64,000 bases of DNA from contig NZ_CP017181.1 in assembly GCF_001729765.1 (NCBI RefSeq), forward strand, positions 248,001 to 312,000, written 5' to 3'. This stretch comes from Enterobacter kobei. GTDB lineage: Bacteria > Pseudomonadota > Gammaproteobacteria > Enterobacterales > Enterobacteriaceae. Made by a program: the position numbers and the translations under genes. Shown here in pieces: positions 1 to 64,000 of the stretch. Position 1 is the first letter of the stretch. Each line of letters starts with the position of its first letter. The notes below the pieces were generated by a model, which was not told the DNA's origin, made no database searches, and was given only the letters and a program-made list of their open reading frames with translations.

Positions 1-163
1 ACAGGCCAGCAGAGCTTAAGATCAGCGTCATGATGGCAAAGAGATATTCCCCTTGTACGTACATTAAAACAACAAGGTAACCCACCAGCAGACACAGCAG
101 ACCTATCACTGACCATTTCAGCGCGTCGCTTTGCCACCAGTGCTTCTTTTTAATGACATCCAT
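1..163 (-). CDS. malF: Maltose ABC transporter permease MalF, 5' end only
   Basis: The first 54 codons of malF run off the left edge. The start codon is at 163 and the protein begins MDVIKKKHWWQSDALKW, as in E. coli MalF, then enters the first membrane helix (VIGLLCLLVGYLVVLM). MalF pairs with MalG as the inner-membrane channel of the maltose/maltodextrin ABC transporter MalFGK2 and uniquely carries a large periplasmic loop, which is outside this window. It is the second gene of the malEFG operon, 120 bp after malE, with a REP element between. Only the cytoplasmic N-terminus and first membrane segment can be seen, so integrity of the gene is unknown. Confidence 0.95.
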   Translation of the reverse strand, partial: MDVIKKKHWWQSDALKWSVIGLLCLLVGYLVVLMYVQGEYLFAIMTLILSSAGL

Positions 164-196
164 GGGGTTCTTCCTCTACAACGGTGGAAACTTTTC

Positions 197-273
197 GTCA
201 GGTGGCGCGGCGCTTACCTGACCTACGGATCGTGCCGTAGTCGTAGGGCGGGTAAGCGCACGCGCCACCCGCC
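197..273. repeat. REP/BIME between malE and malF
   Basis: Two REP palindromes lie head to head. One has arms GTCAGGT/ACCTGAC at 197-203 and 216-222; the other has arms GGCGGGT/ACCCGCC at 247-253 and 267-273. In E. coli the REP at this same place protects the upstream malE message from 3' exonuclease and helps give more MalE than MalF. The same role is inferred here from position and structure. Confidence 0.85.
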
Positions 274-283
274 GTTTTTCTGC

Positions 284-1843
<1,560 letters not shown>

Positions 1844-2953
1844 ATGGCGAGCGTACAGCTGCGTAATGTAACGAAAGCCTGGGGCGACGTAGTGGTGTCA
1901 AAAGACATCAATCTGGACATCACTGAAGGTGAGTTTGTGGTGTTTGTCGGCCCATCAGGCTGTGGTAAATCTACTCTGCTGCGTATGATTGCCGGTCTTG
2001 AAACCATCACCAGCGGCGACCTGCTGATCGGTGATACCCGAATGAACGACATCCCGCCTGCCGAACGTGGCGTCGGTATGGTGTTCCAGTCTTATGCACT
2101 TTATCCCCATCTTTCCGTTGCCGAGAACATGTCCTTTGGCCTGAAGCTGGCCGGCGCGAAGAAAGACGTGATTAACCAGCGCGTCACCCAGGTGGCGGAA
2201 GTATTACAGCTGGCGCACCTGCTGGAGCGTAAACCGAAAGCGCTTTCCGGCGGTCAGCGTCAGCGTGTGGCGATTGGCCGTACGCTGGTGGCCGAACCGC
2301 GCGTGTTCCTGCTCGACGAACCCCTTTCTAACCTGGATGCCGCCCTGCGCGTTCAGATGCGTATCGAAATCTCCCGTCTGCACAAACGTCTTGGCCGCAC
2401 GATGATTTACGTCACCCACGATCAGGTCGAAGCGATGACGCTGGCCGACAAAATCGTGGTGCTGGATGCCGGTCGCGTGGCGCAGGTGGGCAAACCGCTG
2501 GAGCTCTATCACTACCCGGCAGACCGCTTTGTTGCAGGCTTTATTGGCTCGCCAAAGATGAACTTCCTGCCCGTTAAAGTGACTGCAACGGCCATTGAAC
2601 AGGTACAGGTGGAGCTACCAAACCGCCAGCAAGTCTGGCTGCCGGTGGACAGCGCCAACGTACAGGTCGGGGCAAACATGTCCCTCGGTATCCGCCCTGA
2701 GCATCTCCTGCCGAGTCACATTGCCGATGTGACGCTGGAAGGTGAGGTTCAGGTCGTTGAACAGCTTGGTCACGAAACACAGATTCATATCCAGATCCCC
2801 GCCATTCGTCAGAACCTGGTTTACCGCCAGAATGACGTGGTGTTGATAGAAGAGGGTGCCACATTCGCTATCGGCTTGCCGCCAGAGCGTTGCCATCTGT
2901 TCCGTGAGGATGGCACTGCATGTCGTCGGTTGCATAAAGAGCCAGGCGTTTAA
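1844..2953 (+). CDS. malK: Maltose ABC transporter ATP-binding protein MalK
   Basis: This 369-residue ATPase drives MalFGK2 and also holds the activator MalT inactive when transport is idle. The nucleotide-binding domain has Walker [10 protein letters not shown] (36-44), signature LSGGQ (about 134-138), Walker B VFLLDEP and the switch histidine in YVTHDQ. The C-terminal regulatory domain, which binds MalT and EIIA-Glc, is complete ([10 protein letters not shown] onward). Compared with E. coli MalK (371 residues as I recall it) it lacks two residues in the regulatory domain at QVELPNRQQ, a conservative surface difference. It leads the malK-lamB-malM operon, 71 bp before lamB, preceded by the ribosome-binding site GAAGGGAGAAGGGC. 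Confidence 0.97.
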
Positions 2954-2988
2954 GCAATCCCAAAAGAAGACACGAAACCGACAGGTGA

Positions 2989-4368
<1,380 letters not shown>

Positions 4369-4398
4369 TCCCGTCTTAATCTGACGTAATGACCAAAC

Positions 4399-4418
4399 TG
4401 AGGGGCGCAAGCCCCTCA
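4399..4418 (+). terminator. Intercistronic hairpin between lamB and malM
   Basis: TGAGGGGC-GCAA-GCCCCTCA is a perfect 8-bp stem with a GNRA-type tetraloop, 30 bases after the lamB stop. There is no U-run, so it is more likely an mRNA-stabilising or partial-termination structure that lowers malM expression relative to lamB than a full terminator. Confidence 0.6.
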
Positions 4419-4480
4419 ATCCTTGGGACGGCGCGCTATTGCCTGGCTACCGCTGACCTGTGCATTTTGAGGTGATAACA

Positions 4481-5434
4481 ATGAAAATGAACAAAACTCT
4501 TCTTGCCCTTTGTTTATCCGCAGGGCTGCTGGCAAGCGCGCCTGCTGTCACGCTCGCTAACGTGAACTTCGTTCCGCAGAATACAACATCTGCACCAGCC
4601 ATTCCGGCGGCGACACTGCAACAGCTGGTCTGGACGCCTGTCGATCAGTCTAAAACCCAGACCACCCAGCTCTCAACGGGCGGACAAACGATTAATGTTC
4701 CGGGTATTAGCGGTCCGGTCGCAGCGTATAGCGTACCCGCTAATATCGGTGAACTCGCCATTACCTTGACCAGTGAAGTCAACAAGCAAACAAGCGTATT
4801 TGCGCCAAATGTGCTGATTCTTGATCAGAACATGACGCCATCCGCCTTTTTCCCAAGCGAATACTTTACTTATCAGGAACCTGGCGTAATGAGTGCCGAT
4901 CGTCTGGAAGGCGTTATGCGTCTGACGCCTGCGTTGGGTCAGCAAAAACTTTACGTGCTGGTCTTTACCACTGAGCAAGATCTGCAGAAAACCACAACGT
5001 TGCTCGACCCGGCCAAAGCCTACGCAAAAGGTACCGGTAACGCGATTCCGGATATTCCAGACCCTATCGCACGTCACGTTACCGACGGAACGTTAAAGCT
5101 GAAGGTGAAAACGAACAGCGGTTCCAGCGTGCTGGTCGGCCCGCTGTTTGGCTCCTCCGGTAGCGGCCCGGTAACCGTGGGTAATACCGCTGCACCTGCC
5201 TATACCGCGCCAGCTGCCACCGCAGCCGCACCGGTCGCTGCCGCTGCACCAGCCCCGGCGAAGAAAGCCGAGCCGGTACTGAACGACACCGAAGAATACT
5301 TCAACAACGCCATTAAGCAGGCGGTGAAGCGCGGCGATGTCGATAAAGCGCTGAAACTGCTTGATGAAGCCGAACGTTTAGGTTCAACCACTGCCCGTTC
5401 CACCTTTATCAGCAGTGTAAAAGGCAAGGGGTAA
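4481..5434 (+). CDS. malM: Maltose operon periplasmic protein MalM
   Basis: This 317-residue periplasmic protein is the last gene of malK-lamB-malM. The start at 4481 (MKMNKTLLALCLSAGLLASAPAVTLA) follows GAGGTG and gives a signal peptide. The folded part (residues about 30-220) closely follows E. coli MalM. A linker rich in Ala and Pro (TAAPAYTAPAATAAAPVAAAAPAPA, abbreviated: residues about 235-265) leads to a C-terminal helical segment ending SSVKGKG. The linker is longer and more Ala-rich than the one I recall in E. coli. Its molecular role is not established; it is co-regulated with maltose uptake and dispensable for growth on maltose in E. coli. Confidence 0.95.
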   Translation: MKMNKTLLALCLSAGLLASAPAVTLANVNFVPQNTTSAPAIPAATLQQLVWTPVDQSKTQTTQLSTGGQTINVPGISGPVAAYSVPANIGELAITLTSEVNKQTSVFAPNVLILDQNMTPSAFFPSEYFTYQEPGVMSADRLEGVMRLTPALGQQKLYVLVFTTEQDLQKTTTLLDPAKAYAKGTGNAIPDIPDPIARHVTDGTLKLKVKTNSGSSVLVGPLFGSSGSGPVTVGNTAAPAYTAPAATAAAPVAAAAPAPAKKAEPVLNDTEEYFNNAIKQAVKRGDVDKALKLLDEAERLGSTTARSTFISSVKGKG

Positions 5435-5468
5435 CCGTTTCCCCACAGTGCTGATTTGTCAGTAGTTT

Positions 5469-5497
5469 AGTGCGCCTGAGTGGGCGCACTTTTTTTC
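5469..5497 (+). terminator. Rho-independent terminator after malM
   Basis: The stem AGTGCGCC/GGGCGCACT with loop TGAGT is followed directly by seven T residues. It closes the malK-lamB-malM operon 34 bases after the malM stop. Confidence 0.9.
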
Positions 5498-5614
5498 GTG
5501 TCCGCCAGGCTGTTGCATCCATGTTGCGATCGTGATCGTTAAATAACGTTTGGCCCCCCTCAATCCGTGTTTCTGCGATACAATGCCATTACGTTATGTA
5601 TCGGAGAGTCTGGC

Positions 5615-6112
5615 ATGTCACACCCCGCGCTAACGCAACTGCGTGCGCTGCGCTATTTCGACCAAATACCTGCGCTTGATCCGCAGCAACTGGACTGGTT
5701 GCTGCTGGAAGATTCCATGACGAAACGTTTTGAACAGCAAGGTAAAACGGTCACGGTGACCCTGATACAGGAAGGGTTTGTCTCCGGCGATGAGATCGCC
5801 AGCGAGCTGCCGCTGCTGCCGCAAGAGGAACGCTACTGGCTGCGCGAAATTTTGCTCTGTGCCGATGGTGAGCCCTGGCTTGCCGGACGGACGGTAGTGC
5901 CCGAGTCCACCCTTTCCGGGCCTGAGCTGGCGCTGCAGCGGCTGGGGAAAACCCCGTTGGGACGTTATCTTTTTACCTCATCTGAGCTGACCCGGGATTT
6001 TATTGAGATTGGGCGTGATGCCGAACTGTGGGGGCGCCGTTCCCGCCTTCGCCTGAGCGGTAAGCCGTTAATCCTGACGGAACTTTTTTTACCGGCATCA
6101 CCGTTGTACTAA
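5615..6112 (+). CDS. ubiC: Chorismate pyruvate-lyase UbiC
   Basis: This 165-residue cytosolic enzyme converts chorismate to 4-hydroxybenzoate and pyruvate, the first committed step of ubiquinone synthesis. The start at 5615 ([15 protein letters not shown]) follows GGAGAG and matches E. coli UbiC; the longer reading from 5567 has no support. The conserved [20 protein letters not shown] and GRYLF...RDFIEIGR segments, which form the product-binding pocket, are present. It is 12 bp before ubiA and presumably co-transcribed with it. A likely -10 box (TACAAT, 5579-5584) lies 31 bp upstream of the start. Confidence 0.96.
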
Positions 6113-6124
6113 GAGGAAGAAAAA

Positions 6125-6994
6125 ATGGAGTGGAGCCTGACGCAGAATAAGCTGTTGGCGTATCACCGCTTAATGCGTACCGATAAACCTATTGGCGCGT
6201 TACTGCTGCTGTGGCCGACCTTATGGGCGCTGTGGGTTGCAACGCCGGGCGTACCGCCGCTGTGGATCCTGGGCGTATTTGTCGCCGGTGTCTGGCTGAT
6301 GCGCGCGGCGGGCTGCGTGGTGAATGACTATGCCGATCGTAAATTCGACGGCCATGTAAAGCGGACAGCCAACCGTCCGTTACCCAGCGGACAGGTGACC
6401 GGAAAAGAAGCCCGCGTGCTGTTCCTCGTACTGGTGCTGCTCTCATTCCTGCTGGTGTTAACGCTGAACACCATGACAATTCTGCTTTCCGTCGCTGCGC
6501 TTGCACTGGCATGGGTTTATCCGTTCATGAAGCGCTATACCCATCTGCCTCAGGTTGTGTTGGGCGCGGCATTTGGCTGGTCGATTCCGATGGCGTTTGC
6601 TGCGGTGAGTGAATCCCTACCGCTCAGCTGCTGGCTGATGTTCCTGGCGAACATTCTCTGGGCCGTGGCGTATGACACGCAATACGCGATGGTAGACCGC
6701 GACGATGACCTGAAAATTGGTATTAAATCGACCGCCATTCTCTTTGGACGTCAGGACAAACTGATCATCGGCATTTTACAGGTCGCGGTACTGGCACTGA
6801 TGGTCGCGATTGGCCGTCTGAACGGGCTGAACTGGGAGTTTTACTGGTCGGTGCTGGTGGCGGGATTGCTGTTTGCTTACCAGCAAAAGCTGATTGCCAA
6901 ACGCGAACGTGAAGCCTGCTTTAAAGCGTTTTTGAATAATAACTATGTCGGGCTGGTGCTGTTTTTAGGCCTGGCGATGAGCTATTTCTTATAA
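6125..6994 (+). CDS. ubiA: 4-hydroxybenzoate octaprenyltransferase UbiA
   Basis: This 289-residue inner-membrane enzyme attaches the octaprenyl chain to 4-hydroxybenzoate from UbiC. Both Asp-rich motifs of the family are visible: NDYADRKFD (about residues 67-75) and [13 protein letters not shown] (about 180-192), which hold Mg-prenyl diphosphate. Hydrophobic helices fill the rest. The start follows AGAGGAAGAAAAA. Only six bases separate its stop from the REP region. In K-12 the next gene is plsB; here it is zntA on the other strand (see findings). Confidence 0.96.
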
Positions 6995-6998
6995 AAAA

Positions 6999-7084
6999 GT
7001 CGGGTGGCGGCTTCGCCTTACCCGACCTACGATCTGGCAGAACATGTAGGCCCGGTAAGCGTTAGCGCCACCGGGCGTTTTTTT
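6999..7084. repeat. REP/BIME at the ubiA-zntA joint, with bidirectional terminator potential
   Basis: There are two palindromes: GTCGGGT/ACCCGAC at 6999-7005 and 7020-7026, and GCCCGGT...ACCGGGC at 7050-7076 followed by a run of seven T. The second can stop ubiA transcription; the first, preceded by A residues on the plus strand, can stop zntA transcription from the other side. The element marks one end of the block that is moved relative to K-12. Confidence 0.85.
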
Positions 7085-9254
7085 ATCGGCGACGCAACAG
7101 CCTGAGCGCGTTCGCCGTCACCAGCACCGTTGCCCCCGTATCCGCCAGCACTGCCAGCCACAGCCCGGTCATGCCGAGCAGCGTCGTCACCAAGAAAATC
7201 CCCTTCAGTCCGAGCGCAATCCCGATGTTCTGGCGGATATTGGCCCGCGTCGCCCGCGCCAGGCCGATCATCTCTGCCAGCCCGGTCAGACGGTTATGCG
7301 TCAGCGCCGCGTCTGCCGTCTCCAGCGCCACGTCGGTGCCGCTTCCCATCGCAATGCCTATGGTGGATGCTTTCATCGCTGGTGCATCGTTAATGCCATC
7401 CCCGACCATCGCGAGCGGGGCGTGGCTGTTCAGTTCGGTTACCGCACTGACCTTATCGGCGGGCAGCAATCCAGCTTTAAATTCCAGTCCCAGTTCACCC
7501 GCAATGGCTGACGCCGCACGTGGGTTATCCCCGGTCAGGATCACGCCCTGCACGCCCAGCTGATGCAGCGCCGCTACGGCTTCCTTCGCGTCATCACGCA
7601 GGGTATCACGCAGCGCCAGCATGCCTTTCGTCACGCCGTCCTGCATAACAACCACGACAGTTTGCCCGGCCTGCTCTAACGTCTGAACCTGTGCGGAAGG
7701 GGAGTGACCCGCCGCGACAATCAGGACCTTTTTACCGTTGACGTTGGCCTCAATCCCAGACCCGACCAGCGCCCGCTGGGCGGTGGCCGCCGGAATCGGT
7801 AATCCGCGAGCCTGCGCTTCCCGCACAATGGCCTGCGCCAGCGGGTGGGTGGAACCCTGTTCGACGGCGGCGGCTAAGGTAAGCAGTTCATCTTCAGCGA
7901 TATCCTGCGGATAAATGCCGGTCACCTGGGGTTTGCCGACGGTTAACGTGCCGGTTTTGTCGAAGGCGATATGCTGAACCTGGCTCAGCTGCTCCAGCGC
8001 CGCACCGCCTTTAATCAGCGCCCCGCGACGTGCCGCTGCCGCCAGACCGGAGGTGATCGCCGCTGGCGTGGAGATCACCAGCGCGCACGGGCAGCCAATC
8101 AGCAGCAGGGTCAGACCTTTATAAATCCAGCCCTCCCAGGGCGCGCCAAAGAACAGCGGTGGAACGAGCGTAACCAGCAGAGCAACCAGCATAATGGCGG
8201 GCGTGTAAATCCGGCTAAAGCGATCGATAAAACGCTCGACGGGGGCACGGCGCTCTTCAGCTTCTTCAATCAGCTTCAGGATACGGTCGATGGCGCTGTC
8301 GCCGGGCCCGGAAAGCACCTCAAGCTGCACCAGGCGGTCAACGCTGGTGGCGCCTGCAGGCACTTTTTCTCCCGCGGTACGCTCAACCGGAATGGATTCC
8401 CCTGTCAGGGCGCTTTCATCAAAGCTTGCGGTGGCGCTAAGCAGTGCGCCATCGGCAGGCAAGCGCCCCCCTGCGGCGACTTCAATGACGTCGCCCGGGC
8501 GCAGCGTGCTGATGGCGACGGTTTCACGTTTGCCTTCGTTAACCCGCGTCGCGGTTTCCGGCTTCAGTGCCATCAACGCGCTCACCCCTTTACGCGCGCG
8601 GCTGGCGGCCCAGCCCTCAAGTCGTTCGCCGATCAGGAACAGCAGCAGAACCATCGCCGCTTCCGCCGTCGCGCCGATAAACAGCGCGCCGATCGCCGCC
8701 ACGCTCATCAGCGTTTCGATGGCGAACCAGCTGCCGCTTCTCATCAGACGTAATGCCTTGCGGGCAATCGGAAACAGTCCGACCAGCGTGGTGGCGATAA
8801 ACGCCAGGTTGCCAAACGGATGGTTAATCTGTTCCAGACCCCAGCTCAGGGCCATCATGATGATGAGGGTAATGAGCGGCAGATTTTCCTTCAGGGAGGC
8901 GGTCTTTTCGACAGGGGCTGTTTCGCTGCGCAGGGTGTATCCCGCCTTGCTGACGGCGGCTTCAACCTGCTTACTGACATCCTTGTCGGCGCTGACTAAC
9001 AGCTTTTCGGTCGCAAAAAGCACCTGAACGTGGCTGACGCCCGGCACCTGTTTGACCGCATTTTCCACTTTACGTGCGCAGGCTGCGCAGTCCATACCGT
9101 TGACGGCCCAGCTGTAGCGATTACCGCTTTCGGGCAGCGCGTCGGCTTGCGTTTCGCAGCTCCCCTCGCAGCAGCAGTCCTCTTTTGGCGGAACCGGGCT
9201 GAGCTTAAGTGCCGAAAATTGTGGGATTTTTTTAGGTGTTTCTGGAGTCGACAT
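7083..9254 (-). CDS. zntA: Zn(II)/Cd(II)/Pb(II)-exporting P1B-type ATPase ZntA
   Basis: This 723-residue inner-membrane pump exports Zn2+, Cd2+ and Pb2+. In order it has a Cys-rich N-terminus (DCCCEGSC, 26-33), a heavy-metal-associated domain with GMDCAAC (53-59), eight predicted membrane helices with the transport motif CPC (about 388-390), phosphorylation motif DKTGTLT, and hinge GDGINDAP. The start at 9254 (MSTPETPKK) has GGAG upstream and matches the E. coli end; the ORF extends to 9323, but that extension passes through the ZntR operator. It is monocistronic, read away from yhhN's promoter side, and controlled by ZntR from the operator at 9299-9320. The zntR gene itself is not in the window. 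Confidence 0.96.
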   Translation of the reverse strand: MSTPETPKKIPQFSALKLSPVPPKEDCCCEGSCETQADALPESGNRYSWAVNGMDCAACARKVENAVKQVPGVSHVQVLFATEKLLVSADKDVSKQVEAAVSKAGYTLRSETAPVEKTASLKENLPLITLIIMMALSWGLEQINHPFGNLAFIATTLVGLFPIARKALRLMRSGSWFAIETLMSVAAIGALFIGATAEAAMVLLLFLIGERLEGWAASRARKGVSALMALKPETATRVNEGKRETVAISTLRPGDVIEVAAGGRLPADGALLSATASFDESALTGESIPVERTAGEKVPAGATSVDRLVQLEVLSGPGDSAIDRILKLIEEAEERRAPVERFIDRFSRIYTPAIMLVALLVTLVPPLFFGAPWEGWIYKGLTLLLIGCPCALVISTPAAITSGLAAAARRGALIKGGAALEQLSQVQHIAFDKTGTLTVGKPQVTGIYPQDIAEDELLTLAAAVEQGSTHPLAQAIVREAQARGLPIPAATAQRALVGSGIEANVNGKKVLIVAAGHSPSAQVQTLEQAGQTVVVVMQDGVTKGMLALRDTLRDDAKEAVAALHQLGVQGVILTGDNPRAASAIAGELGLEFKAGLLPADKVSAVTELNSHAPLAMVGDGINDAPAMKASTIGIAMGSGTDVALETADAALTHNRLTGLAEMIGLARATRANIRQNIGIALGLKGIFLVTTLLGMTGLWLAVLADTGATVLVTANALRLLRRR

Positions 9255-9291
9255 GGCAGTCTCCGGTAATGATAATTTTCTCATTAACCGC

Positions 9292-9323
9292 AGCATACAC
9301 TCTGGAGTCGACTCCAGAGTCAA
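9292..9323 (-). promoter_or_regulatory. ZntR-type operator in the zntA promoter
   Basis: Read on the minus strand, a -35 TTGACT (9318-9323) and -10 TATGCT (9292-9297) are separated by an overlong 20-bp spacer. A perfect 22-bp palindrome, ACTCTGGAGTCGACTCCAGA then GT, occupies 9299-9320. The long spacer is the hallmark of MerR-family promoters: ZntR with Zn2+ untwists the DNA to bring the two boxes into register. It matches the E. coli zntA promoter almost base for base. Confidence 0.93.
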
Positions 9324-9330
9324 GCGTTAT

Positions 9331-9957
9331 TTAGATATACAGCGAACGCACGATCAGGAAGTGCCCGGCAAAGTAGCAGGCGGAAGCAATCGCGTTGTCG
9401 GCGCGGAAGCGACGGCGATAGTGGCTGCCCAGCCAGACGATATTACCGAGTAAGAGCAGTGCTGCGCCGAAGAACGCAGACATCGCCTGAGACGTCGGGC
9501 GGAAGAACCAGAGCTCGCCAGCGAGCCACACCATCACCAGCGTCATGGCGATAAATGTACAGACCGGCAAACGCATCTCTTCCAGACGCGACCAGATCAC
9601 CGCTATCAGCAGTGCGCCAATCACCAGCAGCACCAGCGGCAGCGGCCAGAAGAAGGAGAGCGTCATCTGGCTGGCAAAGTAAATGGTATACAGCAGATGC
9701 GACAGGAAAAACGCCCCAACAGCATACAGCAGACGCTGACGCGGGAGCAGGGTTAAGGCATCGCCAATCAGGGACGCGCACAGCCCGGCGAGAACCAGGT
9801 AGCTGATGGCGTTAAACATCGGCGCTTGCCAGGCAAGCAGCAGAAGGAGCAACAGCGTGACGGGTTTAAACAACCAGCGCTGCCAGGCTGGGCCACGGTA
9901 GGACGCATCAACATAAAGCCATGCGGAAAAACAGACAGCGATAAATGACCAAAGCAT
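9331..9957 (-). CDS. yhhN: YhhN/TMEM86 family inner-membrane protein
   Basis: This 208-residue, very hydrophobic protein has about eight membrane helices and starts [22 protein letters not shown]. The family includes mammalian lysoplasmalogenase TMEM86, but no activity is established for the bacterial member, so function is left open. Its stop is only 8 bp from the -35 box of zntA, so it reads toward zntA on the same strand; read-through into the ZntR promoter is possible. The conserved segment [11 protein letters not shown]...[10 protein letters not shown] is intact. Confidence 0.93.
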
Positions 9958-10086
9958 ATTAACTCCCTGTAACTGTTAAGGCTGAATAATCAGTTTCTGA
10001 TCCAGTGTAGTGACGCGGGCGGGCGTTTGGCAATGCCGGGGCAGGCGAGGTATCCTGAATTCCGCATAATCTGATGGGATGTTTCA

Positions 10087-10443
10087 ATGAGCAAGATGCC
10101 GCTGTTTTTCATTATCGTGGTAGCGATTATGGTCATTGCCGCCTCGTTTCGCTTCGTGCAGCAGCGCCGGGAAAAGGCGGATAACGAGGCCGCACCGCTG
10201 ATGCAAAAGCGGGTGGTGGTGAGCAATAAGCGCGAGAAAGCCCTCAACGACCGACGCTCTCGCCAACAGCAGGTTACGCCTGCAGGCGCGACGATGCGCT
10301 ATGAAGCCAGCTTTAAGCCGGAAACCGGCGGGCTGGAGATGACTTTCCGCCTGGAGGCGCAGCAGTACCACCAGTTGACGGTGGGTGAGAAAGGAATGCT
10401 GAGCTACAAAGGGTCGCGGTTTGAAGGTTTTAGGGCGGAATAA
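10087..10443 (+). CDS. yhhM: DUF2500 membrane-anchored protein YhhM
   Basis: This 118-residue protein matches E. coli YhhM. One N-terminal membrane helix (PLFFIIVVAIMVIAASFRF, residues 4-22) is followed by a basic stretch and a small domain likely exposed on one side of the inner membrane, ending LSYKGSRFEGFRAE. Function is unknown. It stands alone between divergent yhhN and convergent yhhL; its start at 10087 is preceded by GGGATGTTTCA, a weak ribosome-binding site. The yhhM-yhhL interval is filled by a repeat element. Confidence 0.92.
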   Translation: MSKMPLFFIIVVAIMVIAASFRFVQQRREKADNEAAPLMQKRVVVSNKREKALNDRRSRQQQVTPAGATMRYEASFKPETGGLEMTFRLEAQQYHQLTVGEKGMLSYKGSRFEGFRAE

Positions 10444-10454
10444 TGCGCGATCGG

Positions 10455-10500
10455 TCCCCTCTCCCGGTGGGAGAGGGTTAGGGTGAGGGCATCAGGCCGC
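10455..10500. repeat. Intergenic CTCTCCC/GGGAGAG palindromic repeat, copy 1
   Basis: CCCTCTCCC-GGT-GGGAGAGGG is followed by TTAGGGTGAGGGCATCAGGC. The same unit recurs at 24346-24388, 52229-52260, 52319-52361 and, reversed, 62936-62980. It sits between convergent genes yhhM and yhhL, where it could act as a terminator-like hairpin. Confidence 0.8.
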
Positions 10501-10503
10501 ACC

Positions 10504-10785
10504 CTACTTCTTCACCTGCGCCTTAAACTTCTTCATCCACACCAGCAACTCAAACACGCCGAAAATAAATACCCGCAGTTGCTGCCAGCCGGTCATCGGC
10601 GGGCCATCTTTTGGCAGGCCGTTTTTCAGCATTACCATCTGCAGGGCGTGCATGAACGAGGTGAAAATCAGCGCCACGTTAACGAAGATGTTCAACGGGC
10701 GCGGGAACGGGTGCACCAGATTCAAAATCAAAAATGCCCAGACGCCCAGCATCAGCAAACGTCCCAGGTTAATCAGTACCGGCAT
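10504..10785 (-). CDS. yhhL: DUF1145 inner-membrane protein YhhL
   Basis: This 93-residue protein has two to three membrane helices (LLMLGVWAFLILNLVHPF; FVNVALIFTSFMHALQMVML) and a basic C-terminus KKFKAQVKK. The start at 10785 (MPVLINLGRL) follows AAGGAGG and overlaps the end of rsmD by 17 bp, so the two are translationally coupled. Function is unknown. The longer ORF reading from 10905 lies entirely inside rsmD and is not used. Confidence 0.92.
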   Translation of the reverse strand: MPVLINLGRLLMLGVWAFLILNLVHPFPRPLNIFVNVALIFTSFMHALQMVMLKNGLPKDGPPMTGWQQLRVFIFGVFELLVWMKKFKAQVKK

Positions 10786-11371
10786 CAGAGCCTCCTTGTA
10801 CCTGACGGTGATAAAGACGATAAGCGACCTGACCGGCAACCTTTTCGCGGTGCAGATCCCAGTGCGCGGGCACCGGCGGAAGACCGTTTTCCACTTCGCT
10901 TTCAACGTAAATTAATGCGTCATCCGCCAGCCAGCCGTTTTGTTCCAGCAGGGATAACGTCTCTTCCAGCAGCCCCTTGCGGAACGGCGGATCGACAAAC
11001 ACCACCTGATGCGGCGTGCCTTTCTGCGCGAGGAAGCTCAGGGTATTGGTGTTTACGACTTTGGCGTTACTCGCTTTGAGCGTCGCCAGATTTTGCTGCA
11101 GCGTCTGTGCCACGCCGCGCTCCATCTCCAGCAGCGTGGCGCTGGCGGCGTAGCGCGACAACGCTTCGAGCCCTAATGCACCGCTGCCGGCGAAGCAGTC
11201 CAGGCAGTGGGCATCTACCATTGACGGGGCGAGCCAGTTAAACAGCGTCTCGCGAACGCGGTCGGTTGTCGGGCGTAAACCGGGGCTGTCCGGCACCGGT
11301 AATTTCCGGCCTCGCCACTGACCGCCGATAATTCGAATTTGACCGGCCGGGGCGCGGGTGGGTTTCTTCAT
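10769..11371 (-). CDS. rsmD: 16S rRNA m2G966 methyltransferase RsmD
   Basis: This 200-residue S-adenosylmethionine-dependent enzyme makes N2-methylguanosine at position 966 of 16S rRNA. It shows the entry motif QIRIIGGQWRGRKL, the SAM-binding loop DCFAGSGALGLEALSR (about 57-72) and the catalytic motif VFVDPPFRKG. It is divergent from ftsY with 127 bp between and is followed by overlapping yhhL. The start at 11371 (MKKPTRAPAGQ) matches the E. coli end. Confidence 0.95.
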   Translation of the reverse strand: MKKPTRAPAGQIRIIGGQWRGRKLPVPDSPGLRPTTDRVRETLFNWLAPSMVDAHCLDCFAGSGALGLEALSRYAASATLLEMERGVAQTLQQNLATLKASNAKVVNTNTLSFLAQKGTPHQVVFVDPPFRKGLLEETLSLLEQNGWLADDALIYVESEVENGLPPVPAHWDLHREKVAGQVAYRLYHRQVQGGSDAGTD

Positions 11372-11498
11372 CTCTGGAAAGCTCTGTTAACCATTGCCCT
11401 GCGATTGCGGGCGGTGATGTCAATTAAGTAAAGTGTTAGACTATTTCATCATTTTTTTAGCTTCCCTGTATATAGCGCCGCGAGGAGTGTAGTCGCAG

Positions 11499-12950
11499 AT
11501 GGCAAAACAAAAAAAACGTGGCTTCTTTTCCTGGTTGGGTTTCGGTGAAAAAGAGCAAGAAACAGAACAGAAAACCGAAGAACAACAGGTTGTAGAAGAG
11601 CAGTCACAGCCTGAAACGCCTGTAGAAACCGCTGCGGTTATCGAAGCGGAAGAACCTGTCCACAGCAAAGAAGAGATTGAATCGTTTGCTGAAGAGGTGG
11701 TTGAAGTCACTGAACAGGTTCAGGAGAGCGAGAAGCCAGAACTGGTTGTGCCCGAAGCCGTTACCGACGCACCGCAGGCTGTTATCGAACATGAAGAGCT
11801 GCCGCTGCCGGAAGAGGTTAAAGCCGAAGAGTGGCAGGCCGAAGCGGAAACCGTTGAAATTGTTGAGGCGGTGGAAGAAGAGGCGGCGCTTGAGCCAGAG
11901 CTGACCGACGACGAGCTGGAAGCCCAGGCGCTGGCGGCGGAAGCGGCTGAAGACGCGGTTATCGTCGTGCCGGTGGAAGAGCAGGAGCAGGCTGAAGAAG
12001 AGATCGTTCAGGAGCAGGAAAAACCGACCAAAGAAGGTTTCTTTGCCCGTCTGAAGCGCAGCCTGTTAAAAACCAAAGAAAATCTGGGTTCCGGATTTAT
12101 CAGTCTGTTCCGCGGCAAGAAGATCGACGACGATCTCTTCGAAGAGCTGGAAGAGCAACTGCTGATCGCTGACGTGGGGGTGGAAACCACCCGTAAGATC
12201 ATCGCCAGCCTGACCGAAGGGGCAAGCCGCAAACAGCTGCGCGATGCCGAGGCACTGTACGGCCTGCTGAAAGACGAGATGGGTGAAATTCTCGCAAAAG
12301 TTGATGAACCGCTTAATATTGAAGGCAAAACGCCATTTGTTATTCTGATGGTGGGTGTTAACGGCGTGGGTAAAACCACGACTATCGGCAAGCTGGCGCG
12401 TCAGTTCGAGCAGCAGGGCAAATCGGTGATGCTGGCGGCGGGCGATACCTTCCGTGCGGCGGCGGTTGAGCAGCTGCAGGTGTGGGGCCAGCGGAACAAC
12501 ATTCCGGTGATTGCCCAGCATACTGGCGCGGATTCCGCGTCCGTGATTTTTGATGCCATTCAGGCGGCGAAGTCCCGTAACGTGGACGTGCTGATTGCTG
12601 ACACCGCAGGGCGTTTGCAGAACAAATCGCACCTGATGGAAGAGTTGAAGAAAATCGTCCGCGTCATGAAGAAGCTGGACGAAGATGCACCGCATGAAAT
12701 TATGCTGACTATCGACGCCAGCACCGGACAGAACGCCGTTAGCCAGGCGAAGCTGTTCAATGAAGCGGTAGGATTGACCGGGATCGCGCTGACCAAGCTG
12801 GACGGCACCGCGAAAGGCGGGGTGATCTTCTCCGTAGCCGACCAGTTCGGCATTCCTATCCGCTACATCGGTGTGGGCGAGCGTATTGAGGATTTGCGTC
12901 CGTTTAAAGCGGACGACTTTATTGAGGCACTATTTGCCCGAGAGGACTAA
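11499..12950 (+). CDS. ftsY: Signal recognition particle receptor FtsY
   Basis: This 483-residue GTPase docks SRP-ribosome complexes at the membrane for insertion of inner-membrane proteins. A short basic amphipathic start (MAKQKKRGFFSWLGFG) is followed by a long acidic A domain (about residues 20-190, rich in Glu), which varies in length between enterobacteria and is slightly shorter than the 497-residue E. coli protein. The N and G domains follow, with P-loop GVNGVGKTT (about 286-294), DTFRAAA, DTAGRLQNK and TKLDGTAKGG, all intact. It begins the ftsY-ftsE-ftsX cluster and lies 2 bp before ftsE. Confidence 0.96.
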   Translation: MAKQKKRGFFSWLGFGEKEQETEQKTEEQQVVEEQSQPETPVETAAVIEAEEPVHSKEEIESFAEEVVEVTEQVQESEKPELVVPEAVTDAPQAVIEHEELPLPEEVKAEEWQAEAETVEIVEAVEEEAALEPELTDDELEAQALAAEAAEDAVIVVPVEEQEQAEEEIVQEQEKPTKEGFFARLKRSLLKTKENLGSGFISLFRGKKIDDDLFEELEEQLLIADVGVETTRKIIASLTEGASRKQLRDAEALYGLLKDEMGEILAKVDEPLNIEGKTPFVILMVGVNGVGKTTTIGKLARQFEQQGKSVMLAAGDTFRAAAVEQLQVWGQRNNIPVIAQHTGADSASVIFDAIQAAKSRNVDVLIADTAGRLQNKSHLMEELKKIVRVMKKLDEDAPHEIMLTIDASTGQNAVSQAKLFNEAVGLTGIALTKLDGTAKGGVIFSVADQFGIPIRYIGVGERIEDLRPFKADDFIEALFARED

Positions 12951-12952
12951 CA

Positions 12953-13624
12953 ATGATTCGCTTTGAACACGTCAGCAAGGCCTATCTCGGTGGGAGACAA
13001 GCGTTGCAGGGAGTCACATTCCACCTGCAGCCAGGCGAGATGGCATTCCTGACCGGCCATTCCGGCGCGGGGAAAAGTACTCTGCTCAAGCTTATCTGTG
13101 GGATCGAACGGCCAAGCGCCGGGAAAATCTGGTTCAGCGGCCATGATATTAGCCGTCTTAAGAACCGTGAAGTGCCGTTCCTGCGTCGTCAGATCGGCAT
13201 GATTTTCCAGGATCACCATCTGCTGATGGATCGCACCGTTTTCGATAACGTCGCTATCCCGCTGATTATTGCCGGTGCCAGCTATGATGATATCCGTCGT
13301 CGCGTCTCTGCGGCGCTGGATAAGGTTGGGCTGCTGGACAAAGCGAAGAACTTCCCGATCCAGCTCTCCGGCGGTGAACAGCAGCGTGTGGGCATCGCCC
13401 GTGCGGTGGTGAACAAGCCGGCCGTACTGCTGGCGGATGAACCCACAGGTAACCTGGACGATTCGCTCTCCGAAGGGATTTTGCGTCTGTTTGAGGAATT
13501 CAACCGCGTTGGGGTCACAGTATTGATGGCGACGCACGATATCGGGCTGATTTCCCGTCGTTCGTACCGCATGCTGACTCTGAGCGATGGACATTTGCAC
13601 GGAGGCCATGGTGAACAAGCGTGA
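12953..13624 (+). CDS. ftsE: Cell-division ABC ATPase FtsE
   Basis: This 223-residue ATPase works with FtsX at the septum, where the complex controls peptidoglycan hydrolases through EnvC. It has Walker [10 protein letters not shown] (about 36-44), signature LSGGEQQR, Walker [13 protein letters not shown] and switch HD in MATHDIGL. It begins two bases after ftsY and overlaps ftsX by 14 bp, so the three genes form a tight operon. Length matches the family. Confidence 0.96.
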
Positions 13625-14666
13625 TGCAATGAACCAGATTCGGCAGTTCGGGAACCGGTTTGACCGTTTCCGTAAGCCGCAGGGGGGCGGTGATGGCAAT
13701 CGTAACGCACCTAAGCGCCAGAAAGCGGCGCCAAAGCCGGCTTCGCGCAAAACCAACGTGTTTAACGAGCAGGTGCGCTACGCTTTCCACGGCGCGTTGC
13801 AGGATCTGAAAAGCAAACCGCTGGCAACGTTCCTGACGGTGATGGTCATCGCCATCTCCCTGACGCTGCCAAGCGTCTGCTACATGGTTTATAAGAACGT
13901 GAACCAGGCGGCGTCCCAGTATTATCCGTCGCCGCAGATCACCGTTTATCTGGATAAAGCGCTCGACGATAACGCGGCGGCGCAGGTGGTCGGGCAAATC
14001 CAGGCCGAGCAGGGCGTGGAGAAGGTCAACTATCTTTCCCGTGAAGAAGCGCTGGGCGAGTTTCGCAACTGGTCCGGTTTTGGCGGCGCGCTGGATATGC
14101 TCGAAGAGAACCCGTTACCTGCGGTGGCGGTGGTGATCCCGAAGCTCGATTTCCAGGGGACCGATTCGCTAAATACGTTACGCGATCGCATCACTCGGAT
14201 TAACGGAATTGATGAAGTGCGCATGGACGACAGCTGGTTTGCCCGTCTTGCCGCGCTGACCGGGCTGGTGGGACGTGTGTCGGCGATGATCGGCGTACTG
14301 ATGGTGGCCGCGGTGTTCCTCGTCATTGGTAACAGCGTGCGCCTGAGCATTTTTGCACGCCGCGATACCATTAACGTGCAGAAACTGATTGGCGCGACGG
14401 ATGGCTTCATCCTTCGTCCGTTCCTCTATGGCGGCGCATTGCTCGGTTTTTCCGGGGCATTTCTTTCACTGATTTTGTCAGAAATTTTGGTGATGCGTTT
14501 GTCATCGGCCGTGACGGAAGTGGCGCAGGTTTTCGGAACTAAGTTTGATATCAGTGGCTTAGGCTTTGACGAGTGCCTGTTATTACTGCTGGTTTGCTCG
14601 ATGATTGGTTGGGTGGCTGCCTGGCTGGCGACCGTTCAACATTTACGCCACTTTACTCCCGACTAA
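13611..14666 (+). CDS. ftsX: Cell-division ABC permease FtsX
   Basis: This 351-residue inner-membrane protein has four membrane helices. The first is about residues 76-96 ([21 protein letters not shown]); a periplasmic loop with [11 protein letters not shown] that contacts EnvC follows; three C-terminal helices follow ([20 protein letters not shown] and later). The GTG at 13611 is chosen as start because GGAGG lies five bases upstream and E. coli FtsX begins NKRDA; the ATG at 13608 sits only two bases from that site. The gene overlaps ftsE, implying coupled translation. Residues 40-52 carry a Lys/Arg-rich cytoplasmic tail typical of the enterobacterial proteins. Confidence 0.94.
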
Positions 14667-14677
14667 TAAAAGCGTGA

Positions 14678-14683
14678 TATAAT
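14678..14683 (+). promoter_or_regulatory. Candidate distal rpoH sigma-70 -10 box
   Basis: A perfect TATAAT lies 12 bp after the ftsX stop and about 235 bp before rpoH, where the distal rpoH P1 promoter is found in E. coli. No strong -35 box is obvious. The inverted repeat CTTTCCCTGCA/TGCAGGGAAAG (14684-14720) follows at once. Confidence 0.55.
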
Positions 14684-14793
14684 CTTTCCCTGCACCGAGA
14701 TGTTCGCTCTGCAGGGAAAGCGTCCCTGTTGTCTCTTCCCCTGTTATCATCTCCATGTCACATTTTGTGCGTAATTTATTCACTGTTGCACCT

Positions 14794-14822
14794 GGAACTT
14801 GTGGATAAAATCACTGTCTGAT
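14794..14822 (+). promoter_or_regulatory. Sigma-E promoter of rpoH (P3-like) overlapping a DnaA box
   Basis: GGAACTT (14794-14800) and TCTGAT (14817-14822) with a 16-bp spacer match the extracytoplasmic-stress sigma-E consensus and the E. coli rpoH P3 promoter. An exact DnaA box, TGTGGATAA (complement TTATCCACA), occupies 14800-14808 between the two elements. DnaA binding would be expected to block this promoter, as reported in E. coli. Confidence 0.85.
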
Positions 14823-14898
14823 AAAAGAGTGAATGCTAATCTCGTGGCTCAAACGCTTTGGCATGGTTGTTGCCTGACGGGGACAACCTGGACCAGAA

Positions 14899-15160
14899 GA
14901 AACATTGAGAGGAATGAATGACCAAAGAAATGCAAACTTTAGCTTTAGCCCCTGTTGGTAACCTGGAATCTTACATCCGGGCTGCGAACACCTGGCCGAT
15001 GTTAACGGCCGAGGAAGAAAAGGAGCTTGCTGAAAAGCTGCATTACCAGGGCGATCTGGAAGCAGCGAAAAAGCTGATCCTGTCTCACCTGCGCTTTGTT
15101 GTTCACATTGCTCGTAATTACGCGGGCTATGGCCTGCCGCAGGCGGACTTGATTCAGGAA
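14899..15160 (+). promoter_or_regulatory. Probable rpoH mRNA thermosensor region
   Basis: In E. coli the rpoH ribosome-binding site and start are masked at low temperature by pairing with the first roughly 230 coding bases. The same leader end (TTGAGAGGAATGACC) and strongly conserved early coding sequence are present. The exact pairing was not computed, so this is an inference by homology. Confidence 0.5.
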
Positions 15161-15775
15161 GGTAACATCGGTCTGATGAAGGCTGTACGTCGCTTTAACC
15201 CGGAAGTGGGTGTGCGACTGGTCTCCTTCGCCGTACACTGGATCAAAGCAGAAATTCATGAATACGTGCTGCGCAACTGGCGTATCGTGAAAGTCGCCAC
15301 GACAAAAGCGCAACGTAAACTGTTCTTCAACCTGCGTAAAACCAAGCAGCGTCTGGGCTGGTTCAATCAGGATGAAGTGGAAATGGTGGCGCGCGAGCTG
15401 GGTGTATCCAGCAAAGATGTGCGTGAGATGGAATCCCGTATGGCCGCGCAGGACATGACGTTTGATATGTCCTCCGACGACGACGGCTCTGACAGCCAGC
15501 CAATGGCCCCGGTTCTGTATCTGCAGGATAAAACCTCCAACTTTGCTGACGGCATTGAAGAGGATAACTGGGAAGATCAGGCCGCGAATAAGCTCACCCA
15601 TGCGATGGAAGGCCTCGACGAACGTAGTCAGGATATTATCCGTGCCCGCTGGCTGGACGAAGACAACAAGTCCACGCTGCAGGAACTGGCCGACCGCTAC
15701 GGCGTCTCCGCTGAACGTGTGCGTCAGCTTGAAAAGAACGCCATGAAAAAACTTCGCGCCGCTATCGAAGCGTAA
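14918..15775 (+). CDS. rpoH: RNA polymerase heat-shock sigma factor RpoH (sigma-32)
   Basis: This 285-residue sigma factor directs transcription of chaperone and protease genes. Region 2 ([34 protein letters not shown] and on, about residues 50-125) carries core and -10 binding; the RpoH box [16 protein letters not shown] (about 132-147), a determinant of stability and chaperone control, is intact; region 4 ([26 protein letters not shown]) reads the -35 box. The start follows AGAGGA. It is controlled by the complex upstream region (14667-14917) and closed by its own terminator. Confidence 0.97.
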
Positions 15776-15795
15776 TTTCTGCGAAGTACACTGAG

Positions 15796-15831
15796 AACCC
15801 CTGGATGAGAGTCCGGGGGTTTTGTTTTTTT
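15796..15831 (+). terminator. rpoH terminator
   Basis: AACCCC...GGGGGTT with a stem interrupted around TGGATGAGAGTCC is followed by a T-rich tract (TTTTGTTTTTTT). It lies 20 bases after the rpoH stop. Confidence 0.85.
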
Positions 15832-15911
15832 AGCGCCCGCTCTGGCGAATTCCTCCCCCCTGGCAAACACTTACTGATGCGCTAAGCAGGCGATTTTCTC
15901 AGGGGGACAGG

Positions 15912-17177
15912 GTGAAAAATAACGAACTGAACGACCGGCGTTTGCAGGCGACGCCGCGCGGTATCGGCGTCATGTGTAATTTCTATGCCGATAAAGCCGA
16001 AAATGCCACGGTGTGGGACGTAGAAGGCAACGAGTATATCGACTTCGCCGCCGGCATTGCGGTGCTGAATACCGGCCATCGCCATCCCAAAGTCATTTCC
16101 GCTATTGAAAAACAACTCCACGCCTTTACCCATACGGCGTACCAGATTGTGCCGTATGAAGGCTATGTGGCGCTGGCCGAGCGTATCAACCAGCGCGTGC
16201 CCATTGATGGCCCGGCCAAAACGGCCTTTTTCTCGACGGGCGCAGAAGCGGTTGAAAACGCGGTTAAAATAGCCCGCGCCTATACCCGACGTCCTGGCCT
16301 CATCACTTTCGGCGGCGCGTTCCACGGCCGTACTTTTATGACCATGGCGCTGACTGGCAAAGTTGCGCCGTACAAACTGGGCTTTGGTCCGTTCCCTGGC
16401 TCGGTGTATCACGCGCAGTATCCAAACGATCTGCACGGCGTCAGCACGAATGAGGCGTTAAAAAGCCTGGAACGCATCTTTAAAGCGGATATCGCACCGG
16501 ATCAGGTCGCGGCCATTATTCTCGAACCGGTTCAGGGGGAGGGCGGTTTCAATATCGCGCCTGCCGATTTTATGCAGGCGCTGCGTGCCCTCTGTGATAC
16601 CCACGGTATTTTGCTGATTGCCGACGAGGTACAAAGTGGTTTCGCCCGTACAGGCAAACTGTTCTCGATGGAACACCACTGCGTGAAGCCGGATCTGATC
16701 ACTATGGCGAAAAGCCTCGCGGGTGGGATGCCGCTCTCTGCGGTATCGGGCCGTGCCGACGTGATGGACGCACCTGCGCCGGGCGGGCTGGGCGGTACTT
16801 ACGCGGGGAACCCGCTGGCGATTGCCGCTGCGCATGCGGTGCTGGACGTGATTGATGAGGAGGATCTCTGTACACGTTCTGCGCATCTTGGTCATCACCT
16901 GGTAGAGGTGCTGAACAAAGCGAAGGAACACTGTCCGTATATCGCCGACATTCGCGCGCAAGGATCGATGGTGGCGGTAGAGTTTAATGACCCGCAAACG
17001 GGCCAGCCTTCGCCGGAATTCACCCGCCTGGTACAGGAACGCGCGCTGCAGGACGGTCTGCTTCTGCTGAGCTGCGGCGTTTACGGCAACGTTATTCGTT
17101 TCCTTTATCCGCTGACAATCCCCGAAGTGCAGTTCCGTCAAGCGCTGGACATTATCTCCGCCTCGCTGACACGTTAA
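15912..17177 (+). CDS. Class III aminotransferase, PuuE/GabT-like (4-aminobutyrate transaminase)
   Basis: This 421-residue PLP enzyme resembles E. coli PuuE more than GabT: both PuuE and this protein begin with RGxGVMCNF, have NVIRFLYPLTIP near the end, and share the 421-residue length. Family features present are the cofactor site STGAEAVENAVKIARA (about 106-121), the Asp of IADEVQSGFARTGK, and the PLP lysine in TMAKSLAGGMPL. The likely reaction is GABA + 2-oxoglutarate to succinate semialdehyde + glutamate, but a related omega-amine substrate is possible. It starts with GTG after AGGGGGACAGG. It is inserted between rpoH and livJ, where K-12 has no gene, and none of its neighbours belong to GABA or putrescine degradation. 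Confidence 0.82.
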   Translation: MKNNELNDRRLQATPRGIGVMCNFYADKAENATVWDVEGNEYIDFAAGIAVLNTGHRHPKVISAIEKQLHAFTHTAYQIVPYEGYVALAERINQRVPIDGPAKTAFFSTGAEAVENAVKIARAYTRRPGLITFGGAFHGRTFMTMALTGKVAPYKLGFGPFPGSVYHAQYPNDLHGVSTNEALKSLERIFKADIAPDQVAAIILEPVQGEGGFNIAPADFMQALRALCDTHGILLIADEVQSGFARTGKLFSMEHHCVKPDLITMAKSLAGGMPLSAVSGRADVMDAPAPGGLGGTYAGNPLAIAAAHAVLDVIDEEDLCTRSAHLGHHLVEVLNKAKEHCPYIADIRAQGSMVAVEFNDPQTGQPSPEFTRLVQERALQDGLLLLSCGVYGNVIRFLYPLTIPEVQFRQALDIISASLTR

Positions 17178-17185
17178 AGCCGCGC

Positions 17186-17210
17186 GCCCGGTGAAATCTT
17201 TGCCGGGCTT
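17186..17210 (+). terminator. Weak hairpin after the aminotransferase gene
   Basis: GCCCGG/CCGGGC around GTGAAATCTTTG, followed only by TTATC. It probably ends the aminotransferase message; the short T tract makes this uncertain. Confidence 0.5.
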
Positions 17211-17373
17211 ATCATATATTCATTTCAAATTAGCTATTCCAAAATCATAAAAATGGGGTATGTTTTAGCAGAGTATGCTGAAAAAGCGCGAACAGCACAC
17301 CAATAACTGAAATAAATCGCTGCACAACAACATCACAACAATCGTAATAACCATAATAATGGGGAATCTCAGG

Positions 17374-18474
17374 ATGAACATGAAGGGTAAAGCGTTACTG
17401 GCAGGATGTATTGCGTTGGCATTCAGCACCATGGCACAGGCAGACATTAAGGTGGCTGTGGTTGGCGCAATGTCCGGTCCGGTAGCACAGTACGGCGACC
17501 AGGAATTTACGGGCGCTGAACAGGCGGTTGCAGACATTAATGCTAAGGGCGGTATTAAAGGCGAAAAACTGCAGATCGTAAAATATGATGATGCCTGTGA
17601 CCCGAAACAAGCGGTAGCGGTTGCGAACAAAGTGGTGAACGACGGGATCAAATACGTTATCGGTCACCTGTGCTCTTCCTCAACTCAGCCTGCGTCTGAC
17701 ATCTACGAAGACGAAGGGATTCTGATGATCACCCCGGCGGCGACCGCACCGGAGCTGACCGCGCGCGGCTACAAACTGACCCTGCGCACCACGGGCCTGG
17801 ACTCTGACCAGGGTCCAACGGCGGCGAAATACATTCTGGATAAAGTGAAGCCGAAGCGTATCGCGATTGTTCATGACAAACAGCAGTACGGTGAAGGTCT
17901 GGCGCGTGCGGTGCAGGATGGTCTGAAGAAAGGCAACGCCAATGTGGTCTTCTTCGATGGGATCACTGCCGGTGAGAAAGACTTCTCCACGCTGGTGGCG
18001 CGCCTGAAAAAAGAGAATATCGATTTCGTTTACTACGGCGGTTACCACCCGGAGATGGGCCAGATCCTGCGCCAGGCGCGTGCAGCCGGTCTGAAAACCC
18101 AGTTTATGGGGCCTGAAGGCGTAGCGAACGTTTCCCTGTCTAACATCGCAGGTGAATCCGCTGAAGGCCTGCTGGTGACCAAGCCGAAGAACTACGACCA
18201 GGTCCCTGCGAACAAACCTATCGTAGATGCCATCAAGGCGAAGAAACAGGATCCAAGCGGCGCGTTCGTCTGGACCACCTACGCGGCGCTTCAGTCTCTG
18301 CAGGCGGGTCTGAACCAGTCAGCCGATCCGGCTGAGATTGCGACCTGGCTGAAAGCGAACACCGTCGAAACCGTGATGGGACCACTGTCCTGGGATGAGA
18401 AGGGTGACCTGAAAGGCTTTGAGTTCGGCGTGTTTGACTGGCATGCCAACGGTACGGCGACAGACGCCAAATAA
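17374..18474 (+). CDS. livJ: Periplasmic Leu/Ile/Val-binding protein LivJ
   Basis: This 366-residue binding protein feeds leucine, isoleucine and valine to LivHMGF. The start at 17374 ([23 protein letters not shown]) gives a Sec signal peptide; the mature protein starts [20 protein letters not shown]. The conserved DDACDPKQ and [19 protein letters not shown] segments surround the ligand cleft; the two Cys of the family disulphide are present. It is a separate transcription unit from livK, with panM between on the other strand, as in E. coli. It is closely related to LivK (19460-20569), reflecting an old duplication. Confidence 0.96.
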
Positions 18475-18522
18475 TTTTCCCGTCGCCTTTCGCGCCGCAG
18501 GTGCGTTGGCTGCGTTATTCAA

Positions 18523-18554
18523 CCCCGGTCACTTACTTATGTAAGCTCCCGGGG
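18523..18554. repeat. Palindromic intergenic element after livJ
   Basis: CCCCGG-TCA-CTTAC-TTAT-GTAAG-CTC-CCGGGG forms a two-part stem with a symmetric internal loop. There is no U-run. I recall similar units between genes in other enterobacteria, but this is the only copy in the window. It may be a 3' end stabiliser for livJ mRNA. Confidence 0.55.
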
Positions 18555-18616
18555 ATTTCATAACTTGCCGCCTTCCTGCAACACGAAATGCTTGGGAAAA
18601 TACGGTGGAGAATATA

Positions 18617-18653
18617 GGCCGGGTAAGGCGCAGCCGCCACCCGGCTTTCTTTT
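18617..18653. repeat. REP element and terminator between livJ and panM
   Basis: The palindrome GCCGGGTAAGGCG...CGCCACCCGGC (18618-18645) is followed by TTTCTTTTA. It lies at the 3' ends of convergent livJ and panM and can act for livJ. Confidence 0.8.
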
Positions 18654-19035
18654 AGCGCTTCTCCCACCCGCTCTCCTGCGCCGTAAACCCTAACGCCTGC
18701 ATAAACGCCGCCATCACGCCGCGGTCTTCTACACCTACGTCAGCCATCCACCATGAGGTCACGTTCGGGTTTTCGCGGATCACTTCTTCAATTAAATACT
18801 GCCCCACGCCGCGACGCCGGGTGACGTCACGTACACGCAGTGAGTCCAGCGCCCCTTCTGTACCGCTCAGGGTCACGCGAACCGCAGCCAGCAGGCGTTC
18901 GTTGAAACGCGCGGCATAAATGCGGTGAGTCTCGTCGACGCGTAGCGACGAAGGGGAATATTCCGGCCAGATCTTGCCCAGGTCGATATGATCCTGGTCG
19001 CTAAAGGTCACCAGACGCACGATAGTCAGTTTCAT
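18652..19035 (-). CDS. panM: PanD maturation/regulatory factor PanM (PanZ)
   Basis: This 127-residue protein has a GNAT acetyltransferase fold. In E. coli it binds acetyl-CoA and the pro-form of aspartate decarboxylase PanD, triggers PanD self-cleavage, and so ties beta-alanine and pantothenate synthesis to CoA level. The acetyl-CoA site VRDVTRRRGVGQYLIEE (about 68-84) and the conserved tail AFMQALGFTAQ are present. It lies between livJ and livK on the opposite strand, as in K-12. An inverted repeat stands 19 bp upstream of its start. Confidence 0.94.
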   Translation of the reverse strand: MKLTIVRLVTFSDQDHIDLGKIWPEYSPSSLRVDETHRIYAARFNERLLAAVRVTLSGTEGALDSLRVRDVTRRRGVGQYLIEEVIRENPNVTSWWMADVGVEDRGVMAAFMQALGFTAQESGWEKR

Positions 19036-19459
19036 TAGCTACATGTCCAAATCAAATTGAGTAGGGGCAGTGTACTCAATTTATTCACTCAGCGGCTTCC
19101 TCTTTTTATTCTCATTAACCAGGTGATTAGTTTTTTGGTAACGCGCTGGGCAGTTTGAAAACACATGGATCGAAAAATAAGCAGAATTTTAACCTGAATG
19201 GTAGTGATTTATTCGGCGCTTTGTACCGTTATTTTATGCTGCAAACTGCACTTTTATTTGTTTATCTCTGCATGATTTCAGAATATTATCTTTGCTTAAT
19301 CGCCTGAAAAATAGAGATTTTAGTCTGGTTTTTGGCAAAAAACTGCGCTAAACCATTAAAGGCACTGGTAAAAATAGCGTTGTGCATTAAAAGTACAGAA
19401 TGCTTTTTAACCATAATAAAACAAAATATAAACACGACATCACGAATGGGGATTCTGAG
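19036..19459. other. panM-livK intergenic region
   Basis: This AT-rich 424-bp gap separates divergent panM and livK. It must hold both promoters. An exact 10-bp inverted repeat is at 19054-19082. Runs of A and T (for example near 19400-19435) would suit Lrp, known to repress liv genes in E. coli, but I cannot assign a specific Lrp site. No ORF with support was found. Confidence 0.6.
19054..19082. repeat. Perfect inverted repeat upstream of panM
   Basis: AAATTGAGTA (19054-19063) and TACTCAATTT (19073-19082) flank a 9-base spacer. The dyad starts 19 bp before the panM start. It could be an operator or a 5' leader hairpin. Confidence 0.7.
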
Positions 19460-20569
19460 ATGAAAAGGAACGCGAAAACATTTATCGCGGGAATGGTTGC
19501 ACTGGCGATCTCGCATGCAGCCATGGCGGAAGAGATCAAAGTTGCGGTCGTGGGCGCAATGTCCGGCCCTGTTGCCCAGTGGGGTGATATGGAGTTCAAC
19601 GGCGCGCGCCAGGCCATCAAAGACATCAACGCCAAAGGCGGCATCAAAGGCGACAAGCTGGTGGGCGTGGAATATGACGACGCCTGCGATCCGAAACAGG
19701 CCGTCGCGGTCGCCAACAAAATCGTCAACGATGGCATCCAGTATGTGATTGGCCACCTGTGCTCATCGTCCACCCAGCCTGCGTCTGATATCTACGAAGA
19801 CGAAGGAATTCTGATGATCACCCCCGGCGCCACTAACCCAGAACTGACCCAGCGCGGCTATCAGCACATTATGCGTACCGCCGGTCTCGATTCTTCCCAG
19901 GGACCCACCGCCGCCAAATTTATCCTCGAAACCGTAAAGCCAAAGCGCATTGCCATCATTCATGACAAGCAGCAGTACGGCGAAGGCCTGGCGCGTTCCG
20001 TTCAGGACGGCCTGAAAAAAGGTGGCGCGAACATCGTCTTCTTCGACGGCATCACTGCCGGTGAGAAAGACTTCTCCGCGCTGATTGCTCGTCTGCAAAA
20101 AGAGAACATCGACTTCGTTTACTACGGCGGCTACTACCCTGAAATGGGGCAGATGCTGCGTCAGGCACGCGCCACCGGTCTGAAAACCCAGTTTATGGGA
20201 CCAGAGGGCGTGGGTAATGCCTCCCTGTCGAACATCGCGGGCGATTCTGCCGAAGGCATGCTGGTTACGATGCCAAAACGCTATGACCAGGATCCGGCGA
20301 ACAAGGCTATCGTTGATGCGCTTAAGGCGCAGAAAAAGGACCCGAGTGGTCCGTATGTCTGGATCACCTACGCGGCCGTACAGTCTCTGGCGACGGCTCT
20401 GGAGCGTACCGGCAGCAAAGAGCCGTTGGATCTGGTGAAAGATTTAAAAGCACACGGGGCGAACACCGTGATTGGGCCGCTGAACTGGGATGAGAAAGGC
20501 GATCTGAAGGGATTTGAGTTTGGTGTCTTTAAGTGGCACGCCGACGGGTCTTCCTCGGCCGCCAAATAA
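19460..20569 (+). CDS. livK: Leucine-specific periplasmic binding protein LivK
   Basis: This 369-residue leucine-binding protein is the first gene of livKHMGF. The start at 19460 ([23 protein letters not shown]) gives a signal peptide; the ORF extends to 19400 but without a ribosome-binding site there. The mature part starts [23 protein letters not shown] and is close to E. coli LivK throughout. It ends just before a GC-rich hairpin and livH. The hairpin probably protects the livK message, giving excess binding protein over permease. Confidence 0.96.
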
Positions 20570-20573
20570 TTAT

Positions 20574-20598
20574 CCCGCCGCCCGGACCGCCGGGCGGG
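20574..20598 (+). terminator. Intercistronic hairpin between livK and livH
   Basis: CCCGCCGCCCGG-ACCG-CCGGGCGGG forms a very stable stem with one bulge. There is no U-run, so it is read as an mRNA-stabilising or partial attenuation element inside the operon. Confidence 0.65.
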
Positions 20599-20615
20599 AA
20601 TAAAAAGGTTTGCAT

Positions 20616-21542
20616 ATGTCCGAGCAGTTTCTCTATTTCCTGCAGCAGATGTTTAACGGCGTCACGCTGGGAAGCACCTACGCGCTGATTGCCATCGGCT
20701 ATACGATGGTTTACGGCATTATCGGCATGATCAACTTCGCCCACGGCGAGGTGTACATGATCGGTAGCTACATCTCCTTTATGATCATCGCCGCCCTGAT
20801 GATGATGGGCATCGACAGCAGCTGGCTGCTGGTTGCCGCCGGGTTTGTCGGCGCCATTGTGATCGCCAGCGCCTATGGCTGGAGCATCGAGCGCGTGGCC
20901 TATCGGCCGGTGCGCAGCTCCAAGCGTCTGATTGCGCTCATCTCCGCCATCGGTATGTCGATCTTCCTGCAAAACTACGTCAGCCTGACCGAAGGGTCGC
21001 GCGACGTGGCGCTGCCAAGCCTGTTTAACGGCCAGTGGATCGTGGGGGCCAGCGAAAACTTCTCTGCCTCTATCACCACCATGCAGCTCGTCATCTGGGT
21101 CGTGACCTTTATTGCAATGCTCGCCCTGACGCTGTTCATCCGTTATTCCCGCATGGGGCGCGCCTGCCGTGCCTGCGCGGAAGACCTGAAGATGGCGAGC
21201 CTGCTTGGCATCAATACTGACCGCGTGATTGCCCTGACCTTCGTGATCGGTGCCGCGATGGCGGCAGTGGCGGGCGTGCTGCTCGGCCAGTTCTACGGCG
21301 TGATCAACCCGTACATCGGCTTTATGGCCGGAATGAAAGCCTTCACCGCGGCAGTACTTGGCGGTATCGGCAGTATTCCTGGCGCGATGATCGGTGGCCT
21401 GATCCTGGGCGTGGCGGAAGCGCTCTCCTCGGCGTACCTGAGCACCGAATATAAAGACGTGGTGTCGTTTGCCCTGCTGATTCTGGTTCTGCTGGTCATG
21501 CCTACCGGTATTCTGGGCCGTCCGGAGGTAGAGAAAGTATGA
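20616..21542 (+). CDS. livH: Branched-chain amino acid ABC permease LivH
   Basis: This 308-residue inner-membrane permease has about eight helices and forms the channel with LivM. The start at 20616 ([15 protein letters not shown]) follows AAAAAGGTTTGC; an upstream TTG at 20610 is in frame but unneeded. The family signature [12 protein letters not shown] and the coupling loop [21 protein letters not shown], which contacts the ATPases, are intact. It overlaps livM by four bases (ATGA). Confidence 0.96.
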
Positions 21543-22816
21543 AACCGATGCATTTTGCAATGGCGCTGCTCTCTGCCGCCATGTTCTTCGTGCTGGCGGG
21601 CGTCTTTATGGGCGTCCAGCTGGAGCTGAGCGGCACCAAACTGGTGGTGGATACCGCACCTGATATCCGCTGGCAGTGGGTGTTTATTGGCACGGCGGTG
21701 GTGTTCCTGTTCCAGCTGCTGCGTCCGCTGTTCCAGAAGACGCTGAAAGGTGTCTCCGGGCCGAAATTTGTTCTTCCGGCTATCGACGGTTCCACCGTGA
21801 AGCAAAAGCTGTTCCTCGTGGCGCTGCTGGTGGCGGCCGTGGCGTGGCCATTCGTGGTCTCGCGCGGCACGGTGGATATCGCTACCCTGACCATGATTTA
21901 CGTGATTTTGGGTCTCGGTCTGAACGTGGTGGTGGGGCTCTCTGGCCTGCTGGTGCTGGGCTACGGTGGTTTTTACGCCATCGGTGCCTACACCTTCGCG
22001 CTGCTGAACCATTATTACGGCCTCGGCTTCTGGACCTGTCTGCCGCTGGCGGGCCTGGTTTCTGCCGCTGCGGGCTTCCTGCTTGGCTTCCCGGTGCTGC
22101 GCCTGCGCGGTGACTACCTGGCGATTGTGACCTTAGGCTTTGGCGAAATCGTCCGTATCCTGCTGCTGAATAACACCGAAATCACCGGTGGTCCGAACGG
22201 CATCAGCCAGATCCCGAAACCGACCTTCTTCGGGCTGGAGTTCAGCCGTACCGCCCGCGAAGGCGGCTGGGATACCTTCAGCAACTTCTTTGGCGTGAAG
22301 TATGACCCGTCCGACCGCGTGATTTGGCTCTACCTGGTTGCGCTGCTGCTGGTGGTGGTGACCCTTTTCGTGATTAACCGTCTGCTGCGCATGCCGCTGG
22401 GCCGCGCGTGGGAAGCGCTGCGTGAAGATGAGATCGCCTGCCGCTCCCTGGGCCTGAACCCGACCCGCATCAAGCTGACCGCGTTTACCATCAGCGCCGC
22501 GTTTGCCGGTTTCGCCGGGACGCTGTTTGCCGCGCGTCAGGGCTTCGTCAGCCCGGAATCGTTCACGTTTGCCGAATCGGCCTTTGTGCTGGCGATTGTG
22601 GTGCTCGGCGGGATGGGCTCGCAGTTTGCCGTCATTCTCGCGGCCATCCTGCTGGTGGTCTCGCGCGAGCTGATGCGTGACTTTAACGAATACAGCATGC
22701 TGATGCTGGGTGGTTTGATGGTGCTGATGATGATCTGGCGTCCGCAGGGCCTGCTGCCGATGACCCGTCCACAGCTGAAGCTGAAGAACGGGAAAGCGAA
22801 AGGAGAGCAGGCATGA
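21539..22816 (+). CDS. livM: Branched-chain amino acid ABC permease LivM
   Basis: This 425-residue permease is the larger partner of LivH. An extra N-terminal part (about residues 1-110, with two helices) precedes the common permease domain with [18 protein letters not shown] and the coupling loop [23 protein letters not shown]. It overlaps both livH and livG by four bases, indicating coupled translation. It reads into a basic tail ([15 protein letters not shown]). Confidence 0.96.
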
Positions 22817-23580
22817 GTCAGCCATTATTATCCGTTAACGGTCTGATGATGCGTTTTGGCGGCCTGCTGGCGGTCAACAACGTGAATCTGGATCTGCATA
22901 AGAAAGAGATCGTCTCCCTGATTGGCCCCAACGGCGCGGGAAAAACCACGGTGTTTAACTGCCTGACCGGTTTCTACAAGCCGACGGGCGGCACCATCAT
23001 GCTGCGCGATAAGCACCTGGAAGGGCTGCCGGGCCAGCAAATTGCCCGCATGGGCGTGGTGCGTACCTTCCAGCACGTGCGCCTGTTCCGCGAGATGACG
23101 GTGATTGAGAACCTGCTGGTGGCACAGCATCAGCAGCTCAAAACCGGGCTGTTCTCCGGTCTGTTGAAGACTCCGGCCTTCCGCCGCGCCCAGGAGGAGG
23201 CCCTCGACCGCGCCGCCACCTGGCTCGACCGCATCGGCTTGCTGCAGCACGCCAACCGTCAGGCGAGCAACCTGGCCTACGGCGATCAGCGTCGTCTGGA
23301 GATTGTGCGCTGCATGGTGACGCAGCCGGAGATCCTGATGCTCGACGAACCGGCGGCGGGCCTCAACCCGAAAGAGACCAAAGAGCTGGACGAGCTGATT
23401 GCCGAGCTGCGCGATCACCACGACACCACCATCCTGCTGATTGAGCACGACATGAAGCTGGTGATGGGTATTTCGGACCGTATTTACGTGGTCAACCAGG
23501 GCACGCCGCTGGCAAACGGCACGCCGGAAGAGATCCGCAACAATCCGGACGTGATCCGCGCGTACCTTGGTGAGGCATAA
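22813..23580 (+). CDS. livG: Branched-chain amino acid ABC ATPase LivG
   Basis: This 255-residue ATPase is one of two non-identical ATPases of the Liv transporter. It has Walker [10 protein letters not shown] (about 37-45), the family insertion [19 protein letters not shown], signature LAYGDQRR (in place of LSGGQ, usual for LivG) and Walker [13 protein letters not shown]. It overlaps livM by four bases and ends one base before livF. Confidence 0.96.
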
Positions 23581-23581
23581 G

Positions 23582-24295
23582 ATGGAAAAAGCGATGTTAA
23601 CGTTCGACAAGGTCAATGCGCACTACGGCAAGATCCAGGCGCTGCACGACGTCAGCCTGCACATCAATCAGGGTGAAATCGTCACCCTGATTGGCGCCAA
23701 CGGCGCGGGCAAAACCACGCTGCTCGGTACCCTGTGCGGCGACCCGCGGGCTACCAGCGGGCGGATTGTGTTTGATGGCAAAGACATTACCGACTGGCAG
23801 ACTGCAAAAATCATGCGTGAAGCGGTGGCGATTGTTCCGGAAGGGCGTCGCGTCTTCTCGCGCATGACGGTGGAAGAGAACCTGGCGATGGGCGGCTTCT
23901 TCGCTCACCGCGATGAATACCAGACCCGCATCAAGTGGGTATACGAACTCTTCCCGCGCCTGTGGGAGCGCCGTATTCAGCGTGCGGGCACCATGTCCGG
24001 CGGTGAGCAGCAGATGCTGGCGATTGGCCGCGCGCTGATGAGCCAGCCACGCCTGCTGCTGCTGGACGAACCGTCGCTCGGTCTGGCGCCGATCATCATC
24101 CAGCAGATCTTCGACACCATCGAGCAGCTGCGTAAAGAGGGGATGACCATCTTCCTCGTCGAGCAGAACGCCAACCAGGCGCTGAAGCTCGCCGACCGTG
24201 GCTACGTGCTGGAAAACGGCCGCGTGGTGCTTGAAGATACCGGCGATGCGCTGCTGGCGAACGAAGCGGTGCGGAGCGCGTACCTCGGAGGCTAA
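23582..24295 (+). CDS. livF: Branched-chain amino acid ABC ATPase LivF
   Basis: This 237-residue ATPase pairs with LivG. The start at 23582 (MEKAMLTFDKVNAHYG) matches E. coli LivF; the ORF reading from 23567 overlaps the end of livG. Walker A GANGAGKTT, signature MSGGEQQM and Walker B LLLLDEPSLGLAP are present. It closes the livKHMGF operon and is followed by a REP and a second repeat type. Confidence 0.96.
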   Translation: MEKAMLTFDKVNAHYGKIQALHDVSLHINQGEIVTLIGANGAGKTTLLGTLCGDPRATSGRIVFDGKDITDWQTAKIMREAVAIVPEGRRVFSRMTVEENLAMGGFFAHRDEYQTRIKWVYELFPRLWERRIQRAGTMSGGEQQMLAIGRALMSQPRLLLLDEPSLGLAPIIIQQIFDTIEQLRKEGMTIFLVEQNANQALKLADRGYVLENGRVVLEDTGDALLANEAVRSAYLGG

Positions 24296-24307
24296 GCCGT
24301 CTGTGTT

Positions 24308-24338
24308 GCCCGGTGGCGCTTACGCTTACCGGGCCTAC
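24308..24338. repeat. REP element after livF
   Basis: GCCCGGTGGCGCT...TTACCGGGC palindrome followed by CTACAT. It marks the 3' end of the liv operon and is directly followed by another repeat type. Confidence 0.8.
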
Positions 24339-24345
24339 ATGCCTT

Positions 24346-24388
24346 TCTCCCTCTCCCTGTAGGAGAGGGCCGGGGTGAGGGCATCAGA
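24346..24388. repeat. Intergenic CTCTCCC/GGGAGAG repeat, copy 2
   Basis: CTCCCTCTCCCTGTAGGAGAGGGCCGGGGTGAGGGCATCAG (given in outline; stem arms CCCTCTCC/GGAGAGGG). Same family as 10455-10500. Confidence 0.8.
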
Positions 24389-24450
24389 CCGCACTCAATC
24401 ACCCAACCCCCCAACACCCTTCACACAACCATCATCCCCCTGACGCTTTG

Positions 24451-24490
24451 CTGTCACTTATCTGTAAACAAACAGTTATTTTTCTGTCAT
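24451..24490 (+). promoter_or_regulatory. Tandem Pho box upstream of ugpB
   Basis: Four PhoB half-sites are spaced exactly 11 bp apart: CTGTCAC (24451-24457), CTGTAAA (24462-24468), CAGTTAT (24473-24479) and CTGTCAT (24484-24490). Two full Pho boxes in tandem fit strong PhoB activation of ugp under phosphate starvation, as known in E. coli. Confidence 0.88.
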
Positions 24491-24563
24491 TCGAGCATGT
24501 CATGTTACCTCGCGAGCATAAAACGCGTGATATCGCGCATCCGGCACAATAAGAGAGATGACA

Positions 24564-25880
24564 ATGACATCGTTACGACACACAGCTTTGGGTCTGGCAC
24601 TGGGTCTGGCTTTTGCGACGAACGCAATGGCTGTCACCACCATTCCATTCTGGCATTCCATGGAAGGGGAGTTGGGTAAAGAAGTTGACTCCCTGGCGCA
24701 GCGTTTCAACGACACCCACCCGGATTACAAGATTGTGCCGGTGTACAAAGGCAACTACGAGCAGAGCCTGAGCGCGGGCATCGCCGCCTTCCGTACCGGT
24801 AACGCCCCTGCACTGTTACAGGTTTATGAAGTGGGTACCGCGACCATGATGGCCTCGAAAGCCATCAAGCCGGTCTATGAAGTCTTCAAAGAGGCGGGCA
24901 TCAACTTCGACGAGTCGCAGTTCGTGCCAACCGTGGCGGGCTACTACACCGATTCCAAAACCGGTCACCTGCTGTCTCAGCCGTTTAACAGCTCCACGCC
25001 GGTCCTGTACTACAACAAAGATGCCTTCAGGAAAGCCGGTTTAGATCCGGAGCAGCCGCCAAAAACCTGGCAAGACCTGGCGGAATACACCGCTAAGCTG
25101 AAAGCGGCGGGCATGAAGTGCGGCTACGCCAGCGGCTGGCAGGGCTGGATCCAGATTGAAAACTTCAGCGCCTGGCACGGCCTGCCGGTTGCCACCAAAA
25201 ACAACGGCTTCGACGGCATTGACGCGGTACTGGAGTTCAACAAGCCGGAGCAGGTGAAGCACATTGCGCTGCTGGAAGCGCTCAACAAAAAGGGCGATTT
25301 CAGCTACTTCGGCCGTAAAGACGAATCCACTGAAAAGTTCTACAACGGTGACTGCGCCATTACCACCGCGTCTTCCGGTTCGCTGGCAGATATCCGTCAC
25401 TACGCCAAATTCAACTACGGCGTGGGCATGATGCCGTACGACGCTGACGTGAAGGGCGCGCCGCAGAACGCCATCATCGGCGGGGCCAGCCTGTGGGTGA
25501 TGCAGGGCAAAGACAAGGGCACCTACAAAGGTGTGGCCGAGTTCCTCGACTTCCTGGCGAAGCCAGAGATTGCCGCTGAGTGGCACCAGAAAACCGGCTA
25601 CCTGCCGATCACCAAAGCCGCCTATGACCTGACCCGCGAGCAGGGCTTCTACAGCAAAAACCCGGGCGCGGATATCGCGACGCGTCAGATGCTGAACAAG
25701 CCGCCGTTGCCGTTCACCAAAGGTCTGCGTCTGGGCAACATGCCGCAGATCCGCACCATCGTGGATGAAGAGCTGGAAAGCGTGTGGACCGGGAAGAAAA
25801 CGCCTCAACAGGCGCTGGATTCAGCGGTAGAACGCGGGAATCAGCTGCTGCGCCGTTTTGAGCAGTCGACCAAATCGTAA
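24564..25880 (+). CDS. ugpB: Periplasmic sn-glycerol-3-phosphate-binding protein UgpB
   Basis: This 438-residue binding protein captures glycerol-3-phosphate and glycerophosphodiesters for UgpAEC. The start at 24564 gives the same length as E. coli UgpB and has GAGAG six bases upstream; ATG 24558 is too close to that site. The signal peptide ends NAMA and the mature protein begins [19 protein letters not shown]. The conserved ligand-site segments [13 protein letters not shown] and [14 protein letters not shown] are intact. It leads ugpBAECQ downstream of a tandem Pho box; a BIME separates it from ugpA. Confidence 0.96.
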
Positions 25881-25890
25881 TCTGTGATTC

Positions 25891-25964
25891 GCCCGGTGGC
25901 GCTACGCTTACCGGGCCTACGACGTGCCACATGTAGGCCGGGTAAGGCGTAGCCGCCACCCGGC
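25891..25964. repeat. BIME between ugpB and ugpA
   Basis: Two opposed REP units, GCCCGGTGGCGC...TTACCGGGC at 25891-25916 and GCCGGGTAAGGCG...CACCCGGC at 25937-25964, are joined by CTACGACGTGCCACATGTAG. As at malE-malF, it lies between a binding-protein gene and its permease gene and probably shields the upstream mRNA. Confidence 0.85.
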
Positions 25965-25986
25965 ATTGTTCAGGAACCCAATCTCA

Positions 25987-26874
25987 ATGTCATCATCCCG
26001 TCCGGTGTTCCGCTCCCGCTGGCTGCCCTATCTTCTGGTCGCGCCGCAGCTGGTCATCACCGTTATCTTCTTTATCTGGCCTGCGGGCGAAGCGCTGTGG
26101 TACTCGGTACAAAGCGTCGACCCGTTCGGGCTGTCCAGCCAGTTTGTTGGCCTGGACAACTTCACCGCGCTGTTCCACGACAGCTACTATCTGGACTCCT
26201 TCTGGACGACGATGAAATTCAGCGCGCTGGTCACCGTCAGCGGTCTGGTCGCTTCGCTGTTCTTTGCCGCGCTGGTGGATTACGTGGTGCGCGGCAGCCG
26301 CCTGTATCAGACCCTGATGCTGCTGCCTTACGCCGTCGCGCCCGCCGTTGCGGCCGTGCTGTGGATCTTCCTGTTTAACCCGGGGCGCGGGCTGATTACC
26401 CATTTCCTGGCCGAATTGGGTTACGACTGGAACCACGCCCAGAACAGCGGTCAGGCGATGTTCCTGGTGGTGTTCGCCTCGGTGTGGAAGCAGATCAGCT
26501 ATAACTTCCTGTTCTTCTTTGCCGCACTGCAGTCCATCCCGCGTTCGCTGGTGGAAGCCGCGGCGATTGACGGCGCAGGGCCGGTTCGCCGCTTCTTCAG
26601 ATTATCGCTGCCGCTGATCGCCCCGGTGAGCTTCTTCCTGCTGGTGGTTAACCTCGTGTACGCCTTCTTCGACACTTTCCCGGTGATCGACGCGGCGACC
26701 GCAGGCGGCCCGGTGCAGGCGACCACGACGCTTATCTATAAGATCTACCGCGAAGGCTTTGCGGGGCTTGATCTCTCGGCCTCCGCCGCGCAGTCGGTGG
26801 TGCTGATGTTCCTCGTCATCATCCTCACGGTGGTGCAGTTCCGCTATGTTGAAAGTAAGGTGCGCTACCAATGA
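25987..26874 (+). CDS. ugpA: sn-Glycerol-3-phosphate ABC permease UgpA
   Basis: This 295-residue permease has six helices and forms the channel with UgpE. The start at 25987 ([21 protein letters not shown]) matches E. coli and follows AGGAACCCAATCTCA; the longer ORF from 25924 runs through the BIME and is rejected. The coupling motif [21 protein letters not shown] is intact. It overlaps ugpE by four bases. Confidence 0.96.
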
Positions 26875-27716
26875 TTGAGAACCGTCGCGGGCTGACGATT
26901 TTCAGCCATACCATGCTGATTTTAGGGATTATCGTCATCCTCTTCCCGCTGTACGTGGCGTTTGTCGCCGCTACGCTGGACACCAAAGCGGTGTTCGACA
27001 CGCCGATGACGCTGATCCCAGGCACACATCTTTTCGAGAACATGAAGACCATCTGGACCCAGGGCGTGGGCGTCAACAGCGCGCCGTTCTGGCTGATGAT
27101 GCTCAACAGCTTCATCATGGCGTTTGGCATTACGGTCGGCAAAATTACGGTGTCGATGCTTTCTGCCTTCGCCATCGTCTGGTTCCGCTTTCCGCTGCGT
27201 AACCTCTTCTTCTGGATGATCTTCATTACCCTGATGCTGCCGGTGGAAGTGCGTATCTTCCCGACGGTGGAGGTGATCGCCAACCTGAAGATGCTCGACA
27301 GCTACGGGGGCTTAACGCTGCCGCTGATGGCCTCGGCGACCGCCACCTTCCTGTTCCGCCAGTTCTTTATGACTCTGCCGGACGAGCTGATTGAAGCGGC
27401 GCGCATCGACGGCGCGTCGCCGATGCGCTTCTTCCGCGACATCGTGCTGCCGCTGTCGAAAACCAACCTTGCGGCGCTGTTTGTGATCACCTTTATCTAC
27501 GGCTGGAACCAGTACCTGTGGCCGCTGCTGATTATTCAGGACGTCAACCTCGGCACCGCCGTGGCGGGCATCAAAGGCATGATCGCCACCGGCGAAGGCA
27601 CCACCCTCTGGAACCAGGTGATGGCGGCGATGCTGCTCACCCTTATCCCACCCGTAGTCATTGTTTTAGCCATGCAGCGTGCGTTTGTCCGCGGCCTGGT
27701 CGATAGCGAGAAATAA
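26871..27716 (+). CDS. ugpE: sn-Glycerol-3-phosphate ABC permease UgpE
   Basis: This 281-residue permease has the same length as E. coli UgpE. Six helices and the coupling motif [21 protein letters not shown] are present. It overlaps ugpA by four bases and ends one base before ugpC, consistent with one polycistronic message. Confidence 0.96.
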
Positions 27717-27717
27717 G

Positions 27718-28784
<1,067 letters not shown>

Positions 28785-28788
<4 letters not shown>

Positions 28789-29531
28789 GCAACTGGCCTT
28801 ATCCCCACATCGTCGCCCACCGTGGCGGCGGTAAACTGGCGCCGGAAAATACCCTGGCGGCGATTGATGTTGGCGCGCGCTACGGTCACACGATGATCGA
28901 GTTTGACGCCAAGCTGTCGAAGGACGGCGAGATTTTCCTGCTGCATGACGACAACCTCGAACGCACCAGCAACGGCTGGGGCGTGGCGGGTGAACTGCCG
29001 TGGCGCGATCTGCTGAAAGTGGATGCCGGAAGCTGGTACAGCGGTGAATTCAAAGGCGAACCGCTGCCGCTGCTGGCGGAGGTGGCGGACCGCTGTCGTC
29101 AGCACGGCATGATGGCAAACATTGAAATCAAACCGACCACCGGCACCGGGACGCTGACGGGTAAAGTCATTGCGCTGGCCGCGCGTGAGCTATGGGAAGG
29201 GATGACGGCGCCGCTGCTCTCCTCGTTTGAAATTGACGCCCTGGAAGCGGCCCAGGCTGCCGTGCCTGAACTCCCGCGTGGGCTGCTGCTGGACGAGTGG
29301 CGTGAGGACTGGCGCGAGCTGACGACCCGCTTAGGCTGTGTCTCTATCCATCTCAATCACAGGCTGCTGGACGAGGCGCGGGTGAAGATGCTCAAAGACG
29401 CGGGTCTGCATATTCTGGTTTATACCGTGAATAAACCCCAGCGTGCAGCCGAACTGCTGCGCTGGGGCGTGGACATCATCTGTACCGATGCCATAAACCT
29501 GATCGGCCCGAACTTTAGTTCTGCGGGTTAA
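28785..29531 (+). CDS. ugpQ: Cytosolic glycerophosphodiester phosphodiesterase UgpQ
   Basis: This 248-residue enzyme hydrolyses glycerophosphodiesters entering through Ugp to glycerol-3-phosphate and an alcohol. The catalytic pattern HRGG...PENT (residues about 10-20), [10 protein letters not shown] and [11 protein letters not shown] is intact, and no signal peptide is present, as expected for UgpQ as opposed to periplasmic GlpQ. It is the last gene of the operon. Its last 17 bp overlap the end of convergent yhhA. Confidence 0.95.
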
Positions 29532-29892
29532 GCATACTGCCATTCGACTGCGACGGCAGCATATGCTGCTGTCCGCTGCCTGACGACGTCATCCCACCTA
29601 ACATCCCACCGTTTTTATTCGGCAGCGGCTGCTCACGCACCTGTCCCTGCTGTACGCGCTGGGTGTTGGCGTTCATCTGATTTTGCAGGCTCTGCTGCTG
29701 CATCTGGGTCTGCGTTTTCAACTGCTGGTTCAGCATCCCTTTTTGCTGTTGCTGCTGGCTCATCATCTCCGTCTGCATACGCTGCTGGCTCGGGATGACA
29801 TAACCCTGCTGGTTCGGGTTGTTCATGGTGTTAAGTGGCTGTGCGAGCGCGGCAAACGGGATCAGCGCCGCAAGAATCAGTAAGCGTTTCAT
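29515..29892 (-). CDS. yhhA: YhhA, secreted Gln-rich DUF2756 protein
   Basis: This 125-residue protein has a signal peptide ([17 protein letters not shown]) followed by low-complexity sequence rich in Gln, Met and Asn (for example [16 protein letters not shown]). It is shorter than the 146 residues I recall for E. coli YhhA; the C-terminal part is trimmed and different. The start at 29892 is eight bases from AGGAGG; ATG 29898 is too close. Function is unknown. Its 3' end overlaps that of ugpQ, so neither operon has room for a private terminator. Confidence 0.88.
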
Positions 29893-30015
29893 TGTCATTT
29901 CCTCCTGTTGAGGTCTCTCTTAAGTTTACCCTGATTTCACCATGACGATGATTTTTTAGGAGTTGTGAACCAGGCTTAAGCGGGGAATATGGATCCCTTC
30001 ACCTGGAGAACAATA

Positions 30016-31761
30016 ATGATGAAACCAACGTTTTTGCGCTGGGTCGCCATCGCCGCGCTGATGGCAGGCGGGACATTTAGCGTGGCGGCCAACCCGCCAG
30101 CGGCTCCGCCAGTATCGTATGGCGTGGAGGAAGATGTTTTTCATCCCGTGCGGGCAACCCACGGTATGGTGGCGTCCGTGGATGCGCTGGCAACCCATGT
30201 GGGCGTCGACATTCTCAAACAGGGCGGTAACGCGGTAGATGCGGCGGTCGCGGTGGGATATGCACTGGCGGTAACGCACCCGCAGGCGGGGAATCTGGGC
30301 GGCGGCGGCTTTATGATGCTGCGCACCAAAGACGGCAAAACGACCGCCATCGACTTCCGCGAAATGGCGCCTGCTCAGGCGTCCCGCGATATGTTCCTCG
30401 ACGACCAGGGGAACCCGGACAGTAAAAAATCCCTGACTTCCCATCTCGCAAGCGGCACGCCGGGCACCGTGGCGGGCTTCTCGCTGGCGCTGGAGAAATA
30501 CGGCACCATGCCGCTGAACAAAGTGGTGCAGCCAGCCATTAAACTGGCCCGGGACGGCTTTGTGGTGAATGACGCTCTGGCGGACGATCTCAAAACCTAC
30601 GGCAGTGAAGTGATTCCCAATCACGAAAACAGTAAAGCCATCTTCTGGAAAGACGGCGAGCCGTTGAAGAAGGGCGATAGGCTGGTGCAGAAGAACCTCG
30701 CCAAAAGCCTTGAGCTGATAGCTGAAAACGGTCCGGACGCGTTCTACAAAGGGGCGATTGCTGACCAGATTGCTGAAGAGATGAAGAAAAACGGCGGGCT
30801 CATCACCAAAGCGGACCTGGCCGAGTACAAGGCGGTAGAGCGTGAGCCAATTAGCGGAACCTATCGCGGCTACGAAGTCTTCTCGATGCCACCACCGTCA
30901 TCCGGCGGGATCCACATCGTGCAGATCCTCAATATTCTTGAAAACTTCGATATGCATAAGTTCGGCTTCGGCAGCGCGGATGCGATGCAGGTAATGGCGG
31001 AGGCCGAAAAACGCGCCTACGCCGACCGCTCGGAATACCTCGGTGACCCGGACTTCGTGAAGGTGCCGTGGCAGGCGTTGACCAACAAGGCATATGCCAA
31101 ATCCATTGCTGATGAGATCGACATCAACAAGGCTAAACCGTCCAGCGAGATCCGCCCCGGCAAGCTGGCACCGTATGAAAGCAACCAGACCACCCACTTC
31201 TCGGTGGTGGATAAAGACGGTAACGCGGTGGCGGTGACCTATACGCTCAACACCACCTTTGGTACCGGGATTGTGGCGGGCAACAGCGGCATTCTGCTTA
31301 ACAACGAGATGGATGATTTCTCTGCCAAGCCGGGCGTGCCGAACGTCTACGGTCTGGTCGGCGGCGATGCGAATGCGGTTGGGCCGAAGAAGCGACCGCT
31401 CTCGTCAATGTCGCCTACTATCGTGGTGAAAGACGGTAAAACCTGGCTGGTCACCGGCAGTCCTGGCGGAAGCCGGATTATCACTACGGTATTGCAGATG
31501 GTGGTCAACAGTATCGATTTTGGGATGAACGTCGCCGAAGCGACCAACGCGCCGCGTTTTCATCACCAGTGGCTGCCGGATGAACTGCGCGTTGAGAAGG
31601 GCTTTAGCCCGGACACCATCAAACTGCTGGAGCAACGTGGACAGAAGGTGGCGGTAAAAGAGGCGATGGGCAGCACCCAGAGCATTATGGTCGGGCCGGA
31701 CGGCGCGCTGTTTGGGGCGTCGGACCCGCGCTCGGTGGATGATTTAACAGCGGGGTACTGA
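30016..31761 (+). CDS. ggt: Periplasmic gamma-glutamyltranspeptidase Ggt
   Basis: This 581-residue precursor cuts itself into large and small subunits and hydrolyses or transfers the gamma-glutamyl group of glutathione in the periplasm. The start at 30016 (MMKPTFLRWVAIAALMAGGTFSVAA) gives a signal peptide; GGAGAA precedes it. The new N-terminal nucleophile is the second Thr of NQTTHFSVVDKDG (about residue 392). The oxyanion and lid elements (GSPGGSRIITTVLQ, NNEMDDFSAKPG) are intact. It is monocistronic, followed by a BIME. Confidence 0.96.
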   Translation: MMKPTFLRWVAIAALMAGGTFSVAANPPAAPPVSYGVEEDVFHPVRATHGMVASVDALATHVGVDILKQGGNAVDAAVAVGYALAVTHPQAGNLGGGGFMMLRTKDGKTTAIDFREMAPAQASRDMFLDDQGNPDSKKSLTSHLASGTPGTVAGFSLALEKYGTMPLNKVVQPAIKLARDGFVVNDALADDLKTYGSEVIPNHENSKAIFWKDGEPLKKGDRLVQKNLAKSLELIAENGPDAFYKGAIADQIAEEMKKNGGLITKADLAEYKAVEREPISGTYRGYEVFSMPPPSSGGIHIVQILNILENFDMHKFGFGSADAMQVMAEAEKRAYADRSEYLGDPDFVKVPWQALTNKAYAKSIADEIDINKAKPSSEIRPGKLAPYESNQTTHFSVVDKDGNAVAVTYTLNTTFGTGIVAGNSGILLNNEMDDFSAKPGVPNVYGLVGGDANAVGPKKRPLSSMSPTIVVKDGKTWLVTGSPGGSRIITTVLQMVVNSIDFGMNVAEATNAPRFHHQWLPDELRVEKGFSPDTIKLLEQRGQKVAVKEAMGSTQSIMVGPDGALFGASDPRSVDDLTAGY

Positions 31762-31762
31762 T

Positions 31763-31848
31763 TTTGTTGCCCGGTGGCGCTGCGCTTACCGGGCCTACAA
31801 CGGCACGAATGTAGGCCGGGTAAGGCGAAGCCTCCACCCGGCAACAAA
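31763..31848. repeat. BIME between convergent ggt and yhhY
   Basis: TTTGTTGCC (31763-31771) and GGCAACAAA (31840-31848) are the outer arms of a pair of opposed REP units with cores CGGTGGCGC...TTACCGGGC and GCCGGGTAAGGCG...CACCCGGC. The whole element is a long imperfect palindrome filling the gap and can end transcription from both sides. Confidence 0.85.
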
Positions 31849-32337
31849 CTACTTCATTCTCGCCATATAATACGCATCCACATACTCACCGTTGCGCAGG
31901 GCGTAGCGCTTGCCAGTACCTTCAATCTCGAATCCGTGTTTTTTGTACACGGCTATTGCCGGCTCGTTATCCACAAACACCGTTAATTCGATGCGGTCGA
32001 CGCGCAGCCAGTTGTCGCACATGTCGATCATGGTGCGGATCAGCGCGCTGGCGACGCCGCGGTTGTGCCACTGTGCGCCTACGCAGATACCAAAATCGGC
32101 CACGTGGCTGCGGCGCGGGCGCTGGGCAACATCAATGGTGAGGTGCCCAACCACGATATCGTCAATACAGGCAACCAGTTGCTTAATACCGGGCTGGTCG
32201 CCTAGCCGCATCTGCCACATTTCCAGCGAAGGGTGAGGAACCTGTAGCGTGTTGTGGTACACCTCCGGCTGGGCGTGGATCTGACGAATGGCGTCATAAT
32301 CTTTCGGTTCCGCGTGGCGTATCACAATCTCACTCAT
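31849..32337 (-). CDS. yhhY: GNAT-family N-acetyltransferase YhhY
   Basis: This 162-residue protein matches E. coli YhhY. The acetyl-CoA loop QWHNRGVASALIRTMIDM (about 87-104) and the C-terminal motif FVDNEPAIAVYKKHGFEIEGTGKRYALRNGEYVDAYYMA (outline) place it with amino-acid/antibiotic-type N-acetyltransferases. E. coli YhhY has been reported to acetylate some amino acids and analogues; the substrate here is inferred. It is divergent from ryhB. Confidence 0.9.
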   Translation of the reverse strand: MSEIVIRHAEPKDYDAIRQIHAQPEVYHNTLQVPHPSLEMWQMRLGDQPGIKQLVACIDDIVVGHLTIDVAQRPRRSHVADFGICVGAQWHNRGVASALIRTMIDMCDNWLRVDRIELTVFVDNEPAIAVYKKHGFEIEGTGKRYALRNGEYVDAYYMARMK

Positions 32338-32421
32338 CCCTTGTTCCTCAATCAGTTAAATGTCCCTCTCAACATCAATGACTTTAAAATTTGAGTCAAC
32401 CGCTATTTTTTGCAAAAAGTA

Positions 32422-32455
32422 TTGGACAAGTGCGAATGAGAATGATTATTATTGC
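32422..32455 (+). promoter_or_regulatory. ryhB promoter with Fur box
   Basis: A -35 (TTGGAC, 32422-32427) and a -10 (TATTAT, 32447-32452) precede the RNA start. GAATGAGAATGATTATTATT (32434-32453) matches the Fur box pattern and covers the -10, so Fe-Fur should block transcription when iron is plentiful. Confidence 0.85.
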
Positions 32456-32458
32456 TCT

Positions 32459-32552
32459 GCATTCAGGAAGACCCCTACGGGAACCTGAAAGCACGACATT
32501 GCTCACATTGCTTCCAGTATTACTTTAGCCAGCTTTTAGCTGGCTTTTTTTT
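32459..32552 (+). ncRNA. ryhB: Iron-responsive small RNA RyhB
   Basis: This Hfq-dependent RNA of about 90 nt represses mRNAs of iron-using proteins (for example sodB and sdh) under iron shortage. The seed core GAAAGCACGACATTGCTCAC, Hfq region CATTGCTTCCAGTATTAC and terminator AGCCAGC-TTTTA-GCTGGCT followed by eight T are all present. The 5' stem-loop (CCCTACGGG) and the terminator loop differ from E. coli, while the seed is identical. The position between yhhY and yhhX is as in K-12. Confidence 0.94.
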
Positions 32553-32592
32553 GTTATGGTTAGACTCAATAACCTTCCAAAAGGACTGAGCC

Positions 32593-33630
32593 ATGACACT
32601 ACATTGCGCATTTATTGGATTTGGTAAAAGTACGACCCGCTATCACCTGCCGTATGTTCTCAACCGTAAAGACAGTTGGCACGTCGCGCACATCTTCCGC
32701 CGCCGTGCGAAGCCGGAAGAGCAACTCCCGCAGTACTCCCATATTCATTTCACCAGCGATCTCGATGAGGTGCTTAACGACCCGCAGGTTAAGCTGGTGG
32801 TTGTCTGCACCCACGCCGACAGCCATTTTGACTATGCGAAACGCGCGCTGGAAGCGGGCAAAAACGTGCTGGTGGAAAAACCGTTCACCCCAACCCTTGC
32901 CGAAGCGAAAGCGCTGTTCGCGCTGGCAAAAAGCAAAGGGCTAACCGTGACGCCGTACCAGAATCGTCGCTTTGACAGCTGTTTCCTGACGGCGAAAAAA
33001 GCGATTGAAAGCGGTAAGCTCGGTGACATTGTGGAAATCGAAAGTCACTTTGATTACTACCGTCCGGTAGCGGAAACCCAACCCGGGCTGCCTCAGGATG
33101 GCTCTTTCTACGGGCTTGGCGTGCACACCATGGACCAGGTTATCTCCCTGTTTGGCCGGCCGGACCACGCTGCGTATGACATTCGCAGTCTGCGCAATAA
33201 AGCCAACCCGGACGATACCTTTGAAGCGCAGCTGTTCTACGGTGACCTGAAAGCCATCGTCAAAACCAGCCATTTGGTGAAAATCGACTATCCGAAATTT
33301 ATCGTTCACGGCACCCGTGGCTCGTTCATCAAGTACGGTATCGACCAGCAGGAGACGAGTCTGAAGGCCAACATTATGCCGGGTGAACCGGGCTTTGCGG
33401 CGGATGATTCCGTGGGCGTACTGGAATATGTCAACGACGAAGGCGTAACGGTCAAAGAAGCGCTGAAGCCGGAAACCGGCGACTATGGTCGCGTCTACGA
33501 TGCGCTGTTTGAAACGCTGACCCGCGGGGCACCCAATTACGTCAAGGAATCTGACGTTCTTACCAACCTCGAACTGCTCGAACGGGCGTTCGAACAGGCT
33601 TCTCCTGCCACGATCACCCTCGCGAAATAA
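32593..33630 (+). CDS. yhhX: Gfo/Idh/MocA-family oxidoreductase YhhX
   Basis: This 345-residue protein has an N-terminal Rossmann domain (FIGFGKSTTRYHLPY) and the family motif EKPFTPTLAEAK (about 97-108) with the catalytic Lys. Its C-terminal domain contains GLGVHTMDQVISLFGRP, where His is the usual second active-site residue. It is NAD(P)-dependent by family, but the substrate is unknown. It lies downstream of ryhB, 40 bp after its terminator, so read-through is possible. Confidence 0.92.
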   Translation: MTLHCAFIGFGKSTTRYHLPYVLNRKDSWHVAHIFRRRAKPEEQLPQYSHIHFTSDLDEVLNDPQVKLVVVCTHADSHFDYAKRALEAGKNVLVEKPFTPTLAEAKALFALAKSKGLTVTPYQNRRFDSCFLTAKKAIESGKLGDIVEIESHFDYYRPVAETQPGLPQDGSFYGLGVHTMDQVISLFGRPDHAAYDIRSLRNKANPDDTFEAQLFYGDLKAIVKTSHLVKIDYPKFIVHGTRGSFIKYGIDQQETSLKANIMPGEPGFAADDSVGVLEYVNDEGVTVKEALKPETGDYGRVYDALFETLTRGAPNYVKESDVLTNLELLERAFEQASPATITLAK

Positions 33631-33753
33631 GCAAAAATGGCTCCTCTGCGCTTGTTCACAATTTTTGAACAGAGGAGTCAATTTTCACCCTCTATGATCC
33701 CAGGACGTTTGCGTCCACACTTACTCCATCGAAACGAACTGAGGGTGAAAACA

Positions 33754-34449
33754 ATGATCTATTTACGCAAAGCAAACGAACGTGGTCACGCGAATCATGG
33801 CTGGCTGGACTCATGGCATTCATTCTCGTTTGCCGACTACTACGACCCGAACTTCATGGGCTTCTCTGCACTGCGCGTCATTAACGACGACGTGATTGAT
33901 GCAGGTCAGGGCTTCGGTACCCACCCGCACAAGGACATGGAAATCCTGACCTATGTGCTGGAAGGGGCGGTTGAGCACCAGGACAGCATGGGCAACAAAG
34001 AGCAGGTTCCGGCGGGCGAGTTCCAGATCATGAGCGCGGGTACCGGGGTGCGTCATTCCGAGTACAACCCGAGTAAAACGGAAAAACTGCACCTGTATCA
34101 AATCTGGATCATTCCAGAAGAGACCGGCATCACGCCGCGCTATGAGCAGCGCCGCTTCGACGCCAAACAGGGCAAACAGCTGGTGCTGTCCCCGGATGCG
34201 CGTGAAGGTTCCCTGAAAGTGCATCAGGACATGGAGCTGTACCGCTGGGCGCTGGCGAAAGATGAACAGTCTGTGCATCAGATTGCCGCTAACCGCCGCG
34301 TCTGGATCCAGGTAGTGAAAGGTGAGGTGTCCATCAACGGCACCAAAGCCACCACTGCCGATGGTCTGGCGATCTGGGATGAGCAGGCACTCTCCGTGCA
34401 CGCCGACAGCGAAAGTGAAATCCTGCTGTTTGACCTGCCGCCGGTCTAA
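33754..34449 (+). CDS. yhhW: Pirin-family protein YhhW (quercetin 2,3-dioxygenase-like)
   Basis: This 231-residue bicupin matches E. coli YhhW, which has quercetinase activity in vitro. The metal ligands of the N-terminal cupin are visible in GTHPHKDMEIL (two His) and RHSEYNP (His and Glu). The start at 33754 (MIYLRKANERGHANHGW) follows GAGGG; the longer frame from 33637 has no support. Physiological substrate is unknown. A stable hairpin follows at 34458-34488. Confidence 0.93.
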   Translation: MIYLRKANERGHANHGWLDSWHSFSFADYYDPNFMGFSALRVINDDVIDAGQGFGTHPHKDMEILTYVLEGAVEHQDSMGNKEQVPAGEFQIMSAGTGVRHSEYNPSKTEKLHLYQIWIIPEETGITPRYEQRRFDAKQGKQLVLSPDAREGSLKVHQDMELYRWALAKDEQSVHQIAANRRVWIQVVKGEVSINGTKATTADGLAIWDEQALSVHADSESEILLFDLPPV

Positions 34450-34457
34450 ATAATTTC

Positions 34458-34488
34458 TCAACCTTCCCTTTAAACGGGGAAGGTTGAG
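34458..34488. terminator. Hairpin between yhhW and gntR
   Basis: CTCAACCTTCCC and GGGGAAGGTTGAG pair around TTTAAAC. The following tract is only CTTTG, so termination efficiency is uncertain. Confidence 0.65.
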
Positions 34489-34540
34489 CTTTGTCCGTGA
34501 TAAACTGAGCAAATCTCTCACTTCAAGATTTCTCAGGACG

Positions 34541-35536
34541 ATGAAAAAGAAACGCCCCGTACTTCAGGATGTCGCCGATCGCGTCGGTGTGACCAAAATG
34601 ACGGTCAGCCGCTTTTTACGTAACCCGGAACAGGTTTCCGTGGCGTTGCGTGGCAAGATTGCCGCAGCCCTTGATGAACTGGGTTATATCCCCAACCGCG
34701 CACCCGATATTCTTTCCAATGCGACCAGCCGTGCGGTGGGTGTCCTCCTGCCTTCCTTAACCAACCAGGTTTTCGCCGAGGTGCTTCGCGGCATTGAAAG
34801 CGTCACCGATGCGTTTGGTTACCAGACCATGCTCGCCCACTACGGGTACAAGCCGGAGCTGGAAGAAGAACGTCTTGAATCCATGCTTTCCTGGAACATC
34901 GACGGCCTGATTTTAACCGAACGTACGCACACCGCCCGCACGCTAAAAATGATTGAAGTGGCGGGTATTCCGGTGGTGGAGCTGATGGACAGCCAGTCGC
35001 CGTGCCTCGACATCGCCGTGGGTTTTGATAACTTCGAAGCGGCACGTCAGATGACGGCGGCCATCATCGCCCGGGGACATCGTCATATCGCCTATCTGGG
35101 CGCGCGTCTTGATGAACGTACTATCATCAAACAGAAGGGATACGAGCAGGCGATGCTCGACGCGAACTTAACCCCGTACAGCGTAATGGTTGAGCAGTCC
35201 TCTTCCTATACGTCGGGTATTGAGCTGATGCGTCAGGCGCGACGCGAGTATCCGCAACTGGACGGTATTTTCTGTACCAACGATGACCTTGCGGTCGGTG
35301 CAGCGTTCGAATGCCAGCGTCTGGGGCTGAAGATCCCGGAAGATATGGCGATTGCGGGTTTCCACGGCCATGACATCGGCCAGGTGATGGAGCCGCGTCT
35401 GGCGAGCGTGCTGACACCGCGTGAACGTATGGGCCGCATTGGCGCAGAACGCCTGCTGGCGCGCATTCGTGGCGAGACGGTTACGCCTAAGATGTTAGAT
35501 TTAGGTTTCACCTTGTCACCGGGTGGATCTATTTGA
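34541..35536 (+). CDS. gntR: Gluconate repressor GntR (LacI family)
   Basis: This 331-residue repressor has an N-terminal helix-turn-helix (LQDVADRVGVTKMTVSRFLRN, residues 7-27), a hinge (LGYIPNRAPDILSNATS) and a periplasmic-binding-protein-like effector domain. In E. coli it represses gntKU, gntT and edd-eda until gluconate binds. The start at 34541 (MKKKRPVLQDV) follows CAGGACG. Operators matching its consensus lie just downstream, ahead of gntK. It is nearly identical to the E. coli protein. Confidence 0.96.
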   Translation: MKKKRPVLQDVADRVGVTKMTVSRFLRNPEQVSVALRGKIAAALDELGYIPNRAPDILSNATSRAVGVLLPSLTNQVFAEVLRGIESVTDAFGYQTMLAHYGYKPELEEERLESMLSWNIDGLILTERTHTARTLKMIEVAGIPVVELMDSQSPCLDIAVGFDNFEAARQMTAAIIARGHRHIAYLGARLDERTIIKQKGYEQAMLDANLTPYSVMVEQSSSYTSGIELMRQARREYPQLDGIFCTNDDLAVGAAFECQRLGLKIPEDMAIAGFHGHDIGQVMEPRLASVLTPRERMGRIGAERLLARIRGETVTPKMLDLGFTLSPGGSI

Positions 35537-35614
35537 GCTGACAAATTTGAACTAGCTCACACTTATTCACTTCGCGCACGTTTGGATATTGCTTCTCTTT
35601 TGCCCCGGCAGGAC

Positions 35615-35643
35615 AATGTTACTGATAACTGTTACCCGTAACA
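35615..35643 (+). promoter_or_regulatory. GntR operators upstream of gntKU
   Basis: TGTTACCCGTAACA (35630-35643) is a near-perfect match to the GntR palindrome ATGTTACCGGTAACAT. A second, weaker site ATGTTACTGATAAC (35616-35629) abuts it upstream. Both lie 20-50 bp ahead of the gntK start. Confidence 0.85.
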
Positions 35644-35662
35644 ATTGACTGAGGGACACCCT

Positions 35663-36190
35663 TTGAGCACGACTAATCATGATCACCACGTTTACGTCCT
35701 GATGGGCGTGTCCGGTAGCGGTAAATCTGCCGTGGCGAGCGAAGTGGCGCATCAACTCCAGGCTGCGTTTCTTGATGGTGACTTCCTCCATCCGCGCAGC
35801 AACATCATGAAAATGGCCTCCGGCGAGCCGCTGAACGACGACGATCGCAAACCGTGGCTGCAGGCGCTGAACGACGCCGCATTCGCCATGCAGCGTACCA
35901 ACAAAGTTTCGCTGATCGTCTGCTCCGCGCTGAAAAAAACCTACCGCGATCTGCTGCGCGACGGCAACCCGAACCTCTCTTTCATCTACCTGAAAGGCGA
36001 TTTCGAGGTGATTGAAAGCCGACTGAAGGCGCGTAAAGGTCACTTCTTCAAAACCCAGATGCTGGTGACGCAGTTCGACGCGCTCCAGGAGCCGGGTGAA
36101 GATGAGAAAGACGTCTTAGTGGTTGATATCGAGCAGTCACTGGAGGGTGTTGTAGCCAGCACCATCGAGGTCATTAATAAAAGGCAGTAA
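35663..36190 (+). CDS. gntK: Thermoresistant gluconokinase GntK
   Basis: This 175-residue kinase phosphorylates gluconate to 6-phosphogluconate for the Entner-Doudoroff and pentose phosphate pathways. The start is TTG at 35663 (STTNHDHHVYVLMG follows), as in E. coli, with GAGGGA upstream; a further in-frame TTG at 35645 lies ahead of that site. P-loop GVSGSGKS (15-22) and LDGDFLHP are present. It is three bases before gntU. Confidence 0.95.
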   Translation: MSTTNHDHHVYVLMGVSGSGKSAVASEVAHQLQAAFLDGDFLHPRSNIMKMASGEPLNDDDRKPWLQALNDAAFAMQRTNKVSLIVCSALKKTYRDLLRDGNPNLSFIYLKGDFEVIESRLKARKGHFFKTQMLVTQFDALQEPGEDEKDVLVVDIEQSLEGVVASTIEVINKRQ

Positions 36191-36193
36191 GTT

Positions 36194-37534
36194 TTGAGTA
36201 CATTAACGCTAGTTTTGACAGCAGTGGGTTCGGTATTGCTGCTGCTGTTTTTAGTGATGAAGGCGCGTATGCACGCCTTCGTTGCTTTGATGGTGGTTTC
36301 TATTGGTGCAGGTCTCTTTTCCGGTATGCCGCTCGACAAGATCGCTGCGACGATGGAAAAAGGGATGGGAGGCACGCTCGGCTTCCTGGCGATAGTGGTC
36401 GCGCTGGGCGCGATGTTTGGCAAGATTTTACATGAGACGGGCGCGGTCGATCAGATTGCCGTCAAGATGCTGAAATCCTTCGGCCACAGCCGCGCGCACT
36501 ATGCGATTGGTCTGGCGGGTCTGATTTGCGCGCTGCCGCTGTTCTTCGAGGTGGCGGTTGTGCTGCTGATTAGCGTGGCATTCTCTATGGCGCGTCATAC
36601 CGGTACCAACCTCGTGAAGCTGGTCATTCCGCTGTTTGCGGGCGTGGCGGCAGCGGCAGCGTTTCTGTTGCCTGGGCCCGCGCCGATGCTGCTGGCCTCC
36701 CAGATGCACGCTGACTTTGGCTGGATGATCCTGATTGGCCTGTGCGCCGCGATCCCGGGAATGATCATTGCCGGCCCGCTGTGGGGCAACTTCATTAGCC
36801 GTTACGTTGAGCTGCACATTCCGGATGACATCACCGAGCCGCATTTGGGCGAAGGCAAAATGCCGTCCTTTGGCTTCAGTCTGTCACTGATCCTGCTCCC
36901 GCTGGTCCTCGTGGGTCTGAAAACCATCGCAGCGCGTTTTGTGCCGGTGGGCTCTACCGCCTACGAATGGTTTGAGTTCATTGGTCACCCGTTTACGGCG
37001 ATCCTGGTGGCATGTCTGGTGGCTATTTACGGCCTGGCGATGCGTCAGGGAATGCCGAAAGACCGCGTGATGGAGATCTGCGGTGCCGCGCTGCAGCCTG
37101 CGGGTATTATCCTGCTGGTGATTGGTGCCGGTGGCGTGTTCAAGCAGGTGCTGGTGGATTCTGGCGTGGGCCCGGCTCTGGGTGAAGCGCTGACCGGAAT
37201 GGGCCTGCCGATTGCGGTAACCTGCTTCGTGCTGGCGGCGGCCGTGCGTATTATCCAGGGTTCCGCCACCGTGGCGTGTTTAACTGCGGTGGGTCTGGTA
37301 ATGCCGGTGATTGAACAGCTGAACTACTCCGGTGCGCAGATGGCAGCGCTGTCTATCTGTATCGCGGGCGGTTCAATTGTGGTCTCTCACGTTAACGACG
37401 CTGGCTTCTGGCTGTTCGGTAAATTTACCGGCGCCACCGAAGCGCAAACCCTGAAAACCTGGACGCTGATGGAAACCATCCTCGGTACGACGGGTGCGAT
37501 TGTCGGGATGATTGCCTTTACGTTGCTGAGCTGA
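36194..37534 (+). CDS. gntU: Low-affinity gluconate permease GntU
   Basis: This 446-residue GntP-family permease has about 12-14 helices and imports gluconate. It starts with TTG at 36194 (STLTLVLTAVGSVLLLL follows), matching E. coli length. The conserved stretches LPLFFEVAVVLLI, GPAPMLLA and VSHVNDAGFWLFGKF are intact. The short gap to gntK and lack of a promoter between them support one operon. A palindrome acting as REP/terminator follows. Confidence 0.95.
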   Translation: MSTLTLVLTAVGSVLLLLFLVMKARMHAFVALMVVSIGAGLFSGMPLDKIAATMEKGMGGTLGFLAIVVALGAMFGKILHETGAVDQIAVKMLKSFGHSRAHYAIGLAGLICALPLFFEVAVVLLISVAFSMARHTGTNLVKLVIPLFAGVAAAAAFLLPGPAPMLLASQMHADFGWMILIGLCAAIPGMIIAGPLWGNFISRYVELHIPDDITEPHLGEGKMPSFGFSLSLILLPLVLVGLKTIAARFVPVGSTAYEWFEFIGHPFTAILVACLVAIYGLAMRQGMPKDRVMEICGAALQPAGIILLVIGAGGVFKQVLVDSGVGPALGEALTGMGLPIAVTCFVLAAAVRIIQGSATVACLTAVGLVMPVIEQLNYSGAQMAALSICIAGGSIVVSHVNDAGFWLFGKFTGATEAQTLKTWTLMETILGTTGAIVGMIAFTLLS

Positions 37535-37562
37535 ATGCGGTGATTTAACCCGGCTCAAAAAT

Positions 37563-37656
37563 AAGGCCCGGTAGCGTTAACGCTGACCGGGCCTTAATCT
37601 TTTCATCTAATGCAGAACATCAGGCCGGGAAAGGTGAAACCACCACCCGGCTTTTT
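37563..37656. repeat. REP palindromes at the gntU-plsB joint
   Basis: AAGGCCCGG...CCGGGCCTT (37563-37595) is a long perfect dyad around AGCGTTAACGCT. A second REP, GCCGGG...CCCGGC (37624-37651), follows and carries six T. They separate convergent gntU and plsB and mark the right end of the block moved relative to K-12. Confidence 0.85.
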
Positions 37657-37660
37657 TACA

Positions 37661-40081
37661 TCATTCGCCCTGCGTCGCGCTCTCAATCGTCAAGCGCACA
37701 TCTGACGTAATCAGCTCTGCCAGCATCTGGTAAACCTTCAGCGTCTCTTCTGGCTCGGCATCGCCCGTATCACTGATGAAGCCTTCATCACGCAGCGTCA
37801 GCACGAGGGAACTGAAGACCGCTTTGTCGAAGAATTCTGGTGCGTTAATGCCGTGCAGCACAGACAGGCGCTGTGCCAGCGTCCGGCTCTCTTTCTCCAG
37901 CGTACCGCGGTTGATCGACGGGTTCGCACTCAGCAGCCAGAACGTAATGGCGTAGCGCTGCAGCGTTTCGCGCGCACCGGCCGCCAGCAGCTGCAGGGTT
38001 CGGGAGCGTGACGGATTGATATGCAGCTCATCGTTGGCAACGGTGATCAGCCCCTGACGACGAAGTTCTTCCGTCAGTTTATCCAGCTCAACGGCCAGCT
38101 CATCTTTGCTCCAGCGCAGGAACAACTCCGCTTTCAGCATCGGGTAGAGCGTATCAACGTGACGCAATAGCTCCTGACGTGAAATGTGGCGATGCTGGGT
38201 AATGATAGCCGCCATCAGCGACGGCAGCATCAGCATATGCGCGATGTTGTTGCGATAGTACGTCATCAACACGGCCTGTTCGCGCGGCAGAATGATAATG
38301 TCGCCGATCGTATCCTTCTCGACTTCAAACTTGTTCATCTGCAACGCGTGATCGATGAGCTCGCTGGCGGTAGCCGCAGGAACCGTTGAATCAACCGAGT
38401 AAGGCACGTTGCGCATCATGTCCAGGTAGCAGTCCAGCTGCTCCGTGAGCTGTTCACGGGTCAGGGAGCGCTGACGAGAAGCCAGTAGCGCGGTACAGCA
38501 CAGGTTCATGGCGTTAGCCGCCCCCGCGTTGTTAATACGCACCATCAGCTCGGATGCAATGCCGTTAACCGTTGGTGTCAGCCAGGCAGGACGAACCGCT
38601 TCGATAGGATCGATGGATTCGCGCCACTCCGGAACGTGATGGTTCAGGTACGTCATCAGCGGCATTGGCTCGCCAAAGTTCACGTAGCCCTGACCCAGGT
38701 TGCGTAACTTGCTCAGGCCGCGCAACATCTGCGGCAGGCTCTCTTTCTCTTTGGTTGCGCCACGCAGTTCTTTGGCATACGTACCCACTTCCATGACGTG
38801 CTCATAACCAATGTAGATAGGCACCAGCGTGATCGGACGGGTTCCGCCGCGCAGCATCGCCTGAATGGTCATCGACAGCGTGCCGGTCTTCGGATCAAGC
38901 AGACGTCCGGTACGGGAGCGACCACCCTCTACGAAGTACTCCACGGAATAGCCGCGGCTGAACAGTTCGCCCAGATACTCGCGGAACACGGTGGAGTAGA
39001 GCTTATTGCCCTTGAAGGTACGACGGATAAAGAAGGCGCCCAGGCGGCGGAAGATCGGGCCCGCTGGCCAGAAATTCAGGTTAATACCGGCCGCGATGTG
39101 CGGTGGTACCAGCCCCTGGTGATAGAGCACGTAGGAGAGAAGCAGGTAGTCCATGTGGCTGCGGTGGCAGGGGACATAGACAATTTCATGGCCATCATGC
39201 GCCAGCTGGCGTACACGCTCGGCGTTATGAACGTTGATGCCCTGATACAGGCGGTTCCAGGTAAAGCCGAGAATACGATCGGAAAGGCGAATCATCTCGT
39301 AAGAGAAGTTCGCGGCAATCTCTTCCATCAGCGCAATGGCGTTCTGCTGGGCTTTCTCATGCGAAATCTTCTTGCTACGCGCTTCGTCTTCAACGGCGCG
39401 GGCGATCGCTTTGGAGGCCAACAGTTTGTTGAACAGGTCCTGACGCGCCGGGAGTCGTGGCCCGACGGCCGCGAGGCGCTGACGGGCGAAGTGCATACGT
39501 GCTACGCGCGCCAGCTTCTGCGCGATGATCTTGTCGGTACCGTGCTCATCTGCCATTCGGCGCAGTGAAACGGAAGGGGAGAAGCGCACAAAGCTGTCGC
39601 GTCCCAGCCAGGAGACCGCGAAGAACTTCTGGATGCCGTTAAGCATACGCAGCGGCGGATTCTCTTCGCCTTTTTCACGGCCCGGACGGCGGCCAAACAT
39701 CACCGATACCGGCACCATCTGCACATCCAAATCGGGATTGCTGCGGTGCAGGTCGAGATAGTCGTGGAACAGCTTAATGGACTCTTCTTTTGGCGTGTAA
39801 TAGGTAAATACACGCGGCCCGCCATGAATGAACACGTAGCGCGGCAGCAACGTGCCGTCGACTTCCAGCGGTTCAAGCGGGTCAGGTAAGTCATGCGCCA
39901 GACATTGGGCGCGAAGGGTCAGTAAGTCTGCCTTCGAGTTATAAGGCAAAACGTACATAATAGGACGCGACGTATCGAGCCCCAATTCCAGCGCGGGTTC
40001 TGCTGGGATAGACTTGCTTTTTACCAGGATGCTTAATGGTAAATTAAGTAATTTGTAGTAAATTCGTGGCCAGCCGGACAT
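37661..40081 (-). CDS. plsB: Glycerol-3-phosphate 1-O-acyltransferase PlsB
   Basis: This 806-residue membrane-associated enzyme adds the first acyl chain to sn-glycerol-3-phosphate, the first step of phospholipid synthesis. The acyltransferase motif HRSHMDY (about 306-312) with HX4[10 protein letters not shown], and [10 protein letters not shown] are intact. The start at 40081 ([17 protein letters not shown]) matches E. coli; the ORF extends to 40144 without support. It is divergent from dgkA with 154 bp between. In K-12 it follows ubiA; here gntU is its neighbour. Confidence 0.96.
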
Positions 40082-40174
40082 AAACGATGTAAAGCCTCTG
40101 GTTAATAATGCAATTGCGGCGCAAGGATAACAGAAAGCGCGCAAAATTTCTGTTGTTACCCGTCATACTTCAGG

Positions 40175-40195
40175 CTGTAGCGAAACGCGCTACAG
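40175..40195. promoter_or_regulatory. Inverted repeat in the plsB-dgkA control region
   Basis: CTGTAGCG and CGCTACAG are perfect 8-bp arms around AAACG, midway between the divergent plsB and dgkA starts. It may be a regulator-binding dyad for one or both genes; no specific regulator can be assigned from sequence alone. Confidence 0.5.
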
Positions 40196-40235
40196 TTCCT
40201 GTTACTGACGCTTTTTTTCATAAAAGGTTCTTTTA

Positions 40236-40604
40236 ATGGCCAATAATACCACTGGGTTAACGCGTATCATCAAAGCCGCCGGCTATTCATGGAAAGGTTT
40301 CCGTGCCGCGTGGATCAACGAAGCCGCCTTTCGTCAGGAAGGTGTCGCCGCTATCATCGCGGTCATCATCGCCTGTTTCCTTGATGTCGATGCTATTACC
40401 CGCGTACTTCTCATCGGTTCCGTGCTTCTGGTGATGATAGTGGAAATTCTCAATAGCGCTATTGAGGCCGTTGTTGACCGTATTGGCTCAGAGTTCCACG
40501 AGCTCTCCGGTCGCGCGAAAGACATGGGTTCTGCCGCTGTGCTGCTGGCGATTATCACTGCAGTCATTACCTGGGTCACGCTGCTTTGGTCACATTTCCG
40601 ATGA
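40236..40604 (+). CDS. dgkA: Diacylglycerol kinase DgkA
   Basis: This 122-residue inner-membrane trimeric kinase recycles diacylglycerol left by membrane-derived oligosaccharide synthesis to phosphatidic acid. Three helices and the signature EILNSAIEAVVDRIGSEFHELSGRAKDMGSAA (outline; residues about 69-100, with catalytic Glu and Asn) are present. The length equals that of E. coli DgkA. It is 108 bp before lexA. Confidence 0.95.
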   Translation: MANNTTGLTRIIKAAGYSWKGFRAAWINEAAFRQEGVAAIIAVIIACFLDVDAITRVLLIGSVLLVMIVEILNSAIEAVVDRIGSEFHELSGRAKDMGSAAVLLAIITAVITWVTLLWSHFR

Positions 40605-40667
40605 GCCTCGAGGAATAATTAAGTCCCTGGTTTTTTGTGCAGTTTTTGGTTCCAAAATCACCTTTGA

Positions 40668-40704
40668 CTGTATATACTCACAGCATAACTGTATATACAC
40701 CCAG
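40668..40704 (+). promoter_or_regulatory. Two LexA boxes at the lexA promoter
   Basis: CTGTATATACTCACAG (40668-40683) and CTGTATATACACCCAG (40689-40704) match the SOS box and the E. coli pair exactly in spacing. The -35 TTGACT (40664-40669) overlaps the first box. They give LexA self-repression of lexA-dinF. Confidence 0.95.
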
Positions 40705-40712
40705 GGGGCGGA

Positions 40713-41321
40713 ATGAAAGCATTAACGACCAGGCAGCAAGAGGTGTTTGATCTCATTCGGGATCATATCGGCCAGACGGGTATGCCACCCACGCGTGCGG
40801 AAATCGCTCAGCGTCTGGGCTTCCGTTCTCCGAATGCTGCCGAAGAACACCTGAAAGCGCTGGCACGTAAGGGCGTGATTGAAATTGTTTCAGGCGCGTC
40901 ACGCGGTATCCGCCTGCTGGTGGAAGAAGAGACGGGCATTCCGCTGATAGGCCGTGTTGCTGCGGGTGAGCCGCTACTGGCACAGCAGCATATCGAAGGC
41001 CACTACCAGGTTGATCCTGGTATGTTCAAGCCGAGCGCAGATTTTCTGCTGCGCGTAAGCGGCATGTCGATGAAAGATATCGGCATTCTCGACGGCGATC
41101 TGCTGGCGGTACACAAAACGCAGGATGTGCGGAACGGCCAGGTGGTGGTCGCGCGCATTGATGACGAAGTGACCGTTAAGCGTCTGAAAAAGCAGGGTAA
41201 CACCGTTCAGTTGCTGCCCGAAAACAGCGAGTTCTCTCCCATTGTGGTCGATCTCCGCGAACAGAGCTTCTCTATCGAAGGTCTGGCGGTCGGTGTGATT
41301 CGCAACGGTGAATGGCTGTAA
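40713..41321 (+). CDS. lexA: SOS repressor LexA
   Basis: This 202-residue repressor has a winged-helix DNA-binding domain ([29 protein letters not shown], outline; residues about 26-54) and a C-terminal serine-protease-like domain. The self-cleavage site VAAGEP (Ala84-Gly85) and the Ser/Lys dyad (GMSMKDIGI and EVTVKRLKK, near 119 and 156) are present, so RecA-stimulated cleavage should work. The start follows AGGGGGCGGA, nine bases after the second LexA box. Confidence 0.97.
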
Positions 41322-41330
41322 TCTCTTCCT

Positions 41331-41356
41331 GACAGGCTACGGTTCCGCTGTAGCCT
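41331..41356 (+). terminator. Hairpin between lexA and dinF
   Basis: CAGGCTAC-GGTTCCGCT-GTAGCCTG with a short T-rich tail (CTTTATT). It is likely a partial terminator; dinF is still expected to share the lexA promoter. Confidence 0.6.
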
Positions 41357-41384
41357 GCTTTATTGACCACTCCCGGTGTTTCTC

Positions 41385-42722
41385 ATGTCACTGCTGACGG
41401 CATCCGATAAGGCATTGTGGCGTCTTGCACTGCCGATGATTTTCTCCAATATCACCGTGCCCTTGCTGGGTCTGGTCGACACGGCCGTTATTGGGCATCT
41501 CGATTCCCCTGTCTATCTTGGCGGCGTGGCGATTGGCGCGACGGCAACCAGCTTCCTCTTTATGCTGCTGCTCTTTTTGCGCATGAGCACCACCGGACTC
41601 ACGGCACAGGCGTATGGTGCAAAAGATCCGTTACGTCTGGCGCGGGCGCTGGTGCAGCCGCTGATTCTTGCGCTGGGCGCGGGCGCGTTAATCGTTTTAC
41701 TCCGCGATCCCCTGATTGACCTTGCGCTTCATATCGTTGGCGGCAGTGAGGCGGTACTGGAGCAGGCGCGACGTTTTCTCGAAATCCGCTGGCTCAGTGC
41801 GCCCGCTTCGCTGGCAAATCTGGTTCTGCTGGGTTGGTTACTGGGCGTTCAGTATGCTCGTGCGCCAGTGATTCTGCTGGTCGTGGGAAACCTGCTCAAC
41901 ATCGTGCTGGATCTCTGGCTGGTGATGGGCCTCCATATGAACGTGCGGGGCGCGGCACTGGCGACGGCGATTGCTGAATACGGGACCTTTGTGATGGGGC
42001 TGTGGATGGTCTGGCGCGTGCTGGCGATGCGCGGGATCTCCCTCGCGCTGCTGAAAACCGCATGGCGCGGCAATATCCGTAAGCTGCTGGCGCTTAACCG
42101 TGACATCATGCTGCGCTCGCTGCTTCTGCAACTCTGCTTCGGCGCGCTGACGGTCTTCGGTGCACGGCTGGGGCCTGAAATCGTCGCGGTCAACGCGGTA
42201 TTGATGACGCTGCTGACGTTTACCGCCTATGCGCTGGACGGCTTTGCCTACGCGGTTGAAGCACATTCGGGGCAGGCGTATGGAGCGCGTGAAAGCGGGC
42301 AGCTTCATGATGTCTGGCGGGCAGCCTGCCGTCAGTCAGGACTGGTAGCGCTGGTGTTTGCCGTGGTCTATGCCTGCTTCGGCGAACAGATTGTTGCTTT
42401 ACTGACCTCTCTCCCTGCGCTGCGCGAACTGGCGAGCCACTATCTCATCTGGCAAGTCATCTTACCGGTGGTGGGTGTCTGGTGTTATCTGCTGGACGGC
42501 ATGTTTATTGGTGCGACGCGCGGGGCGGAAATGCGTAACAGTATGGCCGTTGCGGCGGCGGGATTTGGCCTGACGCTGCTGACGCTTCCCTGGCTGGGTA
42601 ATCACGGTTTGTGGTTGGCGCTTGCGGTCTTTCTCTCTCTGCGTGGCCTGTCGCTGGCTTTTATATGGCGCCGCCACTGGCAAAACAATACCTGGTTTCC
42701 TTCGCGTCACGATATATCGTGA
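41385..42722 (+). CDS. dinF: MATE-family efflux protein DinF
   Basis: This 445-residue membrane protein has 12 predicted helices and belongs to the MATE exporters. It is DNA-damage inducible as the second gene after lexA; in E. coli it has been linked to protection from oxidative stress and bile salts. The start at 41385 (MSLLTASDKALWRLALPMIFSN) is preferred over GTG 41376. The C-terminus (NNTWFPSRHDIS) differs from and is slightly longer than the E. coli end. Confidence 0.93.
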   Translation: MSLLTASDKALWRLALPMIFSNITVPLLGLVDTAVIGHLDSPVYLGGVAIGATATSFLFMLLLFLRMSTTGLTAQAYGAKDPLRLARALVQPLILALGAGALIVLLRDPLIDLALHIVGGSEAVLEQARRFLEIRWLSAPASLANLVLLGWLLGVQYARAPVILLVVGNLLNIVLDLWLVMGLHMNVRGAALATAIAEYGTFVMGLWMVWRVLAMRGISLALLKTAWRGNIRKLLALNRDIMLRSLLLQLCFGALTVFGARLGPEIVAVNAVLMTLLTFTAYALDGFAYAVEAHSGQAYGARESGQLHDVWRAACRQSGLVALVFAVVYACFGEQIVALLTSLPALRELASHYLIWQVILPVVGVWCYLLDGMFIGATRGAEMRNSMAVAAAGFGLTLLTLPWLGNHGLWLALAVFLSLRGLSLAFIWRRHWQNNTWFPSRHDIS

Positions 42723-42842
42723 TGGTTAAAGATTCCGAATATGAAATCAACCGCCGAATCCTTAACTACAATAATTATCACGTCCAGCAGAAAAGAACGT
42801 AACGGACGTTACGACCCGACGCTTAACTAAGAGGACACGATG

Positions 42843-43052
42843 ATGAATAAAGACGAAATCGGCGGCAACTGGAAGCAGTTCAAAGGTAAAGCGAAAGAAC
42901 AGTGGGGTAAGCTGACAGATGACGATATGACCGTCATTGAAGGTAAGCGCGATCAGCTTGTCGGTAAAATTCAGGAACGTTACGGCTACGCGAAAGATCA
43001 GGCGGAAAACGAAGTCAAAGACTGGGAAACCCGCAATGATTACCGCTGGTAA
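42843..43052 (+). CDS. yjbJ: CsbD-family stress protein YjbJ
   Basis: This 69-residue hydrophilic protein matches the abundant E. coli YjbJ. It begins MNKDEIGGNWKQFKGKAKEQWGKLTDDD and ends WETRNDYRW. CsbD proteins are general-stress proteins, RpoS-dependent in E. coli; molecular role unknown. ATG 42840 is directly ahead in frame; 42843 has better spacing from AGAGGA. Confidence 0.93.
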   Translation: MNKDEIGGNWKQFKGKAKEQWGKLTDDDMTVIEGKRDQLVGKIQERYGYAKDQAENEVKDWETRNDYRW

Positions 43053-43069
43053 CGCTGAATAACCTACTG

Positions 43070-43096
43070 GGGCGGCTTCAGGCCGCCTTTTCTTTT
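43070..43096 (+). terminator. yjbJ terminator
   Basis: GGCGGC-TTCA-GGCCGCC followed by TTTTCTTTT, 18 bases after the yjbJ stop and ahead of the convergent zur stop. Confidence 0.85.
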
Positions 43097-43100
43097 GCTG

Positions 43101-43613
43101 CTAACGCGGCTTTTTTTTCACCAGAATAGAGTGGTCATGCTGACACTCATCCTGATGTCGACACGCTTCCACCTCGACACACGCTGAACACAGCCCGTGT
43201 GCTTCAATCACATTATGACGCAGGGCAAACCCCATTCTTGCCGCCAGCGTATGCATAATGTCTTCCACGCCTTCCGCAGCTTCTTCTTTCACTACGCCAC
43301 AACGGTCGCAGATAAACATGGCCGACGTGTGGGTGGGCTGATCGAAAAGATGGCACAGTACATAGCTGTTTGTGGATTCCACTTTATGAACAAATCCTTG
43401 TTCCAGCAGGAAATCCAGCGCGCGATACACTGTTGGCGGTTTAGCCTGCGGCTCGCTTTCGCGGAGCAGGTCGAGCAGGTCATAGGCGCTGATGGCACCC
43501 TGTTGCAGGCTCATCAGACGTAAGACTTCAAGGCGCTGCGGAGTCAGGCGCACATTGCGTTGCGCGCACAGCTTTTCGGCCTGCGCTAACAGCTCTTTTG
43601 TGGACTTATCCAT
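43101..43613 (-). CDS. zur: Zinc uptake regulator Zur (Fur family)
   Basis: This 170-residue repressor shuts off zinc uptake (znuABC) when Zn2+ is bound. The winged helix (LTPQRLEVLRLM...KPPTVYRALDFLLEQG) is followed by a metal-binding/dimer domain with HLFDQPTHTSAMFICDRCG and the structural Zn Cys pairs (CDRCG; CSACVEVEAC), then a His-rich tail (CRHQDECQHDH). All metal ligands seem intact. It is convergent with yjbJ and divergent from the cupin gene. Confidence 0.95.
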   Translation of the reverse strand: MDKSTKELLAQAEKLCAQRNVRLTPQRLEVLRLMSLQQGAISAYDLLDLLRESEPQAKPPTVYRALDFLLEQGFVHKVESTNSYVLCHLFDQPTHTSAMFICDRCGVVKEEAAEGVEDIMHTLAARMGFALRHNVIEAHGLCSACVEVEACRHQDECQHDHSILVKKKPR

Positions 43614-43728
43614 TGAGCACCTCGGATGTTCTGGGACGTAAAACCCTCACTTTATCATGTTCTGGTAAAAACACCGATATCCGTCAGGCTGTGCTATACC
43701 TGACGCATCGCAAATCGGGAATTTCATC

Positions 43729-44217
43729 ATGAAAAAACCAGACTGTATTAAGCACTGGCGCAACATAGAAGGGCCGGATGACGCCACCTACCCCGACAGT
43801 AATGAGCTCTTTTCTATCGGTGCACCGCTGGCCCGCAGCCTTGGCCTCCGACGTATCGGCATTCATCATGAGCGTTTATTGCCCGGGCGTCGGACATCCT
43901 ATCCCCATGCAGAGAGTGACGAAGAAGAGTTTATCTACGTGCTTGAGGGCTATCCTGAAGCCTGGATTAATGGCTATTTGTGGAAACTTGAACCCGGCGA
44001 CAGCGTGGGCTTTCCTGCCGGAACCGGCGTCTGCCATACCTTTATCAACAACACGGATGAAGAGGTTCGGTTACTGGTGGTGGGCGAGGCCAACAAGAAG
44101 CACAACCGCATCTACTATCCGCTCAATCCGGTCTATGCTGCCACGCGGGAGGATCGCTGGGTTGACCATCCTCCGCAGTTTTTTGGCCCGCATGATGGAA
44201 AACCTGTGAAAAAATAA
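43729..44217 (+). CDS. Cupin-domain protein of unknown function
   Basis: This 162-residue protein has one cupin barrel. Motif 1 is PHAESDEEEFIYVLEGYPEAWI (outline; about 62-83, with His and Glu metal ligands) and motif 2 is GDSVGFPAGTGVCHTFINN (about 92-110, with His). The tail (YYPLNPVYAATREDRWVDHPP) resembles cupins annotated as transcription- or sugar-metabolism-associated, but no substrate can be named. In K-12 this place is held by yjbL and yjbM, so the gene is a lineage-specific difference. The -10 region is flanked by CGTCAGG (43682-43688) and CCTGACG (43699-43705), which may be an operator. Confidence 0.8.
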   Translation: MKKPDCIKHWRNIEGPDDATYPDSNELFSIGAPLARSLGLRRIGIHHERLLPGRRTSYPHAESDEEEFIYVLEGYPEAWINGYLWKLEPGDSVGFPAGTGVCHTFINNTDEEVRLLVVGEANKKHNRIYYPLNPVYAATREDRWVDHPPQFFGPHDGKPVKK

Positions 44218-44389
44218 TTTCCTCTTCTATAAATATTGAAGGCCGTCACAAATTACAACAGGCCGTAAGGGAATTTCACTTAGGGAAAGAAATAGCGGGT
44301 CTTTTGCTTCTTATTCACAGCAATAGTTCGTTCCTGTTTGGGTGATAACAGACAGGAGTTATCTAATAACAAACTATTACGGGCATACT

Positions 44390-45700
44390 GTGAAAAAACA
44401 TTTTAAATTTTCGGTGGTTAGCATTGCTGTTTCCCTGTTTATGGCAAATCAGGCGGGAGCAGCCAATACCTGGACAGAATCACGTAGCGACGCCATGGGC
44501 GGGACGGGCGTAGCCGCTGGCAGTTATGGCAGCGGAGCGTTAATCAACCCCGCGCTGCTGGCAAAGGCAAAACCGGACGATGATGTGACGGTCATTTTGC
44601 CATCCGTTGGGGTGCAGGTGACGGATGAAGACAATCTTCAGGATGAGATTGATACCATCAACGACAAAATCAATCACTATAAGGATGTGGTTGATAACCT
44701 TACGCCTATTGAAGTCATCACCAATCCGTTAGGTTCGATCAACCAGTTCCAGGGCGCGGCCAAAGATCTTGCCGATGAACTGGACTATCTCAAGGGTAAA
44801 ACTGCACGTGCAACGGCAGGGGCAGGACTTGCCGTGAGTATCCCTAACGATGTGCTTTCCGTGGCCTTTATGGCCAAAGGTTATGCTCATGGTCGGGTTA
44901 GCTCATCTATCGACCAGCAAGATATTGATTATCTGCGCAGTATTCAACGAAGCGATGTGGTTGCTGCCGGTGTTGCCCTGGATGCAGCGCTGAATGGCAC
45001 GGATCAGATTACCAAAAACCTCAACTCAACGGCGTCTGGTCGGGCGGCGATTGTGTCCGACTACGGTATTGCGGTTGCCCGTCAGTTCGATCTCGGGGGC
45101 ATCCCGGTTTCCGTTGGCGTCACGCCAAAACTGCAAAAAACCTGGATCTATAACTACACCACTTCCATCTACGATTACGACAGTAATAAGTGGAACGATA
45201 GCCGCTACCGTACAGACGATACGGGCTTTAACGTTGATGCTGGTATTGCCGCTGATTTTGGCGAAAACTGGACGGTCGGCCTGAGCGGGCAAAACCTGAT
45301 GTCACGCGATATCGACAGCAAGGATATCCGCATCCGCAACGGGCGTACGGGAGAAGTGGTGAGCTATAAAGACACCTACCAGATCCGTCCGCTGGTCACC
45401 GCGGGCGCCGCCTGGCACAACGATCTGGTCACGCTGACTGCTGATGGCGATCTGACCGAAACCAAAGGTTTCAAGAGCGAAGATACGTCGCAGTATGTTG
45501 GGGTAGGTGCTGAAGTGACCCCGCTGAGCTGGCTGGCGGTACGCGCAGGTTATCGCGCTGACGTGAAGGGTAACGACAGCAACGTCTTTACCGGTGGTGT
45601 CGGCTTCGCGCCGTTCAACACCGTGCATGTTGACCTGATGGGCCTCTACGGTGAAGACGAAACCTGGGGCGCAGGGGCACAGCTAAGCATGACGTTCTAA
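44390..45700 (+). CDS. Conjugal-transfer TraF-family outer-membrane barrel protein
   Basis: This 436-residue protein has a signal peptide (KKHFKFSVVSIAVSLFMANQAGA), then SRSDAMGGTGVAAGSYGSGALINPALLA, which resembles the N-terminal motif of TraF_2/OmpP1-type barrels, and an alternating beta pattern ending in GAGAQLSMTF with terminal Phe, as outer-membrane barrels do. Residues about 75-140 form a helical insert (DEIDTINDKINHYKDVVDNL). The start is set at GTG 44390 because the signal peptide begins there; GTG 44342 is an alternative. Despite the family name, no conjugation genes are nearby; a role in transport of hydrophobic solutes is possible but unproven. Absent from this place in K-12. Confidence 0.78.
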   Translation: MKKHFKFSVVSIAVSLFMANQAGAANTWTESRSDAMGGTGVAAGSYGSGALINPALLAKAKPDDDVTVILPSVGVQVTDEDNLQDEIDTINDKINHYKDVVDNLTPIEVITNPLGSINQFQGAAKDLADELDYLKGKTARATAGAGLAVSIPNDVLSVAFMAKGYAHGRVSSSIDQQDIDYLRSIQRSDVVAAGVALDAALNGTDQITKNLNSTASGRAAIVSDYGIAVARQFDLGGIPVSVGVTPKLQKTWIYNYTTSIYDYDSNKWNDSRYRTDDTGFNVDAGIAADFGENWTVGLSGQNLMSRDIDSKDIRIRNGRTGEVVSYKDTYQIRPLVTAGAAWHNDLVTLTADGDLTETKGFKSEDTSQYVGVGAEVTPLSWLAVRAGYRADVKGNDSNVFTGGVGFAPFNTVHVDLMGLYGEDETWGAGAQLSMTF

Positions 45701-45706
45701 AGTGCA

Positions 45707-45736
45707 CCGGAGGCGCTGCGCCTCCGGCTTTTCTTT
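45707..45736 (+). terminator. Terminator after the TraF-family gene
   Basis: CCGGAGGCG-CTG-CGCCTCCGG followed by CTTTTCTTT. It separates the gene from dusA, which has its own -10 (TATAGT, 45741-45746). Confidence 0.85.
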
Positions 45737-45782
45737 GTGCTATAGTAGCGCCCCTTTTCCACCAGATGCTTAAAACTTCGCC

Positions 45783-46778
45783 ATGTTGTCAGAATACCAG
45801 ACCGCTTTCCCAGCACACCGTTTCTCCATTGCGCCAATGCTCGACTGGACGGACAGACACTGCCGCTTCTTCCTGCGTCAGCTCTCCCGCCATACGCTGC
45901 TGTACACCGAAATGGTGACCACCGGTGCAATCATTCACGGCAAGGGCGACTATCTGGCATACAGTGAAGAAGAGCATCCGGTTGCCTTGCAGCTGGGTGG
46001 CAGCGATCCGGCCGCGCTGGCGCAGTGTGCGAAGCTGGCGGAAGCGCGCGGCTATGACGAGATTAACCTCAACGTTGGCTGTCCTTCAGACCGTGTGCAA
46101 AACGGTATGTTCGGTGCGTGTCTGATGGGGAACGCGCAGCTGGTTGCCGACTGTATCAAGGCGATGCGTGATGTGGTCTCCATTCCCGTGACGGTCAAAA
46201 CCCGTATCGGCATTGACGACCAGGACAGCTACGAATTCCTGTGCGATTTCATCAACACGGTGTCCGGCAAAGGCGAATGCGAGATGTTTATCATCCACGC
46301 CCGTAAAGCCTGGCTCTCCGGCCTGAGCCCGAAAGAGAACCGTGAGATCCCACCGCTGGACTATCCGCGCGTATATCAGCTTAAACGTGATTTCCCGCAT
46401 CTGACGATGTCGATCAACGGCGGTATTAAGTCGCTTGAAGAAGCCAAAGCGCACCTTGAACATATGGACGGCGTGATGGTCGGACGCGAGGCGTATCAGA
46501 ACCCGGGCATTCTGGCGACGGTCGACCGTGAAATCTTTGGCGTTGACGGCGCCGATACCGATCCGGTTGCCGTCGTGCGCGCCATGTATCCTTACATTGA
46601 GCGCGAGCTGAGCAACGGCACGTATCTCGGCCACATTACCCGCCATATGTTGGGCCTGTTCCAGGGCATACCGGGGGCGCGGCAGTGGCGTCGTTACCTC
46701 AGTGAGAACGCACATAAAGCCGGTGCGGATATCGAGGTGCTGGAACATGCGCTGCGACTGGTCGCAGATAAGCGATAA
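45783..46778 (+). CDS. dusA: tRNA-dihydrouridine(20/20a) synthase DusA
   Basis: This 331-residue FMN enzyme reduces uridine 20/20a in the tRNA D-loop. The FMN-binding start [15 protein letters not shown], catalytic Cys motif [15 protein letters not shown], and [16 protein letters not shown] are intact. The start at 45783 ([19 protein letters not shown]) is used; the N-terminus differs from the annotated E. coli start, which varies between entries. A terminator follows at 46809. Confidence 0.95.
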
Positions 46779-46808
46779 TTTTCGCTAAAAGATCGTCAAA
46801 TTCACCAC

Positions 46809-46837
46809 GCCCTGCATATCATTGCGGGGCGTTTTTC
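46809..46837 (+). terminator. dusA terminator
   Basis: CGCCCTGCA...TGCGGGGCG with one mismatch followed by TTTTTCTTT, 30 bases after the dusA stop. Confidence 0.85.
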
Positions 46838-46859
46838 TTTAAGAACAATGATTTAGTTT

Positions 46860-46874
46860 TGGCATGATTCTTGT
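46860..46874 (+). promoter_or_regulatory. Sigma-54 promoter of pspG
   Basis: TGGCATGATTCTTGT matches the -24/-12 pattern TGGCAC-N5-TTGC with GT in place of GC at -12. It lies 40 bp ahead of pspG, where E. coli has its PspF/sigma-54-dependent promoter. PspF sites could lie in the AT-rich sequence just upstream (46838-46859 and before). Confidence 0.8.
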
Positions 46875-46914
46875 AATACAAACTGTATTACTCGGGAACT
46901 CGTGGGAGAGCACC

Positions 46915-47157
46915 ATGCTGGAACTACTTTTTGTCATTGGCTTTTTTGTCATGCTGTTAGCCACGGGCGTTTCGCTGCTTGGCATTCTCGCTGCGCTCGT
47001 CGTGGCGACGGTGGTGATGTTTATCGGCGGACTGTTTGCCCTGACCATCAAGCTGCTGCCGTGGTTATTACTGGCCATTGCGGTGGTGTGGGCGATACGG
47101 GCGATTAAATCACCAAAACTGCCGACTTATCAGCGCAATAACCGCTTCCGTTACTAA
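46915..47157 (+). CDS. pspG: Phage-shock protein PspG
   Basis: This 80-residue inner-membrane protein has two to three helices (MLELLFVIGFFVMLLATGVSLLGILAALVVA, outline; then FALTIKLLPWLLLAIAVVWAI) and a basic C-terminus ending YQRNNRFRY. It is an effector of the Psp envelope-stress response that conserves proton motive force. The start at 46915 follows GGGAGAGCACC; the frame upstream contains the promoter. pspF and pspABCDE are not in the window. Confidence 0.94.
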   Translation: MLELLFVIGFFVMLLATGVSLLGILAALVVATVVMFIGGLFALTIKLLPWLLLAIAVVWAIRAIKSPKLPTYQRNNRFRY

Positions 47158-47301
47158 GGTATTGAGGGGTTCGTCACATACTTGTAACTTTCCCGGCAGC
47201 ATTACTTAGAACAGAATAGGATTTACTTATCGAATCTGTCACTATGGCTGCCGCTACAGAATTCATCGAGCTGTACCCTACATACAGCCGAACTAAAAAA
47301 A

Positions 47302-47336
47302 GAAAGGGCTTCCCACGGGAAGCCCAATTTCTTTTT
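47302..47336. terminator. Bidirectional terminator between pspG and qorA
   Basis: GGGCTTCCC-ACG-GGAAGCCC (47306-47325) is flanked by AAAAAAAGAAA on the left and AATTTCTTTTT on the right, so it can end both the rightward pspG and the leftward qorA messages. The 140 bp between pspG and the hairpin hold no supported gene. Confidence 0.85.
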
Positions 47337-47341
47337 GGAGC

Positions 47342-48325
47342 TCAGGGAATGAGTAAACTTGAACCCTGTGTCGCCCGGCTTTCCAGCACCTCATGCGCAC
47401 GCTGCGCATCGGTCAGCGGATATTTCTGCGCATCCGCCACGTCCACCTTAATCACGCCGCTGGCGATCAGCGAGAACAGCTCGTTGCTGGCTTCCTCCAG
47501 TTCTTCCCGGTTGGTGATATAGCCCTGCAGGGAAGGGCGGGTCACGTAGAGCGAGCCTTTCTGATTCAGGATGCCAAGATTGACGCCAGTGACAGCGCCT
47601 GACGCATTCCCAAAGCTCACCATCAGCCCGCGACGTTGCAGGCAGTCCAGCGACGCCTCCCAGGTGTCTTTGCCCACCGAGTCATACACCACGCGCACTT
47701 TTTTACCGCCAGTAATCTCTTTCAGGCGCTCGACGATGCTCTCTTCGCGATAGTTGATCACCTGCCACGCCCCCGCGTCCAGCGCACGCTGCGCTTTTTG
47801 GGCATTGCCCACGGTACCGATGAGTTTCGCGCCTAAGGCTTTCGCCCACTGGCAGGCAATCAGCCCCACGCCACCCGCTGCGGCATGAAAAAGAAACTGC
47901 TCGTCGGGTTTAATTTCATAGGTTTTGCGCAGCAGATAGTAAACCGTTAACCCCTTCAGGAACGAAGCTGCCGCCTGCTCGAAGGAGATAGCGCCAGGCA
48001 GCAGAGCGGCTTTATCCGCCGGAACGTTGTGGACGGAGCTGTAAGCGCCCAGCGCAGATTGCGCATACACCACGCGGTCGCCCTCTTTAATATGCTTAAC
48101 CGCGCTGCCCACTTTAATGACGACACCGGCCGCCTCGGTGCCCAGACCACTCGGCATTGACGGAGGCGGGTAGAGACCGCCGCGAATATAGGTATCGATG
48201 TAGTTAATGCCGATAGCTTTGTTTTCAACCTGGATTTCGTTCTCGCCAGGCGCTGCGGGGGTAAACTCCACCGCTTTCAGTACGTCCGGACCGCCGTGTT
48301 TCTGGAACTCAATGCGCGTTGCCAT
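47342..48325 (-). CDS. qorA: NADPH-dependent quinone oxidoreductase QorA
   Basis: This 327-residue zeta-crystallin-type reductase of the medium-chain dehydrogenase family lacks the catalytic zinc ligands, as usual for Qor. The NADPH loop AAAGGVGLIACQWAKALGAKLIGTVG (outline; about 146-171) and SFGNASGAVTGVNLGIL are intact. It is divergent from dnaB with 66 bp between and is very close to E. coli QorA. Confidence 0.95.
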   Translation of the reverse strand: MATRIEFQKHGGPDVLKAVEFTPAAPGENEIQVENKAIGINYIDTYIRGGLYPPPSMPSGLGTEAAGVVIKVGSAVKHIKEGDRVVYAQSALGAYSSVHNVPADKAALLPGAISFEQAAASFLKGLTVYYLLRKTYEIKPDEQFLFHAAAGGVGLIACQWAKALGAKLIGTVGNAQKAQRALDAGAWQVINYREESIVERLKEITGGKKVRVVYDSVGKDTWEASLDCLQRRGLMVSFGNASGAVTGVNLGILNQKGSLYVTRPSLQGYITNREELEEASNELFSLIASGVIKVDVADAQKYPLTDAQRAHEVLESRATQGSSLLIP

Positions 48326-48391
48326 GCTCCCTCCGTAAGAAAAATATGGTAATCTTTCGACCCACTCTTTATCTCGGTAACTCCATTCACT

Positions 48392-49804
48392 ATGGCAGGA
48401 AACAAACCCTTCAACAAACAGACTGAACCTCGCGAGCGTGATTTCCAGGTCGCAGGGTTAAAAGTCCCGCCGCACTCGATTGAAGCGGAACAGTCGGTGT
48501 TGGGCGGTTTAATGCTGGATAACGAACGCTGGGACGACGTCGCTGAGCGCGTGGTGTCTGAGGATTTCTACACCCGTCCGCACCGTCATATCTTTACCGA
48601 AATGGCGCGCCTGCAGGAGTCGGGCAGCCCGATTGACCTGATTACGCTCGCGGAATCGCTTGAGCGTCAGGGTCAGCTGGACAGCGTCGGCGGGTTTGCC
48701 TACCTGGCAGAACTGTCAAAAAACACGCCAAGTGCGGCGAACATCAGCGCTTATGCTGATATCGTGCGGGAACGTGCCGTCGTCCGTGAGATGATATCGG
48801 TGGCGAACGAGATCGCCGAAGCCGGTTTTGATCCGCAGGGGCGCACCAGCGAAGACCTGCTCGACCTGGCGGAGTCCCGCGTCTTTAAAATCGCCGAAAG
48901 CCGTGCGAACAAAGACGAAGGGCCTAAAAACATTGCCGATGTGCTCGACGCGACCGTGGCGCGTATCGAGCAGTTGTTCCAGCAACCGCACGATGGTGTC
49001 ACCGGGGTCAACACCGGTTATGACGACCTCAACAAAAAGACCGCCGGCCTGCAGCCGTCGGATCTGATTATCGTTGCGGCGCGTCCGTCGATGGGTAAAA
49101 CGACATTTGCGATGAATCTCGTCGAAAACGCCGCAATGTTGCAGGATAAACCTGTTCTCATCTTCAGTCTTGAGATGCCCTCCGAGCAGATTATGATGCG
49201 TTCTCTGGCATCGCTGTCGCGCGTGGACCAGACCCGTATCCGTACCGGCCAGCTCGATGATGAAGACTGGGCGCGTATCTCCGGCACGATGGGCATTCTG
49301 CTGGAAAAACGTAACATCTATATCGATGACTCCTCCGGCCTGACGCCAACGGAAGTGCGCTCCCGCGCGCGCCGCATCGCCCGCGAACACGGCGGCATCG
49401 GCCTCATCATGATCGACTACCTCCAGCTGATGCGCGTGCCGTCGCTCTCCGACAACCGTACGCTGGAAATTGCAGAGATTTCCCGCTCGCTCAAGGCGTT
49501 AGCCAAAGAGCTGCACGTGCCGGTGGTGGCGCTGTCGCAGCTGAACCGCTCCCTGGAACAACGTGCCGATAAACGCCCGGTCAACTCCGACCTGCGTGAA
49601 TCCGGCTCCATCGAGCAGGATGCCGACTTAATCATGTTCATCTACCGTGATGAGGTTTATCACGAGAACAGCGACCTGAAAGGGATCGCCGAAATTATTA
49701 TTGGTAAACAACGTAACGGCCCGATCGGGACGGTGCGTCTGACCTTTAACGGACAGTGGTCGCGTTTCGACAACTACGCCGGTCCTCAATATGATGATGA
49801 GTAA
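48392..49804 (+). CDS. dnaB: Replicative DNA helicase DnaB
   Basis: This 470-residue hexameric 5'-3' helicase unwinds the fork. The N-terminal collar domain (PPHSIEAEQSVLGGLMLDN) binds DnaG and DnaC; the linker leads to the RecA-like domain with Walker A ARPSMGKTT (about 228-236), Walker B LIMIDYLQLM and the arginine finger region SGSIEQDADLIMFIYRDE. No intein. It is one residue shorter than the E. coli protein near the N-terminus. It is 16 bp before alr. Confidence 0.97.
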   Translation: MAGNKPFNKQTEPRERDFQVAGLKVPPHSIEAEQSVLGGLMLDNERWDDVAERVVSEDFYTRPHRHIFTEMARLQESGSPIDLITLAESLERQGQLDSVGGFAYLAELSKNTPSAANISAYADIVRERAVVREMISVANEIAEAGFDPQGRTSEDLLDLAESRVFKIAESRANKDEGPKNIADVLDATVARIEQLFQQPHDGVTGVNTGYDDLNKKTAGLQPSDLIIVAARPSMGKTTFAMNLVENAAMLQDKPVLIFSLEMPSEQIMMRSLASLSRVDQTRIRTGQLDDEDWARISGTMGILLEKRNIYIDDSSGLTPTEVRSRARRIAREHGGIGLIMIDYLQLMRVPSLSDNRTLEIAEISRSLKALAKELHVPVVALSQLNRSLEQRADKRPVNSDLRESGSIEQDADLIMFIYRDEVYHENSDLKGIAEIIIGKQRNGPIGTVRLTFNGQWSRFDNYAGPQYDDE

Positions 49805-49820
49805 TTTCTAAGGAATTCAA

Positions 49821-50900
49821 ATGCAAGCGGCAACTGTAGTCATTAACCGCCGCGCTCTGCGACACAACCTGCAACGTTTGCGTGAACTGGCGCCCGCCAG
49901 CAAGCTCGTTGCAGTCGTGAAAGCGAACGCTTACGGACACGGTCTTCTTGAGACCGCGCGAACGCTCCCCGATGCCGACGCCTTTGGCGTCGCCCGTCTT
50001 GAAGAAGCTCTCCGCCTGCGTGCGGGGGGGATCACGCAACCCATTTTGCTGCTGGAAGGCTTTTTCGAAGCCACAGACTTGCCTACGATTGCTGACCAGC
50101 ATCTGCACACGGCGGTACATAACGAAGAACAGCTGTCCGCGCTGGAAAACGCCGAGCTGAGTGAACCCGTTACCGTCTGGATGAAGCTCGACACGGGCAT
50201 GCACCGTCTAGGCGTTCGCCCGGAAAATGCGGAGGCGTTTTATCAGCGTTTGTGCCGGTGCAAAAATGTGCGCCAGCCCGTGAACATCGTCAGCCATTTT
50301 GCGCGTGCCGATGAGCCTGAATGTGGGGCAACCGAGCAGCAGCTCGATATCTTTAACACCTTCTGCGAAGGCAAGCCGGGAATGCGATCGATTGCGGCTT
50401 CCGGCGGGATCCTGCTGTGGCCGCAGTCGCACTTTGACTGGGCGCGCCCGGGCATTATTCTTTATGGCGTGTCGCCTCTGGAGAGCAAACCCTGGGGGCC
50501 GGACTTTGGCTTTAAGCCAGTGATGTCGCTGGTCTCGAATCTGATTGCCGTGCGTGAGCACAAAGCGGGCGAGCCGGTGGGCTATGGCGGAACCTGGATT
50601 AGCGAGCGCGACACGCGCCTTGGCGTGGTGGCGATGGGCTACGGAGATGGCTATCCGCGTGCTGCACCGACAGGTACACCGGTGCTGGTCAACGGTCGCG
50701 AGGTCAACATTGTCGGTCGCGTCGCGATGGACATGATTTGCGTGGACCTTGGACCCGACGCCCAGGATAAAGCAGGTGATGATGTGGTGATGTGGGGTGA
50801 GGGCCTGCCCGTTGAGCGCATTGCTGAAATCACGAAAGTGAGTGCTTACGAACTTATTACTCGCCTGACCTCCCGGGTGGCGATGAAATACCTTGACTGA
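49821..50900 (+). CDS. alr: Biosynthetic alanine racemase Alr
   Basis: This 359-residue PLP enzyme interconverts L- and D-alanine for peptidoglycan. The PLP lysine is Lys34 in [10 protein letters not shown], and the opposing catalytic Tyr lies in [27 protein letters not shown] (outline; near 255). The length equals that of E. coli Alr. The start follows AAGGAATTCAA. A perfect dyad that may end transcription follows at 50910. Confidence 0.96.
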
Positions 50901-50909
50901 ACCGTCTGT

Positions 50910-50934
50910 GAAGTGAGGTTATTAACCTCACTTC
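50910..50934. terminator. Perfect dyad between alr and tyrB
   Basis: GAAGTGAGGTTA and TAACCTCACTTC are perfect 12-bp arms around one base, followed by AACTTTATTAA. It can form a terminator for alr; as a DNA dyad it could also bind a regulator of tyrB, so both readings stay open. Confidence 0.7.
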
Positions 50935-51022
50935 AACTTTATTAACATCCTCTCGACCTTCTCACACTTCCGGTTTATTGTTGAAACTCCTGCCTCATCG
51001 AATTCCGGAGAACCATCGCGTG

Positions 51023-52212
51023 TTTCAGAACGTTGACGCCTATGCCGGCGACCCTATTCTCTCCTTAATGGAGCGTTTCAAAGAAGATCCTCGCAGCGAT
51101 AAAGTGAACCTCAGCATCGGTTTGTATTACAACGAAGAGGGTATTATTCCTCAGTTACAAGCCGTTGCCGAAGCCGAAGCGCGTCTGAATGCGGTCCCGC
51201 ATGGAGCGTCGCTCTATCTGCCGATGGAAGGGCTCAATGCGTACCGCAATACCATTGCACCGCTGCTGTTTGGGGCCGATCATCCGGTACTTGCGCAAAA
51301 ACGTGTGGCGACCATCCAGACGCTGGGTGGATCGGGCGCGCTGAAAGTCGGTGCTGATTTCCTGAAAAAATACTTCCCGGATTCCGGCGTGTGGGTCAGT
51401 GACCCGACGTGGGAAAACCACGTCGCAATTTTTGAGGGCGCAGGCTTTAACGTCGAGACTTATCCGTGGTTTGACAGCGAAACCAACGGCGTGCGCGTTG
51501 AAGCCCTGCTGGAAAAACTGAAAACGTTGCCGGCGCGCAGCATTGTGCTGCTGCATCCGTGCTGCCACAACCCAACGGGTGCGGACCTCACCAATGACCA
51601 GTGGGATGCCGTCATTGAGGTGCTCAAGGCTCGCAACCTGATTCCATTCCTCGACATCGCCTATCAGGGCTTTGGCGCCGGGATGGAAGACGATGCCTAT
51701 GCTATCCGCGCCGTTGCGAGTGCCGGCCTGCCTGTGCTGGTGAGCAACTCTTTCTCGAAAATCTTCTCCCTGTATGGCGAACGCGTCGGCGGGCTGTCCG
51801 TGGTCTGCGAAGATGCCGAAGCTGCCAGCCGCGTGCTGGGCCAGCTTAAAGCTACGGTGCGCCGTATCTACTCCAGCCCCCGAACTTTGGTGCGCAGGTT
51901 GTGGCGACGGTACTCGGCGACGAACAGCTGAAAGCTAGCTGGCTTGCCGAAGTGGAATCCATGCGTAAGCGCATTCTGTCGATGCGTCAGGAGCTGGTCA
52001 ACGTGCTGAAAGAGGCGGTACCGGGGCATAACTTTGATTATCTGATCAGGCAGCGCGGGATGTTCAGCTACACCGGTTTGAGCGCCGCGCAGGTCGACCG
52101 TCTGCGCGACGAGTTCGGCGTCTACCTGATTGCCAGCGGCCGCATGTGCGTCGCGGGTCTCAATGCCAGCAACGTTCATCGCGTGGCACAGGCATTTGCT
52201 GCGGTAATGTAA
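51023..52212 (+). pseudogene. tyrB: Aromatic amino acid aminotransferase TyrB, frameshifted
   Basis: TyrB makes the last step of tyrosine, phenylalanine and leucine synthesis. The frame starts at GTG 51023 ([13 protein letters not shown] follows; CGGAGAA upstream) and is normal to GQLKATVRR, including the PLP lysine in [16 protein letters not shown]. At the five-C run 51877-51881 one base is missing against the expected SSPPNFG codons, so this frame ends with unrelated residues at 51931. The proper frame resumes and continues to 52212 ([20 protein letters not shown]...AQAFAAVM). Restoring one base would give 396 residues. Ten bases earlier, ATC replaces the expected AAC, changing the active-site RRNY to RRIY. 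True inactivation and a local sequencing error are both possible. Confidence 0.85.
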
Positions 52213-52228
52213 GTACTCACTACTGTAT

Positions 52229-52260
52229 TCTCCCTCTCCCTGTGGGAGAGGACATCAGGC
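52229..52260. repeat. Intergenic CTCTCCC/GGGAGAG repeat, copy 3 (shortened)
   Basis: CTCCCTCTCCCTGTGGGAGAG then GACATCAGGC. Compared with copy 4 it lacks 12 bases of the GGCCGGGGTGAGGG arm. It begins 17 bases after the tyrB stop. Confidence 0.8.
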
Positions 52261-52277
52261 CGCCGTGCAGTCTTATC

Positions 52278-52306
52278 GCCCGGTGGCGCTCCGCTTACCG
52301 GGCCTA
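52278..52306. repeat. REP element in the tyrB-aphA interval
   Basis: GCCCGGTGGCGC...TTACCGGGCCTAC, a single REP unit placed between two copies of the other repeat. Confidence 0.8.
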
Positions 52307-52318
52307 CGGGCTGGGTGT

Positions 52319-52361
52319 TCTCCCTCTCCCTGTGGGAGAGGGCCGGGGTGAGGGCATCAGG
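52319..52361. repeat. Intergenic CTCTCCC/GGGAGAG repeat, copy 4
   Basis: Full-length unit (stem CCCTCTCCC/GGGAGAGGG, tail GGGGTGAGGGCATCAGGC) in the same orientation as copy 3, 90 bp away. The rest of the 308-bp tyrB-aphA gap (52362-52520) is AT-rich, holds the aphA promoter region and no supported gene. Confidence 0.85.
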
Positions 52362-52520
52362 CTACTCAGGTCGATGTCTCGCTTTGTGATCGTCTTCTTT
52401 TTATTCAGAGTGATAATCAAAAACTCCTTTTCTTCACCTGCCGCTGGGGTTATGGTCGGATAGTTTTTTGACCATTCACTCAAAATAAAACGATAACGAA
52501 CTGAATATTCAGGGGAAAAT

Positions 52521-53234
52521 ATGCGCAAGATCACCCTGGCGCTCAGCGCCGCCTGCTTATTGTTCTCACTTAATAGTGCCGTCGTCGCGCGCGCTTCTGC
52601 GCCAACGCCGCTTTACACCGGCACTACCGCTGCCATTCTTGCCGAACAGGCTCCTATTCACTGGGTATCCGTGGCCCAAATCGAAAACAGTCTGATGGGC
52701 CGCCCGCCCATGGCCGTTGGCTTTGATATTGACGACACCGTTCTGTTCTCCAGCCCGGGATTCTGGCGCGGCAAAAAAATGTATTCGCCGGACAGCGAAG
52801 CGTATCTGAAGAACCCGGCGTTCTGGGAAAAAATGAATAACGGCTGGGACGATTACAGTATCCCGAAAGAGGTCGCCCGGGCGGTCATTGCCATGCATGT
52901 GAAGCGCGGCGACAGCATTTACTTTGTCACCGGTCGTAGTCAGACCAAAACAGAAACCGTCTCCAGAACCCTGCAGGATGATTTCCAGATCCCGGCTGCC
53001 AACATGAACCCCGTCATTTTTGCGGGTGACAAAGAAGGGCAAAACACCAAAACCCAGTGGCTGGAGAAGAAAAACATCAAAGTGTTCTATGGTGATTCGG
53101 ATAACGACATTACCGCGGCGCAGGATACAGGAGCCAGAGCGATCAGGGTGTTACGCGCCTCTAACTCGACCTATCGACCGCTGCCGATGGCCGGAAAATT
53201 TGGCGAAGAGGTGATTGTTAACTCGGAGTATTAA
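52521..53234 (+). CDS. aphA: Class B periplasmic acid phosphatase AphA
   Basis: This 237-residue periplasmic phosphatase/phosphotransferase removes phosphate from nucleotides. A signal peptide ([25 protein letters not shown]) precedes the mature enzyme. The HAD-type catalytic motif is [17 protein letters not shown] (about 69-85), followed by VTGRSQTK and GDSDNDI, all intact. The length equals that of E. coli AphA. It begins after AGGGGAAAAT and ends before a hairpin. Confidence 0.95.
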
Positions 53235-53244
53235 GCGTCTGGCC

Positions 53245-53276
53245 GCGAGTTTGATTCTTTTTTAATCAAATCTCGC
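53245..53276 (+). terminator. Hairpin after aphA
   Basis: GCGAGTTTGATT and AATCAAATCTCGC pair with one bulge around a T-rich loop. No U-run follows directly, so termination is uncertain. Confidence 0.5.
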
Positions 53277-53347
53277 TGCGGCGGGTTTTACCTTTCGACT
53301 TCTTGCTGCACACTTAGAAAGATTCATCTTTCTAAACGGAGCAGCAC

Positions 53348-53764
53348 ATGTGGTATCAACAGACCCTGACCTTAAGCGCTAAACCCCGCGGATTTCACCT
53401 GGTGACGGAGGAAGTCATCGGGCAAATCCGCGATTTGTCGCGCGTCAGAACGGGTTTACTGCATCTGCTGCTTCAACACACGTCAGCCTCCCTCACGCTT
53501 AATGAAAATTGCGATCCCACTGTCCGGTCTGATATGGAAAACCATTTTCTGAAGAGTGTCCCGGACAACGCCCCCTATGAGCACGATTATGAGGGCGCAG
53601 ATGACATGCCTTCGCATATCAAATCTTCTCTGCTCGGGGTATCGCTGATGCTGCCGGTACACAACGGGCGGCTACTGCTGGGAACGTGGCAAGGGATCTG
53701 GCTGGGAGAACATCGCATTCACGGTGGTTCGCGTAAAATTATCGCAACGCTACAAGGGGAATAA
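53348..53764 (+). CDS. yjbQ: UPF0047 family protein YjbQ
   Basis: This 138-residue protein belongs to UPF0047/YjbQ. The conserved core [18 protein letters not shown] and [11 protein letters not shown]...[12 protein letters not shown] is intact. E. coli YjbQ has weak thiamin phosphate synthase activity, so the real role is unsettled. Its stop overlaps the first possible start of yjbR (TAATG), indicating coupling. Confidence 0.93.
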
Positions 53765-53766
53765 TG

Positions 53767-54120
53767 ATGACAATTTCGGAGCTACTTCAGTACTGCATGA
53801 GTAAACCTGGCGCGGAGCAGAGCGTGCATAGCGACTGGAAAGCCACGCAGATAAAAGTGGGAGATGTGCTGTTTGCGATGGTGAAAGAGGTCGAAGGCCG
53901 CCCGGCCGCGTCGCTGAAAACCAGCCCGGAGCTGGCGGATTTGCTACGTCAGCAGCATGATGATGTGAGGCCGAGCAAACACCTGAATAAGGCGCACTGG
54001 AGCACGGTTTATCTGGATGGCTCCCTGCCCGGCTCGCAAATTTACTATCTGGTGGATGCGTCTTATAAACAGGCAGTAGAGCTGCTGCCGGAAGCGACCC
54101 GACAACAACTCTCCGTCTGA
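53767..54120 (+). CDS. yjbR: MmcQ/YjbR family protein YjbR
   Basis: This 117-residue protein matches E. coli YjbR. The fold resembles a double-wing DNA-binding domain, but no function is established. Conserved residues include KPGAEQS...WKATQIKVGDVLFAMV and the C-terminal HWSTVYLDGSLPGSQIYYLVDASY. ATG 53764 and 53767 are both possible; the second fits the E. coli end. It converges on uvrA with only two bases between stops. Confidence 0.92.
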   Translation: MTISELLQYCMSKPGAEQSVHSDWKATQIKVGDVLFAMVKEVEGRPAASLKTSPELADLLRQQHDDVRPSKHLNKAHWSTVYLDGSLPGSQIYYLVDASYKQAVELLPEATRQQLSV

Positions 54121-54122
54121 CA

Positions 54123-56945
54123 TTACAGCAACGGTTTAAGGAAGCGCGCGGTGTGCGAGGCTTCGCACTCTGCAACGGTCTCTGGCGTACCGGAGACGAG
54201 GATTTCACCGCCGCCGCTGCCGCCTTCCGGGCCGAGATCGACAATCCAGTCCGCGGTTTTAATCACGTCCAGATTATGTTCGATGACCACAATCGTGTTG
54301 CCCTGATCGCGCAGCTGATGCAGCACGTCGAGCAACTGCTGGATATCCGCAAAGTGCAGACCGGTAGTCGGCTCATCCAGAATATACAGCGTCTGACCGG
54401 TGCCGCGTTTGGAGAGCTCACGCGCCAGCTTCACGCGCTGGGCTTCACCGCCCGACAGCGTAGTGGCGGACTGCCCCAGACGAATGTAGGTCAGACCGAC
54501 GTCCATCAGGGTCTGCAGCTTACGCGCCAGCGCAGGGACGGCGTCAAAGAACTCGCGCGCCTCTTCGATGGTCATGTCCAGCACTTCGTGGATGGTCTTG
54601 CCTTTGTACTTAATTTCCAGCGTTTCGCGGTTATAGCGTTTACCTTTGCACTGGTCGCACGGGACGTAGATATCCGGCAGGAAGTGCATCTCAACTTTAA
54701 TGACGCCATCGCCCTGGCATGCTTCACAGCGGCCGCCGCGCACGTTAAAGCTGAACCGTCCCGGCGTGTACCCGCGTGAACGCGCTTCCGGCACGCCGGC
54801 GAACAGTTCACGTACGGGCGTGAAGACGCCGGTATAGGTCGCCGGGTTCGAGCGAGGGGTTCGGCCAATCGGGCTCTGGTCAATGTCGATAACCTTATCG
54901 AAATGTTCCAGCCCCTGAATGTCTCGATACGGCGCGGGCTCGGCCAGCGTCGCACCGTTCAGGGCCGTCTGCGCAATCGGGAACAGGGTATCGTTAATCA
55001 GCGTCGATTTACCGGAACCGGACACGCCAGTGATGCAGGTAAACAGGCCAACCGGTAGCGTCAGCGTCACATCTTTCAGGTTGTTGCCGCGCGCGCCGGT
55101 CAGCTTCAGCACTTTTTCCGGATCTGCCGCTACGCGCTGTTTTGGCACCTCAATCTTACGCTTGCCGCTCATGTACTGGCCGGTCAGCGACTCGGGTACC
55201 GCCATAATGTCTTTCAGCGTCCCTTCCGCGACCACCTGACCGCCGTGTACGCCCGCGCCAGGACCAATGTCGATCACGTGATCCGCAGCGCGAATCGCGT
55301 CTTCGTCGTGCTCCACCACAATCACCGTGTTACCGAGGTTGCGCAGGTGGACCAACGTGCCGAGCAGACGTTCGTTGTCGCGCTGGTGCAGGCCGATTGA
55401 CGGCTCATCCAGCACGTACATCACGCCCACCAGGCCTGCGCCAATCTGGCTGGCCAGGCGGATACGCTGGGCCTCACCGCCGGACAGCGTTTCTGCCGAG
55501 CGGGAAAGCGTCAGGTAGTTCAGACCCACGTTCACCAGGAACTTGAGACGATCGCCAATCTCCTTCAGCACTTTTTCAGCGATTTTCGCGCGCTGACCGG
55601 AGAGCTTCAGGTTGTTGAAGAAGTCCATCGCGTGGCCGATGCTCATGTCTGAGATGGTCGGCAGCGCCGTGTTTTCGACAAAGACATGACGCGCTTCGCG
55701 ACGCAGACGCGTGCCTTCACAGGTGGCACAGGAGCGGTTGCTGATGAACTTAGCCAGCTCCTCGCGTACCGCGCTGGATTCGGTCTCTTTGTAGCGGCGC
55801 TCCATATTGTGCAGCACCCCTTCGAACGGGTGGCGACGCACGGAGGTATCACCGCGATCGTTCATGTATTTGAACTCAATGTTCTCTTTACCGGAACCGA
55901 ACAGGATCACTTTGTGCACGTTCGGGCTCAGGCTGGCCCACGGCGCTTCCACGTCGAACTTATAGTGCTCCGCCAGCGATTTCAGCATCTGGAAGTAGTA
56001 AAAGTTACGCTTATCCCAGCCGCGAATGGCGCCGCCTGCCAGCGACAGCTCAGGGTTCTGGATCACGCGGTCCGGGTCGAAATACTGCTGTACGCCCAGA
56101 CCGTCACAGGTTGGGCATGCGCCTGCCGGGTTGTTGAACGAGAACAGACGCGGTTCCAGCTCGCGCATGCTGTAGCCGCAAATCGGGCAGGCAAAGTTGG
56201 CGGAGAAGAGCAGCTCTTCCGCTTTCGGGTCGTCCATATCGGAAACAACGGCGGTACCACCGGAGAGTTCCAGCGCCGTTTCGAACGATTCCGCAAGACG
56301 CGTCGCGAGGTCTTCACGCACCTTAAAGCGATCGATCACCACCTCAATGGTGTGCTTTTTCTGCAGCTCCAGTTTTGGCGGATCCGACAGGTCGCACACT
56401 TCGCCGTCAATACGGGCGCGGATATAGCCCTGGCTTGCCAGGTTCTCCAGCGTTTTGGTGTGTTCGCCTTTACGCTCTTTAATAATTGGCGCCAGCAGCA
56501 TCAGGCGTTTGCCTTCCGGCTGCGACAGCACGTTATCCACCATCTGGCTCACGGTCTGCGCCGCCAGCGGGACGTCGTGGTCCGGGCAGCGCGGCTCACC
56601 CACGCGCGCATACAGCAGACGCAGGTAGTCGTGAATTTCAGTAATGGTACCGACCGTTGAACGCGGGTTATGCGAAGTCGACTTCTGCTCGATGGAGATC
56701 GCAGGCGATAACCCTTCAATATGATCGACATCCGGTTTTTCCATCAGCGACAGGAACTGACGCGCGTACGCGGAGAGAGATTCAACGTAACGACGCTGTC
56801 CTTCGGCATACAAGGTGTCGAAAGCCAGTGAGGATTTGCCAGACCCCGAAAGCCCGGTCACGACGATGAGTTTGTCGCGAGGGATTATGAGGTTGATATT
56901 TTTGAGATTGTGGGTGCGGGCGCCCCGAACTTCGATCTTATCCAT
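54123..56945 (-). CDS. uvrA: Excinuclease ABC subunit UvrA
   Basis: This 940-residue ATPase finds bulky DNA lesions and loads UvrB. It contains two ABC ATPase modules ([13 protein letters not shown] at about 31-43; [17 protein letters not shown] near 640), zinc modules (CPICGYS...CPTCDGLG and CEACQGDG...CDQCKGKR), signatures LSGGEAQR and both DEP Walker B boxes. The length equals that of E. coli UvrA. It is divergent from ssb and shares a LexA box at 57033-57048. Confidence 0.97.
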
Positions 56946-57032
56946 TCACCTTTCCCGGTTGAAACACGGATTGCCTGGTTTGTTTGAAGGACAAACGGCT
57001 GTCAGAAACGGCTAATTATGACACAATTTAAC

Positions 57033-57048
57033 CTGTTTGAATATACAG
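57033..57048. promoter_or_regulatory. LexA box in the uvrA-ssb control region
   Basis: CTGTTTGAATATACAG matches the SOS box CTGT-N8-ACAG. It stands 88 bp upstream of uvrA and about 149 bp upstream of ssb, as in E. coli, where it controls uvrA strongly and ssb weakly. Confidence 0.9.
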
Positions 57049-57196
57049 TATTGGAATGCATTTTCTGATTCGCTGTGTAACAATGTTCAGTTCGCGCGCG
57101 AACTCTGGAAGATACTACGCAACTATCAAAGTGGCGTCTGGAAATGGTACACTCGCGCGTTTACACTATTAAGAAACGTATTCAGGAGACACGAAC

Positions 57197-57724
57197 ATGG
57201 CCAGCAGAGGCGTAAACAAGGTGATTCTCGTCGGTAATCTGGGCCAGGACCCGGAAGTACGCTACATGCCGAGTGGTGGCGCAGTTGCCAACATTACGCT
57301 GGCTACTTCCGAATCCTGGCGTGATAAAGCGACCGGTGAGATGAAAGAGCAGACTGAATGGCACCGCGTGGTGCTGTTTGGCAAACTGGCAGAAGTTGCC
57401 GGTGAGTATCTGCGTAAAGGTTCTCAGGTCTATATCGAAGGCCAGTTGCGTACCCGCAAATGGACCGATCAGTCCGGCGCTGAGAAGTACACCACCGAAG
57501 TTGTGGTAAACGTTGGCGGTACCATGCAGATGCTGGGCGGCCGTCAGGGCGGTGGCGCGCCAGCAGGTGGCGGTCAGCAGCAGCAGGGCGGTTGGGGTCA
57601 GCCTCAGCAGCCACAGGGCGGCAACCAGTTCAGCGGCGGCGCGCAGTCTCGTCCGCAGCAGCAGTCTGCTCCGGCACCGTCTAACGAGCCACCAATGGAC
57701 TTCGACGACGACATCCCGTTCTGA
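57197..57724 (+). CDS. ssb: Single-stranded DNA-binding protein SSB
   Basis: This 175-residue tetramer protects ssDNA in replication, repair and recombination. An OB fold (residues about 1-112, [25 protein letters not shown] at its start) is followed by a Gly/Gln/Pro-rich linker ([20 protein letters not shown], from about 114) and the acidic tip MDFDDDIPF that recruits partner proteins. The linker is a few residues shorter than in E. coli (178). The start follows CAGGAGACACGAAC. Confidence 0.97.
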
Positions 57725-57740
57725 TCAACGGATGCTCAAA

Positions 57741-57773
57741 CAAAAAACCCAGACATCGTCTGGGTTTTTTGTT
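57741..57773 (+). terminator. ssb terminator, bidirectional
   Basis: AACCCAGAC-ATC-GTCTGGGTT with A-rich left and T-rich right flanks (CAAAAAA, TTTTTTG). It serves ssb on the plus strand and can also end yjcB on the minus strand. Confidence 0.92.
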
Positions 57774-57783
57774 TATACAGGAA

Positions 57784-58065
57784 TCAGGTAATCACCATTG
57801 GCCAGTCTGGTGGCTGGTGGCTCATTGCCTCTACCATCACGACTTTAATATTTTCCCAGACAGCGGCAATATCCAGCAGGGTGATGCCCAACAGGCCCGT
57901 TGCGAACCAGCAAGCCGCGCCAAGTCCCAGCAGAGTGCTGATGACCGCAAGACCCGCGTAGTCAGATTTACGAAACTGAATGTTCAGCGTGCTGGCTAAA
58001 AACATCAGTACCGCGCTCAACAAAGGCCAGCGCAGGAGAACCATGCTGGTAGTAATGGTTGCCAT
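57784..58065 (-). CDS. yjcB: Inner-membrane protein YjcB
   Basis: This 93-residue protein has three membrane helices (VLLRWPLLSAVLMFLASTLN, YAGLAVISTLLGLGAACWFA, TGLLGITLLDIAAVW) and no known function. The start at 58065 (MATITTSMVLLRW) matches E. coli; an ATG at 58074 is in frame upstream. A perfect CRP half-site pair is centred about 70 bp upstream of the start, suggesting cAMP-CRP control. Confidence 0.92.
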   Translation of the reverse strand: MATITTSMVLLRWPLLSAVLMFLASTLNIQFRKSDYAGLAVISTLLGLGAACWFATGLLGITLLDIAAVWENIKVVMVEAMSHQPPDWPMVIT

Positions 58066-58592
58066 AGAACCCATCCTCTACAAAACAGACGAACTGAATG
58101 AAACGGTGTTTCTCGTTACAGAATATGTGTGAACTATATCACATTTGTTGATTTATTCGCCAGCGTCTGAGCGTTCAAAATGGGGATTTTATTACGCAAA
58201 AAAGGCGATGGTGCCGGGTACCTGGGTCCCGATACCTGGCTGAGCGGACACACGATGGGCCAGCCACGTTGTTTTTATAAGTGGCACGTTATTTTTTGCT
58301 CATCCTGAAAATAATGTGGTAATAGCCGGGCATTTATAAAACATCGATTCTCTGTTGTGTTATCTTCAAACCCCACATGTGCGCTGGATAATTATTTCCC
58401 TTAATTGAAACGGAACGAATACTTACAGTTTAGCTTACGGGAAAATATTATCGTCATAACGAAATTTAAGATTTTTAATACTAAAAGTCAGTTGCTAACT
58501 TCGCATGATTCATGCAACGTAATCACCTGTTTAACAAAGCATCCGGCCTTCATTACTACAGGCGTACAACATGCAGGGATATAGGGCGGGAA
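58066..58592. other. yjcB-pdeC intergenic region
   Basis: This 527-bp gap between divergent yjcB and the pdeC remnant is AT-rich from about 58290 onward. It holds the CRP site at 58128-58143, a hairpin-like GCCACGTTG...AAGTGGC (about 58263-58287), and no ORF with support. Promoters for both genes must lie here. Confidence 0.6.
58128..58143. promoter_or_regulatory. CRP site upstream of yjcB
   Basis: TGTGAACTATATCACA is an exact TGTGA-N6-TCACA dyad. It lies 62-78 bp ahead of the yjcB start. Confidence 0.85.
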
Positions 58593-59029
58593 ATGAATCG
58601 TAGCGCGCGGCGCAAAATGCTCAGGGTAGTAGGGATCATCATGGTAGTTATGCTGCCGGTGATGCTTGCCCTATGGTTTGCCCAGCTAAGAGCCGTGTCG
58701 GAAACAAGCGCTCAGCTCCGTACATTTGCTGAACTGGCTTTAGACAAAACAGAACTGGTTATTCAACAAGTTGATCTGGCCCGGGACGAGGCCGAAAAAT
58801 ATCAGGGTAAACTTTGTACACCGGAACATCGCCAATATATGTTGAACGTTGTGCGTGGCCGCCTGTTTGTCGCTGATTTAATTTATGCAGAAGGTCAGAA
58901 TTTTCTTTGTTCAACCGTTTTTACACCGGACCAACCTTACGCGATCCCGATTGCCAATTACACCCGTAAACCTGACATCGCTATCTATTATTTTCGCGAC
59001 ACGCCATTTTATACTGGCTATAAAATGAC
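58593..59029 (+). pseudogene. pdeC: c-di-GMP phosphodiesterase PdeC (YjcC), N-terminal remnant cut by IS1
   Basis: About 146 codons of a CSS-motif phosphodiesterase remain. They encode the first membrane helix (VVGIIMVVMLPVMLALWFA) and the start of the periplasmic sensor domain with the redox Cys residues in QGKLCTPEH and FLCSTVF, up to YYFRDTPFYTGYKMT. The reading then enters IS1 and stops after six foreign residues (59051). The second helix and the whole cytoplasmic EAL domain are missing, so no enzyme activity is possible. In E. coli PdeC is an inner-membrane c-di-GMP phosphodiesterase of about 528 residues linked to the oxidative state of the periplasm. Confidence 0.93.
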
Positions 59030-59084
59030 GGTGATGCTGCCAACTTACTGATTTAGTGTATGATGGTGTTTTTGAGGTGCTCCA

Positions 59085-59360
59085 GTGGCTTCTGTTTCTA
59101 TCAGCTGTCCCTCCTGTTCAGCTACTGACGGGGTGGTGCGTAACGGCAAAAGCACTGCCGGACATCAGCGCTATCTCTGCTCTCACTGCCGTAAAACATG
59201 GCAACTGCAGTTCACTTACACCGCTTCTCAACCCGGTACGCACCAGAAAATCATTGATATGGCCATGAATGGCGTTGGATGCCGGGCAACCGCCCGCATT
59301 ATGGGCGTTGGCCTCAACACGATTTTCCGCCATTTAAAAAACTCAGGCCGCAGTCGGTAA
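59085..59360 (+). CDS. insA: IS1 protein InsA
   Basis: This 91-residue DNA-binding regulator has a zinc-finger-like CPSCSATDG...CSHC and a helix-turn-helix ([20 protein letters not shown]). Alone it binds the terminal repeats and represses transposition. A run of A (TTTAAAAAAC near 59333-59342) is the usual -1 frameshift point that joins it to insB' to make the active transposase. Confidence 0.95.
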
Positions 59361-59782
59361 CCTCGCGCATACAGCCGGGCAGTGACGTCATCGTCTGCGC
59401 GGAAATGGACGAACAGTGGGGATACGTCGGGGCTAAATCGCGCCAGCGCTGGCTGTTTTACGCGTATGACAGGCTCCGGAAGACGGTTGTTGCGCACGTA
59501 TTCGGTGAACGCACTATGGCGACGCTGGGGCGTCTTATGAGCCTGCTGTCACCCTTTGACGTGGTGATATGGATGACGGATGGCTGGCCGCTGTATGAAT
59601 CCCGCCTGAAGGGAAAGCTGCACGTAATCAGCAAGCGATATACGCAGCGAATTGAGCGGCATAACCTGAATCTGAGGCAGCACCTGGCACGGCTGGGACG
59701 GAAGTCGCTGTCGTTCTCAAAATCGGTGGAGCTGCATGACAAAGTCATCGGGCATTATCTGAACATAAAACACTATCAATAA
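59279..59782 (+). CDS. insB: IS1 protein InsB (transposase catalytic part)
   Basis: This 167-residue frame holds the DDE-type catalytic part of the IS1 transposase. It is normally made as the InsA-B' fusion by -1 frameshifting rather than from its own start. The sequence [21 protein letters not shown] through [22 protein letters not shown] (outline) matches standard IS1 copies, so the element appears active. Confidence 0.95.
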
Positions 59783-59797
59783 GTTGGAGTCATTACC

Positions 59798-62062
59798 CCG
59801 ACAGCGATGCTGGAGAACACGACGGCCGCTATTACGGGTGAAAAGAACAACGTTCTGCCTTTGCATTTTAGTGCGCGGGGTGTCGAAGCGCAGCAGGCAA
59901 TGCTGAATAATGAATTACGCAAAATAACACGTCTGGAAATGGTTCTGGCTATCGTTGGTACCATGAAAGCGGGGAAATCGACCACAATTAATGCCATTGT
60001 GGGGACCGAAGTGTTGCCTAATCGCAACCGCCCAATGACGGCGCTTCCTACCCTGATTCGTCATACGCCAGGCCAGAAAGAGCCGGTACTCCATTTCTCA
60101 CATGTCTCGCCTATTGATGATTTGATCCAGCTGCTGCAGAAACAACTCTGCGATTACGATCGCGGGAAGCTGGCTCAGCATCTGGAAATTGATAAAGACA
60201 TGAATACGCTGCTGGAACGCATTGAAAAAGGTGAAGCCTTTGAAAAGCATCATCTTGGAGCGCAGCCAATATTTCATTGCCTGAAAAGCCTCAATGACCT
60301 GGTAAGACTCTCTCAGGCGCTGGGCGTGGCGTTTCCGTTTTCAGAATACGCGGCCATTGAACACATTCCGGTCATTGAAGTGGAGTTCGTGCATCTTGCG
60401 GGTCTGGATGCCCACCTCGGGCAACTGACGCTGCTCGATACCCCTGGGCCTAATGAGGCCGGACAGCCGCATCTGCAAAAAATGCTGAGTGAGCAGTTAG
60501 CCCGCGCATCGGCGGTGCTGGCGGTAATGGATTATACCCAGCTTAAATCTATATCTGATGAAGAGGTCCGTCAGGCTATTTCGGTGGCGGGGAAATCCGT
60601 GCCTCTGTATGCCCTGGTGAATAAATTCGACCAGAAAGATCGCAATAGCGATGATGAAGAGCAGGTCCGGGCGATGATCTCCGGTACCTTAATGAAAGGC
60701 AATATTTCGCCTGGCCAGATCTACCCTGTCTCCTCCATGTGGGCGTATCTGGCGAACCGCGCTCGCTACGAGATGAATACCCACGGACAACTGCCGGATC
60801 ATCAGGAGCAACCCTGGGTGCAGGATTTTGCCGAAGCCGCCCTCGGTCGCCGCTGGCGTACGGCGGACCTGGATGATATTGGCCATATCCGTCACGCCGC
60901 CGATTTGCTCTGGGAAGATTCGCTGTTTGAACAACCGATACGCAAACTGATTTACGCCGCCTATGCTAATGCCTCGTTATTTGCGTTGCGCTCGGCGTCC
61001 CATAAGCTGCTCAACTACGCACAAAATGCCCGGGAATATCTCGACTTCCGCTATCAGGGGCTGACGGTCGCCTTTGACGCGCTGGAACTGAATATTACGC
61101 GTCTTGAAGAGGACATGGCGATGATGCAGACGCGCCAGCGGGTGGTGAGCGATGAGGTGAAACATGAAGTTGAGCAGGCGCTGAATGCCACTGCGGACTT
61201 TATGGGGGCCCAAAAAACAGCGCTTCACCAGGCGATTGGTCACGTGTTCAGCGATCGCAATATCCTTGATTTAGCCGGTAACGATCGGTTGAATCCTCGC
61301 GGTGACGAGCCGCAAGAACTACAGCAGCTGGTTCTGGATGACGAGGGGCAGGCACAGATTGCCCTGAGTAAAATCCGCTCCTCCTGCGAGCTTATCATGC
61401 TGGATGCGCAGACAAAGATCTGCCGGGAGCTGGCGTTACGCTTCGATCAGCTGGAGTCTACGCTGGCGCGTTCCCTGAATGACGCCATGCGTCCCATTGA
61501 AACGCGTATTAAAGAGCATCTGAGCCATGCCGGCTTTCGGGCGCGGATTAGCTTCCCGGCTTTTCAGGCTAACCAGCTTAACGTCAATACGCAGGCGCTG
61601 TTTAACGATGCCATAGCGCAGGACAACCGCCCTGCAGGACAGCCATCGGGCGCGGGCAGCATGCGTGAGACCGTCTCTCGCTGGCTGAATAATCCGGGCT
61701 GGGGCTGGGATGAATATGTGGCGACCCGCACGCGCTATGTTATCGACATTGCGCAGCTACATGACAAATTTAAGCAACATATTGATCAGTTTTGTGAACA
61801 TATACGTAAAGCTTTGTCCGCCCAGGTCGATGTCTCTGTTACGGCAGGAATGGCGACGTTCTTTGCAGAATTTTCGTTATACCTGACCGGGTTACAGGAA
61901 AGCTTGCGTGATAGCCTCGCAGTGCGTCAACAAAATGAGCATTCGACCCGAGCGCTCAGCCAGCTGTTGAAGCAAAGTATCACTACTGCGACGTGGATAC
62001 AGGAAGATACCCGACTGTTACGCGATGATATTCAAACTCTATTCGCGGCAGAGCAACCATGA
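59798..62062 (+). CDS. crfC: Dynamin-like GTPase CrfC (YjdA), 5' end removed by IS1
   Basis: The frame is open from the IS1 edge (PTA codons) and has an ATG at 59807 that would give 751 residues. The native start and roughly 20 codons, judged against E. coli CrfC (742 residues), are missing. The GTPase domain is intact: P-loop GTMKAGKS (51-58 from the ATG), DTPGPNEAG and NKFD; a long helical region and the conserved tail RDDIQTLFAAEQP follow. In E. coli CrfC is reported to bind the DNA polymerase clamp and pair sister forks, and the yjdA-yjcZ pair affects motility and c-di-GMP. The missing start may include the clamp-binding motif near the N-terminus. Residual expression would rely on an IS1-borne promoter. 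Confidence 0.88.
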   Translation, partial: PTAMLENTTAAITGEKNNVLPLHFSARGVEAQQAMLNNELRKITRLEMVLAIVGTMKAGKSTTINAIVGTEVLPNRNRPMTALPTLIRHTPGQKEPVLHFSHVSPIDDLIQLLQKQLCDYDRGKLAQHLEIDKDMNTLLERIEKGEAFEKHHLGAQPIFHCLKSLNDLVRLSQALGVAFPFSEYAAIEHIPVIEVEFVHLAGLDAHLGQLTLLDTPGPNEAGQPHLQKMLSEQLARASAVLAVMDYTQLKSISDEEVRQAISVAGKSVPLYALVNKFDQKDRNSDDEEQVRAMISGTLMKGNISPGQIYPVSSMWAYLANRARYEMNTHGQLPDHQEQPWVQDFAEAALGRRWRTADLDDIGHIRHAADLLWEDSLFEQPIRKLIYAAYANASLFALRSASHKLLNYAQNAREYLDFRYQGLTVAFDALELNITRLEEDMAMMQTRQRVVSDEVKHEVEQALNATADFMGAQKTALHQAIGHVFSDRNILDLAGNDRLNPRGDEPQELQQLVLDDEGQAQIALSKIRSSCELIMLDAQTKICRELALRFDQLESTLARSLNDAMRPIETRIKEHLSHAGFRARISFPAFQANQLNVNTQALFNDAIAQDNRPAGQPSGAGSMRETVSRWLNNPGWGWDEYVATRTRYVIDIAQLHDKFKQHIDQFCEHIRKALSAQVDVSVTAGMATFFAEFSLYLTGLQESLRDSLAVRQQNEHSTRALSQLLKQSITTATWIQEDTRLLRDDIQTLFAAEQP

Positions 62063-62934
62063 CAACACAGCTACTGGACGGTCCCGGGCGGACGCTGGAG
62101 TGTATTCATCCTAAATTTATGGTCGATCTTGTGCAGGGCGTGGACGTTGCACGTCATCCTCATTTGGGGCCGCAGCAGCTGCAGTTTCGTGAGCGCTTGA
62201 CTCAGGAGATCATGACGCACACCCGGTTACGACCCTGGGCGATGGCCGGAATGCTGAATGAGAATGCTGCCCTGCGCCTCGGTCTGGCTGAAAAACTCGC
62301 CGGGATGCTTGACCCTGGCCATCTTGCGCTGACGCTGATGGCGGATAAATTGAATACACTTCGTCAGCAGGCTCACTTAAGGGCTCAGCCCTCTCCGGGC
62401 CTGCTTGAACAGTACGCTGAGCTCTCATCGCATTTTACCCAACGTGCCGTTTATAAAGAAAAGGCGCTAACTCAGCGTGGACTGACCGTCCAGGCGGGTG
62501 AGCACAGCGAGCAAATTTTCACTCGCTGGCGAGCCGGTCATTATGATGGCTGGTCGCTGGCCGGGCGTTGTTTCATTGTCCTGGAAGAGTTGCGCTGGGG
62601 GGCCTTCGGCGATGCTTGCCGTCTGGCGAAGGACGATGTATCGGCCATGCTCAAGGATAATTTACGCAGTATGGCTGCCAATTATCTTGCTCAGGGTATC
62701 AATGCGTCTCCTGCAACGCGCCATTTCTATCATCAGTGGCTGACCACACCCGCTTCGGCGGGTTTAATCGATCATAAAGACATGCTGGGGTGGCTGGGTG
62801 ACTGGTGTCAGGCGGATAAACACCCGGTGAGCTGGTCAGTTACGCAAAACTGGCAGACCGTTGCGCTGGGTATGCCGAGGCTGTGTTCGGCAAAACGTCT
62901 GGTGGAGGCGATGGTGGAGGAGATTTTTGGTTGA
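62059..62934 (+). CDS. yjcZ: YjcZ/RdcB family protein, partner of CrfC
   Basis: This 291-residue protein matches E. coli YjcZ (also named RdcB, diguanylate cyclase regulator). It overlaps crfC by four bases (ATGA), so the two are coupled. It has no clear enzyme motif; conserved segments include HPKFMVDLVQGVDVA near the start and WRAGHYDGWSLAGRCFIVLEELRWGAFG (outline; about 157-184). It is expected to work with the dynamin-like partner in c-di-GMP-linked motility control; this is family knowledge, not visible in the sequence. Its promoter upstream of crfC has probably been lost. Confidence 0.85.
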   Translation: MTTQLLDGPGRTLECIHPKFMVDLVQGVDVARHPHLGPQQLQFRERLTQEIMTHTRLRPWAMAGMLNENAALRLGLAEKLAGMLDPGHLALTLMADKLNTLRQQAHLRAQPSPGLLEQYAELSSHFTQRAVYKEKALTQRGLTVQAGEHSEQIFTRWRAGHYDGWSLAGRCFIVLEELRWGAFGDACRLAKDDVSAMLKDNLRSMAANYLAQGINASPATRHFYHQWLTTPASAGLIDHKDMLGWLGDWCQADKHPVSWSVTQNWQTVALGMPRLCSAKRLVEAMVEEIFG

Positions 62935-62935
62935 A

Positions 62936-62980
62936 CCCCTCACCCTCACTCTGGCCCTCTCCCCAGAGGGGAGAGGGGAT
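62936..62980. repeat. Intergenic CTCTCCC/GGGAGAG repeat, copy 5 (reversed)
   Basis: CCCCTCACCCTCACTCTGG then CCCTCTCCCCAGAGGGGAGAGGG (arms CCCTCTCCC/GGGGAGAGGG). It lies between convergent yjcZ and kdgT, opposite in orientation to copies 1-4. Confidence 0.8.
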
Positions 62981-62996
62981 GGTTTGGTGCGGTTTG

Positions 62997-63989
62997 TTAA
63001 TGTTGAAGCTCTGCTGCCTTCCTTTCTACATCTTTCTCTTGCACGTTTCCGTAGCGTTTCGCGTACAGTGCCGTGATGATCGGCACCAGAATCGCGGTAA
63101 CAATCACGCTGGCAGCCACCAGTGCCGTTGCAGAAGCGGCTACCGGTTCGAAGGCCGGGTTAATCTGAGCAATAATCACCGGGTTTGCGACCGCAGCACC
63201 TGCGGCTGAAGAGGCGGCGACACCCGCCGTGCCGTTTCCGCCGCCAATCACGCGGTCGGCAATAATCAACGGAATACCGGTGATGATGATGACCGCAACC
63301 CCCAGCACAATACCCAGCAGGCCCGTATCAAGGATCACGTTCAGGTTGATGGTGTTGCCCAGCGCAAAACCAAAGAACGGGATGAGTACGGGTGTGGCTT
63401 TGCTGAAGAAATCGCGCAGATCGTGATCCAGATTCCCGAGGGCGAAACCGATCAGGAAGGGCAGGATCGCGCCAACAAAGTGGTGAGGCTCAAAAGAGGC
63501 CAGGCCAGCAGAACCCAGGATCAGCATCGTCATGAGCGGGCCGGACTCCAGAGACATCAGAACAAATGCCCCGGATTCTTCTTTCGTTCCGTACTGGTTC
63601 ATCAGGCTGGCATACAACCCGCCGTTAGTCATATCCATCGCCGAGACAATTGCCAGGACCGATAAACCCGCGAAGAAACCGGTCTGAATTCCATTCTCTG
63701 GAATAAACATCGCGCATATCATGGCGACAACCCAGGCCACCGCTATTTTGGTTATGACCAGCGTGCCGGATTTGCGTAATACGGTGCCTGTTGCACGTAA
63801 ATTAATGGATGCACCGATACAAAAGAACCAGACTGCCAGGATGGGGACGGTACCTGTAATCATCCCTTTTGTGAAACCGCCAAAATAAGCCCCGGTTTCA
63901 GGCGCTAAGGTATTCAGAATAGCACCGAGTACCAGGGGGACCAGCATCATACCACCAGGAATACGTTCTATCGTGGCTTTAATCTTCAT
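62997..63989 (-). CDS. kdgT: 2-keto-3-deoxygluconate permease KdgT
   Basis: This 330-residue permease has about ten helices and belongs to the KdgT family, which imports 2-keto-3-deoxygluconate from pectin and uronate breakdown by proton symport. Conserved segments are [47 protein letters not shown] and [22 protein letters not shown] (outline). The start at 63989 ([13 protein letters not shown]) has GAGGG upstream within the window; an in-frame codon at 63995 is less likely. In K-12 it is not next to crfC-yjcZ, where proP follows. Control elements lie beyond the window. Confidence 0.88.
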
Positions 63990-64000
63990 ATACAACCCTC

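Follow-up and report, generated by a model that had tools for sequence, protein, structure and literature searches.

An IS1 element without target duplication at the probable scar of a 41-kb deletion between pdeC and crfC/rdcA in an Enterobacter genome

We conclude with high confidence that IS1 removed approximately 41 kb between pdeC and crfC/rdcA in the lineage of this strain and that a single copy of the element was left at the scar. The conclusion is drawn because the interval is contiguous in relatives, is not found in this genome, and has ends that abut an IS1 lacking a target duplication. The joint lies in the window, by which we mean the whole stretch of 64,000 nucleotides that was analysed. 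The assembly consists of two contigs (4,927,478 bases) and the window occupies positions 248001-312000 of the 4.88-Mb contig. Named crfC loci place the window in Enterobacter; the closest named match for positions 59798-64000 is Enterobacter chuandaensis at 89.2%, in a collection that may omit the records nearest the window genome. Features around the joint are listed in Table 1, where truncated genes are compared with those of G002, the relative that best matched the pdeC part.

Table 1. Features at the IS1 joint and on either side of it (positions in the window).
Feature	Position	Strand	Description	Basis
ssb	57197..57724	+	intact left neighbour, collinear with relatives	name from K-12 gene order
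yjcB	57784..58074	-	intact left neighbour	Pfam PF15940
pdeC 5' remnant	58593..59029	+	437 nt; 145 full codons plus 2 nt, of 521 codons	comparison with G002
IS1	59030..59797	+	complete, 768 bp, no target duplication	
IS1 first transposase frame	59085..59360	+	91 aa; presumably insA	open reading frame
IS1 second transposase frame	59279..59782	+	TAA stop at 59780-59782; presumably insB	open reading frame
crfC/rdcA, truncated	59798..62062	+	lacks the first 30 codons	Dynamin_N; comparison with G002
rdcB (yjcZ)	62059..62934	+	intact partner gene	Pfam PF13990, positions 1-272 of 272
kdgT-like permease	62997..63995	-	right neighbour	collinear with G002

Members of the IS1 family are 768 bp long, have IS1 terminal sequences and carry two overlapping transposase frames. 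The element at the joint has all three of these features, its boundaries are exact and both of its ends complete, and it shares its whole sequence with 10 further full-length copies in this genome. The 9-base flanks, TAAAATGAC on the left and CCGACAGCG on the right, differ at 7/9 positions and have 2/9 in common; there is no 8-9 bp direct target duplication of the kind left by simple insertion. The genome contains 38 IS1 matches, 35 of them full-length, and the missing duplication is meaningful because 15 of these 35 copies have an 8-9 bp duplication (20/35 do not). Simple insertion is excluded since the duplication is missing at this copy, as the first-pass annotation had argued from the complete ends and unlike flanks of the element.

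The same annotation had identified the flanks as the first part of pdeC and a crfC lacking its start, and both assignments held. The pdeC remnant contains a partial CSS-motif domain (Pfam PF12792, profile positions 2-112 of 209, about half), and a Pfam profile search found no EAL domain in it. Its reading frame enters IS1 and stops at 59051, giving 152 aa. On the right, the GTPase domain (Dynamin_N) is kept, and the next ATG, at 59807, corresponds to codon 34 of the G002 gene, so that the predicted product is 751 aa long compared with 784 aa in G002. An intact copy of either gene elsewhere, which would have spoken for a chimeric assembly, was not found in either case. A search of the genome with the PdeC N-terminus gave the remnant and one 26% paralog, and there is only one crfC locus in the genome.

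To establish the normal arrangement of the two genes, we searched 60 genomes of the genus, including this one, for the pdeC part; 57 matched and 3 did not. Breakpoint distances were measured in 11 of the 56 other pdeC-positive genomes, picked from the better matches. All 11 show the pdeC and crfC breakpoints separated by 39.9-46.9 kb, with their order and orientation unchanged. In G002, 41,100 bp separate the last base of the pdeC part (377497) from the first base of the crfC part (418598); both breakpoints correspond to this genome to the base, and the DNA neighbouring the interval is 90-94% identical between the two. Direct adjacency of pdeC and crfC as the normal layout, an outcome that would have told against a deletion, was seen in 0/11 relatives and was rejected. 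Similarly, crfC, rdcB and kdgT had no match in any of eight 18-kb stretches around pdeC in relatives, a set that includes two relatives only 74-79% identical at pdeC. When the entire region was searched against E. coli, the best 30 of 9,561 records were essentially IS1, matching 14-15% of the query, and none of these covered 80%.

The interval itself was then sought in this genome. Three adjacent G002 pieces covering it in full (L043:3499-18001, L079 and L080:1-11606) were searched against both contigs, with the best 40 first-look candidates scored in each search, a depth at which small leftover pieces may remain. The searches returned only short repeats that match at many places in this genome, weak paralogous stretches (short segments of sugar ABC transporter genes, 68-86%) and a 68% match to fdhF over 2.1 kb, which we read as a paralog. 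Within this search scope the interval is absent. The first-pass annotation had proposed looking for soxR and acs in the full genome. The best-scoring match for SoxR was 28%, in a search run without a control genome, and that for Acs was 25%, the same search giving 100% in the control G002; by sequence, only distant paralogs of the two appear to be present. Of the two outcomes that the annotation had considered for the interval, removal and relocation, these results favour removal, with the interval contiguous in 11/11 relatives and not found here.

Relocation by inversion or translocation between IS1 copies would likewise yield an IS1 without target duplication. However, the interval is on neither contig, and no reciprocal junction is present among the 38 IS1 matches: in 0/38 does TAAAATGAC or CCGACAGCG stand at the complementary side, and no second IS1 flanked by the missing halves of the two genes was found. 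An inversion that moved the interval was thus rejected, and relocation of any kind is exceedingly improbable. It is also very unlikely that the joint is an assembly artefact in which distant IS1 copies were joined and the interval was dropped. IS1 is the sort of repeat at which assemblers fail, but the assembly has only two contigs (completeness 100, contamination 0.1), and all 41 kb would need to have been discarded altogether.

The gene content before the loss was deduced from genomes of other species. In K-12, pdeC ends 50.1 kb away from where rdcA starts, and the interval includes soxRS, actP-yjcH-acs, nrf and phn, as the first-pass annotation had stated. That list carries over to G002 only in part, since nrfA and nrfE, the two nrf genes compared, have no match there. 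We compared a subset of the K-12 interval genes with positions 374000-424000 of G002 by tblastn. The G002 interval contains the 3' part of pdeC, soxS, soxR, ghxP, yjcE, actP, yjcH, acs, gltP, yjcO, fdhF, phnP-O-N-M-L-K-J-I-H-G-F, phnD-phnC, yjdN, yjdM and the start of rdcA. In the same G002 segment, yjcF, nrfA, nrfE, mdtP, mdtO, yjcS, alsK, alsB and rpiB had no match, and alsA and alsC matched at 39-40% only. Judged by G002 content, the deletion would have taken soxRS, acs-yjcH-actP, gltP, fdhF and the phn cluster.

Two routes could have produced such a deletion. In one, an IS1 already in either pdeC or crfC would attack a distant site on the same chromosome by intramolecular replicative transposition, the process called adjacent deletion. 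In the other, an IS1 in pdeC would recombine with a directly oriented IS1 in crfC. By either route the excised DNA would be lost and a single IS1 would remain at the scar. The routes are inseparable here, since the scar would be the same after either and this copy is one of 11 identical full-length ones.

The other IS1 copies in the genome bear on both routes. For the copies without duplication, 150-base flanks were mapped to G002 only. This mapping comprised 19 left and 18 right flanks; it omitted L086 on both sides and L082 on the right, and the final right flank lacked 3 letters. Both flanks were found in G002 for five copies; in 5/5 their order is collinear, their orientation matches and a gap separates them. 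The gap is 41.1 kb for the IS1 studied here, and for the others it is ~0.7 kb (L017), 3.4 kb (L007), 4.9 kb (L009) and ~17.4 kb (L029), the last being approximate since only the outer 89 of the 150 left-flank bases matched. The four other gaps are relative to G002 and are compatible with gain in G002 as well as with loss here. Three copies (L002, L006 and L025) have only the right flank in G002, for L015 just 39 bases of the left flank match, on the second contig of G002, and the remaining mapped copies without duplication have neither flank in G002. Additionally, a chromosomal IS1 (L015, on its right) and a plasmid IS1 (L012, on its left) have the 9-bp sequence CTTTTGCAG split between them, and the outer flanks of these two copies are contiguous, with a 9-base overlap, in plasmid NZ_CP024882.1. 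For this pair, the sequence arrangement points to exchange rather than deletion.

We slightly favour adjacent deletion over IS1-IS1 recombination because one prior insertion suffices for it, and consider it somewhat the better bet. The same type of scar is found at the four other IS1 copies described above. Furthermore, all 14 of the IS-associated deletions in three LTEE populations were traced to an IS that had stood at that position before, and none had a duplication, according to the portion of Ngan et al. 2024 available (PMC11708052). However, all 14 of these published cases involve IS150, and the five IS1 events in the same data set were not associated with deletions and had duplications. 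Recombination of two directly oriented copies in pdeC and crfC is a serious candidate that falls a little short of even chances. It could draw on 35 full-length copies, 11 of them identical, the split CTTTTGCAG indicates exchange between IS1 copies elsewhere in this genome, and recombination between ISs is given as a frequent cause of missing duplications in the same excerpt (PMC11708052). Nevertheless, it requires that two like-oriented insertions came first, and no trace of these is seen; what it leaves behind is the same as after adjacent deletion. We see hardly any likelihood of a single step in which IS1 entered the joint, for example at an existing break, as the large deletion formed and without generating a duplication. 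Some IS movements have been proposed to accompany rearrangement without duplication, and a single step has been proposed for an IS5 deletion and an IS481 duplication, in the accessible part of that paper (PMC11708052), but such a step is unnecessary for explaining the IS1 scar.

Loss of the interval would have deprived RdcA of its conserved N-terminus and of the DNA before its start, and any RdcA would have to be produced by transcription through IS1. Translation by read-through or re-initiation from the IS1 transposase gene is possible because the stop of the second transposase frame is in the crfC reading frame, 24 nt before the first crfC ATG. A promoter scan gave 3 sites, one of them inside the left end of IS1, compared with a mean of 3.2 in shuffles; there is no excess, so transcription of the truncated gene from IS1 is something we infer only. 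The N-terminal sequence MHTQTIFELSQEAERLLQL, together with close variants, occurs in 80/80 loci kept of the 129 found (78 by pattern; the other two were read directly and are one residue off the pattern). The missing N-terminus probably matters, since a sequence of this kind is present in every one of the 80 loci. A clamp-binding motif of K-12 CrfC is reported at residue 41 in the available text of PMC6374313. In this genome the corresponding region lies behind the cut, but neither of two aligned Enterobacter sequences keeps the motif.

Both broken genes had been described in the first-pass annotation as linked to c-di-GMP. For crfC this label is borne out by the K-12 annotation, in which the gene is now rdcA, a regulator of diguanylate cyclase, and by PMC6510439, where, in the part available, RdcA and RdcB activate the diguanylate cyclase DgcE and deletion of rdcA or rdcB in K-12 phenocopies a dgcE knockout. 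DgcE is present in this genome (75% over 1,105 aa). PdeC is described as a redox-controlled CSS-EAL phosphodiesterase in the available section of PMC8846402. At the IS1 copy L007, the gap relative to G002 reduces a CSS-EAL gene to its C-terminal part and takes in a whole dCache-GGDEF gene, whereas the GGDEF gene that follows is intact. The recurrence of c-di-GMP genes at two IS1 sites was noticed post hoc. That IS1 deletions repeatedly rewired c-di-GMP signalling in this strain is doubtful in our view. If it were true and the changes had been selected, IS1 deletions would have been a means of parallel adaptation in the control of matrix or motility, and an RdcA shorter by 33 residues might still be made from IS1 transcription.

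The deletion conclusion also carries predictions. The expected losses are SoxRS induction, acetate scavenging by Acs-ActP, C-P lyase, the fdhF ortholog and the PdeC phosphodiesterase. One IS1 event would predict several testable losses in an Enterobacter: of the superoxide response, acetate scavenging, phosphonate use and a redox-controlled c-di-GMP phosphodiesterase. The lost gene set is of moderate interest and lends itself to simple phenotype predictions. With its many IS1 copies that lack duplications, the genome is usable as a natural case of IS-driven gene loss. Among the papers listed by literature searches (8 of 17 and 8 of 47), none was seen to report this Enterobacter IS1 deletion, which may already have been published.

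Adjacent deletions by IS1 belong to classical E. coli genetics. The deletion process itself is already known, and the IS1 joint is a clear but ordinary example of it. Compared with the classical cases, the element is the same and the scar is the expected one, whereas here the genome is a natural Enterobacter genome and the event is deduced. In Acinetobacter baumannii NCIMB8209, many IS-linked losses have similarly been described in one strain, a likeness to a different genus that is drawn from the title alone (PMC7392541). In three LTEE populations, IS150 deletions arose in two stages, first an insertion and later a deletion adjacent to it, as far as the available part of Ngan et al. 2024 describes them (PMC11708052). 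The element there is IS150 rather than IS1, and earlier stages were seen in the LTEE. As in those deletions, the joint described here has one IS at the scar and no target duplication, and its ~41 kb compares with adjacent deletions of up to 48.9 kb in the LTEE (PMC11708052).

IS1 is abundant in the genome of this strain (G000), where 38 matches were identified genome-wide, 35 of them full length. The copies fall into two lineages, one with 99.7-100% identity to the IS1 copy of the window and the other with approximately 92-93%.

Mapping of the sequences flanking several of these copies to G002, the relative with the best pdeC match, identified segments that are missing at these sites relative to G002. 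At L007 approximately 3.4 kb is absent in this comparison; the gap cuts a CSS-EAL gene and removes a dCache-GGDEF gene altogether. At L009 the segment missing relative to G002 is approximately 4.9 kb and spans an entire secretin gene together with the next two type II secretion genes, with the frames at both edges cut. The gap at L029 relative to G002 is approximately 17.4 kb; its content includes genes for an MCP and a Y-family polymerase and for an AbgT-like transporter accompanied by two M20 peptidases. At L017 about 0.7 kb is missing relative to G002 and a glycosyl hydrolase family 1 gene is cut.

IS1 loci of G000 (C1, chromosome contig; C2, 47-kb plasmid contig)
Locus	Feature	Position in locus	Position of locus in G000
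L007	IS1, no target duplication		C1:1859105-1862872
L009	IS1, no target duplication		C1:1490219-1493986
L029	IS1, no target duplication		C1:2110666-2114433
L017	IS1, no target duplication		C1:47841-51608
L021	IS1 copy		C1 near 3624065
L015	pco side	2269-3768	C1 near 4115093
L012	sil side	1-1500	C2 near 30544

A contig of Franconibacter helveticus begins inside a 72-bp IS1-like piece (L150:1-72), approximately 1.35 kb before crfC. Given this position of the contig start, IS1 may lie close to crfC in Franconibacter helveticus too.

Just within its left end, the IS1 copy at L021 lacks 16 bp, corresponding to positions 9-24. An identical stretch, TTGCAAAGTTAGCGATGAGGCAGCCTTTTGTC, precedes both this copy and the one at L015, and thus the two have a common left neighbourhood.

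Additionally, the copper/silver (pco/sil) region of G000 is interrupted at IS1, with its halves on two contigs. The 9-bp CTTTTGCAG is common to both IS1 copies, at L015 and L012, and in the plasmid NZ_CP024882.1 the pco and sil sides adjoin with a 9-base overlap.
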